Below are positions 1 to 64,000 of a stretch of DNA of 64,000 nt, one piece after another. Numbering within the stretch: position 1 is the stretch's first letter; the number at the start of each line of letters is the position of its first letter. The position numbers were made by a program, and so were the translations under genes. Origin of the DNA: Lachnospiraceae bacterium. Its GTDB lineage: Bacteria; Bacillota; Clostridia; Lachnospirales; Lachnospiraceae. The notes under the pieces were generated by a model, which was not told the origin of the DNA, made no database searches, and worked only from the letters and a program-made list of their open reading frames with translations. The stretch spans positions 1 through 64,000 of the forward strand of contig SVFQ01000007.1 of assembly GCA_015056765.1 (NCBI GenBank). The letters are read 5' to 3'.

Positions 1-13
1 AAGGGAATATCAC

Positions 14-1027
14 ATGCAGGATGTCACGAAAGGGGTAACTCAACTTTCAAGTGTCCTTGACATGGGGTACAGTTCAATGCTTGATTCAGATTTGGCAGAA
101 ATATATGGATATGAAACCAAGAACTTTAACCGCCAGGTGAAGAATAATGCTAAAAAATTTGAGGGTGACGAGTTTATGTTTCGCCTTACAAAAACAGAAT
201 TTGATGAAATTTTGAGGTGCAAAAATTTCACCTCAAGTTGGGGCGGCTCGCGCTATACGCCTTATGCATTTACAGAGCAAGGGGTATATATGCTGATGAC
301 TGTTTTAAGAGGTGACCTTGCAATTAAGCAAAGTAGAGACCTAGTACGAACCTTCAAAAAAATGAAGGATTATATTTTAGGCAATCAGAATCTGATTGGA
401 CAGCGTGAGGTTATGCAGCTTTCAATACAGACCATGGAGAATACAACCGAGATTTCTAATCTTCGCATAAATCTTGGCTCCGTTGAAAAACAAATGTCAG
501 ATGTAATGGAACAGCTTGAGGATGTAGTTACTAAGTCAGAATTAGCGGATATGATGAATGGCTTTGTTAATAACGAGGACAATGGCTGGCTTATGTTTAA
601 TACCAAGTATTGCAGTGCAGATGTGGCATATTCATCTATTTATAGCCAAGCAAAGAAATCTGTTTATCTGGTTGACAACTATTTAGGTCTTAGGACATTG
701 GTGTTACTTAAAAATGCACCAAGTGGAACTGAAATTAAAATATTCAGTGATAATATTGGAAGCGGTAAACTTCATAATGTTGAGTATGCTGATTTTTGTA
801 AAGAATACCCTAATATAAATCTTACTATGCAGCATACCGGTGGAATATTTCATGACAGATTTATCGTTCTTGATTATGGAACCAAGGATGAACGCGTATT
901 TTTATGTGGAGCGTCGTCAAAAGATGCAGGTGGTCGTATTACAAGTATTGTAGAGGACTTTGGAATAGATAAGTACAAACCTATGATAAAGCAGTTGTTG
1001 CAAAATAGTGCATTACAACTGACCTAG
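14..1027 (+). CDS. ORF6N-domain protein with C-terminal phospholipase-D-like domain
   Basis: Residues about 15-120 match the ORF6N (KilA-N-like) DNA-binding domain of phage and mobile-element proteins, with the family-type stretch MLDSDLAEIYGYETKNFNR. Residues about 125-180 look like a coiled coil. The C-terminal third, about 200-337, resembles a phospholipase-D/HKD fold; HDRFIVLD near residue 280 is followed by a GASSKDAGGR stretch. The catalytic lysine of a classical HKD motif (HxK) is not present (HDR), so activity is uncertain. The ATG at 14 follows an AAGGG with 8-nt spacing; the gene could start upstream of the window. Function is inferred as phage-type DNA binding or effector. The adjacent recombinase stump supports a mobile-element origin. 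Confidence 0.75.
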   Translation: MQDVTKGVTQLSSVLDMGYSSMLDSDLAEIYGYETKNFNRQVKNNAKKFEGDEFMFRLTKTEFDEILRCKNFTSSWGGSRYTPYAFTEQGVYMLMTVLRGDLAIKQSRDLVRTFKKMKDYILGNQNLIGQREVMQLSIQTMENTTEISNLRINLGSVEKQMSDVMEQLEDVVTKSELADMMNGFVNNEDNGWLMFNTKYCSADVAYSSIYSQAKKSVYLVDNYLGLRTLVLLKNAPSGTEIKIFSDNIGSGKLHNVEYADFCKEYPNINLTMQHTGGIFHDRFIVLDYGTKDERVFLCGASSKDAGGRITSIVEDFGIDKYKPMIKQLLQNSALQLT

Positions 1028-1039
1028 TAGGGGTTGATA

Positions 1040-1117
1040 GTGAAGAAACAACAGAAATGTTATATCTATACCCGTGTATCTACCGCTATTCAGGTTGATG
1101 GTTATAGGGAACTATAG
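1040..1117 (+). pseudogene. Serine recombinase N-terminal remnant
   Basis: A GTG start is followed by 25 codons reading KKQQKCYIYTRVSTAIQVDG, then YREL and a stop. The YTRVSTxxQ motif is the start of the catalytic domain of large serine recombinases; the following coding sequence is gone. It sits 12 nt downstream of the ORF6N gene with AGGGG ahead of the start, as if once translated with it. I read this as the stump of a deleted integrase or resolvase gene, marking a decayed mobile-element edge. Confidence 0.65.
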
Positions 1118-1435
1118 ATTTTCTTGGGCTATGGGAAAGTTTGCATAATCAGGATTTTTAACCCCTTGAATTCGAGGGGGTTAGAGGTGAGGCTGGATTA
1201 CATGCATTTACAATGTTACCGTCCAAGTGGATTGAGGGAGTAAATGCAATTTAGGCAGATGGAGACTCTGTCCATGGTCAGTATGGATGGTATAAAACAA
1301 TTGCCGGGCGGCGATCCTGAGAAAAAATGATGTCGGAATTTTGATACGATGTATAACAAAAGTAGCAAAAAAGCAACCAATGGCTGATGTATCTCAGCAA
1401 TGAGAAATTGTATATTGGTCTTGGAGGTGATGAGT
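1118..1435. other. Non-coding stretch after recombinase stump
   Basis: No convincing gene is visible. The region holds one hairpin at 1160-1182 (AACCCC and GGGGGTT arms around TTGAATTCGA). It has no T-run on the 3' side of the plus strand but is preceded by TTTTTA, so it could end transcription from the minus strand. The rest looks like residue of the decayed element plus the promoter region of the next gene. Confidence 0.4.
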
Positions 1436-2107
1436 ATGATTTTTTCAGAGAAACTACAATTGATCCGCAAGAGTAAGGGGATGACACAGGAAGACCTTGC
1501 AGAAAAGCTTGCTGTATCAAGACAGGCGGTTGCAAAATGGGAATCAGGCCAGGTTTATCCTGACATTAGTAATCTTATCCAGATAAGCAATCTTTTCAAT
1601 GTTACTGTAGATTATCTGGTCCGAGATCAGGAGTGTATGGTTAGTTACGAGAATACTGAGGATAATGATCTCAGTAAGCTGATCGAGTTCAGGCTTGAAG
1701 CTAATGTAAATACTTATGCTGCCTATATGAATGAAACAGACTCTACAAGGATAGATTCTCACGACTTTTCATATAGCAGTGGACCATATACATATCATGA
1801 CACGTATGTTGGTGGTGAAAAGTTTGCCGGCGAAGAAGCTATCTGGGTTGATGGCAAGATTCAGTATGCAATGAATTATCTTGGAAGGGTGTTAAATCAG
1901 CAATTTAGTGGTGATTTCCTGAAGGAAGCACTTCGCAAGGCGGATCAAAAAATGCCATACCGAGGACCGGAATACTATCAGTCAGGTGAATATACATATA
2001 AATGCAGTGTGACCGGAGATTTTTCCTGGTTTCAGGGATATGAAGAAATCTATTGCAACAACGTAAAAGTATACGAATGCTATTTTCATGGCGGAATCAT
2101 GAAGTAA
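1436..2107 (+). CDS. XRE-family regulator with DUF5680 domain
   Basis: Residues 1-65 form a Cro/C1-type helix-turn-helix (LIRKSKGMTQEDLAEKLAVS, then RQAVAKWESGQ). From about 85 to the end the protein matches the DUF5680 domain found fused to such HTHs in Clostridia (aromatic-rich, ending in a YECYFHGG-type stretch). The ATG at 1436 is chosen because GGAGGT at 1423-1428 lies 7 nt upstream; the upstream in-frame ATGs at 1400 and 1430 are badly placed. It is probably a ligand-sensing transcriptional regulator; the ligand is unknown. It stands alone between a degraded mobile-element edge and rsgA. Confidence 0.8.
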   Translation: MIFSEKLQLIRKSKGMTQEDLAEKLAVSRQAVAKWESGQVYPDISNLIQISNLFNVTVDYLVRDQECMVSYENTEDNDLSKLIEFRLEANVNTYAAYMNETDSTRIDSHDFSYSSGPYTYHDTYVGGEKFAGEEAIWVDGKIQYAMNYLGRVLNQQFSGDFLKEALRKADQKMPYRGPEYYQSGEYTYKCSVTGDFSWFQGYEEIYCNNVKVYECYFHGGIMK

Positions 2108-2210
2108 GTATCATTTTTTAAGGGCCCACCTGGAATAGGAATTGACGAAGCAGAGGCTCTGTGATACGCTTGTTTTAGATAAATTTTTGGAAGAAAAGGA
2201 GGTAATCAGT

Positions 2211-2276
2211 ATGCGTGTAGAGAAAAGAGAGATTGTAATTGCATATAGTATGATGACCTCGGTTTCTGCCTTTTAG
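2211..2276 (+). CDS. Possible 21-residue small ORF
   Basis: An ATG preceded by AAAGGAGGTAATCAGT (a near-consensus ribosome site, good spacing) opens a 21-codon frame, MRVEKREIVIAYSMMTSVSA then F, ending in TAG. It lies upstream of the 2307-2335 terminator. It may be a small protein, or the 5' end of a gene whose remainder was deleted. Only the ribosome site argues for it. Confidence 0.3.
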   Translation: MRVEKREIVIAYSMMTSVSAF

Positions 2277-2306
2277 TCCAAATATGGATATATGATTTTG
2301 GTTTAG

Positions 2307-2335
2307 ACCGTGGCTTGTTTGCCACGGTTTTCTTT
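2307..2335 (+). terminator. Rho-independent terminator
   Basis: CCGTGGC and GCCACGG arms (2308-2314, 2321-2327) with a 6-nt loop are followed by TTTTCTTTT. It closes the XRE/small-ORF transcript before rsgA. Confidence 0.85.
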
Positions 2336-2421
2336 TGCCTTTTCGGGCAGTTTTCCATTATAGAAGGTCTCCATACTACCAGATGATGAATGAAACGATG
2401 AATCTAAAAGGAGACAGAAAA

Positions 2422-3399
2422 TTGAACAAGATTATTATCAGAGAAGAAAAACTGGGAAGGATTTCGGAGGTAAGTAAAAATAGCTATAAGATTAAGTTCT
2501 GGGAGCAGGAACTGCCGGCGAAGCTGAAAGGAAGCTTTTATGAAGAGGAAGCGGATAAGCTTCCTGTTGTAGGTGACTACGTGACATTTCGGTATAACAG
2601 ACAAGGGGAATCAGTTATTCTTTCCGTATGTGAGAGGAAAAGCTTCCTGCAAAGACCGGATCAGGCAAAGACCGGCGTCATGCAGTACATGGCCGCAAAT
2701 GTGGATTATCTGTTTATCGTTACATCCCTAAATGAAGATTACAACTATAATCGTATTGCCAGATACGTGAGTGTAGGTCTTCAAGGTGGTGCAAGACCTG
2801 TGGTTATTCTTACCAAATCCGATTTATGCAGTAATCCGGGAAGGTATATGAGTGAGGTGGAACAGATTTCCGATAAGGTGCGTGTTCATGCTATTTCAGC
2901 CATCTATGATATCGGCCTGGAGGAACTGAAGGAATACATGATTCCGGGTACTACCATTTGCCTTATGGGCTCTTCCGGTGTGGGAAAGTCAACCCTGATG
3001 AACGCTATGACCGGGGAAGAGATCATGAAAACTTCCGGCATAAGAGATGATGATAAAGGAAGACATACCACTACGTATCGAAAGCTGATTGAACTCCCAA
3101 GTGGCGTTACAATCATAGACACACCTGGCATGCGTGAAATCGGCATGGCGAATGTGCAGGAGGGGATCGATGAAACCTTTTCGGACATCCTGGAACTGGA
3201 ATGCAGATGCAAATTCAGCAACTGCAGACATGAAACAGAACCGGGATGCGCCGTAAAAGCAGCCATAGAAAATGGCCAGTTGTCTTTAGAGCGGTATGAA
3301 TTATACAAAAATCTGGGCAAAGAAAACCGTAACAACTATGCCAAGAAAAAGGAAATATCCAAATGGGCAAAAGCTTATAAGAAAAACAAAGGATTCTGA
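2422..3399 (+). CDS. rsgA: Ribosome small-subunit-dependent GTPase A
   Basis: RsgA (YjeQ) is a circularly permuted GTPase that acts late in 30S subunit maturation. The frame shows an N-terminal OB-fold region, then G4 (LTKSD), G1 (GSSGVGKST, about residue 183) and G3 (DTPGM) in the permuted order, and a C-terminal zinc-knuckle (CKFSNCRHETEPGC). A TTG start at 2422 is preferred: AAAGGAG at 2407-2413 is 8 nt away, and the resulting 325-residue protein is normal in length. The upstream ATG codons at 2335 and 2386 would overlap the terminator or lack a ribosome site. It is monocistronic, followed by a long palindrome. Confidence 0.93.
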   Translation: MNKIIIREEKLGRISEVSKNSYKIKFWEQELPAKLKGSFYEEEADKLPVVGDYVTFRYNRQGESVILSVCERKSFLQRPDQAKTGVMQYMAANVDYLFIVTSLNEDYNYNRIARYVSVGLQGGARPVVILTKSDLCSNPGRYMSEVEQISDKVRVHAISAIYDIGLEELKEYMIPGTTICLMGSSGVGKSTLMNAMTGEEIMKTSGIRDDDKGRHTTTYRKLIELPSGVTIIDTPGMREIGMANVQEGIDETFSDILELECRCKFSNCRHETEPGCAVKAAIENGQLSLERYELYKNLGKENRNNYAKKKEISKWAKAYKKNKGF

Positions 3400-3455
3400 C
3401 CTTTTGGGGACGGGGTTACAGGTTCACTGAACCTGTAACCCCGTCCCCAAGGTCT
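3398..3455. repeat. Long near-perfect palindrome (REP-like)
   Basis: The stretch from GACC at 3398 to GGTC at 3455 is an inverted repeat of 27 paired bases with a two-base bulge (TT at 3402-3405 versus the right arm) and almost no loop. The core arms read GGGGACGGGGTTACAGGTTC and its complement. There is no T-run, so it is not a normal intrinsic terminator. GGGGACGG-type palindromes recur in clostridial genomes as REP-like elements linked to IS200/RAYT-type transposases; that link is from general knowledge and is not shown here. Confidence 0.7.
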
Positions 3456-3523
3456 TAGATTTGATTTAATCCCGGAAGAATGCTATCGTCATAAGTGAAG
3501 TGTGAAAGATAAGGGAGAATGAC

Positions 3524-4996
3524 ATGAGTGCAGTTTCATTATTACTTGATAATTATATTATGATAGCGGTTCTGCCGGGACTTTGGGTGCTACTTGGGTC
3601 AAATGTTCATTTGAAGAGAAAGACCATAAGAATCACCAGAATCGTGATGGTCCTTATTTTTGCAGAAGCAGTACTTTGGAGCATAGAGCGTTGGTACAGA
3701 GAAGTGGATTATTTATCCTACGTAAGAATCCTCTTCACCCCTACGATTTATTTGCTTCATCCGCTGATTATGCTGGGCATTATTGAGATGGCAGAATGCG
3801 TCGGGAAAAATAGAGTGATTCTTTATATTCCGATTATTGCCAGTGCACCGCTTTTGTATACCTCACAGTGGACCCATTTGATTTATTGGTTCACGGAGGA
3901 CAACCTGTTTATCGGAGCAGATGGTCCGATACGGTACTATCCATATATCCTCTTTTTATGCTATGTAATCTACTTCGTGATTGCGTTCACGGTACGATAC
4001 GCCATCAATGGAAGTGTGGAGAGGAAAGGAATCGTAATCAGTGTAGTGGTGGCTGAGATTGGAGTCATCTTACACATTGTTTTTAAAGAAGATGTTGACT
4101 ATAGTACATTATTTACCGCACTACTGCTCATGTACTACCTGTCTTTGTATGTGATGACTGCAAAAGAGGATCCGCTTACCGGGCTGATGAATCGTCAGTG
4201 TTACTACGCAGATTCTGAGAAACTAAAAAATCAGATTACCGCCGTGGTGTCCGTTGATATGAATGATTTGAAAAAATACAACGATACCCAGGGACACGAT
4301 GCCGGGGATTTGGCATTGAAAACCGTAGCGGGCTGTTTGATTAAGAAGCATCCAAAAAGCAAAAGAGTTTACCGAATCGGCGGAGATGAATTTGCGATTT
4401 TCTACTTAGATAGAAAAGAGGAAGAGGTTCAAAAAGACATCGAAAGCATGAGAGAATACTTGGCTGAAACTCCTTATGTATGCGCCTTCGGATACGAAAT
4501 GGTGGACAAAAACAGCCGTGATATTCACGATACCATGCGTCTTGCCGATCGGGAAATGTACGAGAATAAGGCAAAACTCAAAGATACCGCGGAAAGAAGG
4601 ATTGCGGCCCACAAGGAGGCCACCATTCGTGTTATGCACGAGGCTCTTGGTTCAGGTATGTGGGGTATGGAATTCGACGAATCCGGAAAAATGATATCCG
4701 TGGAGTGGAGCCCAGAATTCAGAAGGATGATTGGCTACACCGACGAAAATGATTTCCCAAACACTTTGGAATCTTGGTCGGATTTGTTACATCCGGATGA
4801 TAAAGAGAAAGTCTTAAAAGCGTTTAATGATGCTATAGCAGATTATTCAGGCCAAAAGCATTACGATGTGAAGTATCGTTTGAATACAAAGAACGGAGGG
4901 TGGAGAAAGTTCCATGCTATGGGAAGACTTCTTCGTAGAGAGGACGGAACTCCATTATCTTATGTAGGTATGTTTGTTGAGATAAAAGAACAATGA
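3524..4996 (+). CDS. Membrane diguanylate cyclase, 7TM-GGDEF-PAS
   Basis: About seven hydrophobic segments (residues 5-225) lead into a GGDEF domain (DPLTGLMNRQ at about 218; RIGGDEFAIF, GGDEF at 286-290), so synthesis of cyclic di-GMP from two GTP is expected at the membrane. The product-inhibition I-site (RxxD ahead of GGDEF) is replaced by PKSK, so feedback inhibition is probably lost. A PAS_3-type domain occupies about 375-490 after the catalytic domain, an unusual order. The ATG at 3524 follows AGGGAGA. The stop overlaps the LytTR gene by 4 nt (ATGA), implying translational coupling. Confidence 0.88.
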   Translation: MSAVSLLLDNYIMIAVLPGLWVLLGSNVHLKRKTIRITRIVMVLIFAEAVLWSIERWYREVDYLSYVRILFTPTIYLLHPLIMLGIIEMAECVGKNRVILYIPIIASAPLLYTSQWTHLIYWFTEDNLFIGADGPIRYYPYILFLCYVIYFVIAFTVRYAINGSVERKGIVISVVVAEIGVILHIVFKEDVDYSTLFTALLLMYYLSLYVMTAKEDPLTGLMNRQCYYADSEKLKNQITAVVSVDMNDLKKYNDTQGHDAGDLALKTVAGCLIKKHPKSKRVYRIGGDEFAIFYLDRKEEEVQKDIESMREYLAETPYVCAFGYEMVDKNSRDIHDTMRLADREMYENKAKLKDTAERRIAAHKEATIRVMHEALGSGMWGMEFDESGKMISVEWSPEFRRMIGYTDENDFPNTLESWSDLLHPDDKEKVLKAFNDAIADYSGQKHYDVKYRLNTKNGGWRKFHAMGRLLRREDGTPLSYVGMFVEIKEQ

Positions 4997-5442
4997 AAGT
5001 AACCATTAGACAAGAAAAGGGTGCTACTCCGGAAGTTTCCGTGTTGTATGATGACTTGACACCGGAGGTGGAAAGAGTCATAGACTATCTAAAAGGCAGT
5101 ACGCTGACCCTGACGGGGAAAGCAGGAGAAGAGACGGTAGTGGTGAAAGCCTCTGCCATACTCTATATCGAGTCAGTAGATGACAAAACCTTTGCGTATA
5201 CCAGGGATAAAGTAGTGAAGCTAAGCTATTCCCTGGCGGCTCTTGGCGAGATGCTGGCGGATATCCGATTCATCAGATGCAGTAAGTCTATGATTCTCAA
5301 TATCGATAAGATAGAGTCTCTAAAAAGTCTGCCGTCGAATCGCATTGATGCCACTATGAAAGGTGGCGAGCATATTCTGATTTCCAGGACTTATGCTGCG
5401 GATTTGCGAAGAAGACTAAGAGGAGGTGGAAGCTATGCATAA
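4993..5442 (+). CDS. LytTR-type DNA-binding regulator
   Basis: A 149-residue protein whose C-terminal two-thirds (about 50-145) is a LytTR domain: VVKASAILYIESVDDKTFAY, then FIRCSKSMILNIDKIESL, ending in ILISRTYAADLRRRL. There is no receiver domain, so it belongs to the stand-alone LytTR class that is usually paired with a DUF3021 membrane protein, as here. It overlaps the cyclase gene by 4 nt and the next gene by 8 nt. By analogy it would regulate a nearby exporter, most simply the ABC-2 system at 6002-7635. Confidence 0.88.
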   Translation: MKVTIRQEKGATPEVSVLYDDLTPEVERVIDYLKGSTLTLTGKAGEETVVVKASAILYIESVDDKTFAYTRDKVVKLSYSLAALGEMLADIRFIRCSKSMILNIDKIESLKSLPSNRIDATMKGGEHILISRTYAADLRRRLRGGGSYA

Positions 5443-5902
5443 AAAAACACCCCTTTGGGAGCGTTATCTGACCAAAGAAATTGGAATAGAGTTTAAATCT
5501 TGTCTTTATTTCTTTGCGATTCTTTTCTATTATTGTGTGTATCGCGTGGTGATGCACACCTATACAGCGGATATCCTGCATATGACGGAGATGATCCTTC
5601 TGTGTTATGTCATTGGATACGCCCAGGTATATCTTTTTGGAAACTTTGATGAAGCATGGAAATTCCGCACGAGAGAGATTGCAGGCTTGGTGATTTGCAG
5701 CGGTATCTATACAGGGGCGGCTTATTTCTTTGGGTGGCTGGATCAAAACATGGCTTGGATCATTGGCTTTCTAGCCTATATACTACTTCTTTATGTCTGC
5801 GTCATTTTTATATATGATACGAAGCGCAAGATTGATGATAAGGAATTAAATAAAGAATTGGAACTCTTTCAATCCAGACCAGGTATGGATGAAGAAGAAT
5901 AG
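5435..5902 (+). CDS. DUF3021-family membrane protein
   Basis: A protein of about 155 residues with four hydrophobic segments and a charged cytoplasmic tail (KRKIDDKELNKELELF). Position and architecture match DUF3021 proteins, which are encoded next to LytTR regulators and are thought to control them. The ATG at 5435 is chosen over GTG 5426 because AGGAGG at 5421-5426 would otherwise be inside the start. It is the last gene of the cyclase-LytTR-DUF3021 operon and is followed directly by a terminator. Confidence 0.75.
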   Translation: MHKKTPLWERYLTKEIGIEFKSCLYFFAILFYYCVYRVVMHTYTADILHMTEMILLCYVIGYAQVYLFGNFDEAWKFRTREIAGLVICSGIYTGAAYFFGWLDQNMAWIIGFLAYILLLYVCVIFIYDTKRKIDDKELNKELELFQSRPGMDEEE

Positions 5903-5931
5903 TGCAACTTACAGTAGAATAAGTGTATCTT

Positions 5932-5960
5932 ACGGGAGCAGAGATTGCTCCCGTTTTTTT
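5932..5960 (+). terminator. Rho-independent terminator
   Basis: ACGGGAGCA and TGCTCCCGT arms with a GAGAT loop, followed by T7. It separates the LytTR operon from the ABC exporter operon. Confidence 0.92.
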
Positions 5961-6001
5961 GTGCCTTTAAACTGAAGGTATAAAGAAAAGGAGAGAACAC
6001 T

Positions 6002-6832
6002 ATGAGGGAAAAAGTAATCGAAATCCATGATTTGACAAAGCGTTACGGTAAGCACAGAGGGGTAGAGAAGGTGTCTTTTGAGGTGGAAAAAGGTGACATC
6101 TTCGGATTTCTTGGTCCAAACGGAGCAGGAAAGTCCACCACCATCCGTTCCATGCTTGGGTTTCTTAAGTATGATGGGGATATTCGGATTCTAGGAATGG
6201 ATGCGAGAAAAGACCACGAGGAAATTCTTAGAAATATCGGGTATATGCCGTCCGAAGCCTTGTTTTATCCGTCTATGAAAGTAAAGGACGTGATTCGTTT
6301 TGCACAAGAGATGAGAGGCTTGGATTGTAGAGAAGAAGCAGAGAAACTTTGCGATAGACTGCAAGTAGATACCGGCAGGAGAATCAATGAACTGTCTCTT
6401 GGCAATCGCAAGAAGGTCAGTATCGTCTGCGCCATGCAGCATAAGCCGAAGCTTTTCATCTTCGATGAGCCTACAAGTGGCCTTGATCCCCTGATGCAGA
6501 ATACTTTCTTTGAACTGATAGAGGACTATGTGGCAGCAGGCAGTACCTGCATGCTTTCCACCCATGTGCTTTCGGAGGTGAAACGGTACTGTAAGCACGT
6601 TGCCATCATGAAGGAAGGACACTTGGTGAGCGCTGGCAGCGTGTCGGAACTGACCCACACCAGTTCTAAACGAGTTGTGGCAACCATCGATGGCGAAAGG
6701 AAGGAGTATCTGTACACCAAAGATATGAATTCTCTGATACGGGAACTTAGCGAAAAGAATGTAACAGAGTTGAGTATCACAGATCCATCTATAGAAGATA
6801 TCTTCATGGGCTATTACGGGGAAGAAAGATAG
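6002..6832 (+). CDS. ABC-2 type exporter ATP-binding protein
   Basis: A full nucleotide-binding domain: Walker A GPNGAGKST (about residue 39), a degenerate signature LSLGNRKK (about 130), Walker B LFIFDEP (about 153) and the H-loop in LSTHVLSEV. The C-terminal tail (about 215-276) is the short extension typical of BcrA/NatA-like ATPases that power export of drugs, peptides or lipids. ATG 6002 follows AAAGGAGAG. It pairs with the permease 12 nt downstream. The substrate cannot be told from sequence; the LytTR/DUF3021 neighbours suggest a regulated defence or bacteriocin-type exporter. Confidence 0.9.
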   Translation: MREKVIEIHDLTKRYGKHRGVEKVSFEVEKGDIFGFLGPNGAGKSTTIRSMLGFLKYDGDIRILGMDARKDHEEILRNIGYMPSEALFYPSMKVKDVIRFAQEMRGLDCREEAEKLCDRLQVDTGRRINELSLGNRKKVSIVCAMQHKPKLFIFDEPTSGLDPLMQNTFFELIEDYVAAGSTCMLSTHVLSEVKRYCKHVAIMKEGHLVSAGSVSELTHTSSKRVVATIDGERKEYLYTKDMNSLIRELSEKNVTELSITDPSIEDIFMGYYGEER

Positions 6833-6843
6833 GAGGAGAGGGA

Positions 6844-7635
6844 ATGCTTACATTAATCAAACATGAATTAAAACAAACATATAAAAGTCTTTTGATTTGG
6901 AGCCTGACAGTAGGTGGCATAGGTCTTCTTTGCATTTGTCTATATGCCAGTATGACAGAAGATATGGCTGCGCTTTCCGACAGTTTTTCTAATATGGGGG
7001 CTTTCTCGGATGCCTTTGGCATGAGTACCCTGGGGATTGGCACCATTGCCGGATACTTTGCCACAGAGGTAGGAACTGTACATGGGCTGGGTAGCGCTAT
7101 GTTTGCCGCTATTTTGGCCACTACCATCTTATCCAAGGAAGAGGATGGGCATACAGGAGAATTTCTCTTTGCGCTGCCGGTATCCAGAGGAAAGGTGATT
7201 GCGGGCAAACTCTTGTCTATGATATTAGCTTTACTACTGTTTACCGCAGTTACCTTGATATGCTACTTGATCGGATTTGAGATTCTGGGAGAGGCGCCGG
7301 ATCTGGAACTCTTTTACAGGTTTATGGGAGCCCAACTTCTGATGAATCTGGAAATTATGTTGATTATTACCGCATTTTCCGCGTTTCAAAAAAGAAATCT
7401 TCTAGGGGCAGGTCTTGGTATTGCACTTCTTTTCTATGTGTTTGATTTAACCGGCAGAGTGATTCCGGATTTAAAGGATATGTTGGTAATCGGCCCCTTT
7501 AGTTTTGCCAATGCTTCCGAGATTTTCGTAGAAGCAGAGATTCCTACGGCAGCTTATCTGTGGGGCCTTGGTATTATGGCGATTGCCACAGCGCTGACCT
7601 TTTATCGATACACCTCCAAAGACCTGGCATCCTAG
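6844..7635 (+). CDS. ABC-2 type permease
   Basis: A 263-residue protein with six predicted membrane segments. The stretch ILATTILSKEEDGHTGEFLF followed by ALPVSRGKVIAGK is the signature cytoplasmic region of ABC-2 permeases. It starts 12 nt after the ATPase stop with GGAGGAGAGG upstream, so the two genes form one transporter. No terminator is obvious after it; an ill-formed CCTCCC/GGGG stem lies near 7640-7667. Confidence 0.87.
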   Translation: MLTLIKHELKQTYKSLLIWSLTVGGIGLLCICLYASMTEDMAALSDSFSNMGAFSDAFGMSTLGIGTIAGYFATEVGTVHGLGSAMFAAILATTILSKEEDGHTGEFLFALPVSRGKVIAGKLLSMILALLLFTAVTLICYLIGFEILGEAPDLELFYRFMGAQLLMNLEIMLIITAFSAFQKRNLLGAGLGIALLFYVFDLTGRVIPDLKDMLVIGPFSFANASEIFVEAEIPTAAYLWGLGIMAIATALTFYRYTSKDLAS

Positions 7636-7710
7636 TGCTGCCTCCCTTGAATAGTAGGGGCAGATATGGTAAGTTTAACGCAGTAATACGTGAACTTAAG
7701 AGGATGTTTT

Positions 7711-10104
7711 ATGATGACAATTAGAGATTTGCAGATTGGCCAAAGCGCCAGAATAGAAGAAGTGGGCGGCGAAGGAGCATTACGCCAGCACTTTTTGGAT
7801 ATGGGGGTGATTCCCGGAGCGACCGTGACCCTGGTGAAGCTTGCGCCTATGGGAGACCCTATGGAACTGCGAATCCATGGCTATGAGCTGACTTTGCGCC
7901 TTGCAGATGCAGAGAAGATTACAGCCACTCTTATAGAAAAGAAGGATGCATCAGAGTCGGATTCTTATCAGGATAAAGAACCGAAGCAGAAATCCATTAA
8001 GAATAAAGAAAAAAGGCAAGATATCGAGCATCCCGGCTTAGGCGAGGAAGGCAAATACCATGAGAAAGGCAGCGGGAATCCTTTGCCAAAGGGAGAAAAA
8101 CTGACCTTTGCGCTGGTGGGAAATCAGAACTGCGGAAAGACCACTTTGTTCAATCAGCTTACAGGCTCCAATCAGCATGTGGGAAATTTCCCGGGGGTTA
8201 CCGTAGACCGAAAAGACGGTGTCATCAAAGGCAACGACAATACCTTGATTACGGACTTGCCCGGCATCTATTCTATGTCCCCTTATTCCAGCGAGGAACT
8301 GGTCAGCAGGGACTTTGTACTAAATGAAAAGCCCAAGGCTATCATCAATATTGTAGATGCTACCAATATTGAGAGAAATCTATATCTGACCATGCAGCTT
8401 CTGGAAATGCATATGCCTATGGTAGTGGCTCTCAACATGATGGATGAGCTTAGAGGCAATGGCGGTTCAGTAGATATCAACCGCATGGAGAAAATGCTGG
8501 GGGTACCGGTTATCCCTATCTCTGCAGCGAAAAACGAAGGTATCGACGAATTAGTCAGCCACGCCATGCACATCGCTTATTACCAGGAGACTCCGGAAGT
8601 GGATGATTTCTGCGATGAAAAGGACAACGGCGGTGCTGTACATAGATGTATTCACGCCACCATTCATTTGATAGAGGATCATGCGAAAAGGGCCGACATC
8701 CCGGTGCGATTCGCGGCAAGTAAGGCAATCGAGAATGATCAGCAAATCATCGACAGATTACAGTTGGATGAAAATGAGATAGAGACCTTAGAGCACATTA
8801 CCAAGCAGATGGAGAAGGAAAGAGGCCTGGATCGAAGTGCAGCTATGGCTGACATGCGATTTGCCTTTATCGAGAAGGTCTGTCAGGAGTGCGTCACTAA
8901 GCCAAGGGAAAGCAAGGAGCATTTGAGAAGCCAGAAAATCGACCAGTGGCTGACGGGTAAATATACAGCAATCCCGATTTTTATAGCGGTGATGGCCACA
9001 GTCTTCTTCCTGACATTCAATGTGATTGGAGCTTGGCTTCAGGGCCTTTTGGAGATGGGGATAGGAGCCCTGGCAGATCTCACAGATAAAGCCCTGACTG
9101 CAGGCAATGTGAATGAAACCATACACGAACTGATCATCGGTGGCATCTTTGAGGGCGTAGGTGGTGTACTTAGCTTCCTGCCTATTATCGTCACCATGTT
9201 CTTTTTCCTGTCTATCCTGGAGGATAGCGGATATATTGCCAGAGTGGCTTTCTTTATGGACAAGCTTCTTAGAAAAATCGGTCTGTCCGGAAGAAGCATC
9301 GTACCACTGTTGATTGGATTTGGATGTACCGTTCCGGCAGTTATGTCCACCAGGACCTTGCCCAGTGACAGAGACCGCAAGATGACCATCCTTTTAACAC
9401 CATTTATGAGTTGTACGGCGAAACTGCCGATTTACACCTTCTTTGTGGCGGCCTTTTTCCCGGAAAAGGGATGGCTGGTGATTACCGGATTATACTTCCT
9501 GGGTATCGTACTAGGCGTACTGGCAGCGTTATGCTTTAAGAAGTTCCATTTCAAGGGAGAAGCAGTACCTTTTGTCATGGAACTGCCGAACTATCGCTTC
9601 CCCAGCGCCCGTAACGTCATTCAGCTTTTGTGGGAAAAAGCAAAGGATTTCCTGCAGAGAGCTTTTACCGTTATCTTCTTAGCTACCGTTATTGTATGGG
9701 TGCTCCAGAGCTTTGACTTACATTTGAATCTGGTCAGTGACCAAAAGGACAGCATACTAGCTACGATTTCCGGCTTTTTGGTACCAATCTTTAAGCCTGT
9801 AGGATTAGGAGATTGGCGCATCTGTACATCCCTGATTTCCGGCTTTATGGCCAAGGAGAGCGTGGTATCTGTCCTGGAAGTACTGTTCGGCACTACGGGA
9901 GTTACCGCGGCTATGTCTACTTTGACAGCAGCGTGCCTATTGGTGTTCTCCTTACTTTACACACCATGTGTGGCAGCTATCGCTTCCATCAAGAGGGAGA
10001 TGGGCGGCAAATGGGCTATCTGCGTGGTTCTTTGGCAGTGTGTAGTAGCCTGGATTTGTGCACTACTGGTACACGCTATCGGCGTATTGATTGGACTGGG
10101 CTAA
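7711..10104 (+). CDS. feoB: Ferrous iron transporter, FeoA-FeoB fusion
   Basis: Residues 1-75 are a FeoA SH3-like domain (IRDLQIGQSARIEEVGGEGA and MGVIPGATVTLV). A charged linker of about 55 residues follows, then the FeoB G domain (LVGNQNCGKTTLFNQLTG, about 133; DLPGIYS; NMMDE), a helical insertion domain and a polytopic permease ending in a last segment (WICALLVHAIGVLIGLG). It imports Fe(II) across the cytoplasmic membrane. The fusion makes a separate feoA unnecessary. ATG 7711 is chosen for AAGAGG 7 nt upstream; the frame also opens with GTG at 7690. No clear Fur palindrome was found in front. The next gene starts 22 nt after the stop. Confidence 0.94.
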   Translation: MMTIRDLQIGQSARIEEVGGEGALRQHFLDMGVIPGATVTLVKLAPMGDPMELRIHGYELTLRLADAEKITATLIEKKDASESDSYQDKEPKQKSIKNKEKRQDIEHPGLGEEGKYHEKGSGNPLPKGEKLTFALVGNQNCGKTTLFNQLTGSNQHVGNFPGVTVDRKDGVIKGNDNTLITDLPGIYSMSPYSSEELVSRDFVLNEKPKAIINIVDATNIERNLYLTMQLLEMHMPMVVALNMMDELRGNGGSVDINRMEKMLGVPVIPISAAKNEGIDELVSHAMHIAYYQETPEVDDFCDEKDNGGAVHRCIHATIHLIEDHAKRADIPVRFAASKAIENDQQIIDRLQLDENEIETLEHITKQMEKERGLDRSAAMADMRFAFIEKVCQECVTKPRESKEHLRSQKIDQWLTGKYTAIPIFIAVMATVFFLTFNVIGAWLQGLLEMGIGALADLTDKALTAGNVNETIHELIIGGIFEGVGGVLSFLPIIVTMFFFLSILEDSGYIARVAFFMDKLLRKIGLSGRSIVPLLIGFGCTVPAVMSTRTLPSDRDRKMTILLTPFMSCTAKLPIYTFFVAAFFPEKGWLVITGLYFLGIVLGVLAALCFKKFHFKGEAVPFVMELPNYRFPSARNVIQLLWEKAKDFLQRAFTVIFLATVIVWVLQSFDLHLNLVSDQKDSILATISGFLVPIFKPVGLGDWRICTSLISGFMAKESVVSVLEVLFGTTGVTAAMSTLTAACLLVFSLLYTPCVAAIASIKREMGGKWAICVVLWQCVVAWICALLVHAIGVLIGLG

Positions 10105-10126
10105 GCTCGGTAGAAAGAGAGTTTGG

Positions 10127-10675
10127 ATGCTTCTATACCACACCGGATTTGATCAAATCAAAGAACCTGATGTGCACTATGGTCGTAAAAATGCAGACTT
10201 TGGCCAGGGCTTTTATCTGACTGCTGAGTCGGAGTTTGCCCATAGATGGGCCGGAGAAAAGAAGAATGCGAAGACCTACGTGAATTCCTATGAGCTAGAT
10301 ACTGAAGGCCTTGTGATTCATAGATTTCAAAGGGATGAGGAGTGGTTTCAGTATATCTATGGAAACCGCCATCTAAAGCCTGACACCTTAGAGGCAGATG
10401 TGATTATAGGACCCATCGCTAATGACACCATCTATGATACTTTAGGCATCGTTACCAGTGGCTTCTTAGAACCGAAGGAAGCCATGCAGCTTCTGATGAT
10501 CGGACCGGAGTATCAGCAGATTACCTTAAAGACAAAGAAGGCTGCAACGCACCTTCAGTGGTTAGGAGCAGAAGAGCTAAGCTCTGATGAAATAGCCAAG
10601 TATCACGAAACGGTAGCTGTGGAGGAAGCAGAGTACCAGCGACTCTTTGCTACTGAATTAGAGAAATTGCAATAG
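10127..10675 (+). CDS. DUF3990 protein, ADP-ribosyltransferase-like fold
   Basis: The 182-residue product has the DUF3990 hallmarks: MLLYHTGFDQIKEPD at the N-terminus, then GRKNADFGQGFYLT and FAHRWAGEKKNAKTYVN. This family falls in the ADP-ribosyltransferase superfamily, with the YHTG and GFYLT stretches lining the presumed NAD pocket. A catalytic role is inferred only. ATG 10127 gives a start exactly at the family's MLLYHTG; the upstream codon at 10091 would overlap feoB. It is followed 18 nt later by a membrane protein gene and then a degenerate ABC protein, and may belong to a cassette with them. Confidence 0.75.
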   Translation: MLLYHTGFDQIKEPDVHYGRKNADFGQGFYLTAESEFAHRWAGEKKNAKTYVNSYELDTEGLVIHRFQRDEEWFQYIYGNRHLKPDTLEADVIIGPIANDTIYDTLGIVTSGFLEPKEAMQLLMIGPEYQQITLKTKKAATHLQWLGAEELSSDEIAKYHETVAVEEAEYQRLFATELEKLQ

Positions 10676-10693
10676 AAAGAATGACAGAAAGAC

Positions 10694-11491
10694 ATGACGA
10701 TTGAAGCTTATTTGAATCCTGATTTTACTCTATTTAAGAAACTATTATTTGGGGGAATCGCAGCCATTGTGATACTGCTGTGTAATTTCCTGCTTTATGG
10801 AAGCAGTGGTCTTTCCGGTAAGAAACGAGGACGGAAAGAACGATATGAAAGCTTACTTTTGCGCTTCTATGAACTGGTCATCTCTGCCACCAGCGTGATG
10901 TCTTTTGCTTGCGCCTATGTGGTATGTAATCATGTATATAACCTGTACCAAGGCTCTACCAGTGTGGGACCTATGGGTACCTTCTTGGAGATTTGGACCA
11001 ATTGGAAAGATTTCGCGCTGTTGTTTTTGATCTGCCTTTCCTGTTTTATCAATACCTTGATTGATAAGCTCCTGATTCCGCTGAAGGGACTTACCAGAGA
11101 CCAAATCGCGGTGGTAAGAATGCTGGGTATGTTTTATGCCATCATCATCCTGTTGTATCTCAATGTCATCGGGGATGAAAGTGAGTATGGACCGGTGATG
11201 ATGTATTACTTGGGCCTGATGGTAGGTCGTTTCGTGTACTTTGATGCGTCCTTTATGGACTTCCTGCATGCCATGAAGAATGTTTTCCTGAATCTGCCTA
11301 TGCTGATTCTAGGACTATTGGTATCAGGTAGTATGACCTTTATAGGTTTTAAGTTAGGCTATTTCCTGGAGCGAAACTACTACATTATGGGTGTATTCTA
11401 TACGCACCTGTTCTTACTGGTTGCTGTATTCGTTTTCTATCATGTACAACGCCTAACCCTCTTTCGAAAAAAGACGGAATCAGAATTTTAA
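10694..11491 (+). CDS. Polytopic membrane protein of unknown function
   Basis: A 265-residue protein with about six hydrophobic segments, the first at residues 17-36 (LLFGGIAAIVILLCNFLLYG). A basic loop (KKRGRKERYESL) follows. I do not recognise the family. It lies between the DUF3990 gene and the short ABC ATPase, with 18- and 20-nt gaps, so the three are probably cotranscribed. It could be the membrane partner of that ATPase. Confidence 0.65.
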   Translation: MTIEAYLNPDFTLFKKLLFGGIAAIVILLCNFLLYGSSGLSGKKRGRKERYESLLLRFYELVISATSVMSFACAYVVCNHVYNLYQGSTSVGPMGTFLEIWTNWKDFALLFLICLSCFINTLIDKLLIPLKGLTRDQIAVVRMLGMFYAIIILLYLNVIGDESEYGPVMMYYLGLMVGRFVYFDASFMDFLHAMKNVFLNLPMLILGLLVSGSMTFIGFKLGYFLERNYYIMGVFYTHLFLLVAVFVFYHVQRLTLFRKKTESEF

Positions 11492-11511
11492 AGGACAGCG
11501 AGTATTCAAGT

Positions 11512-12096
11512 ATGACAATCGATTTAGAAAACATAACAAAGGAATACCATGGGGAAAAGGTACTAGAGAATGTGAATGCCTCTATTGAATGGGGCAAGTG
11601 CTATGGATTTGTAGGCAGTCATTGTGGAAAAAGTGCCCTGCTGAAGATTTTCATGGGGATAGAGAAGCCGGATGAAGGCCAGGTGCATCTCATGGGAGAC
11701 TACAAGTATCCCACGCTGCATAGTGCTTATGTATCTCAACATGGGCAGCTAAATGAGAAAAAGAGCGCCATCTGGAATGTAAAGAAAGCTTATAAAAGGT
11801 TCGGTAGTAAAGGCGTTATCGATGCTTTAAGTCACTTCCTGCCGGAGGACCGGATGAAACTATCGGTGGCAGAGCTGACCCAGGTAGAGAAGCGCCAGGT
11901 AGAACTGGTTTGTGCTTGCGTCACCGCTGCAGACTTCTTTGTATTTGATGAGCCTTTCGCTGGCATGAGCGATGCAGAAAGACAGTATGCCTTAGAGTAT
12001 ATCTTAGAAGTTCGTGGCAGCAGGCCCCTCCTCATTGCTACGGAGCATGAGGAAGAGATACAGGGGATTCCAGGGATTAAAATCTATCACCTATAA
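11512..12096 (+). CDS. Short, degenerate ABC-type ATPase
   Basis: A 194-residue ABC domain with the expected order of motifs but worn active-site sequences. Walker A reads GSHCGKSA, one residue shorter than GxxGxGKS[ST]. The signature LSGGQ is replaced by LSVAELTQVEKRQVEL. Walker B (FFVFDEPFAG) and the H-loop region (IATEHEEE) are near normal. It may bind nucleotide weakly, act as a regulatory subunit, or be decaying. Only a weak ribosome site precedes ATG 11512. The gene closes the feoB-DUF3990-membrane protein run and is followed by two hairpins. Confidence 0.7.
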   Translation: MTIDLENITKEYHGEKVLENVNASIEWGKCYGFVGSHCGKSALLKIFMGIEKPDEGQVHLMGDYKYPTLHSAYVSQHGQLNEKKSAIWNVKKAYKRFGSKGVIDALSHFLPEDRMKLSVAELTQVEKRQVELVCACVTAADFFVFDEPFAGMSDAERQYALEYILEVRGSRPLLIATEHEEEIQGIPGIKIYHL

Positions 12097-12101
12097 AAAA
12101 T

Positions 12102-12175
12102 CCATGCAGTAAACGACTGCATGGCTACAGTCTGTACCGTCAGTGTTAGGACACTGACGGTATTTTATTTTTTTT
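12102..12175 (+). terminator. Tandem hairpins ending in a strong terminator
   Basis: The first hairpin has CCATGCAGT and ACTGCATGG arms (12102-12124) and no T-run. The second has 12-bp arms TACCGTCAGTGT and ACACTGACGGTA (12135-12162) followed by TTTTATTTTTTTTT. The second is a strong intrinsic terminator isolating the next operon. Confidence 0.9.
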
Positions 12176-12205
12176 GGGATTTGAAAAATATGTGAGAATA
12201 TGGTA

Positions 12206-12241
12206 TTGTTGGTATATACAAACGTTGGCATATACCAACAA
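12206..12241. promoter_or_regulatory. 12-bp inverted-repeat operator of the XRE gene
   Basis: TTGTTGGTATAT (12206-12217) and ATATACCAACAA (12230-12241) are perfect reverse complements around a 12-nt spacer. The spacer also repeats GTTGG-ATATAC in direct orientation. It ends 13 nt before the XRE start codon, over its ribosome site. This placement fits autoregulation by the XRE protein. Confidence 0.75.
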
Positions 12242-12254
12242 TCTGGAGGACGAT

Positions 12255-12587
12255 ATGACGATTAGTGAAAGATTGTTTGGAATAATGGAAGAAAAAGGGG
12301 TTTCGATACCAGAACTATCACGTATGACTGGTATTTCGAGGCATACGATTTTTGATTGGCATAGGAAAAATACCAACCCTGGTGCAGATAAGATTATGAT
12401 TATTTGCGAGGTATTAGGTATTACTCCTGAGGAACTTCTTATAGGTAAAGAAGAGGATAATGCAGTTGGATTTGTGAGTACAGATAATCTTGATGTTCAG
12501 ATTATGAATGGATGCCATAATCTTTCGGATGCAAAAAAGAAAAGATTGTTAGCATATGTAAGTATGCTAACGAATACAAAGGAGTAA
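12255..12587 (+). CDS. XRE-family regulator, probable antitoxin
   Basis: A 110-residue protein with an N-terminal HTH (RLFGIMEEKGVSIPELSRMT, then GISRHTIFDWHR) and a short C-terminal tail ending KKKRLLAYVSMLTNTKE. ATG 12255 follows GGAGG with 6-nt spacing; the longer frame from 12174 would run through the operator. Size, operator placement and a BECR-nuclease-like gene 8 nt downstream suggest an antitoxin that represses its own operon. That role is inference. Confidence 0.8.
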   Translation: MTISERLFGIMEEKGVSIPELSRMTGISRHTIFDWHRKNTNPGADKIMIICEVLGITPEELLIGKEEDNAVGFVSTDNLDVQIMNGCHNLSDAKKKRLLAYVSMLTNTKE

Positions 12588-12595
12588 ATACAGGT

Positions 12596-13120
12596 TTGGA
12601 CAGAAGTACGGAGATAATTACAAATAGTGAGGGTAAAAGAATTGTTCGAATAAAAGATATACGCTTTAAGGGAAAACGAACTGTAAACTGGGATGAAGTA
12701 AAAGAATACCTTAAAGACTATGTTGACGAAATGTACCAGACAGCTAACGGTGAAGATGTGATATATATTGGAAACGATTTGCCGGATGAGTATACAGGCT
12801 CTCGATATACACATAAGCTGATGGGGGCTATAGCAAAGGCCAAGGCTAACGCAACTCAAGGTATTCCAGAACTGATTGAAATAGCAGATAATAAGCGATA
12901 CAGGGAGAATCAGGATAGTAGACATATCCGTAATGCTCGCTTCGGATGGTATCGTTACGATACGAGATTTGAATTACCGGTATTAGATGAAGCGGGGAAT
13001 GTTGAAAGATATAATAGGTTTAAGGCAACACTGTTGATAAGACATGCTACAGATAATAAGATGTACCTATACGATATTTTGGACATAAAAAAAGAAACGA
13101 GCAACTCCCTCGGCTCCTAA
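12596..13120 (+). CDS. PBECR-like nuclease domain protein, probable toxin
   Basis: The 174-residue product resembles the phage Barnase-EndoU-ColicinE5/D-RelE-like (PBECR) nuclease domain that sits at the end of large polyvalent proteins of clostridial phages and conjugative elements. Recognisable stretches are YIGNDLPDEYTGSRYTHKL, AKAKANATQGIPELIEIA, GWYRYDTRF and YLYDILDIKKETSN. Here the domain is free-standing and directly behind an XRE gene, the layout of a toxin-antitoxin pair. The TTG start at 12596 is assigned from the 8-nt gap; the AAAGGAG at about 12579 is somewhat far. RNA cleavage is inferred from the fold, not shown. Confidence 0.72.
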   Translation: MDRSTEIITNSEGKRIVRIKDIRFKGKRTVNWDEVKEYLKDYVDEMYQTANGEDVIYIGNDLPDEYTGSRYTHKLMGAIAKAKANATQGIPELIEIADNKRYRENQDSRHIRNARFGWYRYDTRFELPVLDEAGNVERYNRFKATLLIRHATDNKMYLYDILDIKKETSNSLGS

Positions 13121-13230
13121 GGAGCTTACTGGACACAAAACCCATTCCTTTCATGAAAAGAGTATCAAAAAGTGTGGTCAAAGTCAACTAGATAATGCGT
13201 TGAGTCGTTTGCAAATATGAGAGAGAATAC

Positions 13231-13854
13231 ATGAAAACACGAGAAGAAGCACTAAAATTCGGATTATCATTTCCGGATACCTACCAGGATGCACCGTTCC
13301 ATGATGAAAACTGGCAATTAGTAAGATGCAAATTAAACAAAAAGGCCTTCTTATGGAGCTATGAGAAGGATGGTCAAATCTGTTTAAATCTGAAAGTAGA
13401 TCCAATCAAGGCTTGGTTTTGGCGGGATCGATACGAGGCAGTAAAGCCTGGTTACCATCAAAATAAAGAGCATTGGAATACGGTAATCTTGGATGGCAGC
13501 ATTCCGGATGCGGATATCGAATTGATGATAGCAGAGAGCTATGACCTCATTAGTGATACGCCGGCAAAGCGCATCTATGAGGCAGTGAAGCAGATACCCT
13601 ACGGTCATGTGGCGACTTATGCGCAGATTGCAGAGGTGGCAGGCGACCGGAAGATGGCCAGGGCAGTAGGAAACGCCTTACATAAGAATCCGGACCCGGA
13701 CCATATCCCGTGCTTCCGTGTAGTAAATGCAAAAGGAGAACTGGCAGGTGAATTTGCTTTTGGTGGCGCCGGTGTCCAGGCAAAACTTCTGGAAGCAGAG
13801 GGCATCGAAGTGATAGATGGTAAGGTGGATTTAAAGAAATATCAGTGGAAATAG
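13231..13854 (+). CDS. YjbR/MmcQ domain fused to MGMT-like DNA methyltransferase
   Basis: Residues 1-100 match MmcQ/YjbR (FPDTYQDAPFHDENWQLVRC). About 108-190 match the DNA-binding domain of O6-methylguanine-DNA methyltransferase (IPYGHVATYAQIAEVAG). The alkyl-acceptor motif reads PCFRVV (Cys about 161) instead of PCHRVI. The acceptor cysteine is kept but the adjacent histidine of the catalytic relay is Phe. The protein may repair alkylated bases or only bind them, as alkyltransferase-like proteins do. It is monocistronic, with its own terminator 3 nt downstream. Confidence 0.85.
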   Translation: MKTREEALKFGLSFPDTYQDAPFHDENWQLVRCKLNKKAFLWSYEKDGQICLNLKVDPIKAWFWRDRYEAVKPGYHQNKEHWNTVILDGSIPDADIELMIAESYDLISDTPAKRIYEAVKQIPYGHVATYAQIAEVAGDRKMARAVGNALHKNPDPDHIPCFRVVNAKGELAGEFAFGGAGVQAKLLEAEGIEVIDGKVDLKKYQWK

Positions 13855-13856
13855 AA

Positions 13857-13889
13857 AGAGACCGGGACAAGGAACCCGGTCTCTTTTTT
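13857..13889 (+). terminator. Rho-independent terminator
   Basis: AGAGACCGGG and CCCGGTCTCT arms followed by TTTTT, directly after the YjbR-MGMT stop codon. Confidence 0.92.
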
Positions 13890-13939
13890 ATGAGAGAAAA
13901 GTGACGCCTGCAAATACAGGAATCACGCAACATGGCTGA

Positions 13940-14482
13940 TTAGTCTACGAAACGATGGAACAGCTTGTGGATACCCATCTTCCAGCAAAGAATCATGGAA
14001 AGGATAGCGCCAAGTGCACCCTGTGCGATTTCGTAAGGAAGCTTTACCATAGCGTACTCGAAAGTACTGTATACGTAGATTTTACCTAGGGTATAGCCCA
14101 CTACCATGATGATGGCACCGATAAATACTCCAATACCGGCTGCTAATTGAGGACGGTTTTTTAAGGTCTTATGTGCAATCAGAGAGATGACTGCAGCCTG
14201 AAGCCCGTGGGTTACCAGGGATACAAACATAGGAGCTGGATAGAAGAGCAGGTCTCCAAGGAAGGAGCCGATGCCACCTACTACGAAAGCTTCAAATGGA
14301 TTTAAAAGCATAGCTGCAAGGCAAATTACTACGTCGCATAGATATAAGTGTCCACCAGGTACAGGAATACCGAAGGAAGAAAAAGCGATATTCAGTGCCA
14401 TGAATAAACCGGTCATAGTGATGCGAATGGTGGCAATTTGTGCTGTTTTTGGTTGAGTCTGTGTTGCCTGAGTTGTCTGCAT
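13940..14482 (-). CDS. ECF transporter S component
   Basis: A 180-residue hydrophobic protein with the S-component pattern: a first helix after MTGLFMALNIAFSSFG, then GGHLYLCDVVICLAAMLL and the conserved GGIGSFLGDLLFYPAPMF. It would bind a vitamin and dock to a shared EcfAAT module encoded elsewhere. It is divergent from a MocR-type regulator gene 110 bp away. In Firmicutes that arrangement is often a vitamin B6 uptake gene (PdxU type) under a PdxR-like regulator. The pyridoxine assignment is inference from context. Confidence 0.82.
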   Translation of the reverse strand: MQTTQATQTQPKTAQIATIRITMTGLFMALNIAFSSFGIPVPGGHLYLCDVVICLAAMLLNPFEAFVVGGIGSFLGDLLFYPAPMFVSLVTHGLQAAVISLIAHKTLKNRPQLAAGIGVFIGAIIMVVGYTLGKIYVYSTFEYAMVKLPYEIAQGALGAILSMILCWKMGIHKLFHRFVD

Positions 14483-14546
14483 AATTGTTCTCCTCTTGTT
14501 TCAATGATTTGTGTTTACTTAACTTGCTTTAGAGGTTATCATGTAA

Positions 14547-14592
14547 CTGGATATATAAAAATGACCAAAATGAAAGTGAATGATATAACCAG
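14547..14592. promoter_or_regulatory. Inverted repeat abutting the MocR start codon
   Basis: CTGGATATAT (14547-14556) and ATATAACCAG (14583-14592) are inverted repeats with one mismatch. The right arm touches the ATG at 14593 and contains TATAAC, a possible -10. No Shine-Dalgarno sequence precedes this ATG, so a leaderless transcript is possible. A related GGTTATCA lies at 14534. The site lies between divergent genes and could be the regulator's operator. Confidence 0.45.
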
Positions 14593-15762
14593 ATGAAAAA
14601 GAGAGAGGAAACGCAAAAACAAGAGCCGGCATATATTCAACTGTATCATGGACTGGTGCGGGATATCGTGGCCGGAGTCTATCCTTATAGAAGCAAACTG
14701 CCATCTAAACGTGTGCTGGCAGATAAGAAGGATGTCAGTGTGATTACCGTGGACCATGCACTGGAACTCTTAAATGAAGAGGGCTATGTACAAAGTAAGG
14801 AAAGAAGCGGCGTTTATGTCATCTACAAAGCAGAAGATTTTTTAAAAGAAGGATGGGAGCATGAAAGCACCGGGCTGAAAGCAGAGACAGACTATCTCGA
14901 GAAAGCAAACAAAGGGATAGATGTGGCAGATACTTCTTGGAAAAGTGAAAAAAATGAGGAAGGGATCACAGCGCCCTATAGGGGAGGCTTTCCCTTTTCC
15001 GTATTGGCGAAAACCATGCGCCGTGTCATCTTAGACTATGATGAAAAGATTCTAATCAAGTCTCCTAACCATGGTTGTCAGGAGTTGCGAAATGAAATTT
15101 GTCACTATCTGGCAAGAAGCCGTGGCATCGACATTCGCCCGGGCCAGGTCATCATCGGTTCCGGTGCGGAGTATCTCTATGGACTCATTGCCCAGATGCT
15201 GGGACCTGGGAGCGTGGTAGCTTTGGAAGACCCTTCTTATGGCAAAATTAGACAGGTGTATGAAGCCATGGGTCATACCTGCGAGATGCTACCGATAAGG
15301 GAAAACGGTATCGCCACGAAAGACCTGGAAAAGACCGGAGCACAGATTCTCCATGTGACACCATTTAATAGTTACCCCTCCGGTGTGACTGTGGACATCT
15401 CCAAGAAGATGGAATACCTTCGTTGGGCGAAGCAGAAAAACCGTATCCTGGTGGAGGACAATTATGATTCGGAATTGACCGTATCCAGAAAAGTAGAGCA
15501 GCCCCTTTTCTCCATGGATGATGAAGCGAAAGTGATTTACCTTAATACCTTCTCCAGAACCCTGGCGCCTTCCATGCGTATCGGGTACATGATTTTGCCC
15601 CGCGGTATGGTGAAAACATTTGAAGAAAAGCTGGGCTTTTATTCTTGTCCGGTACCTATCTTTGACCAATATGTGCTGGCGGAACTTTTAAAGAGCGGTG
15701 ATTTTGAGAGACACATCAACAGGGTAAGAAGAAAGCGACGCGGTGATTTGAAAAATTCTTAG
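14593..15762 (+). CDS. MocR-family (GntR-aminotransferase) regulator, C-terminally truncated
   Basis: Residues 8-75 are a GntR winged helix (YIQLYHGLVRDIVAGVYPYR, then SKLPSKRVLADKK). From about 130 the protein is a fold-type I aminotransferase domain with TPFNSYPSGV, the acidic DNYDSEL motif and the PLP-lysine region (NTFSRTLAPSMRIGYM; the lysine position reads R or T here). MocR proteins are usually 450-490 residues; this one stops at 389, right after the HINRVRRKRR helix, losing about 70-80 residues. Adding one A to the A5 run at 15751 would extend the frame by 14 more residues before another stop. The regulator may be impaired. Confidence 0.82.
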   Translation: MKKREETQKQEPAYIQLYHGLVRDIVAGVYPYRSKLPSKRVLADKKDVSVITVDHALELLNEEGYVQSKERSGVYVIYKAEDFLKEGWEHESTGLKAETDYLEKANKGIDVADTSWKSEKNEEGITAPYRGGFPFSVLAKTMRRVILDYDEKILIKSPNHGCQELRNEICHYLARSRGIDIRPGQVIIGSGAEYLYGLIAQMLGPGSVVALEDPSYGKIRQVYEAMGHTCEMLPIRENGIATKDLEKTGAQILHVTPFNSYPSGVTVDISKKMEYLRWAKQKNRILVEDNYDSELTVSRKVEQPLFSMDDEAKVIYLNTFSRTLAPSMRIGYMILPRGMVKTFEEKLGFYSCPVPIFDQYVLAELLKSGDFERHINRVRRKRRGDLKNS

Positions 15763-15780
15763 AGAATCTGGGGATAACCG

Positions 15781-15810
15781 TTGCGGATGCGCTTGTAGCC
15801 TAGGTATAAT
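15781..15810 (+). promoter_or_regulatory. Promoter of tldD
   Basis: TTGCGG (15781-15786), an 18-nt spacer and a perfect TATAAT (15805-15810), 34 nt before the tldD start codon. Confidence 0.7.
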
Positions 15811-15844
15811 GATTTTTGGAGACACGAACACAGGAGGAGATTTT

Positions 15845-17230
15845 ATGCTGGAAGATTTTTTGACAAAACAAAAAAGTCTTTTCGGTACCGGTATGCAGAC
15901 GGTGCTGCGAGGACAGGAAAACAGAATACGACAAGTGGCCCTTCAGAACGGGAACTTGATCGGAAATAACAGAGTAGATACAAACGGTATCTGCGCCAGA
16001 GTGTATGCGAATGGGGTATATGGATTCGCATCTACAGCAGAGTATTCGGAAGAGGCAGCAGCAAAGATGATTGCCAAAGCCACTGAGAATGCGAAAGTGC
16101 TGGCTAAGTACAACAAGGAAAATGGAACTGTATATCCACCATTATCTGCAAATCACATCGTATCTCCCCGGATGATAGTGGATTTTGAACAGAAGAAACT
16201 TATCGATTTGTGTAAAGAAATCGATGCCTATATCGTAAAGAAGTATCCGGACCTTTTGAGTCGTACCGTAAGCTACCGTGAAGATACCATGGAGAAAATC
16301 ATCGTCACCAGTGATGCAGCTGATGGCCATGTGGCTTATCCGAGATGCCGTATTTTTGTGGAGATGGGCATGAAGGCTGCAGACGGCAATACCATTGAGC
16401 TCTATAAGCTTTGGGGTGGTTTTGGTCATATGGAAGATCACTTTGCGAAACTGGATGAAGTCTATGCCGGTATCGATAAGCTCTATGTGGATCTCCATGC
16501 GAAAGCAGAAGGCGTGTATGCAGAAGCAGGGGTAAAAGATGTCATTCTGGATCCGAACGTGGCAGGTATGATTGCTCACGAAGCAATCGGTCACACAGTA
16601 GAGGCGGACCTGGTGCAGGGCGGCTCCGTAGCTGGACCTAACTTAAATAAAGTTGTAGCTTCCGAAAAAATCAGTATCGTGGATTTCGCACACACCGCGC
16701 TTGGGGAGCAGGCTTCTTTACCGGTATACATCGACGATGAAGGTGTGGAAGCAAAGGATGCAGTCCTCATTGAAAATGGTGTATTAAAAGGCTACATGCA
16801 TGATCGCAAGAGTGCTGCAGAGTTTGGCGTAGAGCCTTGCGGTAATGCCAGAGGCTATGGCTTCTCTGATGAGCCTTTGATTCGTATGCGTAATACCCTG
16901 GTACTTCCGGGACAGGATAAGTTAGAAGATATGATTGCTTCCATTGAGGATGGCTACTATCTGTGCAATACCGGCAATGGTCAGGCGGACCTTACCGGTG
17001 AGTTCATGTTCGGTATCACTATGGGCTATGAGATTAAACATGGTAAGCTTGGCAAAGCGATTCTGGATACCACCGTATCCGGCGTGGCTTTTGATATGTT
17101 AAAGACCGTAGATATGGTGGCAGATAAAGCGGTCTGGGATCCATTCGGTACCTGCGGTAAAAAGCAGCCTATGGCAGTAGCTATGGGTGGACCTGCAATC
17201 AAATGTAAAATCACCATAGGAGGTAGATAA
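15845..17230 (+). CDS. tldD: Metalloprotease TldD
   Basis: The 461-residue product has the TldD zinc motif HEAIGHTVEAD (about residue 245) and the family's C-terminal GTCGKKQPMAV stretch. TldD forms a heterodimeric protease with TldE that degrades unfolded peptides and matures certain modified peptides. The motif-bearing subunit is this one. ATG 15845 follows AGGAGGAGA with good spacing; the upstream in-frame ATG at 15809 overlaps the -10. The stop overlaps the tldE start (TAATG), so the two are translationally coupled. Confidence 0.93.
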   Translation: MLEDFLTKQKSLFGTGMQTVLRGQENRIRQVALQNGNLIGNNRVDTNGICARVYANGVYGFASTAEYSEEAAAKMIAKATENAKVLAKYNKENGTVYPPLSANHIVSPRMIVDFEQKKLIDLCKEIDAYIVKKYPDLLSRTVSYREDTMEKIIVTSDAADGHVAYPRCRIFVEMGMKAADGNTIELYKLWGGFGHMEDHFAKLDEVYAGIDKLYVDLHAKAEGVYAEAGVKDVILDPNVAGMIAHEAIGHTVEADLVQGGSVAGPNLNKVVASEKISIVDFAHTALGEQASLPVYIDDEGVEAKDAVLIENGVLKGYMHDRKSAAEFGVEPCGNARGYGFSDEPLIRMRNTLVLPGQDKLEDMIASIEDGYYLCNTGNGQADLTGEFMFGITMGYEIKHGKLGKAILDTTVSGVAFDMLKTVDMVADKAVWDPFGTCGKKQPMAVAMGGPAIKCKITIGGR

Positions 17231-18531
17231 TGGCTAATTTACTTGAACTTTCCAAACAAACTTATGACTACCTGATGGGAAAAGAAGGCTTAAAGGCTGA
17301 TTTTACATTGGCTAGGACAGAAGAAAACGAGGTCACCGTCAAAGATGGCAAGATGACCATGATTCGTACTTTATACAACGATGCGGTTTCTATCAGAGTG
17401 ATTCAGAATCAGAAACAGGGCACAGCTAGCATCAACTCACTGGTTATTCAGGATATCAAAGAGGCTATCGACTCTGCGCTGGCTTCTGCTGAGTCCACAG
17501 ATGCAGATCCTTGCTATGACATCGCACCGGGACTTAAGCCTGAGAAATTCGAAATGGGCGCTTTAGAGCCTGATATGGATAAACTGCTATCTCGTACCAT
17601 GGAGCTTTCTGAAATGATTGCCCAGAGACATCCCAAAATCAAACTCATGGAGATGTACACCAAGTATGTGAGAGGCACTAATATCTATCGCAATACAAAT
17701 GGTACCCAGGATGAGAAGGAATTCGGCTACTACGAACTCTTTTTAGAGTATGCTGGAAACGACGGGGTAAATTCTACAGGATTCCAGTACAATGGTGTGG
17801 ATTTTGACAGTTTAGAGAAGCCTCTCATTGAGCTTTCCAGTTTAGAGAAGGATTTGACCGATACGGAGAATTCCTTGAATCCTATCTCTGTTACAGAGAA
17901 GTTTGAGGGTGAAATCATCCTGACACCAAGCTGTGCATCACAGATGCTGGAAATGACCATTATGAATGCGGCAGGAGATCAGGCTATTCTGGGCCAGACC
18001 AGTATGTGGATTGATAAAGTAGGGCAGAAAGTGGCTTCTGATAAACTGACCATAGCTTCCAATCCTTGGGATCCACACTTCCCAAATCACGAGGTACATA
18101 CCGGAGACGGCTTCCGCTCGGAAGACTATACCTTGATTGAGAAAGGTGTGCTGAAGAGCTTTGCGACGAATCTCTATACGTCTAAAAAATGCGGCGTAGC
18201 CAGAGCAGCTAACTCCTCACTGGCCATGGTGGTAGAGGCAGGAGATGTAAGCCTGGATGATATGATCAAAGGCATGAAGAAAGGCCTCATTGTGGGCTCT
18301 GTATCTTGCGGTATGCCGGGTGCCAACGGAGAACTCTCCGGTGTAGCCAAGAATAGCTTCTACGTAGAAAATGGAGAAGTAAAGGGCGCTGTCATTGAGA
18401 CCATGATTAGTTTGAATCTCTTTGATTTGTGCAACAACATCAAAGCAATCTCCAAAGAGAGAGTATGTGATGGCTTCATGGTAATGCCAAGTATCCTGGC
18501 AGACCATGTGACCATTTCCGGAAAAGCCTAA
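17230..18531 (+). CDS. tldE: TldE/PmbA partner subunit
   Basis: A 433-residue TldD/PmbA-family protein without the HExxxH motif, as expected for the non-catalytic partner. Recognisable parts are SIRVIQNQKQGTASINS near the N-terminus and the C-terminal DGFMVMPSILADHVTISGKA. It overlaps tldD by one base and has GGAGG ahead of its start. No peptide precursor gene of the microcin type was recognised next to the pair, so a general proteolytic role is the simplest view. Confidence 0.9.
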   Translation: MANLLELSKQTYDYLMGKEGLKADFTLARTEENEVTVKDGKMTMIRTLYNDAVSIRVIQNQKQGTASINSLVIQDIKEAIDSALASAESTDADPCYDIAPGLKPEKFEMGALEPDMDKLLSRTMELSEMIAQRHPKIKLMEMYTKYVRGTNIYRNTNGTQDEKEFGYYELFLEYAGNDGVNSTGFQYNGVDFDSLEKPLIELSSLEKDLTDTENSLNPISVTEKFEGEIILTPSCASQMLEMTIMNAAGDQAILGQTSMWIDKVGQKVASDKLTIASNPWDPHFPNHEVHTGDGFRSEDYTLIEKGVLKSFATNLYTSKKCGVARAANSSLAMVVEAGDVSLDDMIKGMKKGLIVGSVSCGMPGANGELSGVAKNSFYVENGEVKGAVIETMISLNLFDLCNNIKAISKERVCDGFMVMPSILADHVTISGKA

Positions 18532-18543
18532 TAAGTAGTATTT

Positions 18544-19314
18544 TTATAGTGGCTTTAAGGGGAGGATATTATCCCCGATTTCTATATGGTGTTTGGCCAG
18601 GAATTCCGGCAAGCCCGGAATTGCTTCAGGCTTCATTACATGATTTGGATGATGGGCATCGCAACCGAAGATAAAGGAAGCTCCCTTTTTGGATGCCAGG
18701 GAAAAGAATCTATCACAGGGATAATGTCTGCCCTCTCGAAAGCCCAGGCCGTTGATTTCCAATGGAATCTGTAAGTCTATGGAAGCATCAATCAGGCGGG
18801 AAATATGCTTTTTATAGGTGACATCATCGCCGGTGTAGTGGATGAGGTCCGGATGGGCCAGATATAGAAAACATCCCGTTTCCATGCCTTCTATGGTGGT
18901 ATCCACATAGCAGTTTAAGTCCTCTTCACTATCTGTTTCGAAGCCTGCATAGAAGCCATCTACTTCGTTTGGCGCATGGTGCTGCCCTTGAATCAGGTAG
19001 TCCAGTGGATATTCTTTCAAAAGCTTTAAAAGAGTTGGAAAGTATTTTTTGGAATACTCTACTTCATAGCCAATCAGAATCTGAATTCTGTCTTTGTATT
19101 CTTCACGCAGCTTTACCAGGGTAGAAGTGTAGTCTTCTCGCTCTGACATATCCATGCGGATGCTGGAGCGAAAGCCTTCCGGGAAAGGCTGCGGGGTATG
19201 GTCGGAAAAACCTAAAATCTGTAGCCCCTGCGCGATGGCACTTTCAATGTATTCTCGCTCTGTTCCTTCTGCGTGGTGACAACGGATGGTATGAGTATGA
19301 TAGTTCGCAAGCAT
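18544..19314 (-). CDS. hisK: PHP-domain histidinol-phosphatase
   Basis: The 256-residue product opens with MLANYHTHTIRCHHAEGTER, the PHP metal-binding HTH motif, followed by LGFSDHTPQPF, GYEVEYSKKYFP and a late DAHHPNHV. These are the ligands of the metal site in HisK/HisJ-type histidinol-phosphatases, which remove phosphate from histidinol phosphate in histidine synthesis. No other his gene is nearby, as is common for this type. It converges with tldE, with 12 bp between stops and no hairpin seen. Confidence 0.87.
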   Translation of the reverse strand: MLANYHTHTIRCHHAEGTEREYIESAIAQGLQILGFSDHTPQPFPEGFRSSIRMDMSEREDYTSTLVKLREEYKDRIQILIGYEVEYSKKYFPTLLKLLKEYPLDYLIQGQHHAPNEVDGFYAGFETDSEEDLNCYVDTTIEGMETGCFLYLAHPDLIHYTGDDVTYKKHISRLIDASIDLQIPLEINGLGFREGRHYPCDRFFSLASKKGASFIFGCDAHHPNHVMKPEAIPGLPEFLAKHHIEIGDNILPLKPL

Positions 19315-19491
19315 ATGTAATCTCCATTGATGTAAGTTAGATAGATACTATTACCAAGACATAATTGTAGCACTTTGGGGTAGATTCATCCAAGGAATTC
19401 TTGCAATTGTAGTTTCCAAAATAGCTGGAAAGAAAGGTGCTTTGACCGTGGCAGGTATGTTATGATGAAATTGTAGGAAGGGGGTTCTACT

Positions 19492-20160
19492 ATGCTAAAA
19501 GCGATTCTTATTATAGCGTGCCTGATTCTGGCAGCAGTTTTCATTTGGGTTGAGAAAAAAGAGCATTACATTTTAGCGGTTATTTTAAAAGGGCTGGCGT
19601 CCTTGTGCTTTGTATTATTGGGATTTCAGACCGGCGATGGAAGCCGCTTGGCCAGAATGATCGTAGCAGGCCTTATGGTGGGTGCCATTGCAGATGTTCT
19701 TTTAAATCTTAGATATGTTTTCCGGAAAAAAGGACAGCTTGCGTTTCTCATCGGTATTCTGGTATTTATGACAGGCCACATCCTGTATATATGTGCACTT
19801 TGGCCTTTGACCAGAGGAAAACTTGTTGCGGTACTGGCAGCAATCCTTTGCACCGGAGCCTTGATGGCCCTTATTCTTCCCAGGATTACAGCAAAGCCTG
19901 CTTTCAAGATTTTTGGGATCTTTTATATCGGCGCCATTGTACTTATGAACTGCGTTGCAGCCAGCAATGTGATTCTCCATCCAGGCCCATTCACCGGCGT
20001 TTTCATGACCGGGGCTGTACTGTTTTTGATCAGTGATATTGTGCTGATCTTAAATACCTTTGGACCAAAGCAAAGATTTCCACTCCGTATTACCAATCTA
20101 ATGTTGTACTATATTGGACAAATTTTCATAGCCATGAGTTTAATGTGTATACAATTTTAA
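19492..20160 (+). CDS. YhhN-family membrane protein (lysoplasmalogenase-like)
   Basis: A 222-residue protein with about eight hydrophobic segments and the YhhN signature regions (ALCFVLLGFQ-like helix 2; GAIADVLLNLRYVF; ISDIVLILNTF). The mammalian homologue TMEM86 hydrolyses the vinyl ether bond of lysoplasmalogens, and many anaerobic Clostridia contain plasmalogens, so a role in their turnover is plausible. ATG 19492 follows GGAAGGGGG. It is monocistronic. Confidence 0.82.
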   Translation: MLKAILIIACLILAAVFIWVEKKEHYILAVILKGLASLCFVLLGFQTGDGSRLARMIVAGLMVGAIADVLLNLRYVFRKKGQLAFLIGILVFMTGHILYICALWPLTRGKLVAVLAAILCTGALMALILPRITAKPAFKIFGIFYIGAIVLMNCVAASNVILHPGPFTGVFMTGAVLFLISDIVLILNTFGPKQRFPLRITNLMLYYIGQIFIAMSLMCIQF

Positions 20161-20178
20161 CAAAAATCCAAAAAGTGC

Positions 20179-20208
20179 TTGACACTTATCTGACCATTGC
20201 CGTATAGT
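20179..20208 (+). promoter_or_regulatory. Consensus promoter of a short structured transcript
   Basis: TTGACA (20179-20184), an 18-nt spacer and TATAGT (20203-20208). It drives the 20214-20402 region, which is bounded by its own terminator. Confidence 0.8.
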
Positions 20209-20241
20209 AAACACAATATTTTTCGAAAGGAGCCCACAACT

Positions 20242-20346
20242 GTGAGACAGTTTTATCTAGTCGATTCTAATAATAATGATAACGTGACTGGGAATGATTC
20301 TCGCAGTTTTATTTTCATATACGAAAAAGTGGGCGCCATAGAATAG
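20242..20346 (+). CDS. Possible 34-residue small protein
   Basis: GTG at 20242 follows AAAGGAG at about 20226-20232 and opens a 34-codon frame beginning MRQFYLVDSNNNDNVTGN and ending in YEKVGAIE. It has its own promoter and terminator, which argues that something in this transcript matters. The asparagine/aspartate-rich start followed by a short hydrophobic stretch (SFIFIY) matches no family I know. The spacing to the ribosome site is slightly long and the start lies in a hairpin. Confidence 0.35.
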   Translation: MRQFYLVDSNNNDNVTGNDSRSFIFIYEKVGAIE

Positions 20347-20368
20347 ATTCTAAATCAGAGGTAATAGA

Positions 20369-20402
20369 AGGCTAGCCGCTTTTCAGTGGCTAGCCCTTTT
20401 TA
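20369..20402 (+). terminator. Rho-independent terminator upstream of methyltransferase gene
   Basis: GGCTAGCC arms on both sides of a GCTTTTCAGT loop region, followed by CTTTTT. It can act as a terminator of the small transcript or as an attenuator for the next gene. Confidence 0.85.
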
Positions 20403-20477
20403 TTGTCAGCGAAGCTGACGGAGTCCTGGTGGCTAGTCCACGAGGTGTCAAAAACAGCAAAGGAGAGAAGTGACAAC

Positions 20478-21272
20478 ATGGAAGAGAGAGTGGAGATTGT
20501 AAGTGGATTTTACAGTCAGTATCAGGAGGAGGAACGTCTGATCAAAAGTAGACAGGGACAGCTGGAGTTTCGACTGACCATGGATTATATCCATCAGTAT
20601 CTGAAACCGGGAATGCAGGTGTTAGACCTTGGCGCCGGCACCGGTAGATATTCCAAGGCCCTTGCTGAGGAAGGCTATGAGGTGAAGGCCATTGAGCTGG
20701 TAGAAGCCAACTATAAGGTACTGGCAGAGAAGGCGGAGAAACTTCCGAATTTGGAGGCTTTTCAGGGGGATGCGCTGGACCTAAGCAGATTTGCAGATGA
20801 GTCCTTTGATGTCACGCTTGTGTTTGGCCCCATGTATCATCTATACAGCCCGGAGGACCAGCACAAAGCCTTGGATGAAGCCATTCGTGTGACGAAAAAA
20901 GGCGGCGTAGTTTTGGTGGCATTCCTTTCCGTACATGCCATCATGGTGACGAACTACCTGTACCAGTGGAAAAGCTTTACCTATGGCTACCAGGAGAACT
21001 TCGATGAGGCTGGAAAGGTGCGACACTTCCCGGAACAGCTTTTTACCGGTTTTGATATCGTAGAGTTTGAGCACCTGTTCAAAGAAAAGGCGGTGGAGCA
21101 TTTGGCCACCGTAGCTGTGGACAACGTTTTGGAAGTAGCGGAAAGACGAGAAGATTTTCGTATGGACGATGAGAACTTCGAGATGTTCTACAAGTATCAG
21201 AAGCAAATCTGCGAGAAACGTGAAATGCTGGGTACATCCAGCCATTTGTTGTATATTTGCCGCCGTCAGTAG
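20478..21272 (+). CDS. Class I SAM-dependent methyltransferase
   Basis: A 264-residue methyltransferase with motif I VLDLGAGTGRYSKALAEEG (about residues 46-64), motif II AIEL, and the post-motif region DVTLVFGPMYHLY. The substrate is not evident; the GPMYHL stretch recurs in small-molecule methyltransferases of Firmicutes. ATG 20478 follows AAAGGAGAG; the frame opens 75 nt earlier without a ribosome site. It lies behind the 20369 terminator and may be attenuated by it. Confidence 0.85.
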   Translation: MEERVEIVSGFYSQYQEEERLIKSRQGQLEFRLTMDYIHQYLKPGMQVLDLGAGTGRYSKALAEEGYEVKAIELVEANYKVLAEKAEKLPNLEAFQGDALDLSRFADESFDVTLVFGPMYHLYSPEDQHKALDEAIRVTKKGGVVLVAFLSVHAIMVTNYLYQWKSFTYGYQENFDEAGKVRHFPEQLFTGFDIVEFEHLFKEKAVEHLATVAVDNVLEVAERREDFRMDDENFEMFYKYQKQICEKREMLGTSSHLLYICRRQ

Positions 21273-21344
21273 AATGTTGCAGGCCGGCTATTGTAACCCC
21301 CTTCCTTGAAAAAGGGGGAATCTATAAAAAGTGAGGAGAGGAAC

Positions 21345-21896
21345 ATGAAAAAAGTAGGCACACAAACTATTGAAACAGAAAGACTGATTCTGCGTCGCTT
21401 TACCGTAGAGGATGCAGGAGATATGTACCGAAACTGGGCATCAGACCCGGAAGTGACGAAGTATCTTACCTGGCCACCTCATGAAAGCGTGGAGTTTACG
21501 AAATCCCTTTTGGCAGATTGGGTGAAAGAGTATGAAAAAGGGGAGGTTTTTCACTGGGCTATCACTTGGAAAGACAGTGGAGAAGTGATTGGAGATATTT
21601 CCGTTGTTCGTCTGGATGAAGAGGTGGAAGCCGCAGAAATCGGCTACTGCATGGCTAGACGACTTTGGGGACAGGGCATCATGCCGGAGTCTCTCACCGC
21701 AGTAGAGAATTATCTTTTTGATGAGGCTGACTTAAACCGTGTGGGTGCTTGCCACGATCCGGAGAATGCCAAGTCCGGAAGAGTTATGCAAAAAGCCGGC
21801 ATGCAATACGAAGGCACCAGGAGAAAAGCCATCAAAAGCAATCAGGGGATTACAGATGTGGCGATGTATGCTATCCTTAAAACAGACAGAAAATAG
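21345..21896 (+). CDS. GNAT acetyltransferase, RimJ/RimL-like
   Basis: A 183-residue protein with the RimJ/RimL layout: IETERLILRRFTVEDAGDMY at the start, ISVVRLDEE, then GYCMARRLWGQGIMPE (the acetyl-CoA loop) and a final NAKSGRVMQKAGMQYEGT. It transfers an acetyl group to an amine; targets in the family include N-termini of ribosomal proteins and small molecules. ATG 21345 follows GAGGAGAGG. A C5/G5 hairpin without T-run (21297-21318) lies upstream. Confidence 0.88.
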   Translation: MKKVGTQTIETERLILRRFTVEDAGDMYRNWASDPEVTKYLTWPPHESVEFTKSLLADWVKEYEKGEVFHWAITWKDSGEVIGDISVVRLDEEVEAAEIGYCMARRLWGQGIMPESLTAVENYLFDEADLNRVGACHDPENAKSGRVMQKAGMQYEGTRRKAIKSNQGITDVAMYAILKTDRK

Positions 21897-21917
21897 TAGC
21901 AAAGGAAGTATACATAA

Positions 21918-22637
21918 ATGAAAAAACAATTGATTATCGTCGTGGTTGTAGTCATTCTGGTGGCTGTTTTATGCGGAGTCAATCTATCGGGCGGGAAAAA
22001 CAAAGATCCAAGAGAAATGATGCAGATCGCGGAATCAGAAACAATCACAGATTCTCAGCAGAGTCTTGCAAATGAGGAAACTACAGAAGAAAGCACAGAA
22101 GAGACCGTGGCAGAAACGGTTATGTTGGAAGCGCCTGCTGAAGTGGCTACAGCACCGGATATTGATATTACCGGATGTGATACTTTCACCCAGATTGTGG
22201 ATCGTAAGTTAGAGGATGGTATGGGCTATGCCAATGTGACCATTGGGGAAGAAGACGTACTCCTGGTCAGCAGCGGCACTTTTGACAATGGTGACAACCT
22301 GCAGGCCGCAATCGACGCTACGGTTTTTATATATGAAAACGGCATGCCGAAGATGATTGGCAAGATTAGTTGCGGCGGCACTGCATATCCTTTGGCCGTA
22401 AAGGATGGACTTTTATACTCTGCAGGTGGTCATTTTGTCCAGACCAACACCGTAGAAGATGGCAGATTCCAGCTTTACGAACACAACTGGGAAGAATTTG
22501 ACGAAGACGGCAATGTAAAATACTTCTATGAATCCTCGGAAGGCCAGGACGTAGTGACCTCAGAGGTGAATCTGCAAAATATGTTTGAGGATTATGAGGC
22601 AGCGGAAACCATCGGCTTTACCGTGGTTGTAAAGTAA
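21918..22637 (+). CDS. Membrane-anchored secreted protein of unknown function
   Basis: An N-terminal hydrophobic segment (residues 4-24, QLIIVVVVVILVAVLCGV) acts as a signal anchor. A Glu/Thr-rich low-complexity spacer (about 45-85) leads to a globular outer domain of about 150 residues beginning DIDITGCDTFTQIVDRKLED. No lipobox in the right context is seen. I do not recognise the outer domain. It lies 21 nt after the GNAT gene, possibly cotranscribed. Confidence 0.65.
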   Translation: MKKQLIIVVVVVILVAVLCGVNLSGGKNKDPREMMQIAESETITDSQQSLANEETTEESTEETVAETVMLEAPAEVATAPDIDITGCDTFTQIVDRKLEDGMGYANVTIGEEDVLLVSSGTFDNGDNLQAAIDATVFIYENGMPKMIGKISCGGTAYPLAVKDGLLYSAGGHFVQTNTVEDGRFQLYEHNWEEFDEDGNVKYFYESSEGQDVVTSEVNLQNMFEDYEAAETIGFTVVVK

Positions 22638-22659
22638 ATGCAGCGGAAAAAAGAAATGC

Positions 22660-22688
22660 TTGCATTTCTACATAAGCCTGTGTATAAT
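22660..22688 (+). promoter_or_regulatory. Promoter of nucleoside hydrolase leader
   Basis: TTGCAT (22660-22665), a 17-nt spacer and TATAAT (22683-22688). Transcription would start near 22695 and give a leader of about 160 nt. Confidence 0.8.
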
Positions 22689-22694
22689 CAGATA

Positions 22695-22858
22695 CGTTGT
22701 CTAAACAACCACTTATGTACATAAGAAATGAATACGACAGTTCGTTTGTACCATCCTGTCGCTAAACAAAACCAGGACTACTAAACCTTAACTTATAAGG
22801 ACTATTTTAGTGGCTCTGCGTTTGCAGAGCCTTTTTCTTTTGTTGTAATGAGGCGTCT
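22695..22858 (+). ncRNA. Structured leader with attenuator, candidate riboswitch
   Basis: The leader carries a string of hairpins: GTTGT/ACAAC (22696-22709), CTTATG/CATAAG (22712-22725) and CGACAG/CTGTCG (22735-22761). CCTTA/TAAGG (22786-22800) is nested in ACTAAA/TTTAGT (22780-22811). An intrinsic terminator at 22812-22840 follows directly. A terminator between promoter and gene is the hallmark of an attenuator or riboswitch. The TTTAGT arm touches the terminator stem, allowing alternative pairing. It does not match preQ1, purine or THF riboswitch cores that I know. Confidence 0.55.
22812..22840 (+). terminator. Intrinsic terminator in the leader
   Basis: GGCTCTGC and GCAGAGCC arms with GTTT loop, followed by TTTTTCTTTT, 18 nt before the nucleoside hydrolase start codon. 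It is likely conditional. Confidence 0.9.
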
Positions 22859-23848
22859 ATGAAGAAAATCATCATTGACTGTGATCCGGGAATCGATGAT
22901 TCCCTAGCTATTATGCTGGCACTGCAAAGTCCGGAACTACAGGTGCTTGGACTTACCATTGTAGCAGGCAACGCACCGGTAGAGATGGGATTTCAGAACG
23001 CAAAGAAAGTTTTGAAATTTTTAAATCGCCTGGATGTGCCGGTATATGCCGGAGAAGCAGCTCCTAGAAAAAGAGAATATGTAAATGCGTTAGATACCCA
23101 CGGGGCAGACGGTCTTGGGGAAAGCTTTTTGCCGGAGGTGGAGAACCAACCGATTCCGGAAAAGACTGCTGTGGAATTCCTATCAGATGAACTGCGAAAG
23201 GGTGGTGTAAGCATCATCGCTTTAGGCCCTATGACAAATCTGGCAAAACTGGTGGATACAGATCCGGAGGCACTTTTGATGGCAGAGCGAATCGTATCAA
23301 TGGGCGGCAACTTCCGTAGCCATGGTAATTGCTCACCTGTGGCAGAGTATAACTACTGGGAAGATCCGGATAGTGCCAAGGTGGTATACGCTTTTGCCTA
23401 TGAGCATCAACGCATGATTGAGATGGTTGGCCTGGACGTAACCAGAGAGATTGTATTGACACCGGAGATTCTGGAGAAGATGATTACAGCAAATCCGGTT
23501 GTAGGTGACTTCGTAAAGAAAATCACTAAGTTTTACTTCCAATTTCATTGGGAGTGGGAGCATATTAGAGGCTGCGTCATCAACGATCCACTGGCAGTTG
23601 CGTGTTTCTTAAATCCAGAGTTACTTTCTGGACTTGAGGCGTTCACAGATGTGGAAACCACCGGGATTAGCTTAGGACAGACCGTTGTAGATTCTATGGG
23701 ATTTTACCGGAAAGAGAGTAACGCCAGAGTATTTACAAAGGTAGATACAATAGGATTTTGGGAACTGTTTTTGACTAGGATTTTGCAAATCTCTAAGAAG
23801 CAGGTACAAGAAGAGTTTAGAGAAGTCTATTTAGAAAAAAATCAGTAA
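22859..23848 (+). CDS. Inosine-uridine-preferring nucleoside hydrolase family protein
   Basis: The 329-residue product starts MKKIIIDCDPGIDDSLAIML, the DxDxxxDD calcium site of the IUNH family; ALGPMTNLAKL and the later NDPLAVACF are also typical. It splits a ribonucleoside into base and ribose. A gene for an ECF S component follows 22 nt later, so the two probably form a base or nucleoside salvage operon. In gut Clostridia a dedicated nucleosidase of this family and an ECF transporter take part in queuosine/queuine salvage; no radical-SAM queuine lyase gene is adjacent here, so queuosine is one option only. Confidence 0.87.
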   Translation: MKKIIIDCDPGIDDSLAIMLALQSPELQVLGLTIVAGNAPVEMGFQNAKKVLKFLNRLDVPVYAGEAAPRKREYVNALDTHGADGLGESFLPEVENQPIPEKTAVEFLSDELRKGGVSIIALGPMTNLAKLVDTDPEALLMAERIVSMGGNFRSHGNCSPVAEYNYWEDPDSAKVVYAFAYEHQRMIEMVGLDVTREIVLTPEILEKMITANPVVGDFVKKITKFYFQFHWEWEHIRGCVINDPLAVACFLNPELLSGLEAFTDVETTGISLGQTVVDSMGFYRKESNARVFTKVDTIGFWELFLTRILQISKKQVQEEFREVYLEKNQ

Positions 23849-23870
23849 TACGAGAAAGAAGAGAAGTACT

Positions 23871-24437
23871 ATGAACACAAATATCAGAAAACTTACCATT
23901 ATTGCACTGGCAGTAGCAGTGAACATCGCCGGAAGTAAAATTGCGTTGGCACTTAGTTTGCCAATTTTCTTAGATAGCATCGGAACCATGCTTTCCGCTA
24001 TCGTGGTTGGCCCTGTAGCAGGCCTTGCTACTGCACTTGTAGGTGGCCTCATCAATGGTGCCTTAGGCGATATCTATTCCATTTACTTTGCACCAAGTGG
24101 CATGCTGATGGGCCTGATTGCCGGACTTTTATTCCATAATAAAAAAATCTCCAAACCTTCCGTGATTTGGAGATGTGCGCTGGTAACCGTTCCTGCATCA
24201 GCACTGTCAGCCCTGATTGAGACTATCTTGTTTGACGGTATCACTTCCGCAGTGGTGACCACCTTAATCATTCAGACTTTATCCAAAACTTCCATGAAGC
24301 TTTTTGGTAGTGCATTCTTAACGCAGGCTGTGACAGACTATGTGGACAAGTTTATCGCCATTGTATTGGTGCTTGTTTTAGTAAAACGTCTGCCATATGA
24401 ATTGACCCACTTTGAAAGCAAAAAAGAGGTAGCATAA
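23871..24437 (+). CDS. ECF transporter S component
   Basis: A 188-residue membrane protein with helix-1 sequence LTIIALAVAVNIAGSKIALA, then LPIFLDSIGTMLSAIVVGPV and LVGGLINGALGDIYSIYF, a well-conserved S-component pattern. It captures a micronutrient for a shared ECF ATPase module, none of which is in this window. The upstream nucleoside hydrolase gene suggests a nucleobase or nucleoside-derived substrate. ATG 23871 follows AAGAAGAGAAG. Confidence 0.83.
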   Translation: MNTNIRKLTIIALAVAVNIAGSKIALALSLPIFLDSIGTMLSAIVVGPVAGLATALVGGLINGALGDIYSIYFAPSGMLMGLIAGLLFHNKKISKPSVIWRCALVTVPASALSALIETILFDGITSAVVTTLIIQTLSKTSMKLFGSAFLTQAVTDYVDKFIAIVLVLVLVKRLPYELTHFESKKEVA

Positions 24438-24443
24438 CAAGCG

Positions 24444-25088
24444 TTACCAAATAAAATTGGACTTTAGTTGTTCACCGTTATCGATGAGCAAGTCCTGACC
24501 TGTCATGCTTTTATTGATGTTGGTCAGATAATAACAAAGATCCGCAATTTCCTCTGCATCAGCCCAACGATGAAGCAGTGTTTCGTTTAAGCATTGCTCC
24601 ATGAGGGACGCATCCTCCATAATGTGCTGATTCAGTGGAGTATATACACCGCCTGCAGAGATACTGTTGCTGGTTGCACCAAAACCGGCAATTCTCAGGG
24701 CGGTGTTTTTCATATAAGTCACCATACCGCCTTTGCTGGCTGCATATAATGGGAATTCAGCACCATTGCTGGCACTGGAACTTGCCATGAAGAGGATGGA
24801 GTGGATGCCATCATGGATACCGTATTTTTCCGTTACGGCGATGGTGCCTTGCAGATTGATTTCGATTTCACGGCCGCCATCCTGGACGCCGGCGTTATTC
24901 ACCAGCACATCGATTGGCTCTAAGTCAGGCAAGTCCCCTGCAATATCTACCAGCATATGGGTATAGCCTTTGGCTTTGTAATCAGTAGGATTGATATCAA
25001 AGCCGATGACTTCGTGTCCCATCTCAATATATTTCTTTACACATGCAAGGCCGATTCCACGGCTGCTACCTGTCACCAGTATTCTCAC
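24444..25088 (-). CDS. Short-chain dehydrogenase/reductase
   Basis: A 214-residue SDR with the cofactor loop VTGSSRGIGLA, the LVNNAGVQDGG stretch and the catalytic YAASKGG. The Ser of the triad lies in MASSSASNG. It reduces or oxidises a small molecule with NAD(P)H; the substrate is unknown. It converges with the ECF gene, with only 6 bp between stops and no terminator seen. Confidence 0.88.
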   Translation of the reverse strand: MRILVTGSSRGIGLACVKKYIEMGHEVIGFDINPTDYKAKGYTHMLVDIAGDLPDLEPIDVLVNNAGVQDGGREIEINLQGTIAVTEKYGIHDGIHSILFMASSSASNGAEFPLYAASKGGMVTYMKNTALRIAGFGATSNSISAGGVYTPLNQHIMEDASLMEQCLNETLLHRWADAEEIADLCYYLTNINKSMTGQDLLIDNGEQLKSNFIW

Positions 25089-25142
25089 GATTTTCCCTCT
25101 TTTTTAGTTAGATGTTGTCTTGTGTCAAATCTTAGCTGCGTA

Positions 25143-26018
25143 TTAGTTTGTATCCGATTTTAGATTCATTCTCCATCGAAATACTGCTACTCCAATGATA
25201 ATGATATAGCCTACAATGCTCAAAGGTAGCGGCATCTCTCCCAAGAAGAGAAGCCCTAAAATGGCTGCAAAGATTACCTGGGTATAGTCAAATACCGAGA
25301 TTTCCTTGGCCGGCGCGAATTTATAGGCTGTGGTTATAGCAAACTGCCCCAAAGAAGCGCCTACACCAGCCAAAATAAGGCATGTCCACTGATAAGCGGT
25401 CATGGGATGATAGGCAAAAAGCAAATAGGGCAGTGTGACTATGCAGGAAAAGCAAGAGAAGCAGAAGACGATGATAGGAGTCTTCTCGCCCTTCTTTCCC
25501 AGTCTCCGAACAAATACATAAGCTGCTCCGGCACCAAAACCACCATAGAGTCCGATAAGTGCCGGCACGACTTCAGATACCAGACCGGTAGGCCGGATGA
25601 TAAACAAAGCACCGATAAAGGCTACGATGGTGGCACCAATATCTATTTTATTGGGTACTTCCTTCAGTAATGGAATGGATAATAGGATTGCGAAAAAAGG
25701 AGAAAGCTTATTTAGCATGTTGGCGTCTGCAATTCCCAGTCGGTCTATGGCATAAAAATTTCCAATCAAACCGGAAGTGCCAAACAGACACCTAAAAAAG
25801 ATATCTAAGCGATTTCCTTTTACGATTTTCAGTGGAGTTTTCTCTTTGATGAGCACTACAGTAGCCACTATCATAGCTACGAAGTTCCGGAAAAAGGCCT
25901 TCTGCATGGTGGGAATATCACCGGAGATGCGCACAAAAAAGGTCATCAAAGAAAAGCCGAAGGCAGCCAAAAGGATACAAAGGATGCCCTTTGTTTTGTT
26001 GTTTTGTAAAATATTCAT
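25143..26018 (-). CDS. EamA/DMT-family permease
   Basis: About ten hydrophobic segments arranged as two EamA repeats (ILCILLAAFGFSLMTFFVRI; SLGQFAITTAYKFAPAKEIS). The family moves amino acids, nucleotide sugars or other metabolites. The start at 26018 is chosen because GAGG lies 9 nt upstream on this strand; the longer frame to 26063 would include a TATACT -10-like hexamer at about 26045-26050. Confidence 0.82.
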   Translation of the reverse strand: MNILQNNKTKGILCILLAAFGFSLMTFFVRISGDIPTMQKAFFRNFVAMIVATVVLIKEKTPLKIVKGNRLDIFFRCLFGTSGLIGNFYAIDRLGIADANMLNKLSPFFAILLSIPLLKEVPNKIDIGATIVAFIGALFIIRPTGLVSEVVPALIGLYGGFGAGAAYVFVRRLGKKGEKTPIIVFCFSCFSCIVTLPYLLFAYHPMTAYQWTCLILAGVGASLGQFAITTAYKFAPAKEISVFDYTQVIFAAILGLLFLGEMPLPLSIVGYIIIIGVAVFRWRMNLKSDTN

Positions 26019-26163
26019 ACTGTTTTCCTCATATTTGCGTATCAGTATAGCACGGATAGGCATAATTTAGAAGTGTTAAAGCCCGCATTAAACTAAACAT
26101 GACGCTTTTTAGGCCAGTGTGATATAATAGGCTCCTAGAGAATATTTCATTTAGGAGAAAGCG

Positions 26164-26904
26164 ATGTTAGAAATCAAAGATGCAACCTATCAGGTTGAAG
26201 ATGAGGGGAAAATCGTAAATATCATCGATCATCTGAATCTGACAGTACCGGACGGTAAATTTATCGTCATCACTGGACCAAACGGTGGTGGTAAATCCTC
26301 CCTGGCGAAGTTGATTATGGGCGTGAATCCAATCACTTCCGGACAGATTTTGTTAGATGGAGAGGACATTTCCAAAAAGAGTATTACGGAAAGAGCAAAG
26401 ATGGGCCTTAGCTTTGCCTTCCAGGCACCGGTTCATTTTAAAGGAATCAAGGTGGTAGATCTGTTAAGATTGGCGGCCGGAGAGAAGATTTCAGTAGCCA
26501 CAGCGTGCGAATACCTGTCAAAGGTAGGCCTTTGTGCGAAGGACTATGTGAATCGAGAGGTGAATGCTTCTTTGTCCGGTGGTGAGTTAAAGCGTATTGA
26601 AATTGCCACTGTATTGGCACGTAAGACTAAGTATTCTATTTTTGACGAACCGGAAGCCGGCATCGACCTTTGGAGCTTCCAGAATCTGATTCGTGTCTTT
26701 GAGAATATCAGAGAAAGCATGCACGGTACCATTTTGGTGATTTCTCATCAGGAGCGTATCTTAAGTATTGCAGATGAAATCGTAGTCATCGAAGATGGTA
26801 AAGTGAAAAAGCAGGGACCCAAAGACCAGATCCTTCCTGAATTATTAGGCACACCTTCCGCAGCGAAGATGGCCTGTCAGAAATTGGAAGGAGGTGATCA
26901 GTAA
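26164..26904 (+). CDS. sufC: SufC-like ATPase of a minimal SUF/SMS system
   Basis: The 246-residue ABC protein has Walker A GPNGGGKSS, the SufC-type signature LSGGELKRIEIA, Walker B SIFDEPEAGIDLW, and a SufC-like end. SufC is a cytosolic ATPase that works with SufB/SufD scaffolds in iron-sulfur cluster assembly, not a transporter. The partner gene follows with a 1-base overlap and no sufS, sufU or sufE is adjacent. This two-gene form matches the minimal SmsC-SmsB type. TATAAT lies at 26123-26128. Confidence 0.88.
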   Translation: MLEIKDATYQVEDEGKIVNIIDHLNLTVPDGKFIVITGPNGGGKSSLAKLIMGVNPITSGQILLDGEDISKKSITERAKMGLSFAFQAPVHFKGIKVVDLLRLAAGEKISVATACEYLSKVGLCAKDYVNREVNASLSGGELKRIEIATVLARKTKYSIFDEPEAGIDLWSFQNLIRVFENIRESMHGTILVISHQERILSIADEIVVIEDGKVKKQGPKDQILPELLGTPSAAKMACQKLEGGDQ

Positions 26905-27821
26905 TGGATGAAATCCAAAAAAAGATGATTGCTGAGGTTGCTGATCTCCATGAAGTACCGGTAGGTGCTTACAATTTCAGAGTCAATAGTGAATTAGATA
27001 GTCGTAATACGACAGCCAATATCGACATCATTACCAAAACAGATAAACCGGGTATTGATATTAAAATCAAGCCGGGCACCAAAAATGAAAGCGTGCATAT
27101 TCCTGTAGTGATCAGTCAGAGCGGTCTGAAAGAGACTGTATATAATGACTTCTACGTAGGAGAAGATGCGGATGTATTCATCGTAGCCGGTTGTGGTATC
27201 CACAATTGCGGAGACCAGGATTCTCAGCACGATGGCGTACATCGCTTCTTTGTAGGCAAAAACGCCAGAGTAAAATATGTGGAGAAGCACTACGGTGAAG
27301 GAGATGGCAATGGTAAGCGTATCCTGAATCCTGTGACGGAAGTGTATCAGGAAGAGGGAAGCTATGTAGAGATGGAGATGAGCCAGATTAAGGGCGTCGA
27401 TTCCACCATCCGCACCACCAAAGCAGAATTGAAGGATGGGGCTGTATTTAAGGTACATGAGAGCCTCATGACTCATGGCAAGCAGAAAGCTGATAGCTAC
27501 TACACAGTAGAACTAAAAGGAAATGGCTCTAATACAGATGTGGTATCCAGATCTGTGGCCAAGGATGATTCAGAGCAGACCTTTGAAGTGGCAATTGTAG
27601 GTGATGCAGAGTGTCATGGCCATGCAGAGTGTGACGCCATCATTATGGGCAATGCCCACGTGGTAGCAGTGCCAAAGCTGGATGCAAAGAATGTGGACGC
27701 AGCTCTCATTCATGAAGCAGCCATCGGAAAAATTGCGGGAGACCAGCTGATTAAGCTGATGACCCTTGGCCTTACAGAAGAAGAAGCAGAAGAGCAAATC
27801 ATTGCAGGCTTCTTAAGATAA
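26904..27821 (+). CDS. SufB/SufD-like scaffold of minimal SUF/SMS system
   Basis: A 305-residue beta-helix-type protein, shorter than SufB (about 470). It has GCGIHNCGDQDSQHDG with cysteine and histidine candidates for cluster binding. It also has the family-type stretches HVVAVPKLDAKNVDAALIHE and IGKIAGDQLIKLMTLGLTEE. It is the expected partner of the ATPase upstream, coupled through TAATG with GGAAGGAGG. The length and single scaffold suit the minimal SmsB class seen in anaerobes. Confidence 0.86.
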   Translation: MDEIQKKMIAEVADLHEVPVGAYNFRVNSELDSRNTTANIDIITKTDKPGIDIKIKPGTKNESVHIPVVISQSGLKETVYNDFYVGEDADVFIVAGCGIHNCGDQDSQHDGVHRFFVGKNARVKYVEKHYGEGDGNGKRILNPVTEVYQEEGSYVEMEMSQIKGVDSTIRTTKAELKDGAVFKVHESLMTHGKQKADSYYTVELKGNGSNTDVVSRSVAKDDSEQTFEVAIVGDAECHGHAECDAIIMGNAHVVAVPKLDAKNVDAALIHEAAIGKIAGDQLIKLMTLGLTEEEAEEQIIAGFLR

Positions 27822-27859
27822 GAAATAAATAGCTTTGGGATACTCCAAAGAAAGTGGAA

Positions 27860-27886
27860 AGAGACAACCGTGGTTGTCTCTTTTTT
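27860..27886 (+). terminator. Rho-independent terminator
   Basis: AGAGACAACC and GGTTGTCTCT arms around GT, followed by T6. It ends the sufC/sufB-like operon. Confidence 0.9.
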
Positions 27887-27938
27887 CTGTGGGTTTCAGG
27901 CAGCAGGAATCCGGCGTTTGGAAGTATAGGAAATAAAT

Positions 27939-27989
27939 GTTGACAACTCAACAAAAACAAGATAAAATCAAAATCGTTGAGCAATCAAC
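27939..27989 (+). promoter_or_regulatory. Promoter with two identical MarR-type operators
   Basis: GTTGA-CAAC-TCAAC (27939-27952) and GTTGA-GCAA-TCAAC (27976-27989) are two copies of the same 5-4-5 inverted repeat, 37 bp apart. TTGACA (27940-27945), a 17-nt spacer and TAAAAT (27963-27968) form the promoter. The first operator covers the -35 and the second the likely start of transcription. Autoregulation by the MarR protein is expected. Confidence 0.8.
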
Positions 27990-28036
27990 AAAACACGTCT
28001 TGATTCTGAGAACGTATCTTATGAGGTGGAATGATA

Positions 28037-28480
28037 ATGGATAATAGATTTGAACTATTTTCCGGATTAGTAAATAGCGCATACAAGTCTTTACAGAAGT
28101 TAAAGCGCATGAATATGGAGCGATTTGGGTTATCGGGAGCTCATACGAATTGCCTATACAGACTTCTGGAAGCTGAGGATACGGGCCTAAGTCAAAGAGA
28201 CTTGATGGAATTAGAGCAGATGGACAAGGCCCAGGTATCCAGAGTGCTGAAGGATTTGGAGAAGAAAGGGTATGTCACCACAAAGGGGACAGCAGGGTAT
28301 AAGGCAGCTTACGTTCTGACAGAGGATGGAAGGGATATTGCTTTCCAGGTGCGTAAATTGGTGGATACTTACCTGGTTCGAATCGGCGAAAGTATGTCGG
28401 AAGAAAGACGAAAGACGTTTTATGAGGCCTTCGAGCTGGTGGTTGCTGATTTGGAAGCGGCTATACAGGACATGGAGTAG
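28037..28480 (+). CDS. MarR-family regulator
   Basis: A 147-residue winged-helix protein: GLSGAHTNCLYRLLEAEDT, the recognition helix in DKAQVSRVLKDLEKKGYV, the wing, and a C-terminal dimerisation helix. ATG 28037 is 7 nt after AGGTGGA; the earlier ATG 28031 is too close. It is followed by a DegV gene 62 nt later, presumably in one operon behind two matching operators. DegV proteins bind fatty acids, so the regulator may sense a lipid, which is inference. Confidence 0.87.
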   Translation: MDNRFELFSGLVNSAYKSLQKLKRMNMERFGLSGAHTNCLYRLLEAEDTGLSQRDLMELEQMDKAQVSRVLKDLEKKGYVTTKGTAGYKAAYVLTEDGRDIAFQVRKLVDTYLVRIGESMSEERRKTFYEAFELVVADLEAAIQDME

Positions 28481-28542
28481 ATGTCCTTGGCTGAAGGCCG
28501 AAGACACGTTCATGGGGGAATAGAGCAGGAGAGGAGACAGAA

Positions 28543-29385
28543 ATGAACGTATCCATACTAGTGGACAGCGGTAGTGATATCTTACCGGAAGATGCGAAGA
28601 GATTGGGCGTGAAAGTGATTCCACTTAAGACTTATTTTAGTGAGACGGAGTATCTGGATGGTCAGACTCTGGGGCACCAGGAGTTTTTTCAGAAACTACA
28701 GGAGGCTAAGAAACTGCCTACTACCAGTCAGATCAGCCCGGCGGAATATGAGGATGCCTACAAGGAGGGTGAGGGAGAGGTAGTGGTAATCACCATTTCT
28801 TCTAAACTTTCGGGATGCTATCAAAGTGCTTGTATTGCAGCCAACGAGGTGCAGAAGAAAGTCTATGTGGTAGATTCTGAGAATGCCTGCATTGGAGAGC
28901 GACTGGTGGTAGAAGAGGCGGTCCGCATGAGAGATAAGGGCATGAATGCCAGAGAAATCGCGGAGTATTTGAACTTTGCGAAGAAAGAAGTCTGTCTCAT
29001 TGCCCTTCTAGATACCTTGGAGTATCTGAAGAAAGGGGGAAGGATTTCCCCGGCTGTGGCTTTTGCAGGAAATGTGCTATCCATTAAGCCGGTTATCACC
29101 ATCAAGGACGGCGAAATTCAGGTATTAGGAAAAGCCAGAGGCTCTAAGATGGGAAATAATAGACTAATCGAATATGTGAAAACTTGCGGTGGTATCGACT
29201 TTGACAGACCATTTTGCCTTGCATATAGTGGCTTATCAAAGGATATGCTGGAACAGTACATCCACGATAGCAGAGAGCTTTATCCCATGGAACCGGGGGA
29301 CTTACCGGTGAGTTCTATTGGATGCGCGGTGGGAACTCATATCGGCCCAGGTGCTATTGCAGCAGCATTTTTTTCCGGAAAATAA
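28543..29385 (+). CDS. DegV-family fatty-acid-binding protein
   Basis: The 280-residue protein has the DegV sequence start VSILVDSGSDILPEDAKRLG, TSQISPAEYEDAY, KLSGCYQSA, and LKKGGRISPAVAFAGNVLSI. These line the fatty-acid pocket. Such proteins (FakB in other Firmicutes) present exogenous fatty acids to a FakA kinase, which is not in this window. Codes directly after a MarR gene and ends in a terminator. Confidence 0.9.
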   Translation: MNVSILVDSGSDILPEDAKRLGVKVIPLKTYFSETEYLDGQTLGHQEFFQKLQEAKKLPTTSQISPAEYEDAYKEGEGEVVVITISSKLSGCYQSACIAANEVQKKVYVVDSENACIGERLVVEEAVRMRDKGMNAREIAEYLNFAKKEVCLIALLDTLEYLKKGGRISPAVAFAGNVLSIKPVITIKDGEIQVLGKARGSKMGNNRLIEYVKTCGGIDFDRPFCLAYSGLSKDMLEQYIHDSRELYPMEPGDLPVSSIGCAVGTHIGPGAIAAAFFSGK

Positions 29386-29417
29386 AGGCATCATATGTAA
29401 TTATATACAAAAAACTG

Positions 29418-29463
29418 ACTCCATTCTTGGACATTCTGCGTATGTCTAGAATGGAGTTTTTTT
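29418..29463 (+). terminator. Rho-independent terminator
   Basis: ACTCCATTCT and AGAATGGAGT arms with an inner GACAT/ATGTC pair, followed by T7 starting at about 29457. Confidence 0.88.
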
Positions 29464-29471
29464 GGTAAAAT

Positions 29472-29540
29472 GGAAACTATAAAAGGAGTAAACGGTTTCC
29501 TTTAAAACAGTTTTTTGAGGCGGGATGATAAGTGGAAACC
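29472..29540. promoter_or_regulatory. GGAAAC-type inverted repeats ahead of TetR gene
   Basis: GGAAAC (29472-29477), GGTTTCC (29494-29500) and GGAAACC (29534-29540) give two overlapping inverted-repeat arrangements. They are candidate operator half-sites for the TetR protein encoded 27 bp downstream. Confidence 0.35.
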
Positions 29541-29566
29541 AATTTTTGAAATAGGAGAAAGAAAGT

Positions 29567-30154
29567 ATGAAAATCCTAAGAGATGAAGCTGAAGTAGCAA
29601 ACGAAAAGAGACGAGTAATCGAGGGAGCATTGACTGTCTGCCGTAAGAAAGGCCCTAGATTCACCATGGATGATGTGGCTAAAGAAATCGGCATGAGCAA
29701 AAAGACCATCTATCAGATTGTAAAAGATAAAAGCGACCTGCTATATAAGATGATTGACTATGTATTTGACGACATCAAAGACCAAGAAAACGCAGTACTG
29801 GCAGATCCAAACCTGTCTACCATTGAGAAATTAAAAGGAGTTCTTTCCGCTATGCCGGAAAATCTGCGCGGTATCGATTTTACCAGTATGTTTACCGTAA
29901 AGGAAAAATTCCCGGAGTGCCATAAACGTGCGGTAGAACGTATCGAAACCGAGTGGGAGACTACAGTAGACCTTTTGGAAAAAGCTAAAAAAGAAGGTGC
30001 TGTAAGAGATGTAAATATCACAGTATTCAAGCTTATGTATGAAGCTACCATTGAACGTTTCTTACAGGGCGGAGACCTGAAAAAAGGCAAAATCAAATAT
30101 ATCGATGCCTTAAATGAAATGACCGAGATTATGATTAACGGCATTATGAACTAG
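29567..30154 (+). CDS. TetR-family regulator
   Basis: A 195-residue protein with an N-terminal TetR helix-turn-helix (EGALTVCRKKGPRFTMDDVA, then KEIGMSKKTIYQIVKDKSDLL) and a helical ligand-binding domain. It lies 10 nt before the GH2 gene with AGGGAG between them, so it is probably cotranscribed with the galactoside operon. Whether it controls that operon is inference. ATG 29567 follows AGGAGAAAG. Confidence 0.85.
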   Translation: MKILRDEAEVANEKRRVIEGALTVCRKKGPRFTMDDVAKEIGMSKKTIYQIVKDKSDLLYKMIDYVFDDIKDQENAVLADPNLSTIEKLKGVLSAMPENLRGIDFTSMFTVKEKFPECHKRAVERIETEWETTVDLLEKAKKEGAVRDVNITVFKLMYEATIERFLQGGDLKKGKIKYIDALNEMTEIMINGIMN

Positions 30155-30164
30155 GGAGTAACCA

Positions 30165-32588
30165 ATGAATCAAAGAATCTACTTGAATCGCGACTGGCGA
30201 TTCCGAGAGACTTTCCAGGAAGAGGACTGCAACACCCCTATGAGGGATGGGGAAATCGTTCAAATCCCCCATACAGTGAAGGAGACACCGTTTCATTATT
30301 TTGATGAAAGCATATACCAGATGGTGGCTTGCTATCAAAAGGAACTGGATATTCCGGCAGAGTGGAAAGGCAAAGAGCTTCGCCTTACCTTTGAGGCAGT
30401 AGGACATGAAGCAGATGTCTACTTAAATGGTACGCACATTTGCAGCCATCATAATGGTTATAACGCATTTTCTGTATACTTAAATCAAGATTTAAGATAT
30501 GGAGAAAAGAATCTGCTTACCGTAAAAGTGAATTCCAGAGAGGACATCAATCAGCCGCCCTTCGGCTTTGTGATTGATTATATGACCTATGGTGGCATCT
30601 ACAGAGATGTATATTTGGATGTGGTAGAGAAAGCACATATTCAAGATGCCTTCTATATGCCGGAGGTGGAAGATACCATTGATACCGGTTTCATGACCAA
30701 GAATCAGATTAAGAATCTTAGTGTGAAAGGCGCTTTACATACCAAACTTAAACTGCAGATTCCGACAGAACAATATAAAATAACAGACGTTACCATCAGA
30801 CAGACACTGGATGGTAAGGTGATATATGACGGCCAGGTTCCGACAGATGATGTGTTACATGTGGAACTGGCTGATCTTGCTGTTTGGGATATTCTAAGTC
30901 CAAAGCGTTACCTGGTAGAGACCAAACTTTGCTATCAGGGGGAGGAACTGGATTGTCATTCCTTCCTGATCGGCTTCCGCAAGATGGAGTTTAAAAGCGA
31001 AGGCTTTTACCTAAACGGTAGAAAAGTGAAATTAAGAGGCTTAAATCGTCATCAAAGCTATCCTTATGTGGGATATGCCATGCCGGAAAGCATGCAGAGA
31101 TTAGACGCTCAGATTCTGAAAAAGGAACTGGGGCTCAACGCAGTTCGTACTTCTCATTACCCACAGTCGCATTACTTTATCGATGAATGCGATAAGCTTG
31201 GCCTTCTTGTGTTTACAGAATTCCCGGGCTGGCAGCACATCGGGGATGCGGCATGGAAGGATATCGCAGTACACAATGTGCAGGAAATGGTGGAAGAGTA
31301 TCGAAATCATCCATCCATCATGCTTTGGGGTGTCCGTATCAATGAGTCGGTGGACGATGATGCTTTCTATGAACGTACCAATGCCTTAGCGAGAAAGCTT
31401 GACCCCACCAGGCCTACCGGCGGTGTTCGATGCAATGAAAAGATGCATCTATTAGAAGATGTCTATACGTATAACGACTTTAGTCATAACGGTAGCACTC
31501 CCGGGTGCAAACCAAAAGCAAAGGTCACGCCGGATACAAAGAAAGCCTACTTTATTTCCGAATACAACGGACATATGTATCCAACCAAGATGTTTGACTG
31601 GGAAGAGCACCGTATGGAGCACACCCTGAGACATGCCAGAGTTTTAAATGAGGTGGCTTTACAAAAAGACATAGCAGGAAGCTTTGGCTGGTGTATGTTT
31701 GACTACAATACCCACAAGGATTTCGGCAGCGGTGACCGTATCTGCTATCACGGTGTGATGGACATGTTCCGAAATCCGAAGATGGCGGCAGCAATCTACG
31801 CTGCACAAAGCGATGAAGAAGCCGTACTGGAAGTCACCAGTTCTATGGATATCGGAGAGCATCCGGCATCTGTCAGAGGGGAAACCTATATGATTACCAA
31901 TGCTGACAGCGTCCGGATGTACAAGAATGATCAGTTTATCAAGGAATACAAACCAGACAAGGAGCTGTTTCCGGGATTATCCCATCCACCTATGGTGGTA
32001 GATGACTACATCGGGGATGCCATGAAGGAAGGAGAAGGATATTCCGATCATGTGAATACCTTGGTGAAGACCTGCCTGAATGAAACAGCCATTCACGGGT
32101 ATCGTATTTCTGCAAAGGTGGCAAGTGCTGCTGCCAGACTGGTATTATTCCATCGTTTTAAGTGGCAGGATGCGGTAAATCTGTTTCAGAAGTATGTAGG
32201 AGACTGGGGCGGAAGTGCCAAAGTCTACAAGTTTGAAGCAGTGAAAAACGGGGAAGTGGTGAAGACAGTTGTAAAGGCAGCTGAGACAAAAGTATGCCTG
32301 AAAGCAAAGGTATCTCATCACAACTTGCAGGAAAAAACTTCTTATGATGTGGCTGCAGTGAGAATTGTGGCAGAAGATGAGTGGGGCAATCAATTACCGT
32401 TCTACGGAGAAGCCTTAAGGGTAACGGTAGATGGGCCACTGGATATCATAGGACCAAAGACCACCGTATTTAGAGGTGGTGCTACAGGATTTTACCTGCG
32501 AACAAAAGGTGTAGAAGGGAAAGCAACTGTGACATGCGAAGCAGAAAATGCAGAGCCTGTGACGTTGCAGTTTGAAGTAGAAAGTTAG
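30165..32588 (+). CDS. GH2 glycoside hydrolase (beta-galactosidase type)
   Basis: The 807-residue protein has a sugar-binding domain (about 1-170), Ig-like domain, a TIM barrel, and a C-terminal region with Ig-like (DUF4982-type) domains. The acid/base is Glu about 394 in GVRINES and the nucleophile Glu about 466 in ISEYNGHM. The LRGLNRHQSYPYVGYAMPES stretch is typical of GH2. No signal peptide is visible, so it acts inside the cell. Beta-galactosidase is the most likely activity, given the adjacent alpha-galactosidase and GPH symporter; beta-glucuronidase or other GH2 activities remain possible. Confidence 0.88.
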   Translation: MNQRIYLNRDWRFRETFQEEDCNTPMRDGEIVQIPHTVKETPFHYFDESIYQMVACYQKELDIPAEWKGKELRLTFEAVGHEADVYLNGTHICSHHNGYNAFSVYLNQDLRYGEKNLLTVKVNSREDINQPPFGFVIDYMTYGGIYRDVYLDVVEKAHIQDAFYMPEVEDTIDTGFMTKNQIKNLSVKGALHTKLKLQIPTEQYKITDVTIRQTLDGKVIYDGQVPTDDVLHVELADLAVWDILSPKRYLVETKLCYQGEELDCHSFLIGFRKMEFKSEGFYLNGRKVKLRGLNRHQSYPYVGYAMPESMQRLDAQILKKELGLNAVRTSHYPQSHYFIDECDKLGLLVFTEFPGWQHIGDAAWKDIAVHNVQEMVEEYRNHPSIMLWGVRINESVDDDAFYERTNALARKLDPTRPTGGVRCNEKMHLLEDVYTYNDFSHNGSTPGCKPKAKVTPDTKKAYFISEYNGHMYPTKMFDWEEHRMEHTLRHARVLNEVALQKDIAGSFGWCMFDYNTHKDFGSGDRICYHGVMDMFRNPKMAAAIYAAQSDEEAVLEVTSSMDIGEHPASVRGETYMITNADSVRMYKNDQFIKEYKPDKELFPGLSHPPMVVDDYIGDAMKEGEGYSDHVNTLVKTCLNETAIHGYRISAKVASAAARLVLFHRFKWQDAVNLFQKYVGDWGGSAKVYKFEAVKNGEVVKTVVKAAETKVCLKAKVSHHNLQEKTSYDVAAVRIVAEDEWGNQLPFYGEALRVTVDGPLDIIGPKTTVFRGGATGFYLRTKGVEGKATVTCEAENAEPVTLQFEVES

Positions 32589-32595
32589 GTGTAAC

Positions 32596-34098
32596 ATGGA
32601 AAAATCTAAAGTGATTTTTGGAAATGTCATGAGTAGCTCTGTAGTAAGCAAAGCTGAGAGTTCCAAAAACAAATATATTCGCAAGTATGGTGATGACAGA
32701 GGCGTCGCTTATCCGGTTCATTTGGAAGAAAATCCTTATATCGGAAAAAGCCTTGGCGTGCAAAATGTCTTAGTAGGCGACCTGGATAAAAATGCGCATT
32801 TCGACAGAGCAAAGCATCCGGATGGCCTGCCTGATCCTGTATGGGATGAGGAGAAGGGTATTATTGTAGGAAATATCCGCATGGGCTTTGGGCATTATCG
32901 TATCTCTATGGCCATTGCTTCCGCAGCCCATTCCATGGGCTATGTACCATACTGGATGGATTTAAATTCCTATGGCGAGACCACTTGCACTAAAGTAATC
33001 GGTGCACAGAATGACTTATATTCTTTAGGCTCTAGACTAAGTAAAATCGGTCTTTTTAATAAGCTTGTTTGGGAGCCTATGAATTATGAAGGTTTTAGAG
33101 CACTGTCTTATAATGCGGCAGACCAGAAAAATGCAGAACTGATGGCACCTGTGTATGCCAATGTGCCAAAGGATATTCCTGTGGTAGGTACGCATGTATG
33201 GCCGGCACAGGCAGCCATTCATGCAGGTATGAAGCATGTGGTCAATGCCATACCGGATAACTGGCCCATGGCGCTGCACCTTTCTGAGGGTAGTATCCAT
33301 ACCATCCAGTGTCAGAATGCCTATATGGGATACAAGATTCTCAATGGCATGCAAAAAGACAAAGTCTTAAAGCCTATGCCAAAGGGAAGCTTATTCTACA
33401 CAGGACACTATATCGATCATGAGCTGGTACAGAATATCGAAGAAGACTGCAAAAAGCGTATGGAACGCAAGAAACTTGGCAAGCCTATGAGATTCCTGCT
33501 CACCATCGGCGGTGCCGGTGCCCAAAAGGAAATTTTTGCAGAGATCATTCGTTATCTTCTTCCATATATCAAAGAAGATAAGGCTGTTCTGTATGTAAAT
33601 GTAGGGGATTACAAGAATGTTTGGGAAGAACTTCAAAAAGAAATCCCGGAAATGAAAAATGAGTCTGTGGAACACTTTGATGATTTTGCAGAGACCACAG
33701 AATTTGCAGAAAAAGCATTAGAGGCAGATGTTCATGGTATTCATGGCTTCTGGCATAAAAATATCTTCGAGGCGGTTTACTGCACAAATCTTCTGATGAG
33801 AAGCTGCGATGTGCTGGTTACAAAACCTAGTGAATTAGCTTTTTATCCGGTACCAAAACTCTTTATCAAGAGAGTCGGTAAACATGAAATGTGGGGGGCT
33901 ATTCACTCTGCGGAAATGGGAGATGGCACATTGGAGTGCAGAGATATCCCACATACACTGCAGATGATTCAGCTTTTCATGGAAGAAGATCTGCTTGAGC
34001 AGATGTGTGACTCTATCGTAAGAAACAAGTCCGTGGGACTGTATGACGGGGCATATAAAGTTGTGGAGCTGGCAATGGCTCATAAAAAAGGAAAATAG
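32596..34098 (+). CDS. Uncharacterised GT-B-like protein in galactoside operon
   Basis: I recognise no named family for this 500-residue protein, but it has features of a GT-B glycosyltransferase of the GT28/MGDG-synthase type. They are a glycine/histidine loop (GNIRMGFGHYRISMAIASA, about 92-110), a second-domain start (FLLTIGGAGAQKEIF, about 298) and a donor-site-like LVTKPSELAFYPVPKL (about 409). It starts 7 nt after the GH2 stop and ends 11 nt before the transporter gene, so it belongs to the operon. It could transfer or rearrange a sugar unit. The function is inferred only from fold-like motifs and context. Confidence 0.62.
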   Translation: MEKSKVIFGNVMSSSVVSKAESSKNKYIRKYGDDRGVAYPVHLEENPYIGKSLGVQNVLVGDLDKNAHFDRAKHPDGLPDPVWDEEKGIIVGNIRMGFGHYRISMAIASAAHSMGYVPYWMDLNSYGETTCTKVIGAQNDLYSLGSRLSKIGLFNKLVWEPMNYEGFRALSYNAADQKNAELMAPVYANVPKDIPVVGTHVWPAQAAIHAGMKHVVNAIPDNWPMALHLSEGSIHTIQCQNAYMGYKILNGMQKDKVLKPMPKGSLFYTGHYIDHELVQNIEEDCKKRMERKKLGKPMRFLLTIGGAGAQKEIFAEIIRYLLPYIKEDKAVLYVNVGDYKNVWEELQKEIPEMKNESVEHFDDFAETTEFAEKALEADVHGIHGFWHKNIFEAVYCTNLLMRSCDVLVTKPSELAFYPVPKLFIKRVGKHEMWGAIHSAEMGDGTLECRDIPHTLQMIQLFMEEDLLEQMCDSIVRNKSVGLYDGAYKVVELAMAHKKGK

Positions 34099-34109
34099 GA
34101 GAAGGAAAA

Positions 34110-35972
34110 ATGGAGAACACAAATAGAAACTTAACCGGCCGAGAAAAAGCCGCATATGGCATCGGCGCAGTAGGAAAAGACATGGTCTATATGCTGTCTG
34201 CTTCCTACGTGCTGTACTACTTCCAGGATATCATGGGCGTAAATGCAATCGCCATGGGTATTATCCTCTTAGTAGCCAGAGTATTTGATGCATTCAATGA
34301 TCCAATCATGGGTGTCATCGTAGCAAAGACAAAGACAAAATGGGGTAAATTCCGTCCTTGGCTTATGATTGGTACCATTACCAACACGGTCATCTTAATT
34401 ATGATGTTTGCAGCACCGCCATCTTTGGATGCAAAGGGTCTTGTTGCTTATGCAGCTGTTACTTATATCCTTTGGGGCGTGACTTATACCATGATGGATA
34501 TTCCATACTGGTCCATGGTTCCGGCATTTACCAATTCCGGTAAAGAGCGAGAAGGCTTATCTGCGCTGGCTCGTTCCTGCGCAGGTGTAGGTTCTGCTAT
34601 CATTACCGTGGTAACTGTCATGGCAGTGGCTTCCTTAGGTACTATGGCTTCTTCCGGCAGTGCAGACAACGTAACCAAGAACTTTGCTTCTGAAAACGTA
34701 AACTATACCTATGCCATCGTACAAAGAGATGCAGATGGTAACCCTACTTCCAATTACACAGAAGTGGATACTACAGCAAACCCTGTAGCCGTATCTATTA
34801 CCGGTATCCAGAAAATGTTTGATGGTGTAACAGATGAAGAAGCTGGCTTAGATGGTGCAGTCTATCTGAAAAATGAGAATGCAAACTATACCGTTACCAT
34901 CGGCAATGTGAAAGTGGTAAAAGACGACAAGGAACACGGAAATGCAGTAGAATTTGCCATGGATAAGGAAACCGCAGATGCAGCTACCTTACTTGTCTAT
35001 GTAGACGAAGCACAGTATCAGGAAATCACTGCACAGGATTCCTTAAATACTACCGTAGAAATGACATCCACCATGGAAGTGGAAAGACTTGGTTTCAAAT
35101 ACTTCACCGTTATCATCGGTGTACTGTTTATTCTCTTTATTACCATTACTTGTGTATGCATCAAAGAGAAATCCACAGTGGATATGGAAACCGCATCCAT
35201 TGGTCAGATGTTCAAAGCTTTGGTACAGAATGACCAGGCCATGACCATCGTTGTGACTATTGTACTTGTAAACTCTGCACTATATATTACTTCTAACCTG
35301 CTGATCTATTTCTTCAAGTATGACCTGGCAGGAAGCAATTGGAGAGGCAACTATACTTTATTTAATACCTTTGGTGGTGGTATGCAGATTCTGGCTATGA
35401 TGCTACTGTTCCCACTGCTTCGTAAAGCATTTACTACCTACAAAATTTTCTATGTTTGCGTATTTGCAGAAATCGTAGGATATGTTATCCTGCTTGCAAT
35501 GGCACTTGGCGGTGTGACTAACGTGCTTCCGTTCTTTGTACCGGGCTTCTTCATTATGGCCGGTGCAGGCGTATTAAACGTAGTTGTCACTGTCTTCCTG
35601 GCGAATACGGTAGATTATGGAGAACTGAAGAATCATCGTAGAGATGAATCCGTTATTTTCTCTATGCAGACCTTTGTAGTAAAACTTGCATCCGGTATTG
35701 CAGCACTGATTGCATCCGTTTGCTTGTCCGTATTCCATATTCAGGAAGAAAGTGCAAAAGCCCTCGGGGCAAGCGGCTTAGCTGCAAAACTGAAAACCTT
35801 AGGTGTTCTGGAAAGCCTGGATAACAGTGCTGTATTTGGTCTTCGTATGGTGATGACCATCGGACCTGTAGTGGTACTTGTGATTGCATTCCTCTTCTTT
35901 AAATCCAGATATATTCTGACAGATGAGAAGCTTGAAGAAATCGGAAAAGAACTGAAATCCAGACAGAACTAA
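34110..35972 (+). CDS. GPH-family sugar:cation symporter with large inserted domain
   Basis: The N-terminal half is a standard glycoside-pentoside-hexuronide symporter (GREKAAYGIGAVGKDMVYML; AFNDPIMGVIVAKTKTKWGK), with six membrane segments by about residue 175. Then about 145 residues (roughly 180-325) of soluble, Asn/Thr/Asp-rich sequence are inserted before segment seven (FKYFTVIIGVLFILF). Usual family length is about 450-480; this is 620. The rest (six more segments) is normal. It would import a galactoside for the adjacent glycosidases. The insertion is between the two bundles, normally a cytoplasmic loop. Confidence 0.88.
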   Translation: MENTNRNLTGREKAAYGIGAVGKDMVYMLSASYVLYYFQDIMGVNAIAMGIILLVARVFDAFNDPIMGVIVAKTKTKWGKFRPWLMIGTITNTVILIMMFAAPPSLDAKGLVAYAAVTYILWGVTYTMMDIPYWSMVPAFTNSGKEREGLSALARSCAGVGSAIITVVTVMAVASLGTMASSGSADNVTKNFASENVNYTYAIVQRDADGNPTSNYTEVDTTANPVAVSITGIQKMFDGVTDEEAGLDGAVYLKNENANYTVTIGNVKVVKDDKEHGNAVEFAMDKETADAATLLVYVDEAQYQEITAQDSLNTTVEMTSTMEVERLGFKYFTVIIGVLFILFITITCVCIKEKSTVDMETASIGQMFKALVQNDQAMTIVVTIVLVNSALYITSNLLIYFFKYDLAGSNWRGNYTLFNTFGGGMQILAMMLLFPLLRKAFTTYKIFYVCVFAEIVGYVILLAMALGGVTNVLPFFVPGFFIMAGAGVLNVVVTVFLANTVDYGELKNHRRDESVIFSMQTFVVKLASGIAALIASVCLSVFHIQEESAKALGASGLAAKLKTLGVLESLDNSAVFGLRMVMTIGPVVVLVIAFLFFKSRYILTDEKLEEIGKELKSRQN

Positions 35973-36009
35973 CAGGAATGTCCGGAAATAGGACAGAATG
36001 GAGTAAGAA

Positions 36010-38352
36010 ATGATTTTAAAAACAGAAGGAAATAAGCCGGGATTTGTGCTTTCTACGAAGCATACGACTTACGCATTCTTTGTAAACGAAACAGGACAAC
36101 TGGAGCATGTGTATTACGGTGCGAAGGTAAAGATGCAAAACCCTGCAGATTACAGAGAACAACAATCTTCTGAACCGGGGAATTGCATCGCCTATTCTGC
36201 AGAGAGTAAGGTGAGCCTAGAAAACTTATGTCTGGAAACATCCGGAGTTGGAAAGGGCGATATAAGAGAACCCTTTGTAGAGGTGACCTGTGCAGACGGT
36301 AGCACCACTACAGATTTTGTTTATGAGAATTGCATCATCAGAAAAGGGAAGGATACAATGGAAACACTGCCTTCTTCCTATGATGAAACAGATTCTTGTG
36401 ACCATCTGTGTATCTTGATGAAGGATAAAAATCACGGCTTTCAGATGGAACTGCATTACTACGTATTTGAGGAAGAGGATGTCATCACGAGACGTACGAA
36501 ATTCCTTAATACTTCAGAAAGCCCGGTAGAACTGCGCCGTCTTATGAGTATGCAGTTGGATTTAAATGAACGCGACCTGACAGTTTCCACCTTTGTGGGA
36601 CACTGGATCAAAGAGATGGAAAAAAGAGATGTAAAGCTTAGCGCGGGTAAGTTCGTCATTTCTTCTACCACCGGTGTGACCAGTAACAGAGCCAACAGCT
36701 TCTTTATGGTAAGTAGGGAAGGCTGCAATGAAACAGCAGGCGAGTGCTATGGCTTCCATTTGGTATATAGTGGTAATCACTATGAAGCAGTGGAAGTAAG
36801 CAGTTTTGACAAAACACGTATCGTAAACGGTATCAATCCGGCTACCTTTACCTTCCACCTGAATGCGGGAGATAGCTTTGAAGCACCGGAGGCTGTTATG
36901 ACATTCTCTGCTGCAGGTCATACAGGCATGAGCCACAACCTGCACAGATTTATCCGTCAGCATATCGTAAGAGGATACTGGAAAGACAAAGAAAGACCGG
37001 TACTTCTCAATAGCTGGGAAGCAAACTATTTCGACATCGATGAAAGTAAGCTTTTGAATCTGGCCAGAAAAGGAAAAGAAGTAGGAATTGAACTTTTCGT
37101 TATGGACGATGGTTGGTTTGGCGAACGTTCTGACGATAAGAGAGCTTTGGGAGACTGGACGGAAAACGCAAAGAAATTGCCCGGCGGTCTCAAGGGCCTG
37201 GCTGAGAAAATCAATGCCTTGGGCCTGGAGTTTGGCGTATGGGTAGAGCCTGAAATGGTAAACGTGGATAGTGACCTATACCGCGCACATCCGGACTGGG
37301 CTGTGGATATTCCGGGAATGCATCACTCCGAGGGACGTACCCAGAGACTTTTAGACCTGGCAAATCCGGAAGTGGTAGACTACATGACAGAGCAGATGAC
37401 GAAGGTATTCTCTTCCGGCAACATCAGCTATGTGAAGTGGGATATGAACCGCATCTTCTCGGACTACTATTCCAAGTATTTACCGGCAGAGCGCCAGATG
37501 GAATTTGCACATCGCTATGTATGTGGTTTATACCGTATGATGGGTACTTTGGTAGAGCGTTTTCCGCAGATTCTTTTTGAAGGATGCGCCTCCGGTGGTT
37601 GTCGATTCGACCTGGGTATTCTCAGCTACTTCCCTCAGATTTGGGGTAGTGATAATTCAGATGCCATCAGTAGACTTTCCATTCAGAATGGCTATAGCTA
37701 CGGATATCCTATGTCCACCGTGACAGCACATGTATCTGCGGTACCGAATCATCAGACTTTACGTCGCACACCCATTGGAACCAGATTCAATGTGGCATGC
37801 TTTGGGGTGCTGGGATATGAGTGCAATCTTTGCGACATGAAGAAGGAAGATGTAGATGCCATTAAAGAGCAGATTGCTCTTTATAAGAAGTATAGAAAGA
37901 CCTTGCAGTATGGGGATTTCTATCGTTTACAGGAAGGCAATGTATATCAGTGGAGCTGCGTAGATTCTGATCAAAATACAGCAGTGACCATGTTCTTGCA
38001 AAAGCATGTGGAAGCCAACAAATTCTACAATAAGCTTTTGGTAAGAGGTTTAGATGATGAAAAACAGTATCATCTGTATAGCCTCCCATTTAAACATAAT
38101 CTGAAAATCTTTGGAGATTTGATCAATACCGTGACACCTGTCCATGTGAAACAGGATGGCATCGTGCATAATGTCATCTCCAAGGTGACCAGCCTTCCGG
38201 GAGAAGTGGAAGATATTCATGCATCCGGTAGTTTACTAAACTATAAGGGCTTTGATTTGAAGCAGTCCTTTGCAAGCACCGGCTTTAATGAAAACGTTCG
38301 AGTGATGACAGAATATGCATCCAGACTCTACTTTATAGAAGCAGAATCCTAG
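36010..38352 (+). CDS. GH36 alpha-galactosidase
   Basis: The 780-residue protein has the GH36 barrel motifs: LFVMDDGWFGERSDD, GVWVEPEMV, the nucleophile Asp about 478 in KWDMNR, and the acid/base Asp about 548 in GSDNSDA. It removes terminal alpha-galactose from raffinose-type sugars or melibiose. There is no signal peptide, so uptake by the symporter upstream precedes hydrolysis. It closes the GH2, GT-B-like, GPH, GH36 operon with a terminator 9 nt later. Confidence 0.94.
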   Translation: MILKTEGNKPGFVLSTKHTTYAFFVNETGQLEHVYYGAKVKMQNPADYREQQSSEPGNCIAYSAESKVSLENLCLETSGVGKGDIREPFVEVTCADGSTTTDFVYENCIIRKGKDTMETLPSSYDETDSCDHLCILMKDKNHGFQMELHYYVFEEEDVITRRTKFLNTSESPVELRRLMSMQLDLNERDLTVSTFVGHWIKEMEKRDVKLSAGKFVISSTTGVTSNRANSFFMVSREGCNETAGECYGFHLVYSGNHYEAVEVSSFDKTRIVNGINPATFTFHLNAGDSFEAPEAVMTFSAAGHTGMSHNLHRFIRQHIVRGYWKDKERPVLLNSWEANYFDIDESKLLNLARKGKEVGIELFVMDDGWFGERSDDKRALGDWTENAKKLPGGLKGLAEKINALGLEFGVWVEPEMVNVDSDLYRAHPDWAVDIPGMHHSEGRTQRLLDLANPEVVDYMTEQMTKVFSSGNISYVKWDMNRIFSDYYSKYLPAERQMEFAHRYVCGLYRMMGTLVERFPQILFEGCASGGCRFDLGILSYFPQIWGSDNSDAISRLSIQNGYSYGYPMSTVTAHVSAVPNHQTLRRTPIGTRFNVACFGVLGYECNLCDMKKEDVDAIKEQIALYKKYRKTLQYGDFYRLQEGNVYQWSCVDSDQNTAVTMFLQKHVEANKFYNKLLVRGLDDEKQYHLYSLPFKHNLKIFGDLINTVTPVHVKQDGIVHNVISKVTSLPGEVEDIHASGSLLNYKGFDLKQSFASTGFNENVRVMTEYASRLYFIEAES

Positions 38353-38360
38353 AATCTAAG

Positions 38361-38397
38361 CGGCTTTAAGGAAATATTCCTTAGAGCCGTTTTTTTT
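38361..38397 (+). terminator. Rho-independent terminator
   Basis: CGGCTTTAAGGAA pairs with TTCCTTAGAGCCG around ATA, followed by T8. Ends the galactoside operon. Confidence 0.92.
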
Positions 38398-38426
38398 GCT
38401 TGACTTTTTCTACTTATATGCTAAAA

Positions 38427-38472
38427 TTGAAAACAGTTTTCAAATTAAAAATGAAAATGAATTCCATTTTCA
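38427..38472. promoter_or_regulatory. Two Fur/Zur-type palindromes
   Basis: TTGAAAAC-A-GTTTTCAA (38427-38443) is a perfect 8-1-8 palindrome, and TGAAAATG-AATTC-CATTTTCA (38452-38472) is a perfect 8-5-8 palindrome. They overlap the end of a TTGACT (about 38400) to TAAAAT (38422-38427) promoter. This is the pattern of Fur-family operators. The regulator encoded second in this operon is the natural ligand. Confidence 0.75.
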
Positions 38473-38526
38473 GAAATAAAACCGGATGGTGGAAATTGTA
38501 CTTCCGATTAGGAATGAGGAGTAAAC

Positions 38527-39930
38527 ATGAAAAAAAACGTATGGAAAGTGTTGAGCATAGTATGGATACTTGCTATGTTGATAAGTGGCTGCGGCAGTAA
38601 GCAGCCGGAGGAAACTGCCGGACAGACCGTTCACAAGGTGGCAGCCGGTGAAAAGATTAAAATCGTGACTACCATCTTCCCTTTATATGACTGGACCAGA
38701 GAAGTGTTGGGAGAAGAAGCAGACCGGGCTGAACTAACACTTTTAATCGATAAAGGCGTGGATTTACACAGTTATCAGCCTACAGCAGCAGATATGATGA
38801 AGATTGCGGATGCAGATATCTTTGTCTATGTAGGCGGCGAAAGCGACGGATGGGTTAAGGATGCTCTTCCGGAGAAGACGGATAAGGTGGTTCTGAATCT
38901 GATGGATATCATTGGAGACCAGGCTTATGCGGAAGAAGTGGTAGAAGGCATGGAAGCAGAGGAAGAGGAAGATGAGGAAGAAGAGGCCATGGACGAGCAC
39001 ATCTGGATGTCTCCTTCTTTTGCGAAGATTTGCACGGATGCCATTGCAGAGGCCATTGAGACTACCACAGAGGATACAGACTTCAGGGATGTGGTAGAAA
39101 GAAATGCGAAGACCTATAGTGAGCAATTAGACCTTTTGTCCGGTCAGTTTAAAACAGCGACGGAGAAGGGCAGTAGAAAATACGACATGCTTTTGGTGGC
39201 AGACAGATATCCGTTCCGCTATCTGTCAGAAGAGTGTGGACTTGAGTATAGGGCGCCATTCCTTGGCTGCTCTGCGGAGACAGAAGCCAGTTTTGAGAAG
39301 GTGACGTTTTTAGCCGGAGAACTGGATAAGAATCAGCTTCCTTGCATTCTGGTGTGTGAGAATAACGACCAGAAATTAGCAAAAACTATTTTAGAGAATT
39401 CCTCCAGACCACAGCTTCCTGTTTTGGAGCTGGATTCTATGCAGTCTGTCACGGCGGAGGATATTGCCCAGGGAAAGACTTACCTTTCTATTATGCAGTC
39501 GAACCTGGAAGTCATCCGATATGCAGTTGGGACCAACGGGACGGCACAGATAAGCTCTGAAGCCGCTGATGAGACGCTATCTGATGTGGATATCGATTTG
39601 ACTACCATGAATAGCAACATGGTATATTCGGAAGTATATCAGATGATGTACTATCCGGAAGACTTTGTTGGAAAAACCATTCGCATGAATGGGGACTATA
39701 CCACCTACGCAGATGAGGAACTGGGCGTGCGCTACTTTGCTTGCATCATCAAGGATGCCACCGCATGTTGTGCCCAGGGCATCGAGTTTGAACTGACAGA
39801 CAGTTACACCTATCCGGAGGATTATCCAAAGGAGGGGGAAACCTGCACCGTAAAGGGTGAGTTTGAACTGTATCAGGAAGATGGACAGATGTACTGCAGA
39901 CTGAAGGATGCAGAACTGGAGAATCTTTAA
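38527..39930 (+). CDS. Metal-binding lipoprotein (ZnuA-like) fused to OB-like domain
   Basis: A lipoprotein signal ends in LISGCGSK with the lipid Cys at about 22. Residues 40-330 form a ZnuA-type metal-binding protein: VDLHSYQPTAADM supplies one His, DEHIWMSP a second. The stretch usually rich in His is acidic (EAEEEEDEEEE), and the third position (LVADRY) has Asp where His is usual. A further domain (about 345-467), with ACIIKDATACCAQGIEFELT, resembles the OB-like C-terminus of DUF1980 proteins. A substrate-binding protein for Zn or Mn is likely. The fusion is unusual. Confidence 0.83.
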   Translation: MKKNVWKVLSIVWILAMLISGCGSKQPEETAGQTVHKVAAGEKIKIVTTIFPLYDWTREVLGEEADRAELTLLIDKGVDLHSYQPTAADMMKIADADIFVYVGGESDGWVKDALPEKTDKVVLNLMDIIGDQAYAEEVVEGMEAEEEEDEEEEAMDEHIWMSPSFAKICTDAIAEAIETTTEDTDFRDVVERNAKTYSEQLDLLSGQFKTATEKGSRKYDMLLVADRYPFRYLSEECGLEYRAPFLGCSAETEASFEKVTFLAGELDKNQLPCILVCENNDQKLAKTILENSSRPQLPVLELDSMQSVTAEDIAQGKTYLSIMQSNLEVIRYAVGTNGTAQISSEAADETLSDVDIDLTTMNSNMVYSEVYQMMYYPEDFVGKTIRMNGDYTTYADEELGVRYFACIIKDATACCAQGIEFELTDSYTYPEDYPKEGETCTVKGEFELYQEDGQMYCRLKDAELENL

Positions 39931-39952
39931 AGAGAACGATTAGGTAGAAATC

Positions 39953-40381
39953 ATGAGCGAGAAAATGAAGTATAAAACCAAACAAAGAGAAGAGGTGCTT
40001 ACTTATCTCAAGACGGTGCCGGGACAGCATGTGACAGTGGCAGATATCGTACGGTACATGAGAGATAAAGGCTCCAGTGTCGGGACCACCACGGTGTACA
40101 GACAGATAGAGCGCCTGGTGGATGAAGGCGTCGTGATGAAGTACATCATAGATGCCAATTCACCGGCATGCTTTGTGTATACCCCGGAGAATAACGTGGC
40201 AGTGGGAGAGCCTTGCTTTCATTGCAAATGCGAGTCCTGTGGCAAGCTGATTCACCTGCACTGCGAAGAAATCGCCATGATTCAGGGACATCTTCGGGCA
40301 GAGCATGGATTTGTGCTGGATCCAAAGAGAACCGTTTTTTATGGAACTTGTGATGCTTGTGCAGCGTTAGAAGAACGTTAG
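39953..40381 (+). CDS. Fur-family metalloregulator (Zur-like)
   Basis: A 142-residue Fur-family protein: winged helix (TTTVYRQIERLVDEG), regulatory-metal region (FHCKCESCGKLIHLHCEE) and structural CxxC pairs (CESC, CDAC). Being inside a metal ABC operon behind two Fur/Zur-type palindromes, it probably represses the operon when metal is replete. Zn is the likeliest signal, but Mn or Fe cannot be excluded from sequence. Confidence 0.87.
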   Translation: MSEKMKYKTKQREEVLTYLKTVPGQHVTVADIVRYMRDKGSSVGTTTVYRQIERLVDEGVVMKYIIDANSPACFVYTPENNVAVGEPCFHCKCESCGKLIHLHCEEIAMIQGHLRAEHGFVLDPKRTVFYGTCDACAALEER

Positions 40382-40403
40382 TAGGGTAAAGTTTGGAGTT
40401 ATT

Positions 40404-41120
40404 ATGTCATATATAAGTTGTGAAAATTTAGCAGTGGGCTATGAAGGTCAGGCTGTGGCCAGTGGAATCTCCTTCTCCGTAGAGAAAGGGGATTATTTGT
40501 GTATATTAGGAGAAAACGGATCCGGTAAGTCCACCCTGATGAAGACGATTCTGGGATTACAGGAGCCCTTAAGCGGCGAAATCAAACGAGGAGATGGCCT
40601 TCAAAAAGGAGAAATCGGGTATTTGCCACAGCAGACCGTGGTGCAGAAAGACTTCCCTGCTTCTGTACAGGAAATCGTTCGATCCGGCGTACTGGGACGC
40701 AGTAAATTCCGTCCATTCTATACAAAAGAAGAAAAGCAGCTGGCAAAAGAAAACATGGAGCGCATGGATATCCTGGATTTGGCAGGCAAGTGCTATAGGG
40801 ATTTATCCGGCGGTCAGCAGCAACGTGTGCTTCTGGCAAGAGCCATGTGTGCCACCAGAAAAGTGCTTTTATTAGACGAGCCTGTGACCGGTCTGGATCC
40901 TCACGTGACAGCAGAATTGTACCAGGTGATTGAGAAACTGAACAAAGAAGGTGTCACCATCATTATGATTAGTCACGATATTGAGTCTGCCATTACCTAT
41001 GGTTCCAAGATTCTGCATATCGGCAGAAAGAATTTCTTTGGCACCACAGAGGAGTATAAGAATAGCAAAATCGGAAAATACTATCTAGAACAGGAGGAAA
41101 AAGAAGTATGCAAACATTAA
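40404..41120 (+). CDS. znuC: Metal ABC transporter ATP-binding protein
   Basis: The 238-residue ATPase has Walker A GENGSGKST (about residue 36), signature LSGGQQQRVLLA, Walker B VLLLDEPVTGLD and an ISHDIESA H-loop. This sequence type is ZnuC/MntB-like. It overlaps the permease start by 13 nt, so the two are coupled. It pairs with the ZnuA-like lipoprotein and permease for metal uptake. Confidence 0.88.
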   Translation: MSYISCENLAVGYEGQAVASGISFSVEKGDYLCILGENGSGKSTLMKTILGLQEPLSGEIKRGDGLQKGEIGYLPQQTVVQKDFPASVQEIVRSGVLGRSKFRPFYTKEEKQLAKENMERMDILDLAGKCYRDLSGGQQQRVLLARAMCATRKVLLLDEPVTGLDPHVTAELYQVIEKLNKEGVTIIMISHDIESAITYGSKILHIGRKNFFGTTEEYKNSKIGKYYLEQEEKEVCKH

Positions 41121-41944
41121 TCGAATACTTACAGTATCCTTTTGTCCGTTACGCTATCATCGTAGGCATTTTGATTGCGCTTTGTTCGGCTCTTTTGGGA
41201 GTCACCTTAGTACTGAAGCGTTTTTCTTACATCGGAGACGGCTTAAGTCATGTGGCTTTTGGCGCCATTGCCATCGCCAGTGTGTTAAAACTTACCAATC
41301 AGACGGTATTAGTACTTCCAATCACCATCCTTAGCGCCATCCTTTTACTTCGTACAGGACAGAATACCAAAATCAAAGGGGATGCAGCTATTGCCATGAT
41401 TTCTGTAGGAGCCCTTGCCTTTGGCTACTTGATTATGAATATTTTTGCGGCATCTTCCAACTTGTCCGGCGACGTATGCTCCACTTTGTTTGGATCTATG
41501 TCGATACTGACCTTAAAGAGGACGGATGTATGGCTTACCGTGGTGCTTGCCATTGTGGTATTTGTGATGTTCTTTCTGTTTTATCATCACATCTTTGCGG
41601 TGACCTTTGATGAGACCTTTTCCAAGGCAGTAGGCATGAAGACAGAGGTATATAACCTCCTCATCGCAGTGATTACAGCCCTTGTGATTGTGCTGGCTAT
41701 GAATCTGGTGGGCTCTTTATTGGTGTCCGCCCTGGTGATATTCCCGGCATTATCTGCAATGCGTATTTTCCGCAGCTTTAAGCAGGTAACCATTTTCTCC
41801 GTGGTATTATCCGGCATTTGTACCATGATGGGGCTTTTGATCAGTATTCTAAGTGACACGCCAACAGGAGCTACAATCGTGGCAGCTGATGTAGTTGCAT
41901 TTTTAATTTGCGCGCTGATTGGTAAGATTCGATACGGAAATTAA
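41108..41944 (+). CDS. znuB: Metal ABC transporter permease
   Basis: A 278-residue ABC-3 permease with about eight membrane segments and the family sequence GDGLSHVAFGAIA and AVGMKTEVYNLLIAVITALV. It is the translocation subunit for Zn or Mn in the lipoprotein-Fur-ATPase-permease operon. No clear terminator follows; CAATTA/TAATTG near 42000 is a weak hairpin. Confidence 0.9.
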   Translation: MQTLIEYLQYPFVRYAIIVGILIALCSALLGVTLVLKRFSYIGDGLSHVAFGAIAIASVLKLTNQTVLVLPITILSAILLLRTGQNTKIKGDAAIAMISVGALAFGYLIMNIFAASSNLSGDVCSTLFGSMSILTLKRTDVWLTVVLAIVVFVMFFLFYHHIFAVTFDETFSKAVGMKTEVYNLLIAVITALVIVLAMNLVGSLLVSALVIFPALSAMRIFRSFKQVTIFSVVLSGICTMMGLLISILSDTPTGATIVAADVVAFLICALIGKIRYGN

Positions 41945-42146
41945 AGACGTGGAAATGCAGTCATAGACTGGTTGAATTCATAAGGAATTCTAAATAACAA
42001 AGGCAATTATAAACTAATTGTCTATCATTTATTAAAATTTTAAGAAAATTCCTCAAATTGTGCGAAAATGGCTCAAATACACGACGTAAACGTGTATAAT
42101 GAAGGTGATTTCAAGAGCCTAAGACATAATTTGGAGGAATTTTTTT

Positions 42147-43868
42147 ATGAGTAAAAGGGAACATAAAGGAAAATTGGTTTTAAAGCTGATCATTGCGGCT
42201 ATTGCAGCAATTGCAGGTTTGGCAGTTGTACTTACTACAATCAGCGCTGTACAGATTAATAAAATCTATACGGAAATGGTAGAAGAGGAGCTGGTGGTAG
42301 CCGGCACCCAGCTAGCCAGTGAGATGGAAGCTGTCTGGGATGGGGATTGGTCCTATGTGGACGGCGTGTTATATAAAGGCGAGCAGGACGTCATGAGCGA
42401 ATATGGCGACCTGATGGATACCTTGAAAGCAGAAACTGGTATTGATTATTCCGTGCTGTTTGGTAAGGAACAGGTGCTTACCACTATGACAGAAAATGGT
42501 AACCGATTAACAGGGGCTGCTGTAGCAGATGATATTTATAATAAGGTCATTGGCAGTAGTCAGCCGGACTATGCGACGAATTCTTATCCGGCAGGCGCCC
42601 ATGAGAAGTACTACACCTACTACGCGCCATTATATCAGGGAGACGGAACTGCTATCGGTATGGCCTTCGTAGGTAGACGGGCAGATGATGTAAAAGCCAG
42701 AGTGAGAAGTATTATTCTAGGTATGATTCTCATGGCAGTTTTCATCACGATTGCACTTTCCGCAGTAGGCTATTTTGTTGCCAATACAGCATCTAAGAAA
42801 ATGAGAGCTATCGCAGATCAGATGGATACTTTGGCCCAGGGTGATTTAGGTGTCGAAGTGGATGAAAAGCTGGTTCAAAGAAATGATGAAATCGGGCTTT
42901 TGGCAGATGGTGCCATGATGTTAAGCAGCAAACTATCTGAGGTGATGCAGACTACCACAGATATGGCGAAAGAATTAGAGAAAGCCGGTACAGAATTAAA
43001 CGATTCTGCAAATCAGGCAGGAGATGCTTCTCAGCAGGTAGCGGAAGCCATAGATGAGATTTCCAAGGGTGCAGTGGGCCAGGCAGAAAGCGTAGAGCAT
43101 GCAGCAGGTTATACTCAGGATATTGAGAATGATATTGAGATAGTGACCGCCAATGTAGAGAGCTTAAATGGATATGCGAAGACCATGAAAGAGTCCTGCG
43201 AGGCGGCTATGGATGCTTTGACCAAACTGATTGAGCAAAGCAAAGATGTACAAAGTTCTGTACATGATATCGGACAGACTATAGATTCCACCAATGAATC
43301 CGCCAAGGAAATTGCGAAATTCTCCCAGGCTATCACCGATATTGCAAGCCAGACAAACCTTCTTTCTTTAAATGCAAGTATCGAAGCAGCCAGAGCCGGG
43401 GAAGCCGGCAAAGGCTTTGCGGTAGTAGCCACAGAAATCGGTCAACTGGCAATTCAGAGTAGCAACAGTGCAGATGAAATTCAAAAGATTGTAGATAAGC
43501 TTTTGGCTGATGCATCAGCTTCAGTAGCGGTTATGGAACGACTAAACTCCAGCTTCGAACAGCAGGGTGTTCAGCTAGATGATACCAAGTCCAACATGCA
43601 GACCATGGAGTTTAATGTAGGCAATGTATCCCAGAGCGCAAATGACATCGACACTCAGGTGGAGAAGTTAAGCGAAGCGAAGGACCAGCTGGTAGGTATC
43701 ATCGCTGATCTGTCAGCGATTTCCGAAGAAAATGCAGCATCAGCGGAAGAAACCAACGCATCTATGGAAGAGTTAAATGCAACCTTTGCAATCATTTCTG
43801 ATTCAGCAAGAGACTTGCAGGGCTTAGCAGAAAATCTGACAGATGCCATCAGCTATTTCAAACTATAA
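42147..43868 (+). CDS. Methyl-accepting chemotaxis protein, sCache type
   Basis: The 573-residue receptor has a transmembrane segment (about 15-35), a single-Cache-like sensor (about 40-190), a second segment (about 195-215), a HAMP domain and the signalling domain. The conserved hairpin tip reads SQTNLLSLNASIEAARAGEAGKGFAVVA. It signals to a CheA kinase, implying a chemotactic and probably flagellated cell. A TATAAT at 42095-42100 lies 46 nt upstream, preceded by the palindrome ACACG/CGTGT. It is monocistronic. Confidence 0.93.
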   Translation: MSKREHKGKLVLKLIIAAIAAIAGLAVVLTTISAVQINKIYTEMVEEELVVAGTQLASEMEAVWDGDWSYVDGVLYKGEQDVMSEYGDLMDTLKAETGIDYSVLFGKEQVLTTMTENGNRLTGAAVADDIYNKVIGSSQPDYATNSYPAGAHEKYYTYYAPLYQGDGTAIGMAFVGRRADDVKARVRSIILGMILMAVFITIALSAVGYFVANTASKKMRAIADQMDTLAQGDLGVEVDEKLVQRNDEIGLLADGAMMLSSKLSEVMQTTTDMAKELEKAGTELNDSANQAGDASQQVAEAIDEISKGAVGQAESVEHAAGYTQDIENDIEIVTANVESLNGYAKTMKESCEAAMDALTKLIEQSKDVQSSVHDIGQTIDSTNESAKEIAKFSQAITDIASQTNLLSLNASIEAARAGEAGKGFAVVATEIGQLAIQSSNSADEIQKIVDKLLADASASVAVMERLNSSFEQQGVQLDDTKSNMQTMEFNVGNVSQSANDIDTQVEKLSEAKDQLVGIIADLSAISEENAASAEETNASMEELNATFAIISDSARDLQGLAENLTDAISYFKL

Positions 43869-43891
43869 AAATAATAGAAAAGTCTTTTGTA

Positions 43892-43919
43892 AGGCGGCGG
43901 AGAAATCTGCCGCCTTTTG
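43892..43919 (+). terminator. Weak intrinsic terminator
   Basis: AAGGCGGC and GCCGCCTT arms around GGAGAAATCT, followed by TTTTG. Confidence 0.7.
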
Positions 43920-43932
43920 CGTTGTCAGAATA

Positions 43933-43962
43933 TTGCTATCGACATGGAAAAGAATGTATAAT
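43933..43962 (+). promoter_or_regulatory. Sortase promoter overlapping a start-codon-like ATG
   Basis: TTGCTA (43933-43938), an 18-nt spacer and TATAAT (43957-43962). The expected transcription start (about 43969) is only 4 nt before ATG 43973, and no ribosome site is present, so a near-leaderless mRNA is implied. Confidence 0.5.
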
Positions 43963-43972
43963 GTTTTTAGTT

Positions 43973-45127
43973 ATGTCGTATAGAGTCGGACAGTATGTCT
44001 TTCGCACCAAATCTGAATATGAAGGAGCCCTTAGAGATCAGGAGAAAATCGACTCTCTTGTGAAAGAGGGGCGTAGTGTCGCTGCTCAGGCTAAAAACTA
44101 TAAGCGCCAGATCAGGGAGCAGAAGATGACCTTTGAGACAAAGTTGGGAAGAGAGTTCCTGGCGGATCTGAATCGTCAAACCTTTACCGGGGAAGACCAT
44201 GTGACGGAAGAGATTTTGAAAAGCCCTTCACCAAAAGGAAAAGTTCCGGTGGAAAAGCGTGAAAAACGAGGCTTTCTGCAGCAGTTTCGACTAGCGTCCT
44301 TGCTATTATTTGGTGGACTTTTACTTGGCTGTGGTATCTATATCGGTCAGGGCATGCTGCGGGATTATCTTAGCTATCGCAAGGCTTTGCATTTGCAGGA
44401 AGTAATCAGGCAGGCCCAAATCGAAGCAGAAGAGCAGGCACAGTTAGAGGCTTATCAGAAAAGTCAGAAGGACAAGGAACAGCAGGAAGAGCATGACAAG
44501 CTGGAAAGCATCGGAGTGGATTTTTCCCAGAGAGAAATGCTGCCGGGCTTGAAACAGCTACATGATCAGAATCCTGACCTGGTGGGCTGGCTTACCATTC
44601 CGGATACCAAAGTGGATTATCCGGTGATGTATAAAACAGAAGATAATGATTACTATCTGTCTCACAACTTCGATAAAGAGAAGGACCGAAATGGTCTTTT
44701 GGTCTTGGATAAGCGTTGTGATGAAAGAGCCGCCGGCAATCATTTGCTCATTCATGGACATAACATGAAAAGCGGGTTTATGTTTGGCAATCTGAGCCTT
44801 TATTACGATAAGGCGTACTATGAGAAGCACCCAAGGATTGTCTTTAAGACCCTATACGAAGAGAAAGAATACGATATCATAGCGGTGTTCCTTGCCAGCG
44901 TCAGCACCAGTTCCAAGGAGGAGTTTCACTATTACGACTACATCCGGATGGACGATTGGAAGAGCTTTGACGCGTATATCAAAGAAGCCAAGAGTAAAGC
45001 CCTCTATGATATTCCTATAGAAGCATCCTACGGGGATGAACTGATTACTTTATCAACTTGCGATTACTCTTTAGATGAAGGCAGATTGGTAATCGTAGGC
45101 AGGAGAGTTTACGGTGAAAAAGATTAG
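43973..45127 (+). CDS. srtB: Class B sortase
   Basis: The 384-residue protein has a cytoplasmic N-terminal region, a membrane anchor (about 100-125), a coiled, Glu/Gln-rich stalk (about 140-175) and the sortase domain. Catalytic residues are His about 263 (IHGHNM), Cys about 363 (STCDYS) and Arg about 371 (GRLVIVGRR). It attaches surface proteins to the cell wall. The class B catalytic layout is clear, although the N-terminal stalk is long. ATG 43973 is chosen because the upstream ATG at 43961 lies in the -10. The next gene, its probable substrate, overlaps it by 14 nt. Confidence 0.88.
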   Translation: MSYRVGQYVFRTKSEYEGALRDQEKIDSLVKEGRSVAAQAKNYKRQIREQKMTFETKLGREFLADLNRQTFTGEDHVTEEILKSPSPKGKVPVEKREKRGFLQQFRLASLLLFGGLLLGCGIYIGQGMLRDYLSYRKALHLQEVIRQAQIEAEEQAQLEAYQKSQKDKEQQEEHDKLESIGVDFSQREMLPGLKQLHDQNPDLVGWLTIPDTKVDYPVMYKTEDNDYYLSHNFDKEKDRNGLLVLDKRCDERAAGNHLLIHGHNMKSGFMFGNLSLYYDKAYYEKHPRIVFKTLYEEKEYDIIAVFLASVSTSSKEEFHYYDYIRMDDWKSFDAYIKEAKSKALYDIPIEASYGDELITLSTCDYSLDEGRLVIVGRRVYGEKD

Positions 45128-46553
45128 ACGACTGAAAAGATTTCTGGGTGTATCGGCCATTATGTTGGCCATACTCTTAGCAAACATACCTTTTACTTCT
45201 ACGGCAGAAGATGTATCCGGGAATAATACCGGCACGACTACGGCGGGGACTGAGGCCTCCGGCGGTGCAGTGATTACACCACCTGCATTTCTTGGCGTGC
45301 AGGATACCAGAACGGATAAGAGAGGGAATGCTACGGCTACCTTTACTTCCATATCGCAAGATTTTACCTTGCAAGTCGCAGATGCCCCGGCAGAAAATCT
45401 GGATGCCACAGGATTTACGGACGACATCACCAATAAGCAAAATACCAGAAACTTTTATGAGACGGCCTTTGTGTTAAATGCAGTCGACAAAGAGGGAAAT
45501 GCCATAGGAAATGCCACTGCTTTTGCGGGCGGTACCGTATCCATACCCCTTCCAAGAATGATGAATCTGGGCAGGGTACGAGTGATTTCTATCTATAAAG
45601 TTGCAAACGGAGCTGCAAGCAACGCTTCCACAGGGGGCAAAACCAGCCAAAATGTAAACTTGCAAAATATCAGTTCCAGTGCCTTTAACCAGGCGAATGG
45701 AACGGTTACCCTTACCCAAATCGATCCTAGTATGCTTGGTGTATATGTGGTAAGATATGCCGGATACAGTGTGGATATTCAGAATCAGGTGAAGCAGGGT
45801 GGTTATGTAACCTCTGTTGATGTGGCGCTTGGACCAACGGATTTTTGGAAATTGACGGTAACTGAAATCGATGACGATTTGTCGAACGTACTGAAATCTT
45901 CCAGTATTAATAAGGACGATTATACGGCTTGGCAAGCTTATAATATTAAGCTTTCACACAATGCCACTATTAATGGAAATACCACAGAAGAATTGCTGAC
46001 CAGTGGAGACTTTGGCAGCAGGTGTACCTTGACCATGGTGGCACCCAATACCATGAATTTAAAATATGGTACTTTGAAGGTCTATGGTGTGAAAACAGGT
46101 GGGGTTCTAGAAGAACTCTCTGTGACTTATCCATCTAAGATGACCTCCACTGCCAACGCATTTGACTTCAACACGACGCACTTTTCTGAGTTTACGTTGC
46201 TTTATACTCAGACTTCCACACCGGCACCCACACCGGCGAATCCGGGAACCGGCGGCGGACAGGCAAATGGAAGCCAGAACTCCAATAACAACAATCAAAG
46301 TAATGCGCAGCCTGCAACCACCACAGAAACGGTAGCGGCTACGGAGACCGATGAGACGGAAAGACTGGAGATGGCAGGAGAGGCACAGGTGCCTCCCACA
46401 GGTGGAAATGGCGGCTCCGGCAAAGGCGGCAATGTGGATATGCCGAAAACCGGTGACGCAGATACCTATCGCTATGTAGGTGTCATTATGCTTTTACTCT
46501 TTGGATTCTTTGAACTGATTTCTTCCATTCCAAAGATGAAAACAGTATCCTAA
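45114..46553 (+). CDS. Cell-wall-anchored surface protein, sortase substrate
   Basis: A GTG start (45114, with AGGAGAG upstream) gives 479 residues: a signal peptide (RRLKRFLGVSAIMLAILLAN), a secreted beta-rich body, an Asn/Ser/Gly/Pro-rich stalk (about 385-440) and a C-terminal sorting signal. The signal is MPKTG at 443-447, a hydrophobic segment and a short lysine-containing tail. MPKTGD is a variant of LPxTG. The overlapping sortase gene makes this the dedicated substrate. The body matches no family I recognise. Confidence 0.85.
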   Translation: MKKIRRLKRFLGVSAIMLAILLANIPFTSTAEDVSGNNTGTTTAGTEASGGAVITPPAFLGVQDTRTDKRGNATATFTSISQDFTLQVADAPAENLDATGFTDDITNKQNTRNFYETAFVLNAVDKEGNAIGNATAFAGGTVSIPLPRMMNLGRVRVISIYKVANGAASNASTGGKTSQNVNLQNISSSAFNQANGTVTLTQIDPSMLGVYVVRYAGYSVDIQNQVKQGGYVTSVDVALGPTDFWKLTVTEIDDDLSNVLKSSSINKDDYTAWQAYNIKLSHNATINGNTTEELLTSGDFGSRCTLTMVAPNTMNLKYGTLKVYGVKTGGVLEELSVTYPSKMTSTANAFDFNTTHFSEFTLLYTQTSTPAPTPANPGTGGGQANGSQNSNNNNQSNAQPATTTETVAATETDETERLEMAGEAQVPPTGGNGGSGKGGNVDMPKTGDADTYRYVGVIMLLLFGFFELISSIPKMKTVS

Positions 46554-46562
46554 AAATAGATA

Positions 46563-46606
46563 AAATCCCATTTACGTTTCTTTACGTGAATGGGATTTAT
46601 TTTTTA
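46563..46606 (+). terminator. Rho-independent terminator
   Basis: AAATCCCATT and AATGGGATTT arms with an inner ACG/CGT pair, followed by ATTTTTT. Confidence 0.88.
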
Positions 46607-46680
46607 ATTGAAAAGCAGTATAATATAAAAGTTCTGCTCTTGAAAGCAGTTCTTATGATACGAAAAAGGGAGGAAGTAGT

Positions 46681-48105
46681 ATGGATTCTAAACGTATCAA
46701 ATGGTATACCTTGGCGTTTATGGCATTTTCCACCGTATGGGGATTCGGAAATGTAATGAACGGTTTCGTATACTTCAATGGTATCCAGGTAATATTCAGC
46801 TGGATTTTAATGTTTGCTCTTTATTTTGTACCTTATGCACTGATGGTTGGTGAGCTTGGCTCCGCCTTTAAAAATTCCGGCGGTGGTGTAAGCTCTTGGG
46901 TACTGTCTACCACAGGCCCTAAGGTGGCTTACTATGCAGGTTGGACTTATTGGGCTTGCCATGTTACTTACATTGCATCTAAGTCTTCCGGTGGTATCAA
47001 AGCTCTTAGCTGGGCAGTTTTCCGCAATGGAGAGACCTACGATAGCTTTAACACACTGGCGGTACAGGGTATAACACTTGTTATTTTGTTAGTGTTCTGC
47101 TATATCGCTTCCAGAGGTCTGAATCCTCTGAAGAAGCTGACTACCTTAGCCGGTACCAGTATGTTCGTTATGTCCATCCTTTATATTCTGATGATGTTTG
47201 CAGCTCCGGCCATTAATCCTGGCGCTGACTTTGTACATGTACAGTTTACCAAGGAAGCATTGATTCCGAACTTTGATGTGAAGTACTTTACAAACCTTTC
47301 TATTTTGGTATTTGCGGTAGGCGGTTGTGAGAAAATCTCTCCTTATGTAAATAAGGTGGATAACCCAAGTAAAGGCTTCCCAAGAGCCATGATTACACTG
47401 GCTATTATGGTTGTGGTATGTGCGATTTTAGGTACCATTTCCATGGGAATGATGTTTGACCCTGCTTTGATTAACGAAAGCAAAGAAAGCTTCGCTTCTT
47501 ATAACTCCAATGGTTCTTACTGGGCATTCCAGAAACTTGGTCAGTATTATCATATTGGAGACACTTTAATGATTGTCTATGCACTTTGCAATGCAATCGG
47601 TCAGTTATCTACTTTGGTACTGAGTATCGATGCACCACTGCGAATCTTATTGGACAATGAAGATGCTCGTGAGTTTGTTCCTAGTGCCCTGTTAAAACAG
47701 AACGATAAGGGTGCTTATGTAAATGGTATTAAGATGGTAGCCGTACTATCCGGTGCCATCATTCTGATTCAGTCCTTTGGTAGCGGCGCTGCTGAAGTGC
47801 TGAAACAGTTGAACAAATTGAACTCCGTATGTATGCCAATGCGTTACCTGTGGGTATTCTTCGCATACATCATGCTTCGTAAAGCAAAAGACAAATTCAA
47901 TCCGGAATACCGCTTTGTCAAGAATCAGGGAGTAGCACTGTTCTTTGGTGTATGGTGCTTTACTGTAACAGCAGCTTGCTGTATTTTAGGCATGTATGAT
48001 GCAGATCCATTCACTATGGCGTTGAACGTGGTTACACCGGTAATCCTTACCGCACTTGGTTTGATTCTGCCGATTCTAGCAAAGAGAGAAAAAGAAAAGA
48101 AGTAG
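46681..48105 (+). CDS. APC-superfamily amino acid permease
   Basis: A 474-residue protein with about twelve membrane segments. The N-terminal TLAFMAFSTVWGFGNVMNGF is the substrate-binding helix of APC transporters. Its closest relation among types I know is to YjeM/GadC-like exchangers. The substrate is not certain. The GGAGG at 46671 is 6 nt before ATG 46681. A bidirectional terminator follows. Confidence 0.87.
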   Translation: MDSKRIKWYTLAFMAFSTVWGFGNVMNGFVYFNGIQVIFSWILMFALYFVPYALMVGELGSAFKNSGGGVSSWVLSTTGPKVAYYAGWTYWACHVTYIASKSSGGIKALSWAVFRNGETYDSFNTLAVQGITLVILLVFCYIASRGLNPLKKLTTLAGTSMFVMSILYILMMFAAPAINPGADFVHVQFTKEALIPNFDVKYFTNLSILVFAVGGCEKISPYVNKVDNPSKGFPRAMITLAIMVVVCAILGTISMGMMFDPALINESKESFASYNSNGSYWAFQKLGQYYHIGDTLMIVYALCNAIGQLSTLVLSIDAPLRILLDNEDAREFVPSALLKQNDKGAYVNGIKMVAVLSGAIILIQSFGSGAAEVLKQLNKLNSVCMPMRYLWVFFAYIMLRKAKDKFNPEYRFVKNQGVALFFGVWCFTVTAACCILGMYDADPFTMALNVVTPVILTALGLILPILAKREKEKK

Positions 48106-48135
48106 TATCTGCTACGATATAAGAAAAGAGCAAAA

Positions 48136-48163
48136 GAAAAAGGATGCTTAGCATCCTTTTTTC
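48136..48163. terminator. Bidirectional terminator
   Basis: AAAAAGGATGC and GCATCCTTTTT with a TTA loop between convergent genes. The minus-strand gene's last codons fall inside it. Confidence 0.85.
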
Positions 48164-48942
48164 TTGCTTAAATAGACCAGATAATAGCCGGCACCAATCA
48201 TGGCACCACCTAAGATATTTCCTAAAGTAACAGGAATCAGGTTCTGGATAAAGAAAGCGCCCCAGGTAAGTCCGTCTGCAGCGATTCCGTATTCAGCGGA
48301 AGTAAAGAGACCTGCAGGAATGAAGTACATGTTGGCGATGCAGTGCTCATAACCGGACAGTACAAAGACCATAGTAGGGAAAAACATACCGACAACTTTA
48401 CCGGTGACATCCTTCGCTGCAAAGGAAATCCAAACTGCCAGGCATACCAGCAGGTTGCAAAGGATTCCGCGTAGGAATGCATCGGAGAAGCTTAAGTGTA
48501 CTTTGGTGGTAGCTGTGTTTACTACAAGCTGGGCTAACTTTCCGTCAAATAAGGATAAGGTGTGGCTGTAAGTAAGCATCCAAGCCAGGAACACGCCCCC
48601 GATAAAGTTACCCAGGTAAACCAAAACCCAGTTACGAAGCATAGCAGTCAGTTTAATACGTTTGTCCAGGCAGGATAAGGTTAAAAGGCAATTGCCGGTG
48701 AACAGTTCTGCACCGGCAATCAGTACCATCAAAAGTCCTACCGGGAAAACCACTGCGGAAAGCATTCTGGCAGCGGAAGGATCTGTTACCAGGCAGCTGG
48801 CAATCTGAGAACCTACGGCACCAAAGGCAATAAACATACCTGCGAAGAAAGCAAGCAGCAGGGTGTGACAAGTGGATAACTTCGTCTTAAAAACGCCTGC
48901 TTCGGCGTATAATTCTGCGATTTGCTGTGGAGTATTCATCAT
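48148..48942 (-). CDS. Formate/nitrite transporter family channel
   Basis: A membrane protein of about 264 residues with six segments and the FNT-family sequence SQIASCLVTD, GAELFTGNCLLTLSC, VYLGNFIGGVFLAW and LVCLAVWISFAAKDVTGK. FNT channels exchange formate, nitrite or hydrosulfide with protons; formate is a common fermentation product in such anaerobes. The start at 48942 is chosen for AAAGGA at good distance; the frame begins 21 nt earlier without one. Confidence 0.88.
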   Translation of the reverse strand: MMNTPQQIAELYAEAGVFKTKLSTCHTLLLAFFAGMFIAFGAVGSQIASCLVTDPSAARMLSAVVFPVGLLMVLIAGAELFTGNCLLTLSCLDKRIKLTAMLRNWVLVYLGNFIGGVFLAWMLTYSHTLSLFDGKLAQLVVNTATTKVHLSFSDAFLRGILCNLLVCLAVWISFAAKDVTGKVVGMFFPTMVFVLSGYEHCIANMYFIPAGLFTSAEYGIAADGLTWGAFFIQNLIPVTLGNILGGAMIGAGYYLVYLSKKKGC

Positions 48943-49026
48943 AGTGTTTCTTTCCTTTCTCATTTCACGTGCGTTAAAAACATAACGAACGAAGAAGATT
49001 ATACGACATTTCCGGTATCACAACAA

Positions 49027-49069
49027 TAAAAAAGGCAGATTGTCTTTGATTTTAGACAATCCGCCTTTA
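49027..49069 (-). terminator. Rho-independent terminator on minus strand
   Basis: Reading the minus strand, GGCGGATTGTC and GACAATCTGCC arms with an A-rich loop, followed by TTTTTTATT. It ends the 49095-49352 gene. Confidence 0.88.
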
Positions 49070-49094
49070 TGTAGGAAGAATAATTGAATGCGTA

Positions 49095-49352
49095 TTAAAC
49101 AGATGGGACCCAGGTGATTCCATACAGGCTCACCATAATCTTACGAACCTCTTCCATGAAGCACTGACAAGCAGAAGCTTCATCTCGAAAGAAGAGAGTA
49201 CCTACCTTTTCTTTTTTGTCGCGGAAGAATACTTCCCATCCTTTTTCGGTCTGCTCCAGACAGATGCGATTCTTGTGACTTCCACCTATTTTATAGAGTT
49301 TCTTTGGAACAAGGTGTTCTTTTAAGAATGCTTGTACTTCTTTTCCGGTCAT
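49095..49352 (-). CDS. Small hypothetical protein
   Basis: An 85-residue protein, MTGKEVQAFLKEHLVPKKLY then GGSHKNRICLEQTEKGWEV. It is rich in Lys, Glu, Phe and Cys and has no membrane segment. I do not recognise the family; the size and alternating strands recall small immunity or ancillary proteins, but nothing decides it. The start at 49352 is chosen because GGAGGT lies 7 nt upstream; the longer frame to 49412 has no ribosome site. It has its own promoter and terminator. Confidence 0.6.
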   Translation of the reverse strand: MTGKEVQAFLKEHLVPKKLYKIGGSHKNRICLEQTEKGWEVFFRDKKEKVGTLFFRDEASACQCFMEEVRKIMVSLYGITWVPSV

Positions 49353-49720
49353 AGTGCATACCTCCGAATCATTTCCACGGTAATTCTGAATGCGAGTTAA
49401 TTTGGAAATCAAATCAACTGCATGTAGTTTTGATTACTACATACAATATAGCATCAGATCAGGTCGGCGTCAATAGGTTTTGGGTAAAAGGCTAGATTTC
49501 ATCGATATTTTTTTCATTTGAATGCATTTCATTTATGAAGAAATAATAAAACAAAAATTGCAGAATTATAAAAGATAATAGGTGAATGAAATTCATCTAA
49601 AAACTGAAAAAGTCTCGCTATTCAATGTGCTTCATATCTATTGTCAGACAACTTAAAAGGTGTTAGATTAAAGATAACAAAAGAAACCATTCAGTTTCGA
49701 GATAGTAGGAGGTCGATGTT
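49353..49720. other. Intergenic region with divergent promoters
   Basis: AT-rich and without an ORF of note. It holds the minus-strand promoter at 49445-49473 and, near 49422-49442, an ATGTAGT/ACTACAT inverted repeat. On the plus side, GAATGAAATTCATC-type palindromic words recur at 49512-49600 and the ribosome site AGTAGGAGG ends the region. Confidence 0.5.
49422..49473 (-). promoter_or_regulatory. Promoter and possible operator of 49095-49352
   Basis: On the minus strand TTGACG (49468-49473), a 17-nt spacer and TATATT (49445-49450). The inverted repeat ATGTAGT/ACTACAT (49422-49442) covers the expected transcription start and could be an operator. Confidence 0.6.
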
Positions 49721-49906
49721 ATGTTTGGATTTTCTAAAAAAATAAGTAGACAGGATGGTAGAAGAGTGAACGAAAATACGGTATTTTCCATGATTGGTGG
49801 AGGCGTATTACCAAAAGAAATCGCAAAACTTACAGGTGGAAATGAAGACACCATCCGTCATATTTACATGAACGAGGTTTATCTTTGCCACCCTGTTTTA
49901 AGATAA
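49721..49906 (+). CDS. 61-residue HTH-like small protein
   Basis: An ATG preceded by AGTAGGAGGTCGATGTT opens 61 codons starting MFGFSKKISRQDGRR. Residues about 22-50 (MIGGGVLPKEIAKLTGGN followed by EDTIRHIY) look like a resolvase-type helix-turn-helix, with the GG turn. A terminator follows at 49936. I know no family by this sequence. A tiny DNA-binding regulator is the likeliest role. Confidence 0.55.
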   Translation: MFGFSKKISRQDGRRVNENTVFSMIGGGVLPKEIAKLTGGNEDTIRHIYMNEVYLCHPVLR

Positions 49907-49935
49907 GGATAGAAAAAAGTGAATAGTAAGTAGAG

Positions 49936-49969
49936 TCCCCCGGTAATTAGCAAAACCGGGGGATTTTTT
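49936..49969 (+). terminator. Rho-independent terminator
   Basis: TCCCCCGGT and ACCGGGGGA arms with AATTAGCAAA loop, followed by T6. Confidence 0.92.
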
Positions 49970-50057
49970 GTGGATATTTCTATAGAAAAGAAAGATAGTA
50001 ATATTGAAAAAAGGGGTATAGTTTTGTACAATGATGTAGTATGAAATTGGAGGAATT

Positions 50058-51269
50058 ATGGAACTGAAAGACTTGTATACAGCGGGAAGTGACATTTTAA
50101 ATTCTGTTACAGATGCTGTGGAAGCAGGAGACTTTTCTAACCTGGCTGGAGACATTCAGAAAAGAGTCAATGATTTGACCAATCAGGTGAAAAGTGAAGT
50201 TGATAAAAATAGAGCAAAGGTTGTAAGAAGCCAGGGAAGCGATATATACGCTGCAAAGCGACCAAGTTACAGAAGAAGAGGCACGTATTTCATGCCTACT
50301 TCAGTAAGTACTGCCGGAGCAGTGGTACAGATAGTATTTAGCTCCATAGGCCTTAGCATTTTTCTGCCGGCCTTATGTGGCGCACTTTTAATGATGGACT
50401 TTTTCGGTGGTGCCATGGGCGCATTCATCCTTGTAGTGATTATGTCCATTGTCAGTGGGCTTGGGCTTTTCGGCGGTATCCGCAAGAGAAAGCTCATCAA
50501 AGCATACAAGAAATATGCAGAGATTATTGGTGACAGAGACTACGTATTGATGACAGAACTGGAAGAGTGCACCGGTAAGAGCACAAAGCAGATTTGGAAA
50601 GAACTTCGCCAGCTTAAGAAGATGGGCTACATCCAGAATGCCCGCATTGATGATAAAGTGACTACTTTGATGTTGACCAGAGAGGTGTATAACCAGTATC
50701 TGGAGACGAAGAAGAATCAGGAGTCTTTGGAGAAACAGCAGCAGGCTAGGGAGAAAGAACTGGATGAAGCTTTGGGAGATGCGGATGATGTAAAGGCAAT
50801 TCTTCGAGAGGGTAATGCGTACTTAGAGACAATCCGTGATTGCAATAACGAGATTCCCGGAGAAGAAGTATCCAGCAAGCTATTCCGACTGGAAAACATC
50901 ATGAAGAAAATCTTTGAGCAGGTGGAGAAAAATCCGGAGTCTGCCAAAGACCTTCGTAAGTTCATGGAGTATTACTTACCGACTACCACAAAGCTTTTGC
51001 GTGCTTATGTAGACCTTGAAAAACAGCCGGAAGTAGATAATATTCGTAAGACAAAGAAAGAAATTGAGAGCTCTTTGGATGTAATCAATGATGCATTCGA
51101 GCAGCTTTTAGATGATATGTTCCAGGATGTGGCTTGGGATATTAGCTCAGATATCAGTGTCATGAAGACCATGATGGCACAGGATGGACTTGTTCAGACA
51201 GCTACCTCAGGAGGTGCAATGCAGGCTTCGGGTGGTATGGCGATGCAGACCATGGAAGAAGAGCAATAA
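50058..51269 (+). CDS. xpaC: XpaC-family protein
   Basis: The 403-residue protein has two membrane segments (about 85-160), a long helical C-terminal half (LKAILREGNAYLETIRDCNN-type) and the XpaC/5-bromo-4-chloroindolyl phosphate hydrolysis family sequence. Members are encoded next to telA, as here, and their biochemical role is not settled. It starts 7 nt after GGAGG and is 47 nt before telA. In this family the pair is linked to stress and tellurite resistance. Confidence 0.82.
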   Translation: MELKDLYTAGSDILNSVTDAVEAGDFSNLAGDIQKRVNDLTNQVKSEVDKNRAKVVRSQGSDIYAAKRPSYRRRGTYFMPTSVSTAGAVVQIVFSSIGLSIFLPALCGALLMMDFFGGAMGAFILVVIMSIVSGLGLFGGIRKRKLIKAYKKYAEIIGDRDYVLMTELEECTGKSTKQIWKELRQLKKMGYIQNARIDDKVTTLMLTREVYNQYLETKKNQESLEKQQQAREKELDEALGDADDVKAILREGNAYLETIRDCNNEIPGEEVSSKLFRLENIMKKIFEQVEKNPESAKDLRKFMEYYLPTTTKLLRAYVDLEKQPEVDNIRKTKKEIESSLDVINDAFEQLLDDMFQDVAWDISSDISVMKTMMAQDGLVQTATSGGAMQASGGMAMQTMEEEQ

Positions 51270-51316
51270 TAATATAGAAGTTTCTATATCATTTTATAAA
51301 GTAGAGGGAGAGTAAA

Positions 51317-52465
51317 ATGGCAGAAGAATTTATGGCACAGGAAGCACCTACATTGGTGTTCGATGCAGCACCTGCTGCAACACAGACACAGGAGGCACCG
51401 GCAGAAGCAGCTACAGATGGTCCTGCACTGGCAGGCGCGGAGCTGACAGAAGCAGAGAAAAAGCAGGTTGAGAGTTTCGTAGATCAGATTGATATTCAGA
51501 ACTCCACTGCAATTATGAATTATGGTGCCGGCACACAGAAAAAGATGGCTGACTTCTCTGAAAAAGCTTTAGAGAGCGTTCGTACCAAAGATATGGGCGA
51601 AGTAGGTGACATGGTAACAAACCTTGTAACCCAGCTGAAGAATTTCGATGTAGATGAAGAAGCAAAAGGCCTGAAAGCTTTATTTAAGAAGAGTGCTAAC
51701 AGAGTGACTTCTTTGAAAGCAAGATACAGCTCTGTTGAGACTAACGTAAATACTATCACCAGCACTTTGGAGAAACATCAGGTAACTCTGATGAAAGACG
51801 TAGACATGCTGGATAAGATGTATGATCAGAACCTCGCTTATTATAAAGAACTGACCATGTACATCCTGGCCGGTAAAGAGAAATTAGAGCAGGTTCGTAA
51901 CGGCGAGCTGAAAGAACTCCAGGAGAAAGCAGAAAAGAGCGGACTTCCTGAAGATGCGCAGGCAGCAAAAGATTTGGCAGCTATGTGTGATAGATTTGAA
52001 AAGAAAATCTATGATTTGGAACTGACCAAAACCATCTCCATGCAGACTGCACCTCAGATTCGTATGGTACAGAGCTCTGATACCATGATGGCTGAGAAGA
52101 TTCAGTCCACCATCGTGAATACCATTCCTCTTTGGAAGAGCCAGATGGTCATTGCGCTTGGCGTAGAGCACTCCACAGAAGCTGCAAAAGCACAGCGTGA
52201 AGTGTCTGAGATGACCAATGAACTGTTGAAGAAGAACGCAGACAAGTTAAAGACTGCTACCATCGAGGCTACTAAGGAATCTGAGCGTGGTATCGTTGAT
52301 ATGGAAACATTAAAACATACCAACGAGACCCTGATTTCTACATTGGACGAAGTCTTAAAGATTCAGACTGAAGGCAAAGAAAAACGCCGTACTGCAGAAG
52401 CAGAACTTGCAGGTATGGAGACAGAACTGAAAAAGAAGCTTTTGGAAGTATCCAAACAGGCATAA
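51317..52465 (+). CDS. telA: TelA-family toxic anion resistance protein
   Basis: The 382-residue protein is almost wholly alpha-helical with the TelA/KlaA pattern: LKALFKKSANRVTSLKARYS, KLEQVRNGELKELQEKAEKS and QTEGKEKRRTAEAELAGMET. Family members are linked to tellurite or anion resistance and to cell-envelope stress. It follows xpaC in the same orientation, sharing a likely operon, and a terminator follows its stop. Confidence 0.87.
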   Translation: MAEEFMAQEAPTLVFDAAPAATQTQEAPAEAATDGPALAGAELTEAEKKQVESFVDQIDIQNSTAIMNYGAGTQKKMADFSEKALESVRTKDMGEVGDMVTNLVTQLKNFDVDEEAKGLKALFKKSANRVTSLKARYSSVETNVNTITSTLEKHQVTLMKDVDMLDKMYDQNLAYYKELTMYILAGKEKLEQVRNGELKELQEKAEKSGLPEDAQAAKDLAAMCDRFEKKIYDLELTKTISMQTAPQIRMVQSSDTMMAEKIQSTIVNTIPLWKSQMVIALGVEHSTEAAKAQREVSEMTNELLKKNADKLKTATIEATKESERGIVDMETLKHTNETLISTLDEVLKIQTEGKEKRRTAEAELAGMETELKKKLLEVSKQA

Positions 52466-52474
52466 GAAATCATC

Positions 52475-52504
52475 AGAGAGTGGCGAAAGTCACTCTCTTT
52501 TTTT
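52475..52504 (+). terminator. Rho-independent terminator
   Basis: AGAGAGTG and CACTCTCT arms with an 8-nt loop, followed by T7. Confidence 0.92.
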
Positions 52505-52549
52505 GTGCAAAAAGCCTCGTAATTTTGCACGAAAAACCATTGCAGGATA

Positions 52550-52578
52550 TTGCATTTTTGGGTGTTTTTCGCTATAGT
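52550..52578 (+). promoter_or_regulatory. Promoter of the P-II/potABC operon
   Basis: TTGCAT (52550-52555), a 17-nt spacer and TATAGT (52573-52578). The leader holds an AAACAG/CTGTTT hairpin with an inner GGCT/AGCC pair (about 52610-52640). Confidence 0.72.
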
Positions 52579-52660
52579 ATTGAATTAGGCTATTTGGAAA
52601 TATTTCGGGAAACAGAAGGCTGCTCAAAGCCCCTGTTTTCGCGGTTTATGGAGGGTTCGT

Positions 52661-53002
52661 ATGAAAAAAATAGAAGTAATTATCAGACCTGAAAAGCTGG
52701 AAGCTTTGAAGAAGATTTTAACCAAAAATGAGTATAGCGGTATGACCGTTATGTCTGCTATGGGTTGTGGACATCAGGAGGGCTTTGCCAATCCTGAACT
52801 GGATAAGCTTGGCCTGGAAGTAAACTTGCTTCCAAAGCTTTATGTAATGACTGTTGTTTGGGATGAAGACTTAGAAGAGATTCTGTCTGAAATCGTAGAT
52901 ACTTTATCCACCGGTAATGTAGGTGATGGTAAAGTATTTATCTCTGATATTGAAGATGTCATGCGAATCCGTACCGGTGAGCGTGGACGCGACGTATTAT
53001 AA
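52661..53002 (+). CDS. P-II family signalling protein with altered T-loop
   Basis: The 113-residue protein has the P-II frame: MKKIEVIIRPEKLEALKKIL, a T-loop region, then DTLSTGNVGDGKVFISDIED and RIRTGERGRD. The T-loop reads GCGHQEGFANPELDKLGLEV, with no Tyr at the position uridylylated in GlnB/GlnK. It could respond to ATP/ADP and 2-oxoglutarate without covalent control. It starts after TGGAGGG and sits 23 nt before potA, so it probably regulates the ABC system. Its partner is not known. Confidence 0.87.
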   Translation: MKKIEVIIRPEKLEALKKILTKNEYSGMTVMSAMGCGHQEGFANPELDKLGLEVNLLPKLYVMTVVWDEDLEEILSEIVDTLSTGNVGDGKVFISDIEDVMRIRTGERGRDVL

Positions 53003-53025
53003 TTTCTTACAGGAAGGAAATTGCC

Positions 53026-54201
53026 ATGGAAAAAGACAACATTCCTATCGTCCGCCTCAGAGGCGTTACAAAGGAATTTTTTGATGCTACCGGTGGCGTA
53101 GTACTAAAAGAACTGGATTTGGATATCTATGAGGGAGAGTTTCTTACCCTTTTAGGTCCTTCCGGATGTGGTAAGACCACCACACTTCGTATGATTGGTG
53201 GCTTCGATACCCCTACTCAGGGTACCGTATATATTGGGGACCAGGATGTGACGGATTTGCCTCCTTACAAGAGAGATGTCAATACCGTCTTCCAGAGTTA
53301 TGCATTGTTCCCGCACATGAATGTGTTTGACAATGTGGCATTTGGCCTGGTGGAAAAGAAGATTCCTAAGGCTGAGATTAAGGCTAGAGTAGAGAAAATG
53401 CTGGATCTTGTGCAGCTGAAGAATTTCGGCAAACGTAAAGTGGCACAGATGTCCGGCGGACAGAAACAGCGTGTAGCTATCGCCAGAGCATTGGTAAATA
53501 ATCCAAAGCTTCTTTTGCTAGACGAGCCTTTGGCTGCCCTGGATTATAAGCTTCGTAAGCAGATGCAGATTGAATTAAAGCACCTGCAGAAGAGACTTGG
53601 CATTACCTTTATTTATGTCACCCATGATCAGGAAGAAGCTTTGACCATGAGCGACCGTATTGCAGTTATGAATAATGGCCTTATCGAGCAGATTGATGTG
53701 CCCTCCGAGATTTATGAACATCCGAAGACCAAGTTCGTAGCAGATTTCATCGGTGAGTCAAATATCATCGAGGCTTCTGTTACAGGTATCGAGGGAGACT
53801 TGGTGGAACTGACTGCAGAGAACGGCGTGGTACATGCAAAGGGCGAAGGCTTTGTAAAGGACGAAATGGTTTACATATCTATTCGCCCGGAACACACCAA
53901 GTATTCTACAGAGCCTATTGAGCACTTTAGACTTCGTGGTGTGGTAAAGGAGCATATTTATGTAGGCTCTTTGATCAAAACTACTATTATGCTGCCGGAT
54001 GGACAGATTCTAAAGATTAATCATCACCCGGACAGTGACATGATTCCGGTAGGCCAGGCAGTGAATATCTATTGGCCTATGGATAAGGCAGTAGTGATGC
54101 ATACCGCAGAGGATACCCTGATTGATTGGATTGAGGGTGCTCTTTTACACCGAGAGGAGATTGAGGCTGCTGTGGAGGGTGAGTCATGTCCACAGAAGTA
54201 A
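53026..54201 (+). CDS. potA: Spermidine/putrescine ABC transporter ATP-binding protein
   Basis: The 391-residue ATPase has Walker A GPSGCGKTT (about residue 44), signature MSGGQKQRVAIA and Walker B LLLLDEPLAALD. A C-terminal TOBE-type domain (about 240-390) is typical of PotA and related importers. It overlaps potB by 16 nt and follows the P-II gene. It energises import of polyamine. Confidence 0.93.
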   Translation: MEKDNIPIVRLRGVTKEFFDATGGVVLKELDLDIYEGEFLTLLGPSGCGKTTTLRMIGGFDTPTQGTVYIGDQDVTDLPPYKRDVNTVFQSYALFPHMNVFDNVAFGLVEKKIPKAEIKARVEKMLDLVQLKNFGKRKVAQMSGGQKQRVAIARALVNNPKLLLLDEPLAALDYKLRKQMQIELKHLQKRLGITFIYVTHDQEEALTMSDRIAVMNNGLIEQIDVPSEIYEHPKTKFVADFIGESNIIEASVTGIEGDLVELTAENGVVHAKGEGFVKDEMVYISIRPEHTKYSTEPIEHFRLRGVVKEHIYVGSLIKTTIMLPDGQILKINHHPDSDMIPVGQAVNIYWPMDKAVVMHTAEDTLIDWIEGALLHREEIEAAVEGESCPQK

Positions 54202-55055
54202 TCAAAAGAAAAAACAAGGACAGGGGTGCTATCCTGGCTTTCGTGGGACCGCTGGCTGTGTGGATGTTGCTTTTCCTGGCATTGCCACTTGTGTACGTAA
54301 TCTTTATCAGTTTTATGAAAAAAGGTACCTACGGTGGCGTGCAGTTAGCATTTACCCTGGAGAACTACGCCCTGTTTCTTGATCCGACTTATATTAAGGT
54401 GATTTGGAAATCTATCGTGTTGGCTTTTTGGACCAGCCTCATTTGTTTGCTGATTTCGTATCCGTTTTCCTATGTCTTGATGCGCAAGATTTCGGCGAAG
54501 AAGAGAGGTATCTGTGTGCTGCTAATCATGTTACCTTTCTGGATCAGTGAGCTGATTCGCTTGAATGGATGGTCCAACATCCTTCGAGATTCCGGTTTGC
54601 TGAATACTTTGCTGATGAAGCTACATCTGATTTCCAAGCCGCTTACCATGATGTATACAGACGGTGCTACCCTTTTTGGTATGGTATATGCCCTGTTTCC
54701 ATTTATGGTTTTACCGCTGAATAACTCCATCGGAAAGCTGGATTCTACTTTGATTGAGGCAAGCCATGACCTGGGAGCCTCCAAAATGAGAACTTTTTTC
54801 CGGGTGATTTTACCACTGACAGTACCGGGTATTTTTGCCGGGACCATTCAGGTGTTTATCCCCAGCCTTGGCGCCTTTTACATCGCAGACGTTATGGGCG
54901 GCGGTAACTCTACCTTGCTTGGTAACCTGATTAAAGATCATTTCCTGACGGCACGTAACTGGCCGGCAGGTGCAGCTTTGTCTGTTATCCTGATCATCTT
55001 TACATTGATTTTGCTCAAAGTGTACACCAAGTTTGGTTCACTGAGCGATTTATAG
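54186..55055 (+). CDS. potB: Spermidine/putrescine ABC transporter permease
   Basis: A 289-residue six-segment permease with the EAA loop EASHDLGASKMRTFFRVILP, matching PotB. It overlaps potA at its start and is 10 nt before potC. It forms the inner-membrane channel with PotC. Confidence 0.92.
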   Translation: MSTEVIKRKNKDRGAILAFVGPLAVWMLLFLALPLVYVIFISFMKKGTYGGVQLAFTLENYALFLDPTYIKVIWKSIVLAFWTSLICLLISYPFSYVLMRKISAKKRGICVLLIMLPFWISELIRLNGWSNILRDSGLLNTLLMKLHLISKPLTMMYTDGATLFGMVYALFPFMVLPLNNSIGKLDSTLIEASHDLGASKMRTFFRVILPLTVPGIFAGTIQVFIPSLGAFYIADVMGGGNSTLLGNLIKDHFLTARNWPAGAALSVILIIFTLILLKVYTKFGSLSDL

Positions 55056-55065
55056 GAGGTGCCAC

Positions 55066-55854
55066 ATGGAAAAAAGAAAACCAAAACAAGTGGGCAAAGC
55101 CTCTTACTTCTATACCTTTTTGGTATACACCTTTTTATACCTGCCTATGGTAATGGTGGTGCTGTATTCTACCAACACCTCCAATAACAACCTGGTATTC
55201 AAGGGATTTACGTTGAAATGGTATGCATCCATGGTAACCAACGAAGAACTGATGAAGAGTCTGGGATTGACCCTGGCACTGGGCCTTGTCAGCACTGCCA
55301 TCTCCGTTATTCTTGGTACTTTGGCTACCATCGGTATGTATCGTTATGAGTTTAAAGGCAAAGAACTGTTGGATAACCTCATGTACATTCCGGTTGTGAT
55401 TCCGGAACTGGTCATTGGTATCGCTTCTCTGGCGACTTTTACCATGATGGGAATTACTATGAGCTTTTGGACTTTGGTTATTGCCCATGTGACCTTCTGC
55501 GTACCCTTTATCATCATTACTTTGCGTTCTCGTATCGCAGGTTTTGATCAGTCCGTAGAAGAAGCAGCCATGGACCTTGGCGCTAATCAGTTTCGTACCT
55601 TGATGCGCGTTACCATTCCTATGCTGATGCCGGGTATCATCAGCGGTGCCATGCTGAGCCTGACCTTATCTTTAGATGATGTCATCATCAGTTACTTCGT
55701 AGCAGGCGCCGGACAGATGACTCTGCCAATCCGTATCTATGGTATGGCTAGAGGCAAGATTTCAACAGAAGTATACGCACTTAGCAGTGCCATCATCTTC
55801 CTGACAGTCATTGGATATGTGATTGCAAGTCATTTTAAGGAAGAGGAAGAATAG
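55066..55854 (+). CDS. potC: Spermidine/putrescine ABC transporter permease
   Basis: A 262-residue six-segment permease with EAAMDLGANQFRTLMRVTIP, the PotC type of EAA loop, and the family-typical DDVIISYFV. It is preceded by AGGAGG. After it comes a terminator (55865-55904) and not the expected potD, so the substrate-binding subunit is encoded elsewhere or is missing. Confidence 0.92.
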   Translation: MEKRKPKQVGKASYFYTFLVYTFLYLPMVMVVLYSTNTSNNNLVFKGFTLKWYASMVTNEELMKSLGLTLALGLVSTAISVILGTLATIGMYRYEFKGKELLDNLMYIPVVIPELVIGIASLATFTMMGITMSFWTLVIAHVTFCVPFIIITLRSRIAGFDQSVEEAAMDLGANQFRTLMRVTIPMLMPGIISGAMLSLTLSLDDVIISYFVAGAGQMTLPIRIYGMARGKISTEVYALSSAIIFLTVIGYVIASHFKEEEE

Positions 55855-55864
55855 AAATGATAGA

Positions 55865-55904
55865 AGACCGATTGGAGTATGAGTATGCTCCTGTCGGTCT
55901 TTTT
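55865..55904 (+). terminator. Rho-independent terminator after potC
   Basis: AGACCGATTGGAG pairs with CTCCTGTCGGTCT with a small bulge, followed by TTTTTG. Confidence 0.85.
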
Positions 55905-56049
55905 GCATGAAAAACAGTCATTTTTTTGTTGGAATGAACGATGACATGGAATGGCACCACAGGTAGAATGATGATAAATGGGAGAGTTCTCTGCAGGGAG
56001 CAATGCGGGCAGGGAAAATGATGAGAGAAAGGTATAAGAGAGACAAAAA

Positions 56050-56874
56050 ATGGTAAGTACAAAACAGTTTTATTTGGATTGTGATGGAATCAAATTGAAT
56101 GTGAACCTGGATATGCCGGAGGTATGCGGTGATGCAGAAAACATGTGGAATGCTGCTGGTGCGGCAAAGAATTCGGTGGAATCCACAGGAAAGAAGATTC
56201 CGTTGTGTATCGTGATTCATGGATTTACGGGACATAGTGAGGAAGTACATATCAGAGCTGTGGCAAAAGCCATGAACGACTTGGGCGTAGCCACTTTGCG
56301 TGCAGATATGTATGGACATGGACATAGCGATGGCAAGTTTGAAGATCACACCTTATATAAGTGGCTGACGAATATTATGACGGTGGTGGATTATGCCAAA
56401 TCTTTGGATTTCGTGTCAGATATCTATATGATGGGACACTCTCAGGGAGGACTGGCGGTGATGCTGGCAGCAGCCATGGAGCGGGATGTGATTAAGGCTT
56501 TGATTCCTTTATCCCCTGCTACCATGATTCCGGAAATCGCCAGAGCAGGCTCTGTACTTGGCATAGAGTTTGATCCTGTGAATGTGCCGGATGTGCTGCA
56601 GGGCTGGGATGGCTTACAGCTAAAGGGCAACTATGTTCGAGTAGCCCAGACCATCGATGTACAGGCAGCTATCAAGAGATACCATCATCCGGTACTCATC
56701 ATCCATGGTACTGAGGATGAGGCGGTTCCATACGAGTACTCGGTGAAATATGTCAAGGAGTATTCTAATGGAAGACTGGTATCTATTGAAGGTGATGATC
56801 ACTGCTATAACAAACATCTAGAACAGGTGGTGGATGCTGTGAAGGACTTTATGGTAGAACAATTGGGAAAATAA
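56050..56874 (+). CDS. Alpha/beta hydrolase
   Basis: The 274-residue protein has IVIHGFTGHSEEV (oxyanion loop), the nucleophile elbow GHSQGG, an Asp in HGTEDEAVP and a final His in EGDDHCYNK. This is a carboxylesterase/lipase-like fold; the substrate is unknown. ATG 56050 lies after AAGGTATAAGAGAG, a weak ribosome site. It is not obviously linked to its neighbours. Confidence 0.87.
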   Translation: MVSTKQFYLDCDGIKLNVNLDMPEVCGDAENMWNAAGAAKNSVESTGKKIPLCIVIHGFTGHSEEVHIRAVAKAMNDLGVATLRADMYGHGHSDGKFEDHTLYKWLTNIMTVVDYAKSLDFVSDIYMMGHSQGGLAVMLAAAMERDVIKALIPLSPATMIPEIARAGSVLGIEFDPVNVPDVLQGWDGLQLKGNYVRVAQTIDVQAAIKRYHHPVLIIHGTEDEAVPYEYSVKYVKEYSNGRLVSIEGDDHCYNKHLEQVVDAVKDFMVEQLGK

Positions 56875-56916
56875 AGCTGCCACTATGACAAGATTGGAGT
56901 TTATGCTTATTTCATT

Positions 56917-56944
56917 TGTCCGGGTACTGCCTATATCATATAAT
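56917..56944 (+). promoter_or_regulatory. Promoter of 56984-57475
   Basis: TTGTCC (56917-56922), a 16-nt spacer and TATAAT (56939-56944), 40 nt before the start codon. Confidence 0.6.
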
Positions 56945-56983
56945 GAGAGAAAGAGGCGCACGTATTTGTGAAAAGGAGGACGT

Positions 56984-57475
56984 ATGAAGAAAATCGGAAT
57001 GCAAATGAGCATCCTAATGGGAGTAAGTCTGAGTTTTTGTTTGTCATTGGTCGGAAGCCTAAGTTCGGGACACTTTGCAGTGCCTACTTTTCTTTTGAGC
57101 TTTGTGCTTAGTACCATCATCAGTTTGATCATCGGATTTTTGGTGCCAATGAAAAAGGTAAATGATAGTCTGGATAGTAAATTGGGGCTACAGCCCGGCA
57201 AGTTCAGTACTCATTTATTCGACTCTCTGATTTCGGATTTGATTTATACACCGATTATCACTTTAGCTATGGTTTTCCTAAATTGGAAAATCGCTACGGC
57301 CCATGGTGCACAGATTCCTTTTGGACCCATGTTCGTGAAATCTCTCATCATCAGTATGCTGGTGGGATACGTTTTGATTTTCGTTTTGATGCCACTTTTC
57401 TTAAAATTGGTGATGAGAAACATGCCGGGTGGACCAAGTGCGCCGGATGGACCGGGCGCGGGTCAGGGACTTTAG
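56984..57475 (+). CDS. Four-segment membrane protein of unknown function
   Basis: A 163-residue protein with about four hydrophobic segments (LMGVSLSFCLSLVGSL; FVLSTIISLIIGFLVP; DLIYTPIITLAMVFLN; IISMLVGYVLIFVLMP) and a Pro/Gly-rich end (PGGPSAPDGPGAGQG). I do not recognise the family, though DUF2798-type proteins have a similar layout. It has GGAGG ahead and its own promoter. Confidence 0.6.
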   Translation: MKKIGMQMSILMGVSLSFCLSLVGSLSSGHFAVPTFLLSFVLSTIISLIIGFLVPMKKVNDSLDSKLGLQPGKFSTHLFDSLISDLIYTPIITLAMVFLNWKIATAHGAQIPFGPMFVKSLIISMLVGYVLIFVLMPLFLKLVMRNMPGGPSAPDGPGAGQGL

Positions 57476-57486
57476 AATCTTTTCAT

Positions 57487-57516
57487 TTGTGACGATATAT
57501 AGGTATATGATATATT
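57487..57516 (+). promoter_or_regulatory. Promoter of 57604-58113
   Basis: TTGTGA (57487-57492), an 18-nt spacer and TATATT (57511-57516), 87 nt before the start codon. Confidence 0.5.
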
Positions 57517-57603
57517 GAAGATAGAAAGATAGGCCAAAAGATAGGCCGGAATTTAGAGAATGATTGTTAGTCCCAAGGGGCGTAACGAGGCAAGGAGGCT
57601 GTT

Positions 57604-58113
57604 ATGTCACTGAATATCAATGCGAGTGGTCGCAATTATCAATTTAGTTCCAAACAGGAGCAGAAGATTGCTTCTATTACCAATAAGGCATCCATGGTGT
57701 CTAGCTTAATGGGCGGAGGTTCTTCCCTTTTAGGCGGTACCAGTATGGCAAATCTTACCAATACCGTGTTAGGCGGTGGTGGAGACAATACCCTTGCGGA
57801 TTATGCATCTTTGAAAAATGGCAGCTACGGCAAGTTGATGAAAGCCTACTATAAGGAAGCAGAAAAAGAAAGCAAAGGCGAAACTTCCACTGCAAAGACT
57901 TCTACCAAGGATACGAAGATTTCTGCAGAAGAGTACGTCAGCAAAAAGCGCGCTGCGGAGGAAGAAGGCAAGGTTTCTGCCAAGGATTATGTAAAGAAAA
58001 AACGTGCTGTAGAGGATGGCACGGTGAAAGCCAAAACCACCGAGACAACCAAAAAATCCGATACACCGACCAAAGCGGAGCAGCTTGGCTCTTTGTTTGA
58101 TGCATCCTTATAG
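57604..58113 (+). CDS. Low-complexity protein with internal repeat
   Basis: The 169-residue protein has an N-terminal part rich in Gly/Ser (SSLLGGTSMANLTN), then LADYASLKNGSYGKLMKAYY, a stretch that recurs in Lachnospiraceae proteins of unknown role near flagellar genes. A lysine-rich tail repeats a 17-residue block: ISAEEYVSKKRAAEEEG then VSAKDYVKKKRAVEDG. No signal peptide is seen. I infer no function. AAGGAGG precedes ATG 57604. Confidence 0.6.
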   Translation: MSLNINASGRNYQFSSKQEQKIASITNKASMVSSLMGGGSSLLGGTSMANLTNTVLGGGGDNTLADYASLKNGSYGKLMKAYYKEAEKESKGETSTAKTSTKDTKISAEEYVSKKRAAEEEGKVSAKDYVKKKRAVEDGTVKAKTTETTKKSDTPTKAEQLGSLFDASL

Positions 58114-58171
58114 AGGATGAAGGAGCCCTGGTTTCGATTTTTGGGAAGCAATACATATTTAGTAAGATTAG

Positions 58172-58204
58172 AAACACACTCTCGAAATGGGAGTGTGTTT
58201 TTTT
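58172..58204 (+). terminator. Rho-independent terminator
   Basis: AAACACACTC and GAGTGTGTTT arms with TCGAAATGG loop, followed by TTTT. Confidence 0.88.
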
Positions 58205-58279
58205 GACTGTAGAAGAAAAGTTTTTTTACATACCAAGTAAATGGAAAGAGAATGTTTGATAGATTTGTTTTATGAAATC

Positions 58280-58308
58280 TTTACAGATTTCGCCACGTCA
58301 TATATAGT
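58280..58308 (+). promoter_or_regulatory. Promoter of the SprA-related gene
   Basis: TTTACA (58280-58285), a 17-nt spacer and TATAGT (58303-58308); a second TATAAT starts at 58308. Confidence 0.6.
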
Positions 58309-58374
58309 ATAATAATATTACCTATTGACCTTTTTTTATTTGGCTTGATTTATAGCCAAAGGTCAGGAGGAAGT

Positions 58375-58950
58375 ATGGGAATATCATTTTGGAATCCAAG
58401 TCAATATAATCCGCAGGATTTATATGGTACGCCGACTTCTGGCAGCGTTTATGGAGATGTCGGTAAGGCATACGATAATGCCATCAAGGTTGGCGCAGGC
58501 GCAAATCCGGGGAAAGTACAGGAATCGGAGCATACCGGCGCAGTTAAAAATCCCGGCGAGTCCACAGTGAAGGCTGCGGGACGTAAGTCTTCGCCTGCAG
58601 AATGTGAGACCTGCAAAGAGCGGAAATATCAGGATGGCTCTGATGAGATGGTGTCCTTTAAAAGTGCGGCCCATATATCGCCGGAAGCATCAGCTTCCAG
58701 GGTAAGAGCGCACGAACAAGAGCATGTGAGTAACGCCTACAAGAAGGCGGCTGAGAACAATGGAAAGGTACTTTCCTGTTCCGTAAGCTTACATACGGCG
58801 ATTTGTCCGGAGTGCGGACGCTCCTACGTGTCCGGCGGCGTGACCAGAACACAGATTGCGTATTCCAACGAAGATAATCCATATCAAAAAATGAGAAAGG
58901 CTACAGATGCCGGTAGACTAGCCGGCTTGAACTACGATGTCACTACTTGA
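58375..58950 (+). CDS. SprA-related putative metalloprotease
   Basis: The 191-residue protein has a flexible N-terminus (MGISFWNPSQYNPQDLYG) and a SprA-related domain. That domain shows CETCKERKYQDGSDEMVSFK, the metal-type motif RAHEQEHV (His about 113, Glu 114, His 117) and CPECGRSYVSGG. HExEH is a compact zinc-protease-like motif, and the paired CxxC may bind a second metal. There is no signal peptide. ATG 58375 follows AGGAGG. It overlaps mntP by 14 nt and could be coexpressed with it. Confidence 0.75.
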   Translation: MGISFWNPSQYNPQDLYGTPTSGSVYGDVGKAYDNAIKVGAGANPGKVQESEHTGAVKNPGESTVKAAGRKSSPAECETCKERKYQDGSDEMVSFKSAAHISPEASASRVRAHEQEHVSNAYKKAAENNGKVLSCSVSLHTAICPECGRSYVSGGVTRTQIAYSNEDNPYQKMRKATDAGRLAGLNYDVTT

Positions 58951-59491
58951 ATTATTTATTATCGCAGTGGGACTTTCCGCTGACGCATTTGCAGTCTCTG
59001 TCTGCAAGGGACTTGCTACACACGATTTGAAACTTAAGCACCTGCTTCTGGCAGGTGCATATTTTGGCGGATTTCAGGCATTGATGCCGCTGCTGGGCTT
59101 CTTCTTGGGTTCCAGTTTTGCAGGGTTTATCGACAAATACGATCACTTTGTAGTATTCATACTACTTGGATTTATCGGCGGTCACATGGTATTTGAAGCG
59201 TTCCACGAAGAAGGGGAAGTGAATGCCAGCTTTGATGTGGGAACCATGCTGCTTTTGGCTATCGCTACCAGCATCGATGCTCTGGCGGTCGGTGTATCTT
59301 TTGCCTTCATGAGTGTGGCCATTGTGCCGGCCATTTCCTTAATCGGTGCGACTACCTTTGTCCTTTCCGCTATAGGTATCAAGGTCGGCCACCTTTTCGG
59401 TAGCAAATACCAGACTCCTGCAGAAGTCATCGGCGGTCTGGCACTTATCGCTATCGGAATCAAAGTTCTGATACAAGGCCTGTTGGGATAG
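58937..59491 (+). CDS. mntP: Manganese efflux pump MntP
   Basis: A 184-residue six-segment protein with the MntP sequence LFIIAVGLSADAFAVSVCKG and ATSIDALAVGVSFAFM, whose acidic residues in the two repeats form the Mn path. It exports Mn(II). No yybP-ykoY riboswitch is seen ahead, because the gene overlaps the SprA-related gene instead. Confidence 0.9.
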   Translation: MSLLELFIIAVGLSADAFAVSVCKGLATHDLKLKHLLLAGAYFGGFQALMPLLGFFLGSSFAGFIDKYDHFVVFILLGFIGGHMVFEAFHEEGEVNASFDVGTMLLLAIATSIDALAVGVSFAFMSVAIVPAISLIGATTFVLSAIGIKVGHLFGSKYQTPAEVIGGLALIAIGIKVLIQGLLG

Positions 59492-59520
59492 GGATACCTT
59501 CCGCGAACCCAGGAACTGGC

Positions 59521-60333
59521 TTACAGCAAAAAGGTACGGATTTTCTGGTCTAGGATCTTAGTATTTAGGGGAATCGAGGTGGATTCAAAACTTGTGATGA
59601 GGGTCTCCCCTAAAAGGATTCCATTCACTTCGTACAGCTGTATTTTTTGAATATTCTTCTGTAGATAGGTGTCCTGATCTACCAATCCAAGATGCTCCCA
59701 ATAGAGCGTCTTTTTTGTTGTTTTATTTAGTAATGCAAAGTCGGGGTAAAGTGTCTTGCCGGAAGGTAAAGTCAGCATTGGTTCGTATTGATACGGAATT
59801 TGATAAGAGTAGAATAAATCAGCAAGAATCTTTTCGGATTTGGAACGAACTTTTTCGCCACGATTCGTGGTGTAGTTACAATCTTCCGGGTAAGGGTTTT
59901 GATTACCGGGATGCTCTTCCAGCCATTTTTGTATGAAATCTTCCTCAGAAGATACGATTGGCGTGACGAGCGACTTTTTCGCAACGGACATTTTCTCATA
60001 CACCGACGCAGGCTCAGTTTCTTCCAGTGTCTTTGACAGCCGCAACAGCGCTTTCTCCCGTCGGATGAGGACTGTCGCCATTTTCTCGTGATATTCTTGC
60101 TTTACTACGTATTGGATGGAGGGGAGATAATTCTTGTTTAAATACTGGTCTTTTTCTCCTGAACGGGTTAGATAGAATTGCGGGGAACCATGACATATGG
60201 AACCACGAATCTTACCACTAGGCAAATTTGCAGGCACCTTGTGCTTTAATTCTTTTAGTTGTTTGATATTTTTCTGTTCGCATTCTTTTACAAATGACAG
60301 TTCTTTCTTGATTTGTTTTTCTAATTCTTTCAT
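59521..60333 (-). CDS. PD-(D/E)XK-like nuclease domain protein
   Basis: A 270-residue protein with a helical N-terminal half (KQIKKELSFVKECEQKNIKQ; EKALLRLSKTLEETEP) and a C-terminal domain from about 160. The latter has SKSEKILADLFYSYQIPYQY, YPDFALL and YWEHLGLVD, which give the E, PD and WExLG elements of a restriction-endonuclease-like fold. The Lys of the motif is not clear: E is followed by HLG. Nuclease activity is inferred. The start at 60333 follows GAAAGGA on the minus strand and lies 41 bp from the tandem-repeat array upstream of it. Confidence 0.7.
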   Translation of the reverse strand: MKELEKQIKKELSFVKECEQKNIKQLKELKHKVPANLPSGKIRGSICHGSPQFYLTRSGEKDQYLNKNYLPSIQYVVKQEYHEKMATVLIRREKALLRLSKTLEETEPASVYEKMSVAKKSLVTPIVSSEEDFIQKWLEEHPGNQNPYPEDCNYTTNRGEKVRSKSEKILADLFYSYQIPYQYEPMLTLPSGKTLYPDFALLNKTTKKTLYWEHLGLVDQDTYLQKNIQKIQLYEVNGILLGETLITSFESTSIPLNTKILDQKIRTFLL

Positions 60334-60374
60334 ATAGTGTCCTTTCTTTCGTTATATTTTCTTTTTTTAAAAAT

Positions 60375-61190
60375 ACACCGTAAAGCCACAAGGAAAATTT
60401 ACGGTTGAGGGAAGATTTCACGAGTTACACCGTAAAGGAAAACCGAAGTGTTACGGTGAACCGACAGAAAATCTAAATACACCGTAAAGCTGCTGGTAAA
60501 ATTTACGGTTGAGGGAAGACTTCACAAGTTACACCGTAAAGGCAAACGGTCGGTTACGGTGAACCGACAGGAAATTAAAATACACCGTAAAGCCGCCGGA
60601 AAAATTTACGGTTGAGGGAAGATTTCACGAGTTACACCGTAAAGGCAAAACGAAATTTTACGGTGAACCGACAGGAAATTTAAATACACCGTAAATCCGC
60701 TGGAAAAATTTACGGTTGAGGGAAGATTTCACGAGTTACACCGTAAAGGCAAACGGTCGGTTACGGTGAACCGACAGGAAATTAAAATACACCGTAAAGC
60801 CGCTGACAAAATTTACGGTTGAGGGAAGATTTCACAAGTTACACCGTAAAGGCAAACGGTCGGTTACGGTGAATCGACAGGAAATTTAAATACACCGTAA
60901 AGCCGCTGACAAAATTTACGGTTGAGGGAAGATTTCACAAGTTACACCGTAAGGGCAAACCAAAGTGTTACGGTGAACCGACAGGAAATTAAAATACACC
61001 GTAAAGCCGCTGGTAAAATTTACGGTTGAGGGAAGATTTCACGAGTTACACCGTAAGGGCAAACCAAAGTGTTACGGTGAATCGACAGGAAATCAAAATA
61101 CACCGTAAAGTCGCTGGAAAAAATTACGGTTGAGAGAAGATTTCACAAGTTACACCGTAAAGGCAAACCGAAGCACTACGGTTAAATAGA
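60375..61190. repeat. Higher-order tandem hairpin array (8 units of 103-104 bp, 16 hairpins)
   Basis: Units start at 60375, 60479, 60582, 60686, 60789, 60892, 60996 and 61100. Each has ACACCGTAAA, then TTTACGGT, then ACACCGTAAAGG or GTAAGGG, then TTACGGTG, so it makes two hairpins. The ACACCGTAA sites fall 51 or 52 bp apart throughout (60375, 60427, 60479, 60531, 60582, 60634 and so on), so the 104-bp unit is a duplicated 52-bp element. Stems are constant; changes fall mainly in loops. The last unit is worn at its end. Pairs between neighbours (TTTACGGT with the next ACCGTAAA) are also possible. It lies between a leftward nuclease-like gene and rightward dgt. Confidence 0.95.
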
Positions 61191-61460
61191 AAAAACTCTC
61201 AGTCAGCGGTAATGTCGCCAGAAATAATACGGCTAGAATTCAGAAATCTAGAAAATAGATGTATAACGAATACCTACTTTACAAGGAAAGTGATAAAAAG
61301 TCAAGCCATACATAGAAGCGGCAAAGGGAAGCACCGATGGGCCACAAAGAAAAAAATTAAAAAAACAAGAAAATAAAAAAGGAAATCAAGTTTCCACGCG
61401 GAATATATTAAGTAAACGTGTCCAAACACAACAAGTCAGATTCATCTGGGAGGAGCAGAT
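61191..61460. other. Array-to-dgt spacer
   Basis: AT-rich and without a convincing gene. It contains a GGAAA/TTTCC hairpin near 61381-61396 and ends in the strong ribosome site GGGAGGAG before dgt. A short basic frame from GTG 61288 has only a poorly spaced ribosome site and is not claimed. Confidence 0.4.
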
Positions 61461-62468
61461 ATGTTAATCCGAGTAAGTCTAGAACAATATGAAAAGGAAT
61501 ACCTTAGCCCGTATGCTATGTTGAGTGCGAATTCAAAAGGCAGACTGGTTGAGGAAGAACAATGCGATATCAGACCTGTGTTCCAAAGAGACCGAGATCG
61601 TATCATCCATAGTAAGTCATTCCGTCGTCTAAAGGATAAGACACAGGTTTTTTTGAGCCCGGACGGAGATCACTATAGAACCAGATTGACACATACACTG
61701 GAGGTGTCTCAGACGGGACGTACCATTGCCAAGGCTCTTCGCCTGAATGAAGATTTGGTGGAAGCCATTGCCTTGGGACATGACCTGGGACATACGCCTT
61801 TTGGCCATGCCGGAGAAAGGGCGCTGAATAAAGTTTGTCCTTTCGGATTCGAGCATAATGTCCAGAGCGTGCGTACAGTAGATATCTTGGAAAAAGATGG
61901 CCAGGGCCTGAATCTTACCTATGAAGTACGAGACGGCATGTTAAATCATCAGACCAAATGTACACCCGCCACGTTAGAAGGCAAGGTAGTGCGATTTGCT
62001 GATAAAATAGCATACATTCATCATGATATGGATGATGCGCTGCGAGCCGGCATTCTGACAGAGGAGGATGTGCCGAAGGAAATCGCAGATGTCATCGGAC
62101 ATAGCTGTACCGATAGAATGGATTCCTTCATTCACAATATCGTATTCACATCCCAGGGGAAAAACGACATTCTCATGAGCGAGGATGTGGATAAAGCATT
62201 CAAAGCAATGCGCCAATTCATGTTTGAACGAGTATATACCAACCCGGTGGCCAAAGCTGAAGAGGGGAAAGCTGAGACACTGGTAGAAATCCTCTATGAT
62301 TATTACTTACATCATAAGGACAAGTTGCCGGAGGATTGCCTCGCGCTTCTTGATAAAGGCGAGGAAGTAGAACGGGTGGTATGTGATCATATCAGCGGCA
62401 TGACAGATAGATATGCAGTAGCCAAATTTGAGGAAATCTACATTCCTATTGGCTGGAACAAATTGTAA
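61461..62468 (+). CDS. dgt: Deoxyguanosinetriphosphate triphosphohydrolase-like protein
   Basis: The 335-residue HD-domain protein has the sequence HSKSFRRLKDKTQVF, TRLTHTLEVSQTGR, and the HD motif GHDLGHTPFGHAGE. Further along it has DKIAYIHHDMDDALRAG. It removes triphosphate from dNTPs. It lies 16 nt before dnaG, an arrangement common in Clostridia, possibly linking dNTP control to primer synthesis. ATG 61461 follows GGGAGGAG. Confidence 0.92.
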   Translation: MLIRVSLEQYEKEYLSPYAMLSANSKGRLVEEEQCDIRPVFQRDRDRIIHSKSFRRLKDKTQVFLSPDGDHYRTRLTHTLEVSQTGRTIAKALRLNEDLVEAIALGHDLGHTPFGHAGERALNKVCPFGFEHNVQSVRTVDILEKDGQGLNLTYEVRDGMLNHQTKCTPATLEGKVVRFADKIAYIHHDMDDALRAGILTEEDVPKEIADVIGHSCTDRMDSFIHNIVFTSQGKNDILMSEDVDKAFKAMRQFMFERVYTNPVAKAEEGKAETLVEILYDYYLHHKDKLPEDCLALLDKGEEVERVVCDHISGMTDRYAVAKFEEIYIPIGWNKL

Positions 62469-62484
62469 AAACAAGGGGTCAAAA

Positions 62485-64000
62485 TTGTATTATCCAGACG
62501 AATTAGTGGAAGAAGTCCGGAGCAAGAACGACATTGTAGACGTGGTATCCCGCTATGTGAAATTACAAAAGAAGGGAGCCAACTACTTCGGACTTTGTCC
62601 ATTTCATAATGAAAAATCAGGTTCCTTTTCGGTATCCCCATCCAAGCAGATGTACTATTGCTTTGGTTGCGGAGAAGGTGGGAATGTATTTACCTTTTTG
62701 CAAAAATACGAGAACTACTCTTTCCCGGAAGCGGTAAAGGCTCTGGCTGATAATGCCGGGGTGAAACTGCCGGAAGTAGAGTATTCTGAAGAAGCAAGAC
62801 GCAAAGAAAGTAAGCGTCAAAAGCTTTTAGAAATGAATAAAGAAGCGGCCAAGTATTTCTATTATCAGCTCCGAAATCCCCAAGGGGAAAAGGGCATGGA
62901 ATACTTCAAAGGTCGTAAGCTGACAGATGAGACCCTGAATAAATGGGGTCTTGGATACGCCAACAAAACCAGCGATGACTTAGTGAAGTACCTAAGGTCC
63001 AAAGGGTATACGGACGCCATGATTCAGGAAGGCGGTCTTGGAAGCTTTGATGAAAGATATGGCATGCATGATAAATTCTGGAACAGGGTCATGTTTCCGA
63101 TTCAGGATAGCAATCACCGCGTCATCGGCTTTGGCGGACGTGTCATGGGAGATGGAGAACCCAAGTATTTGAACTCTCCGGAGACACCTATCTTCGATAA
63201 AAGTAGGAACCTGTTCGGTCTGAATTTCGCCAGAAGTTCCAGAAAGAACCAGTTCATTTTATGCGAAGGCTATATGGATGTCATCACCATGCACCAGGCA
63301 GGATTTACCCAGGCGGTGGCCAGTCTTGGTACTGCGTTTACGTCAGGACAGGCGAACCTACTTCGAAGATATGCAGACGAAGTGCTGCTGGCCTATGACT
63401 CAGATGGGGCCGGCACAAAAGCAGCACTTAGAGCTATCGGCATCCTGAAAGAAGTGGGACTTACCGGCAAAGTGTTGCATTTTGATCCGTATAAAGACCC
63501 GGATGAGTTCATTAAGAACTTAGGACCTGAGGAGTTTCAAAAGCGCATCGACGAAGCAGAGAATAGCTTCCTATTCGAGATTCGCATGCTGCAAAGAGAC
63601 TATGACCTAAAGGATCCGGAAAGCAAAACAAAATTCTACAGAGAAGTGGCGAAGAAACTTTGCGGCTTCCCTGAAGAAATAGAGCGCAATACCTACATTC
63701 ATGCTTTAGATGAAATCTATCATATGGGCTATGAAGATATGCGTAAATTGGTGGTAAGCTATGCGGCCCAGACGGGATTTGCATCTCCTGTCACCAGACC
63801 AAAGTCCGGTATTCAGAAAAAAACGGATCCGGAAGAAAATGCAAAAGTCGTGCAAAGACGCCTGATTACCTATCTCAACGATAATCCGGCATTATATCAG
63901 AAGGTAAAGAAATACATTACCATAGACGACTTTACGGAACCACTGTATAAGACGGTGGTAGAAAAAATGTTTCCGGCACTGGAGAGTGGTAGTTTTGTAG
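62485..64000 (+). CDS. dnaG: DNA primase, 5' part
   Basis: A TTG start at 62485 with AAGGGGT 5 nt ahead gives the standard opening YYPDELVEEVRSKNDIVDVV, then the CHC2 zinc finger (CPFHNEKS and CFGCGEGGN). The RNA-polymerase domain with the TOPRIM stretch (FILCEGYMDVITMHQAG, AYDSDGAGTKA) follows. It synthesises primers for lagging-strand replication. The window ends inside the gene, around residue 505, so the C-terminal helicase-binding domain is outside. A sigma factor gene (rpoD) commonly follows in these genomes. Confidence 0.93.
   Translation, partial: MYYPDELVEEVRSKNDIVDVVSRYVKLQKKGANYFGLCPFHNEKSGSFSVSPSKQMYYCFGCGEGGNVFTFLQKYENYSFPEAVKALADNAGVKLPEVEYSEEARRKESKRQKLLEMNKEAAKYFYYQLRNPQGEKGMEYFKGRKLTDETLNKWGLGYANKTSDDLVKYLRSKGYTDAMIQEGGLGSFDERYGMHDKFWNRVMFPIQDSNHRVIGFGGRVMGDGEPKYLNSPETPIFDKSRNLFGLNFARSSRKNQFILCEGYMDVITMHQAGFTQAVASLGTAFTSGQANLLRRYADEVLLAYDSDGAGTKAALRAIGILKEVGLTGKVLHFDPYKDPDEFIKNLGPEEFQKRIDEAENSFLFEIRMLQRDYDLKDPESKTKFYREVAKKLCGFPEEIERNTYIHALDEIYHMGYEDMRKLVVSYAAQTGFASPVTRPKSGIQKKTDPEENAKVVQRRLITYLNDNPALYQKVKKYITIDDFTEPLYKTVVEKMFPALESGSFV

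Follow-up and report, generated by a model that had tools for sequence, protein, structure and literature searches.

A helix-phased array of duplex half-sites beside the gene of a coiled-coil PD-(D/E)XK protein, a putative nuclease binding platform of Clostridia

The window, which is the whole analysed stretch of 64,000 nucleotides from a Lachnospiraceae bacterium, contains a long array of short inverted sites between the gene of a predicted nuclease and the gene dgt. The nuclease gene is divergent from the array and its first ATG lies about 41-42 bp from the array edge. An earlier sequence-only reading of this DNA had described the array and did not mention the adjacent gene. The features of the locus are as follows:

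59521-60333, minus strand: gene of a 270-aa protein with a coiled coil and a PD-(D/E)XK domain (from the ORF, an AlphaFold2 model and an alignment of 95 sequences)
60334-60374: gap of 41 bp that separates the nuclease start from the array; AAAGGA on its minus strand is a plausible ribosome-binding site
60375-61184, no strand: array of 32 alternating half-sites (16 CACCGTAA and 16 of its complement) in 104-bp higher-order units (motif scan and Tandem Repeats Finder)
60399-60435, no strand: example of a natural unit, the fixed inverted pair TTTACGGT-21 bp-CACCGTAAA (from the site list and the family-wide unit definition)
60399, 60451, 60503, 60554, 60606, 60658, 60710, 60761, 60813, 60864, 60916, 60968, 61020, 61072, 61124: starts of 15 natural units
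60436-60450, no strand: example of a linker between units, 14-15 bp, the least conserved part and the "loop" of the sequence-only reading
about 61204-61234, no strand: putative eroded unit with a second arm type, AGCGGTAA...TACGGCT (read from the sequence)
61461-62468, plus strand: dgt (HD-domain dNTPase), a flanking gene probably outside the system

The array comprises 8 units of about 104 bp each at 60375-61184. Tandem Repeats Finder reported it at 60370-61173 with a period of 104 bp (7.8 copies, score 1265, 90% matches) and, as a second solution, with a period of 207 bp (3.9 copies, score 1295). Scanning for 8-mers with at most two mismatches revealed 16 forward CACCGTAA and 16 reverse TTACGGTG half-sites from 60376 to 61183, and additionally listed one overlapping match with two mismatches. 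Forward and reverse half-sites alternate strictly along the whole array, with start-to-start steps of 29 bp and 23 bp (22 bp in a few copies). With Tandem Repeats Finder and the scan of 32 half-sites in agreement, the tandem array is real. It is unlikely to be an assembly artefact of a shorter repeat, a possibility raised earlier, because the copies in the window differ among themselves and the same design is found at more than 150 other loci. The remark that base changes avoid the arms was also confirmed: between copies, the arms diverge at 0-6% of sites, the stretches formerly called spacers at 5-9% and those called loops, which hold most of the changes, at 18-21%.

The natural unit is probably not the hairpin of 13-15 nt but the other inverted pair, in which half-sites of 8-9 bp keep a spacing of about 29 bp. 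The unit was defined on 61 loci with exactly one spacing class in the range of 26-33 bp, and that class was taken as fixed. The fixed inverted-pair spacing is therefore 26-33 bp partly by construction, with a mode at 28-30 bp, while the other spacing class at the same 61 loci falls mainly at 18-25, 34-38, 40-48, 51-58 and 64 bp. About 70% of the array ends are complete in the frame of the fixed pair, and arrays without a nuclease gene (orphan arrays) in G447, a genome of another family, mostly consist of complete fixed pairs, down to a single unit (L344). For the window, comparison with these loci suggests that the natural unit is probably TTTACGGTK-21 bp-CACCGTAAA and that the former hairpin loop is the linker between units, whose family-wide counterpart varies in length by whole helical turns. 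An outward GTA core is frequent among the arms (26/58 oriented vs 10/58 flipped).

The protein encoded at 59521-60333 was modelled by AlphaFold2 with 95 homologues (pLDDT 95.8). In the model, residues 1-106 contain an antiparallel coiled-coil hairpin (segments 2-31 and 67-105) with a three-stranded beta tip (residues 41-66), and residues about 150-270 form the PD-(D/E)XK domain. VIA-align matches for residues 1-106 (prefoldin, SMC, SerRS, others) were dismissed as generic coiled coils. The structures closest to the nuclease domain are TnsA (1t0f_A; Z 8.2, rmsd 3.2, 113 residues aligned) and Bax1 (Z 8.1); the Z values are middling, and the conserved core is aligned in both matches. The features of the superfamily are confined to this domain, which has the fold and the acidic residues E167, D198 and E213. 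The classical motif lysine is absent from its usual place (E213-H214-x) and activity is a prediction only. Since R163, S164, K165, E167, E184, D198, F199, E213, H214, G216, Y223 and E250 are invariant in 95 sequences, the nuclease chemistry is probably under selection.

The protein matched no Pfam or NCBIfam family and has no sequence relative in the PDB. Its PADLOC and PHROG matches cover the nuclease domain only, which resembles the C-terminus of candidate defence proteins of about 1200 aa (PADLOC PDC-S68, best E 3e-31 among members) and also occurs in helicases. The likeness to TnsA, Bax1 and PDC-S68 concerns how the C-terminal half is folded (Z about 8; E to 3e-31 for PADLOC PDC-S68), whereas the domains there belong to transposition, repair or long helicase and defence proteins.

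Of 299 genomes sampled from the window's family, 111 (over a third) contain homologues, as do 40 of 291 from its class, where the count includes some long ORFs of the helicase type that match in their nuclease domain. Up to 9 copies occur per genome. Named matches belong to Pseudobutyrivibrio, Butyrivibrio, Lachnospira, Oribacterium, Acetatifactor and similar Lachnospiraceae of gut and rumen; Clostridia families other than that of the window also carry homologues, with the same array geometry. The gene recurs after guaA (17 loci), comEC (12) and rplM (5). Among the recurrent flanking ORF families of 200 loci, no conserved partner gene of the nuclease was detected, and the recurrent neighbours look like housekeeping or unrelated genes that mark shared insertion places. 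Homologous arrays are likewise found at guaA, comEC, rplM and other places. The location relative to dgt-dnaG, to which attention had been drawn, looks incidental: in two genomes of the same genus, dgt has neither nuclease nor array upstream, and mntP is missing there as well. Viral contigs with homologues mostly show an unrelated context or too little upstream sequence; on the faecal phage-labelled contigs MT839528.1 and MT837260.1, the homologues are 28% identical. No phased upstream array accompanies the five homologues with long ORFs that were examined (L312-L316).

The arrays accompany the gene across the 200 homologue loci of the survey. Tandem Repeats Finder detected arrays in the 1 kb upstream of 104/189 homologues and downstream of 39/195. 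A motif method, which needs no tandem similarity, found a repeated 8-mer upstream at 155/193 loci and downstream at 58/198, so that 29% of the downstream controls are positive. About 20% of the homologues showed no array by either method. The arrays lie directly upstream of the gene, with the last site at a median of 61 bp before the start codon. Their half-sites number 11 at the median and 26 at most. Their site sequences are unrelated between loci despite one common design. Contigs often end near the nuclease gene (e.g., G011:C88, G023:C4, G112:C18, G317:C41), as repeat arrays would cause, and the array counts are therefore probably underestimates. At L100, L104, L230 and L244 (also L174), array sequence flanks the nuclease gene on both sides, as if the gene were inside the array.

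Tandem arrays can arise through slippage or unequal crossing over, and local duplication is indeed evident from the higher order of 104/207 bp in the window. However, meaningless duplication by slippage does not explain the arrays at many of the 63 loci that are invisible to Tandem Repeats Finder, because there the arms are the sole repeating element and have kept a fixed spacing although all of the intervening sequence has diverged; as a full account it is scarcely credible. An example of such an arms-only array is L085, where AGATAGTA alternates at 28/25 bp over 14 sites. Across 37 arms-only arrays, the information content is 1.5-1.9 bits per position within the arms and 0.3-0.7 bits outside them, in agreement with the expectation that arms are better conserved than loops in related genomes. 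At the guaA loci L033, L036, L037, L040 and L041, arms of the GGATGCA type are kept at orthologous downstream positions in several species, and almost all sequence between them has diverged.

The periods of the arrays cluster at 42, 52.5, 63, 73.5, 84 and 94.5 bp, i.e., at multiples of 10.5 bp; the periods observed by Tandem Repeats Finder are 41-42, 51-54, 61-66, 70-75, 83 and 94 bp, with few in between. At 10.5 bp, the Rayleigh statistic of the upstream tandem periods is R=0.78 (phase 0.09 bp), compared with R=0.17 for the downstream control. In the arms-only arrays, the spectrum of same-orientation distances also peaks at 10.5 bp (phase -0.04 bp). With one value per protein cluster, R is 0.74 at 45% identity (n=33, p=1.3e-8) and 0.76 for n=60 (p 1e-15). 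This clustered phasing persists when the dominant 5-turn class is dropped and fades at very coarse clustering (n=6). On the protein tree, at least 29 changes of turn class are counted, often between sisters. Single-turn jumps inside one array are clear in L082, L204 and L318, among other cases; pooled within-array jumps give a weak signal (R=0.24, p=0.015). The sequence-only reading had remarked on a spacing near five turns in the window, and the other genomes confirm helical phasing far beyond chance.

It had also considered the array as a precursor of structured RNAs. Partner arms show 37/494 matched changes, compared with 26 expected from random pairing, and this lack of compensatory change indicates half-sites in duplex DNA and not RNA hairpins. 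Judged from these substitutions, each arm is constrained on its own, like a protein half-site and unlike an RNA stem. Folding of the window units is barely better than that of shuffled sequence (z about -1.2), and no Rfam family matched the window array. A better fold than that of shuffles was obtained for some arms-only arrays (L082, z -5.7), which is expected of every perfect inverted repeat. Given the missing Rfam match, the weak folding of the window units and the lack of compensatory change, together with the quantisation at 10.5 bp, the RNA reading was rejected. For copy control, which had likewise been suggested, no support was found.

Two known kinds of system would nevertheless place an RNA here. 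In type III toxin-antitoxin systems (ToxIN, CptIN, TenpIN), tandem repeats, typically 2-3, lie directly upstream of a nuclease gene (PMC6315513), a layout shared by the window, and such systems are common in gut Clostridia. Their antitoxin is an RNA made from the tandem repeats, with a terminator ahead of the toxin gene; the 41-bp gap of the window holds no terminator. On this reading, the array would be transcribed into a repeat RNA that binds and restrains the nuclease. This is very improbable: the toxin there is an endoribonuclease of the ToxN fold, whereas the protein here has no Pfam match and a modelled PD-(D/E)XK fold; about 11 half-sites stand against the 2-3 repeats; the sites are phased on DNA without RNA covariation, with weak folding of the window units; and dispersed orphan arrays lie far from any toxin gene.

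The alternating repeats beside a nuclease gene are also reminiscent of guide-RNA arrays of the CRISPR or TIGR kind. In TIGR-Tas systems, alternating short repeats of 8-12 nt with 9-nt spacers lie beside a protein with a coiled coil (PMC12045711), and the coiled-coil segment of TasH is among the weak structural matches of the protein studied here. But neither a Nop domain nor a Cas protein was detected and variable 9-nt spacers are absent. CRISPR arrays combine identical repeats with unrelated spacers, whereas the linkers inside one array here are related copies and not independent spacers, so that a guide function has next to no probability.

The sequence-only interpretation as a whole is partly supported. 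Its idea of a landing array, on which a DNA-binding protein meets every site on the same helix face, has strong support, and the likely protein is the adjacent nuclease. Arm similarity between loci correlates with nuclease identity at r=0.20 (null sd 0.02) and loop similarity at 0.03; an arm-protein correlation of about 0.2 is modest, and the control for relatedness is partial. With the nuclease domain taken into account, the partial correlation with the arms is z=5.8 for the beta tip, 3.3 for the coil, 2.2 for the helix and 1.7 for the linker. Furthermore, two nucleases in the window's genome have different arms (ACCGTAA vs GACACGC), which argues against one shared host regulator. The second of them is a paralogue at L029 (gene 6744-7709, array 6457-6886; G000 C27:20.4-21.7k, G000 being the window's genome) with its own GACACGC/GCGTGTC array. 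The open frame of L029 extends into its array, and a 32-bp repeat (7768-7932) follows the gene.

The array is quite likely bound by the nuclease. The more specific reading, in which it is a cognate, helix-phased platform of double-stranded DNA that binds the adjacent nuclease as a dimer, is given a probability of roughly two in three. A symmetric dimer would contact one half-site with each of its beta tips, over a distance of about 100 angstroms, and neighbouring dimers would align on one DNA face and cooperate. The coil arms in the model measure about 58 angstroms (39-residue helix), and a dimer of such arms could span the 29 bp (about 97 angstroms) between half-sites; the absence of a correlation between coiled-coil length and half-site spacing among homologues counts against this arm-span reading.

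The arrays are not restricted to nuclease genes. In the 509 kb examined of the window's genome, at least 7 further arrays with a period of 52-53 bp were found, one with its own nuclease and the rest without. Orphan arrays with the window's own arms are located at C27:26.9k and C27:78.1k, and the eroded unit at about 61204-61234 resembles the orphan array at G000 C27:28.4k. Different arm types adjoin at C13:85.8-86.6k and C27:8.9-9.7k. At both places (L031 8700-9593 on G000 C13 and L248 8885-9730 on G000 C27), an ACACGCA-type array stands beside a CATGCA-type array, and the C13 place also holds a lone ACACCGTAA unit. These positions suggest that particular intergenic spots collect arrays. In G447, 40 cognate pairs compared with 1 in a reversed-pattern control were found at about 10 loci, with a nuclease at only one of them. 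A comparison of an orphan array with its empty site found no clear orthologue of the flanking gene in the same-genus genomes. As far as sequence can tell, a phased array of duplex half-sites is tied in position and sequence to a conserved nuclease family and has dispersed cognate arrays.

Dispersed, intergenic arrays could also serve as chromosome tethers or partition-like sites, at which the protein binds and clusters them as ParB does on parS. The parS site of the F plasmid (sopC) consists of evenly spaced tandem units, each with an inverted repeat read by dimeric ParB (PMC6238139), an anatomy similar to the regular array here, and coiled-coil arms could bridge between sites. However, no ParA/ParB gene is present among the Pfam-scanned neighbours of the window array, and the protein is a predicted nuclease with an invariant nuclease site. 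Moreover, paralogues and loci have different site sequences, and the periods fall into several whole-turn classes. In its patchy distribution among species (40/291) and its multiple copies of differing specificity, the family is unlike a core organiser, which makes a tether improbable.

The position directly upstream of the gene suggests a simpler function, in which the array is only a large cooperative autoregulatory operator, the nuclease acts elsewhere (e.g., in repair or defence) and orphan arrays are remnants of lost copies. The occurrence of the nuclease domain in candidate defence proteins (PDC-S68) and helicases fits with this, and the recurrence of the positions after guaA, comEC and rplM in many genomes suggests long vertical residence. 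On the other hand, an operator would need far fewer half-sites than the median of 11 and the maximum of 26, orphan arrays outnumber nuclease-linked ones by about 9 to 1 in G447, and in L100, L104 and L244 the same array is found downstream of the gene too. An operator alone is a serious but unlikely explanation.

With the array read as a binding platform of the nuclease, its role may be ranked as follows: a self-propagating repeat comes first, though tentatively, followed by autoregulation, which is rather doubtful, and by chromosome tethering as the least probable. The self-propagating repeat is favoured because of the dispersal, the paralogue-specific arms and their rapid change; propagation as the reason why the arrays exist still has somewhat less than an even chance. 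With less certainty than for the dimer model itself, the nucleoprotein row would act in cis to hold and regulate the nuclease gene, and the nuclease would on rare occasions act on the DNA of arrays, allowing them to expand, homogenise and seed new orphan copies. Gene and arrays would thereby persist as a dispersed repeat system. Against this explanation stands the danger of an active, unrestrained nuclease whose target arrays are numerous on the chromosome.

Such a system would resemble REP-RAYT in its logic, but with duplex DNA. In REPtrons (REP/REPIN with RAYT), the gene is bordered by short inverted repeats specific to it, paralogues have different repeats, and orphan copies are scattered between genes; the whole may be a selfish element that was domesticated (PMC3733652). 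Both kinds of system have cognate repeats at other places in the genome. RAYTs are HUH tyrosine (Y1) transposases that use GTAG-tagged hairpins of single-stranded DNA, whereas here a coiled coil is joined to a PD-(D/E)XK domain (AlphaFold) with no Pfam transposase match, and the long, whole-turn-phased arrays of duplex half-sites show no compensatory changes; the GTA core common in the arms is located within the duplex half-site. Each of the known systems considered lacks a match on some defining feature. It is conceivable, though not favoured by the odds, that a Clostridia-wide system exists in which coiled-coil PD-(D/E)XK nucleases, each with its own fast-changing half-site, assemble on one DNA face and spread whole-turn-tuned arrays through the genome as a duplex-DNA analogue of REP-RAYT.

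No prior description of the nuclease-array pair was found in open-licence PMC papers, and a multi-copy family with invariant nuclease residues, present in over a third of the sampled family genomes, has no name. With periods that jump among whole-turn values from 42 to 94.5 bp and at least 29 changes on the tree, the arrays document helical phasing clearly in a natural setting. In addition, more than 150 protein-site pairs are available, from which a recognition code could be read.

Finally, two loci stand out by their array structure. Upstream of the homologue at L028, the usual design is absent and an 18-copy repeat of 14 bp, TTGGAATTTGCCTG, is located at 2457-2713. The array of L324 (G561 C1:67.1-71.0k) is very tight at 31/11 bp (4 turns), one of the shortest periods in the survey.
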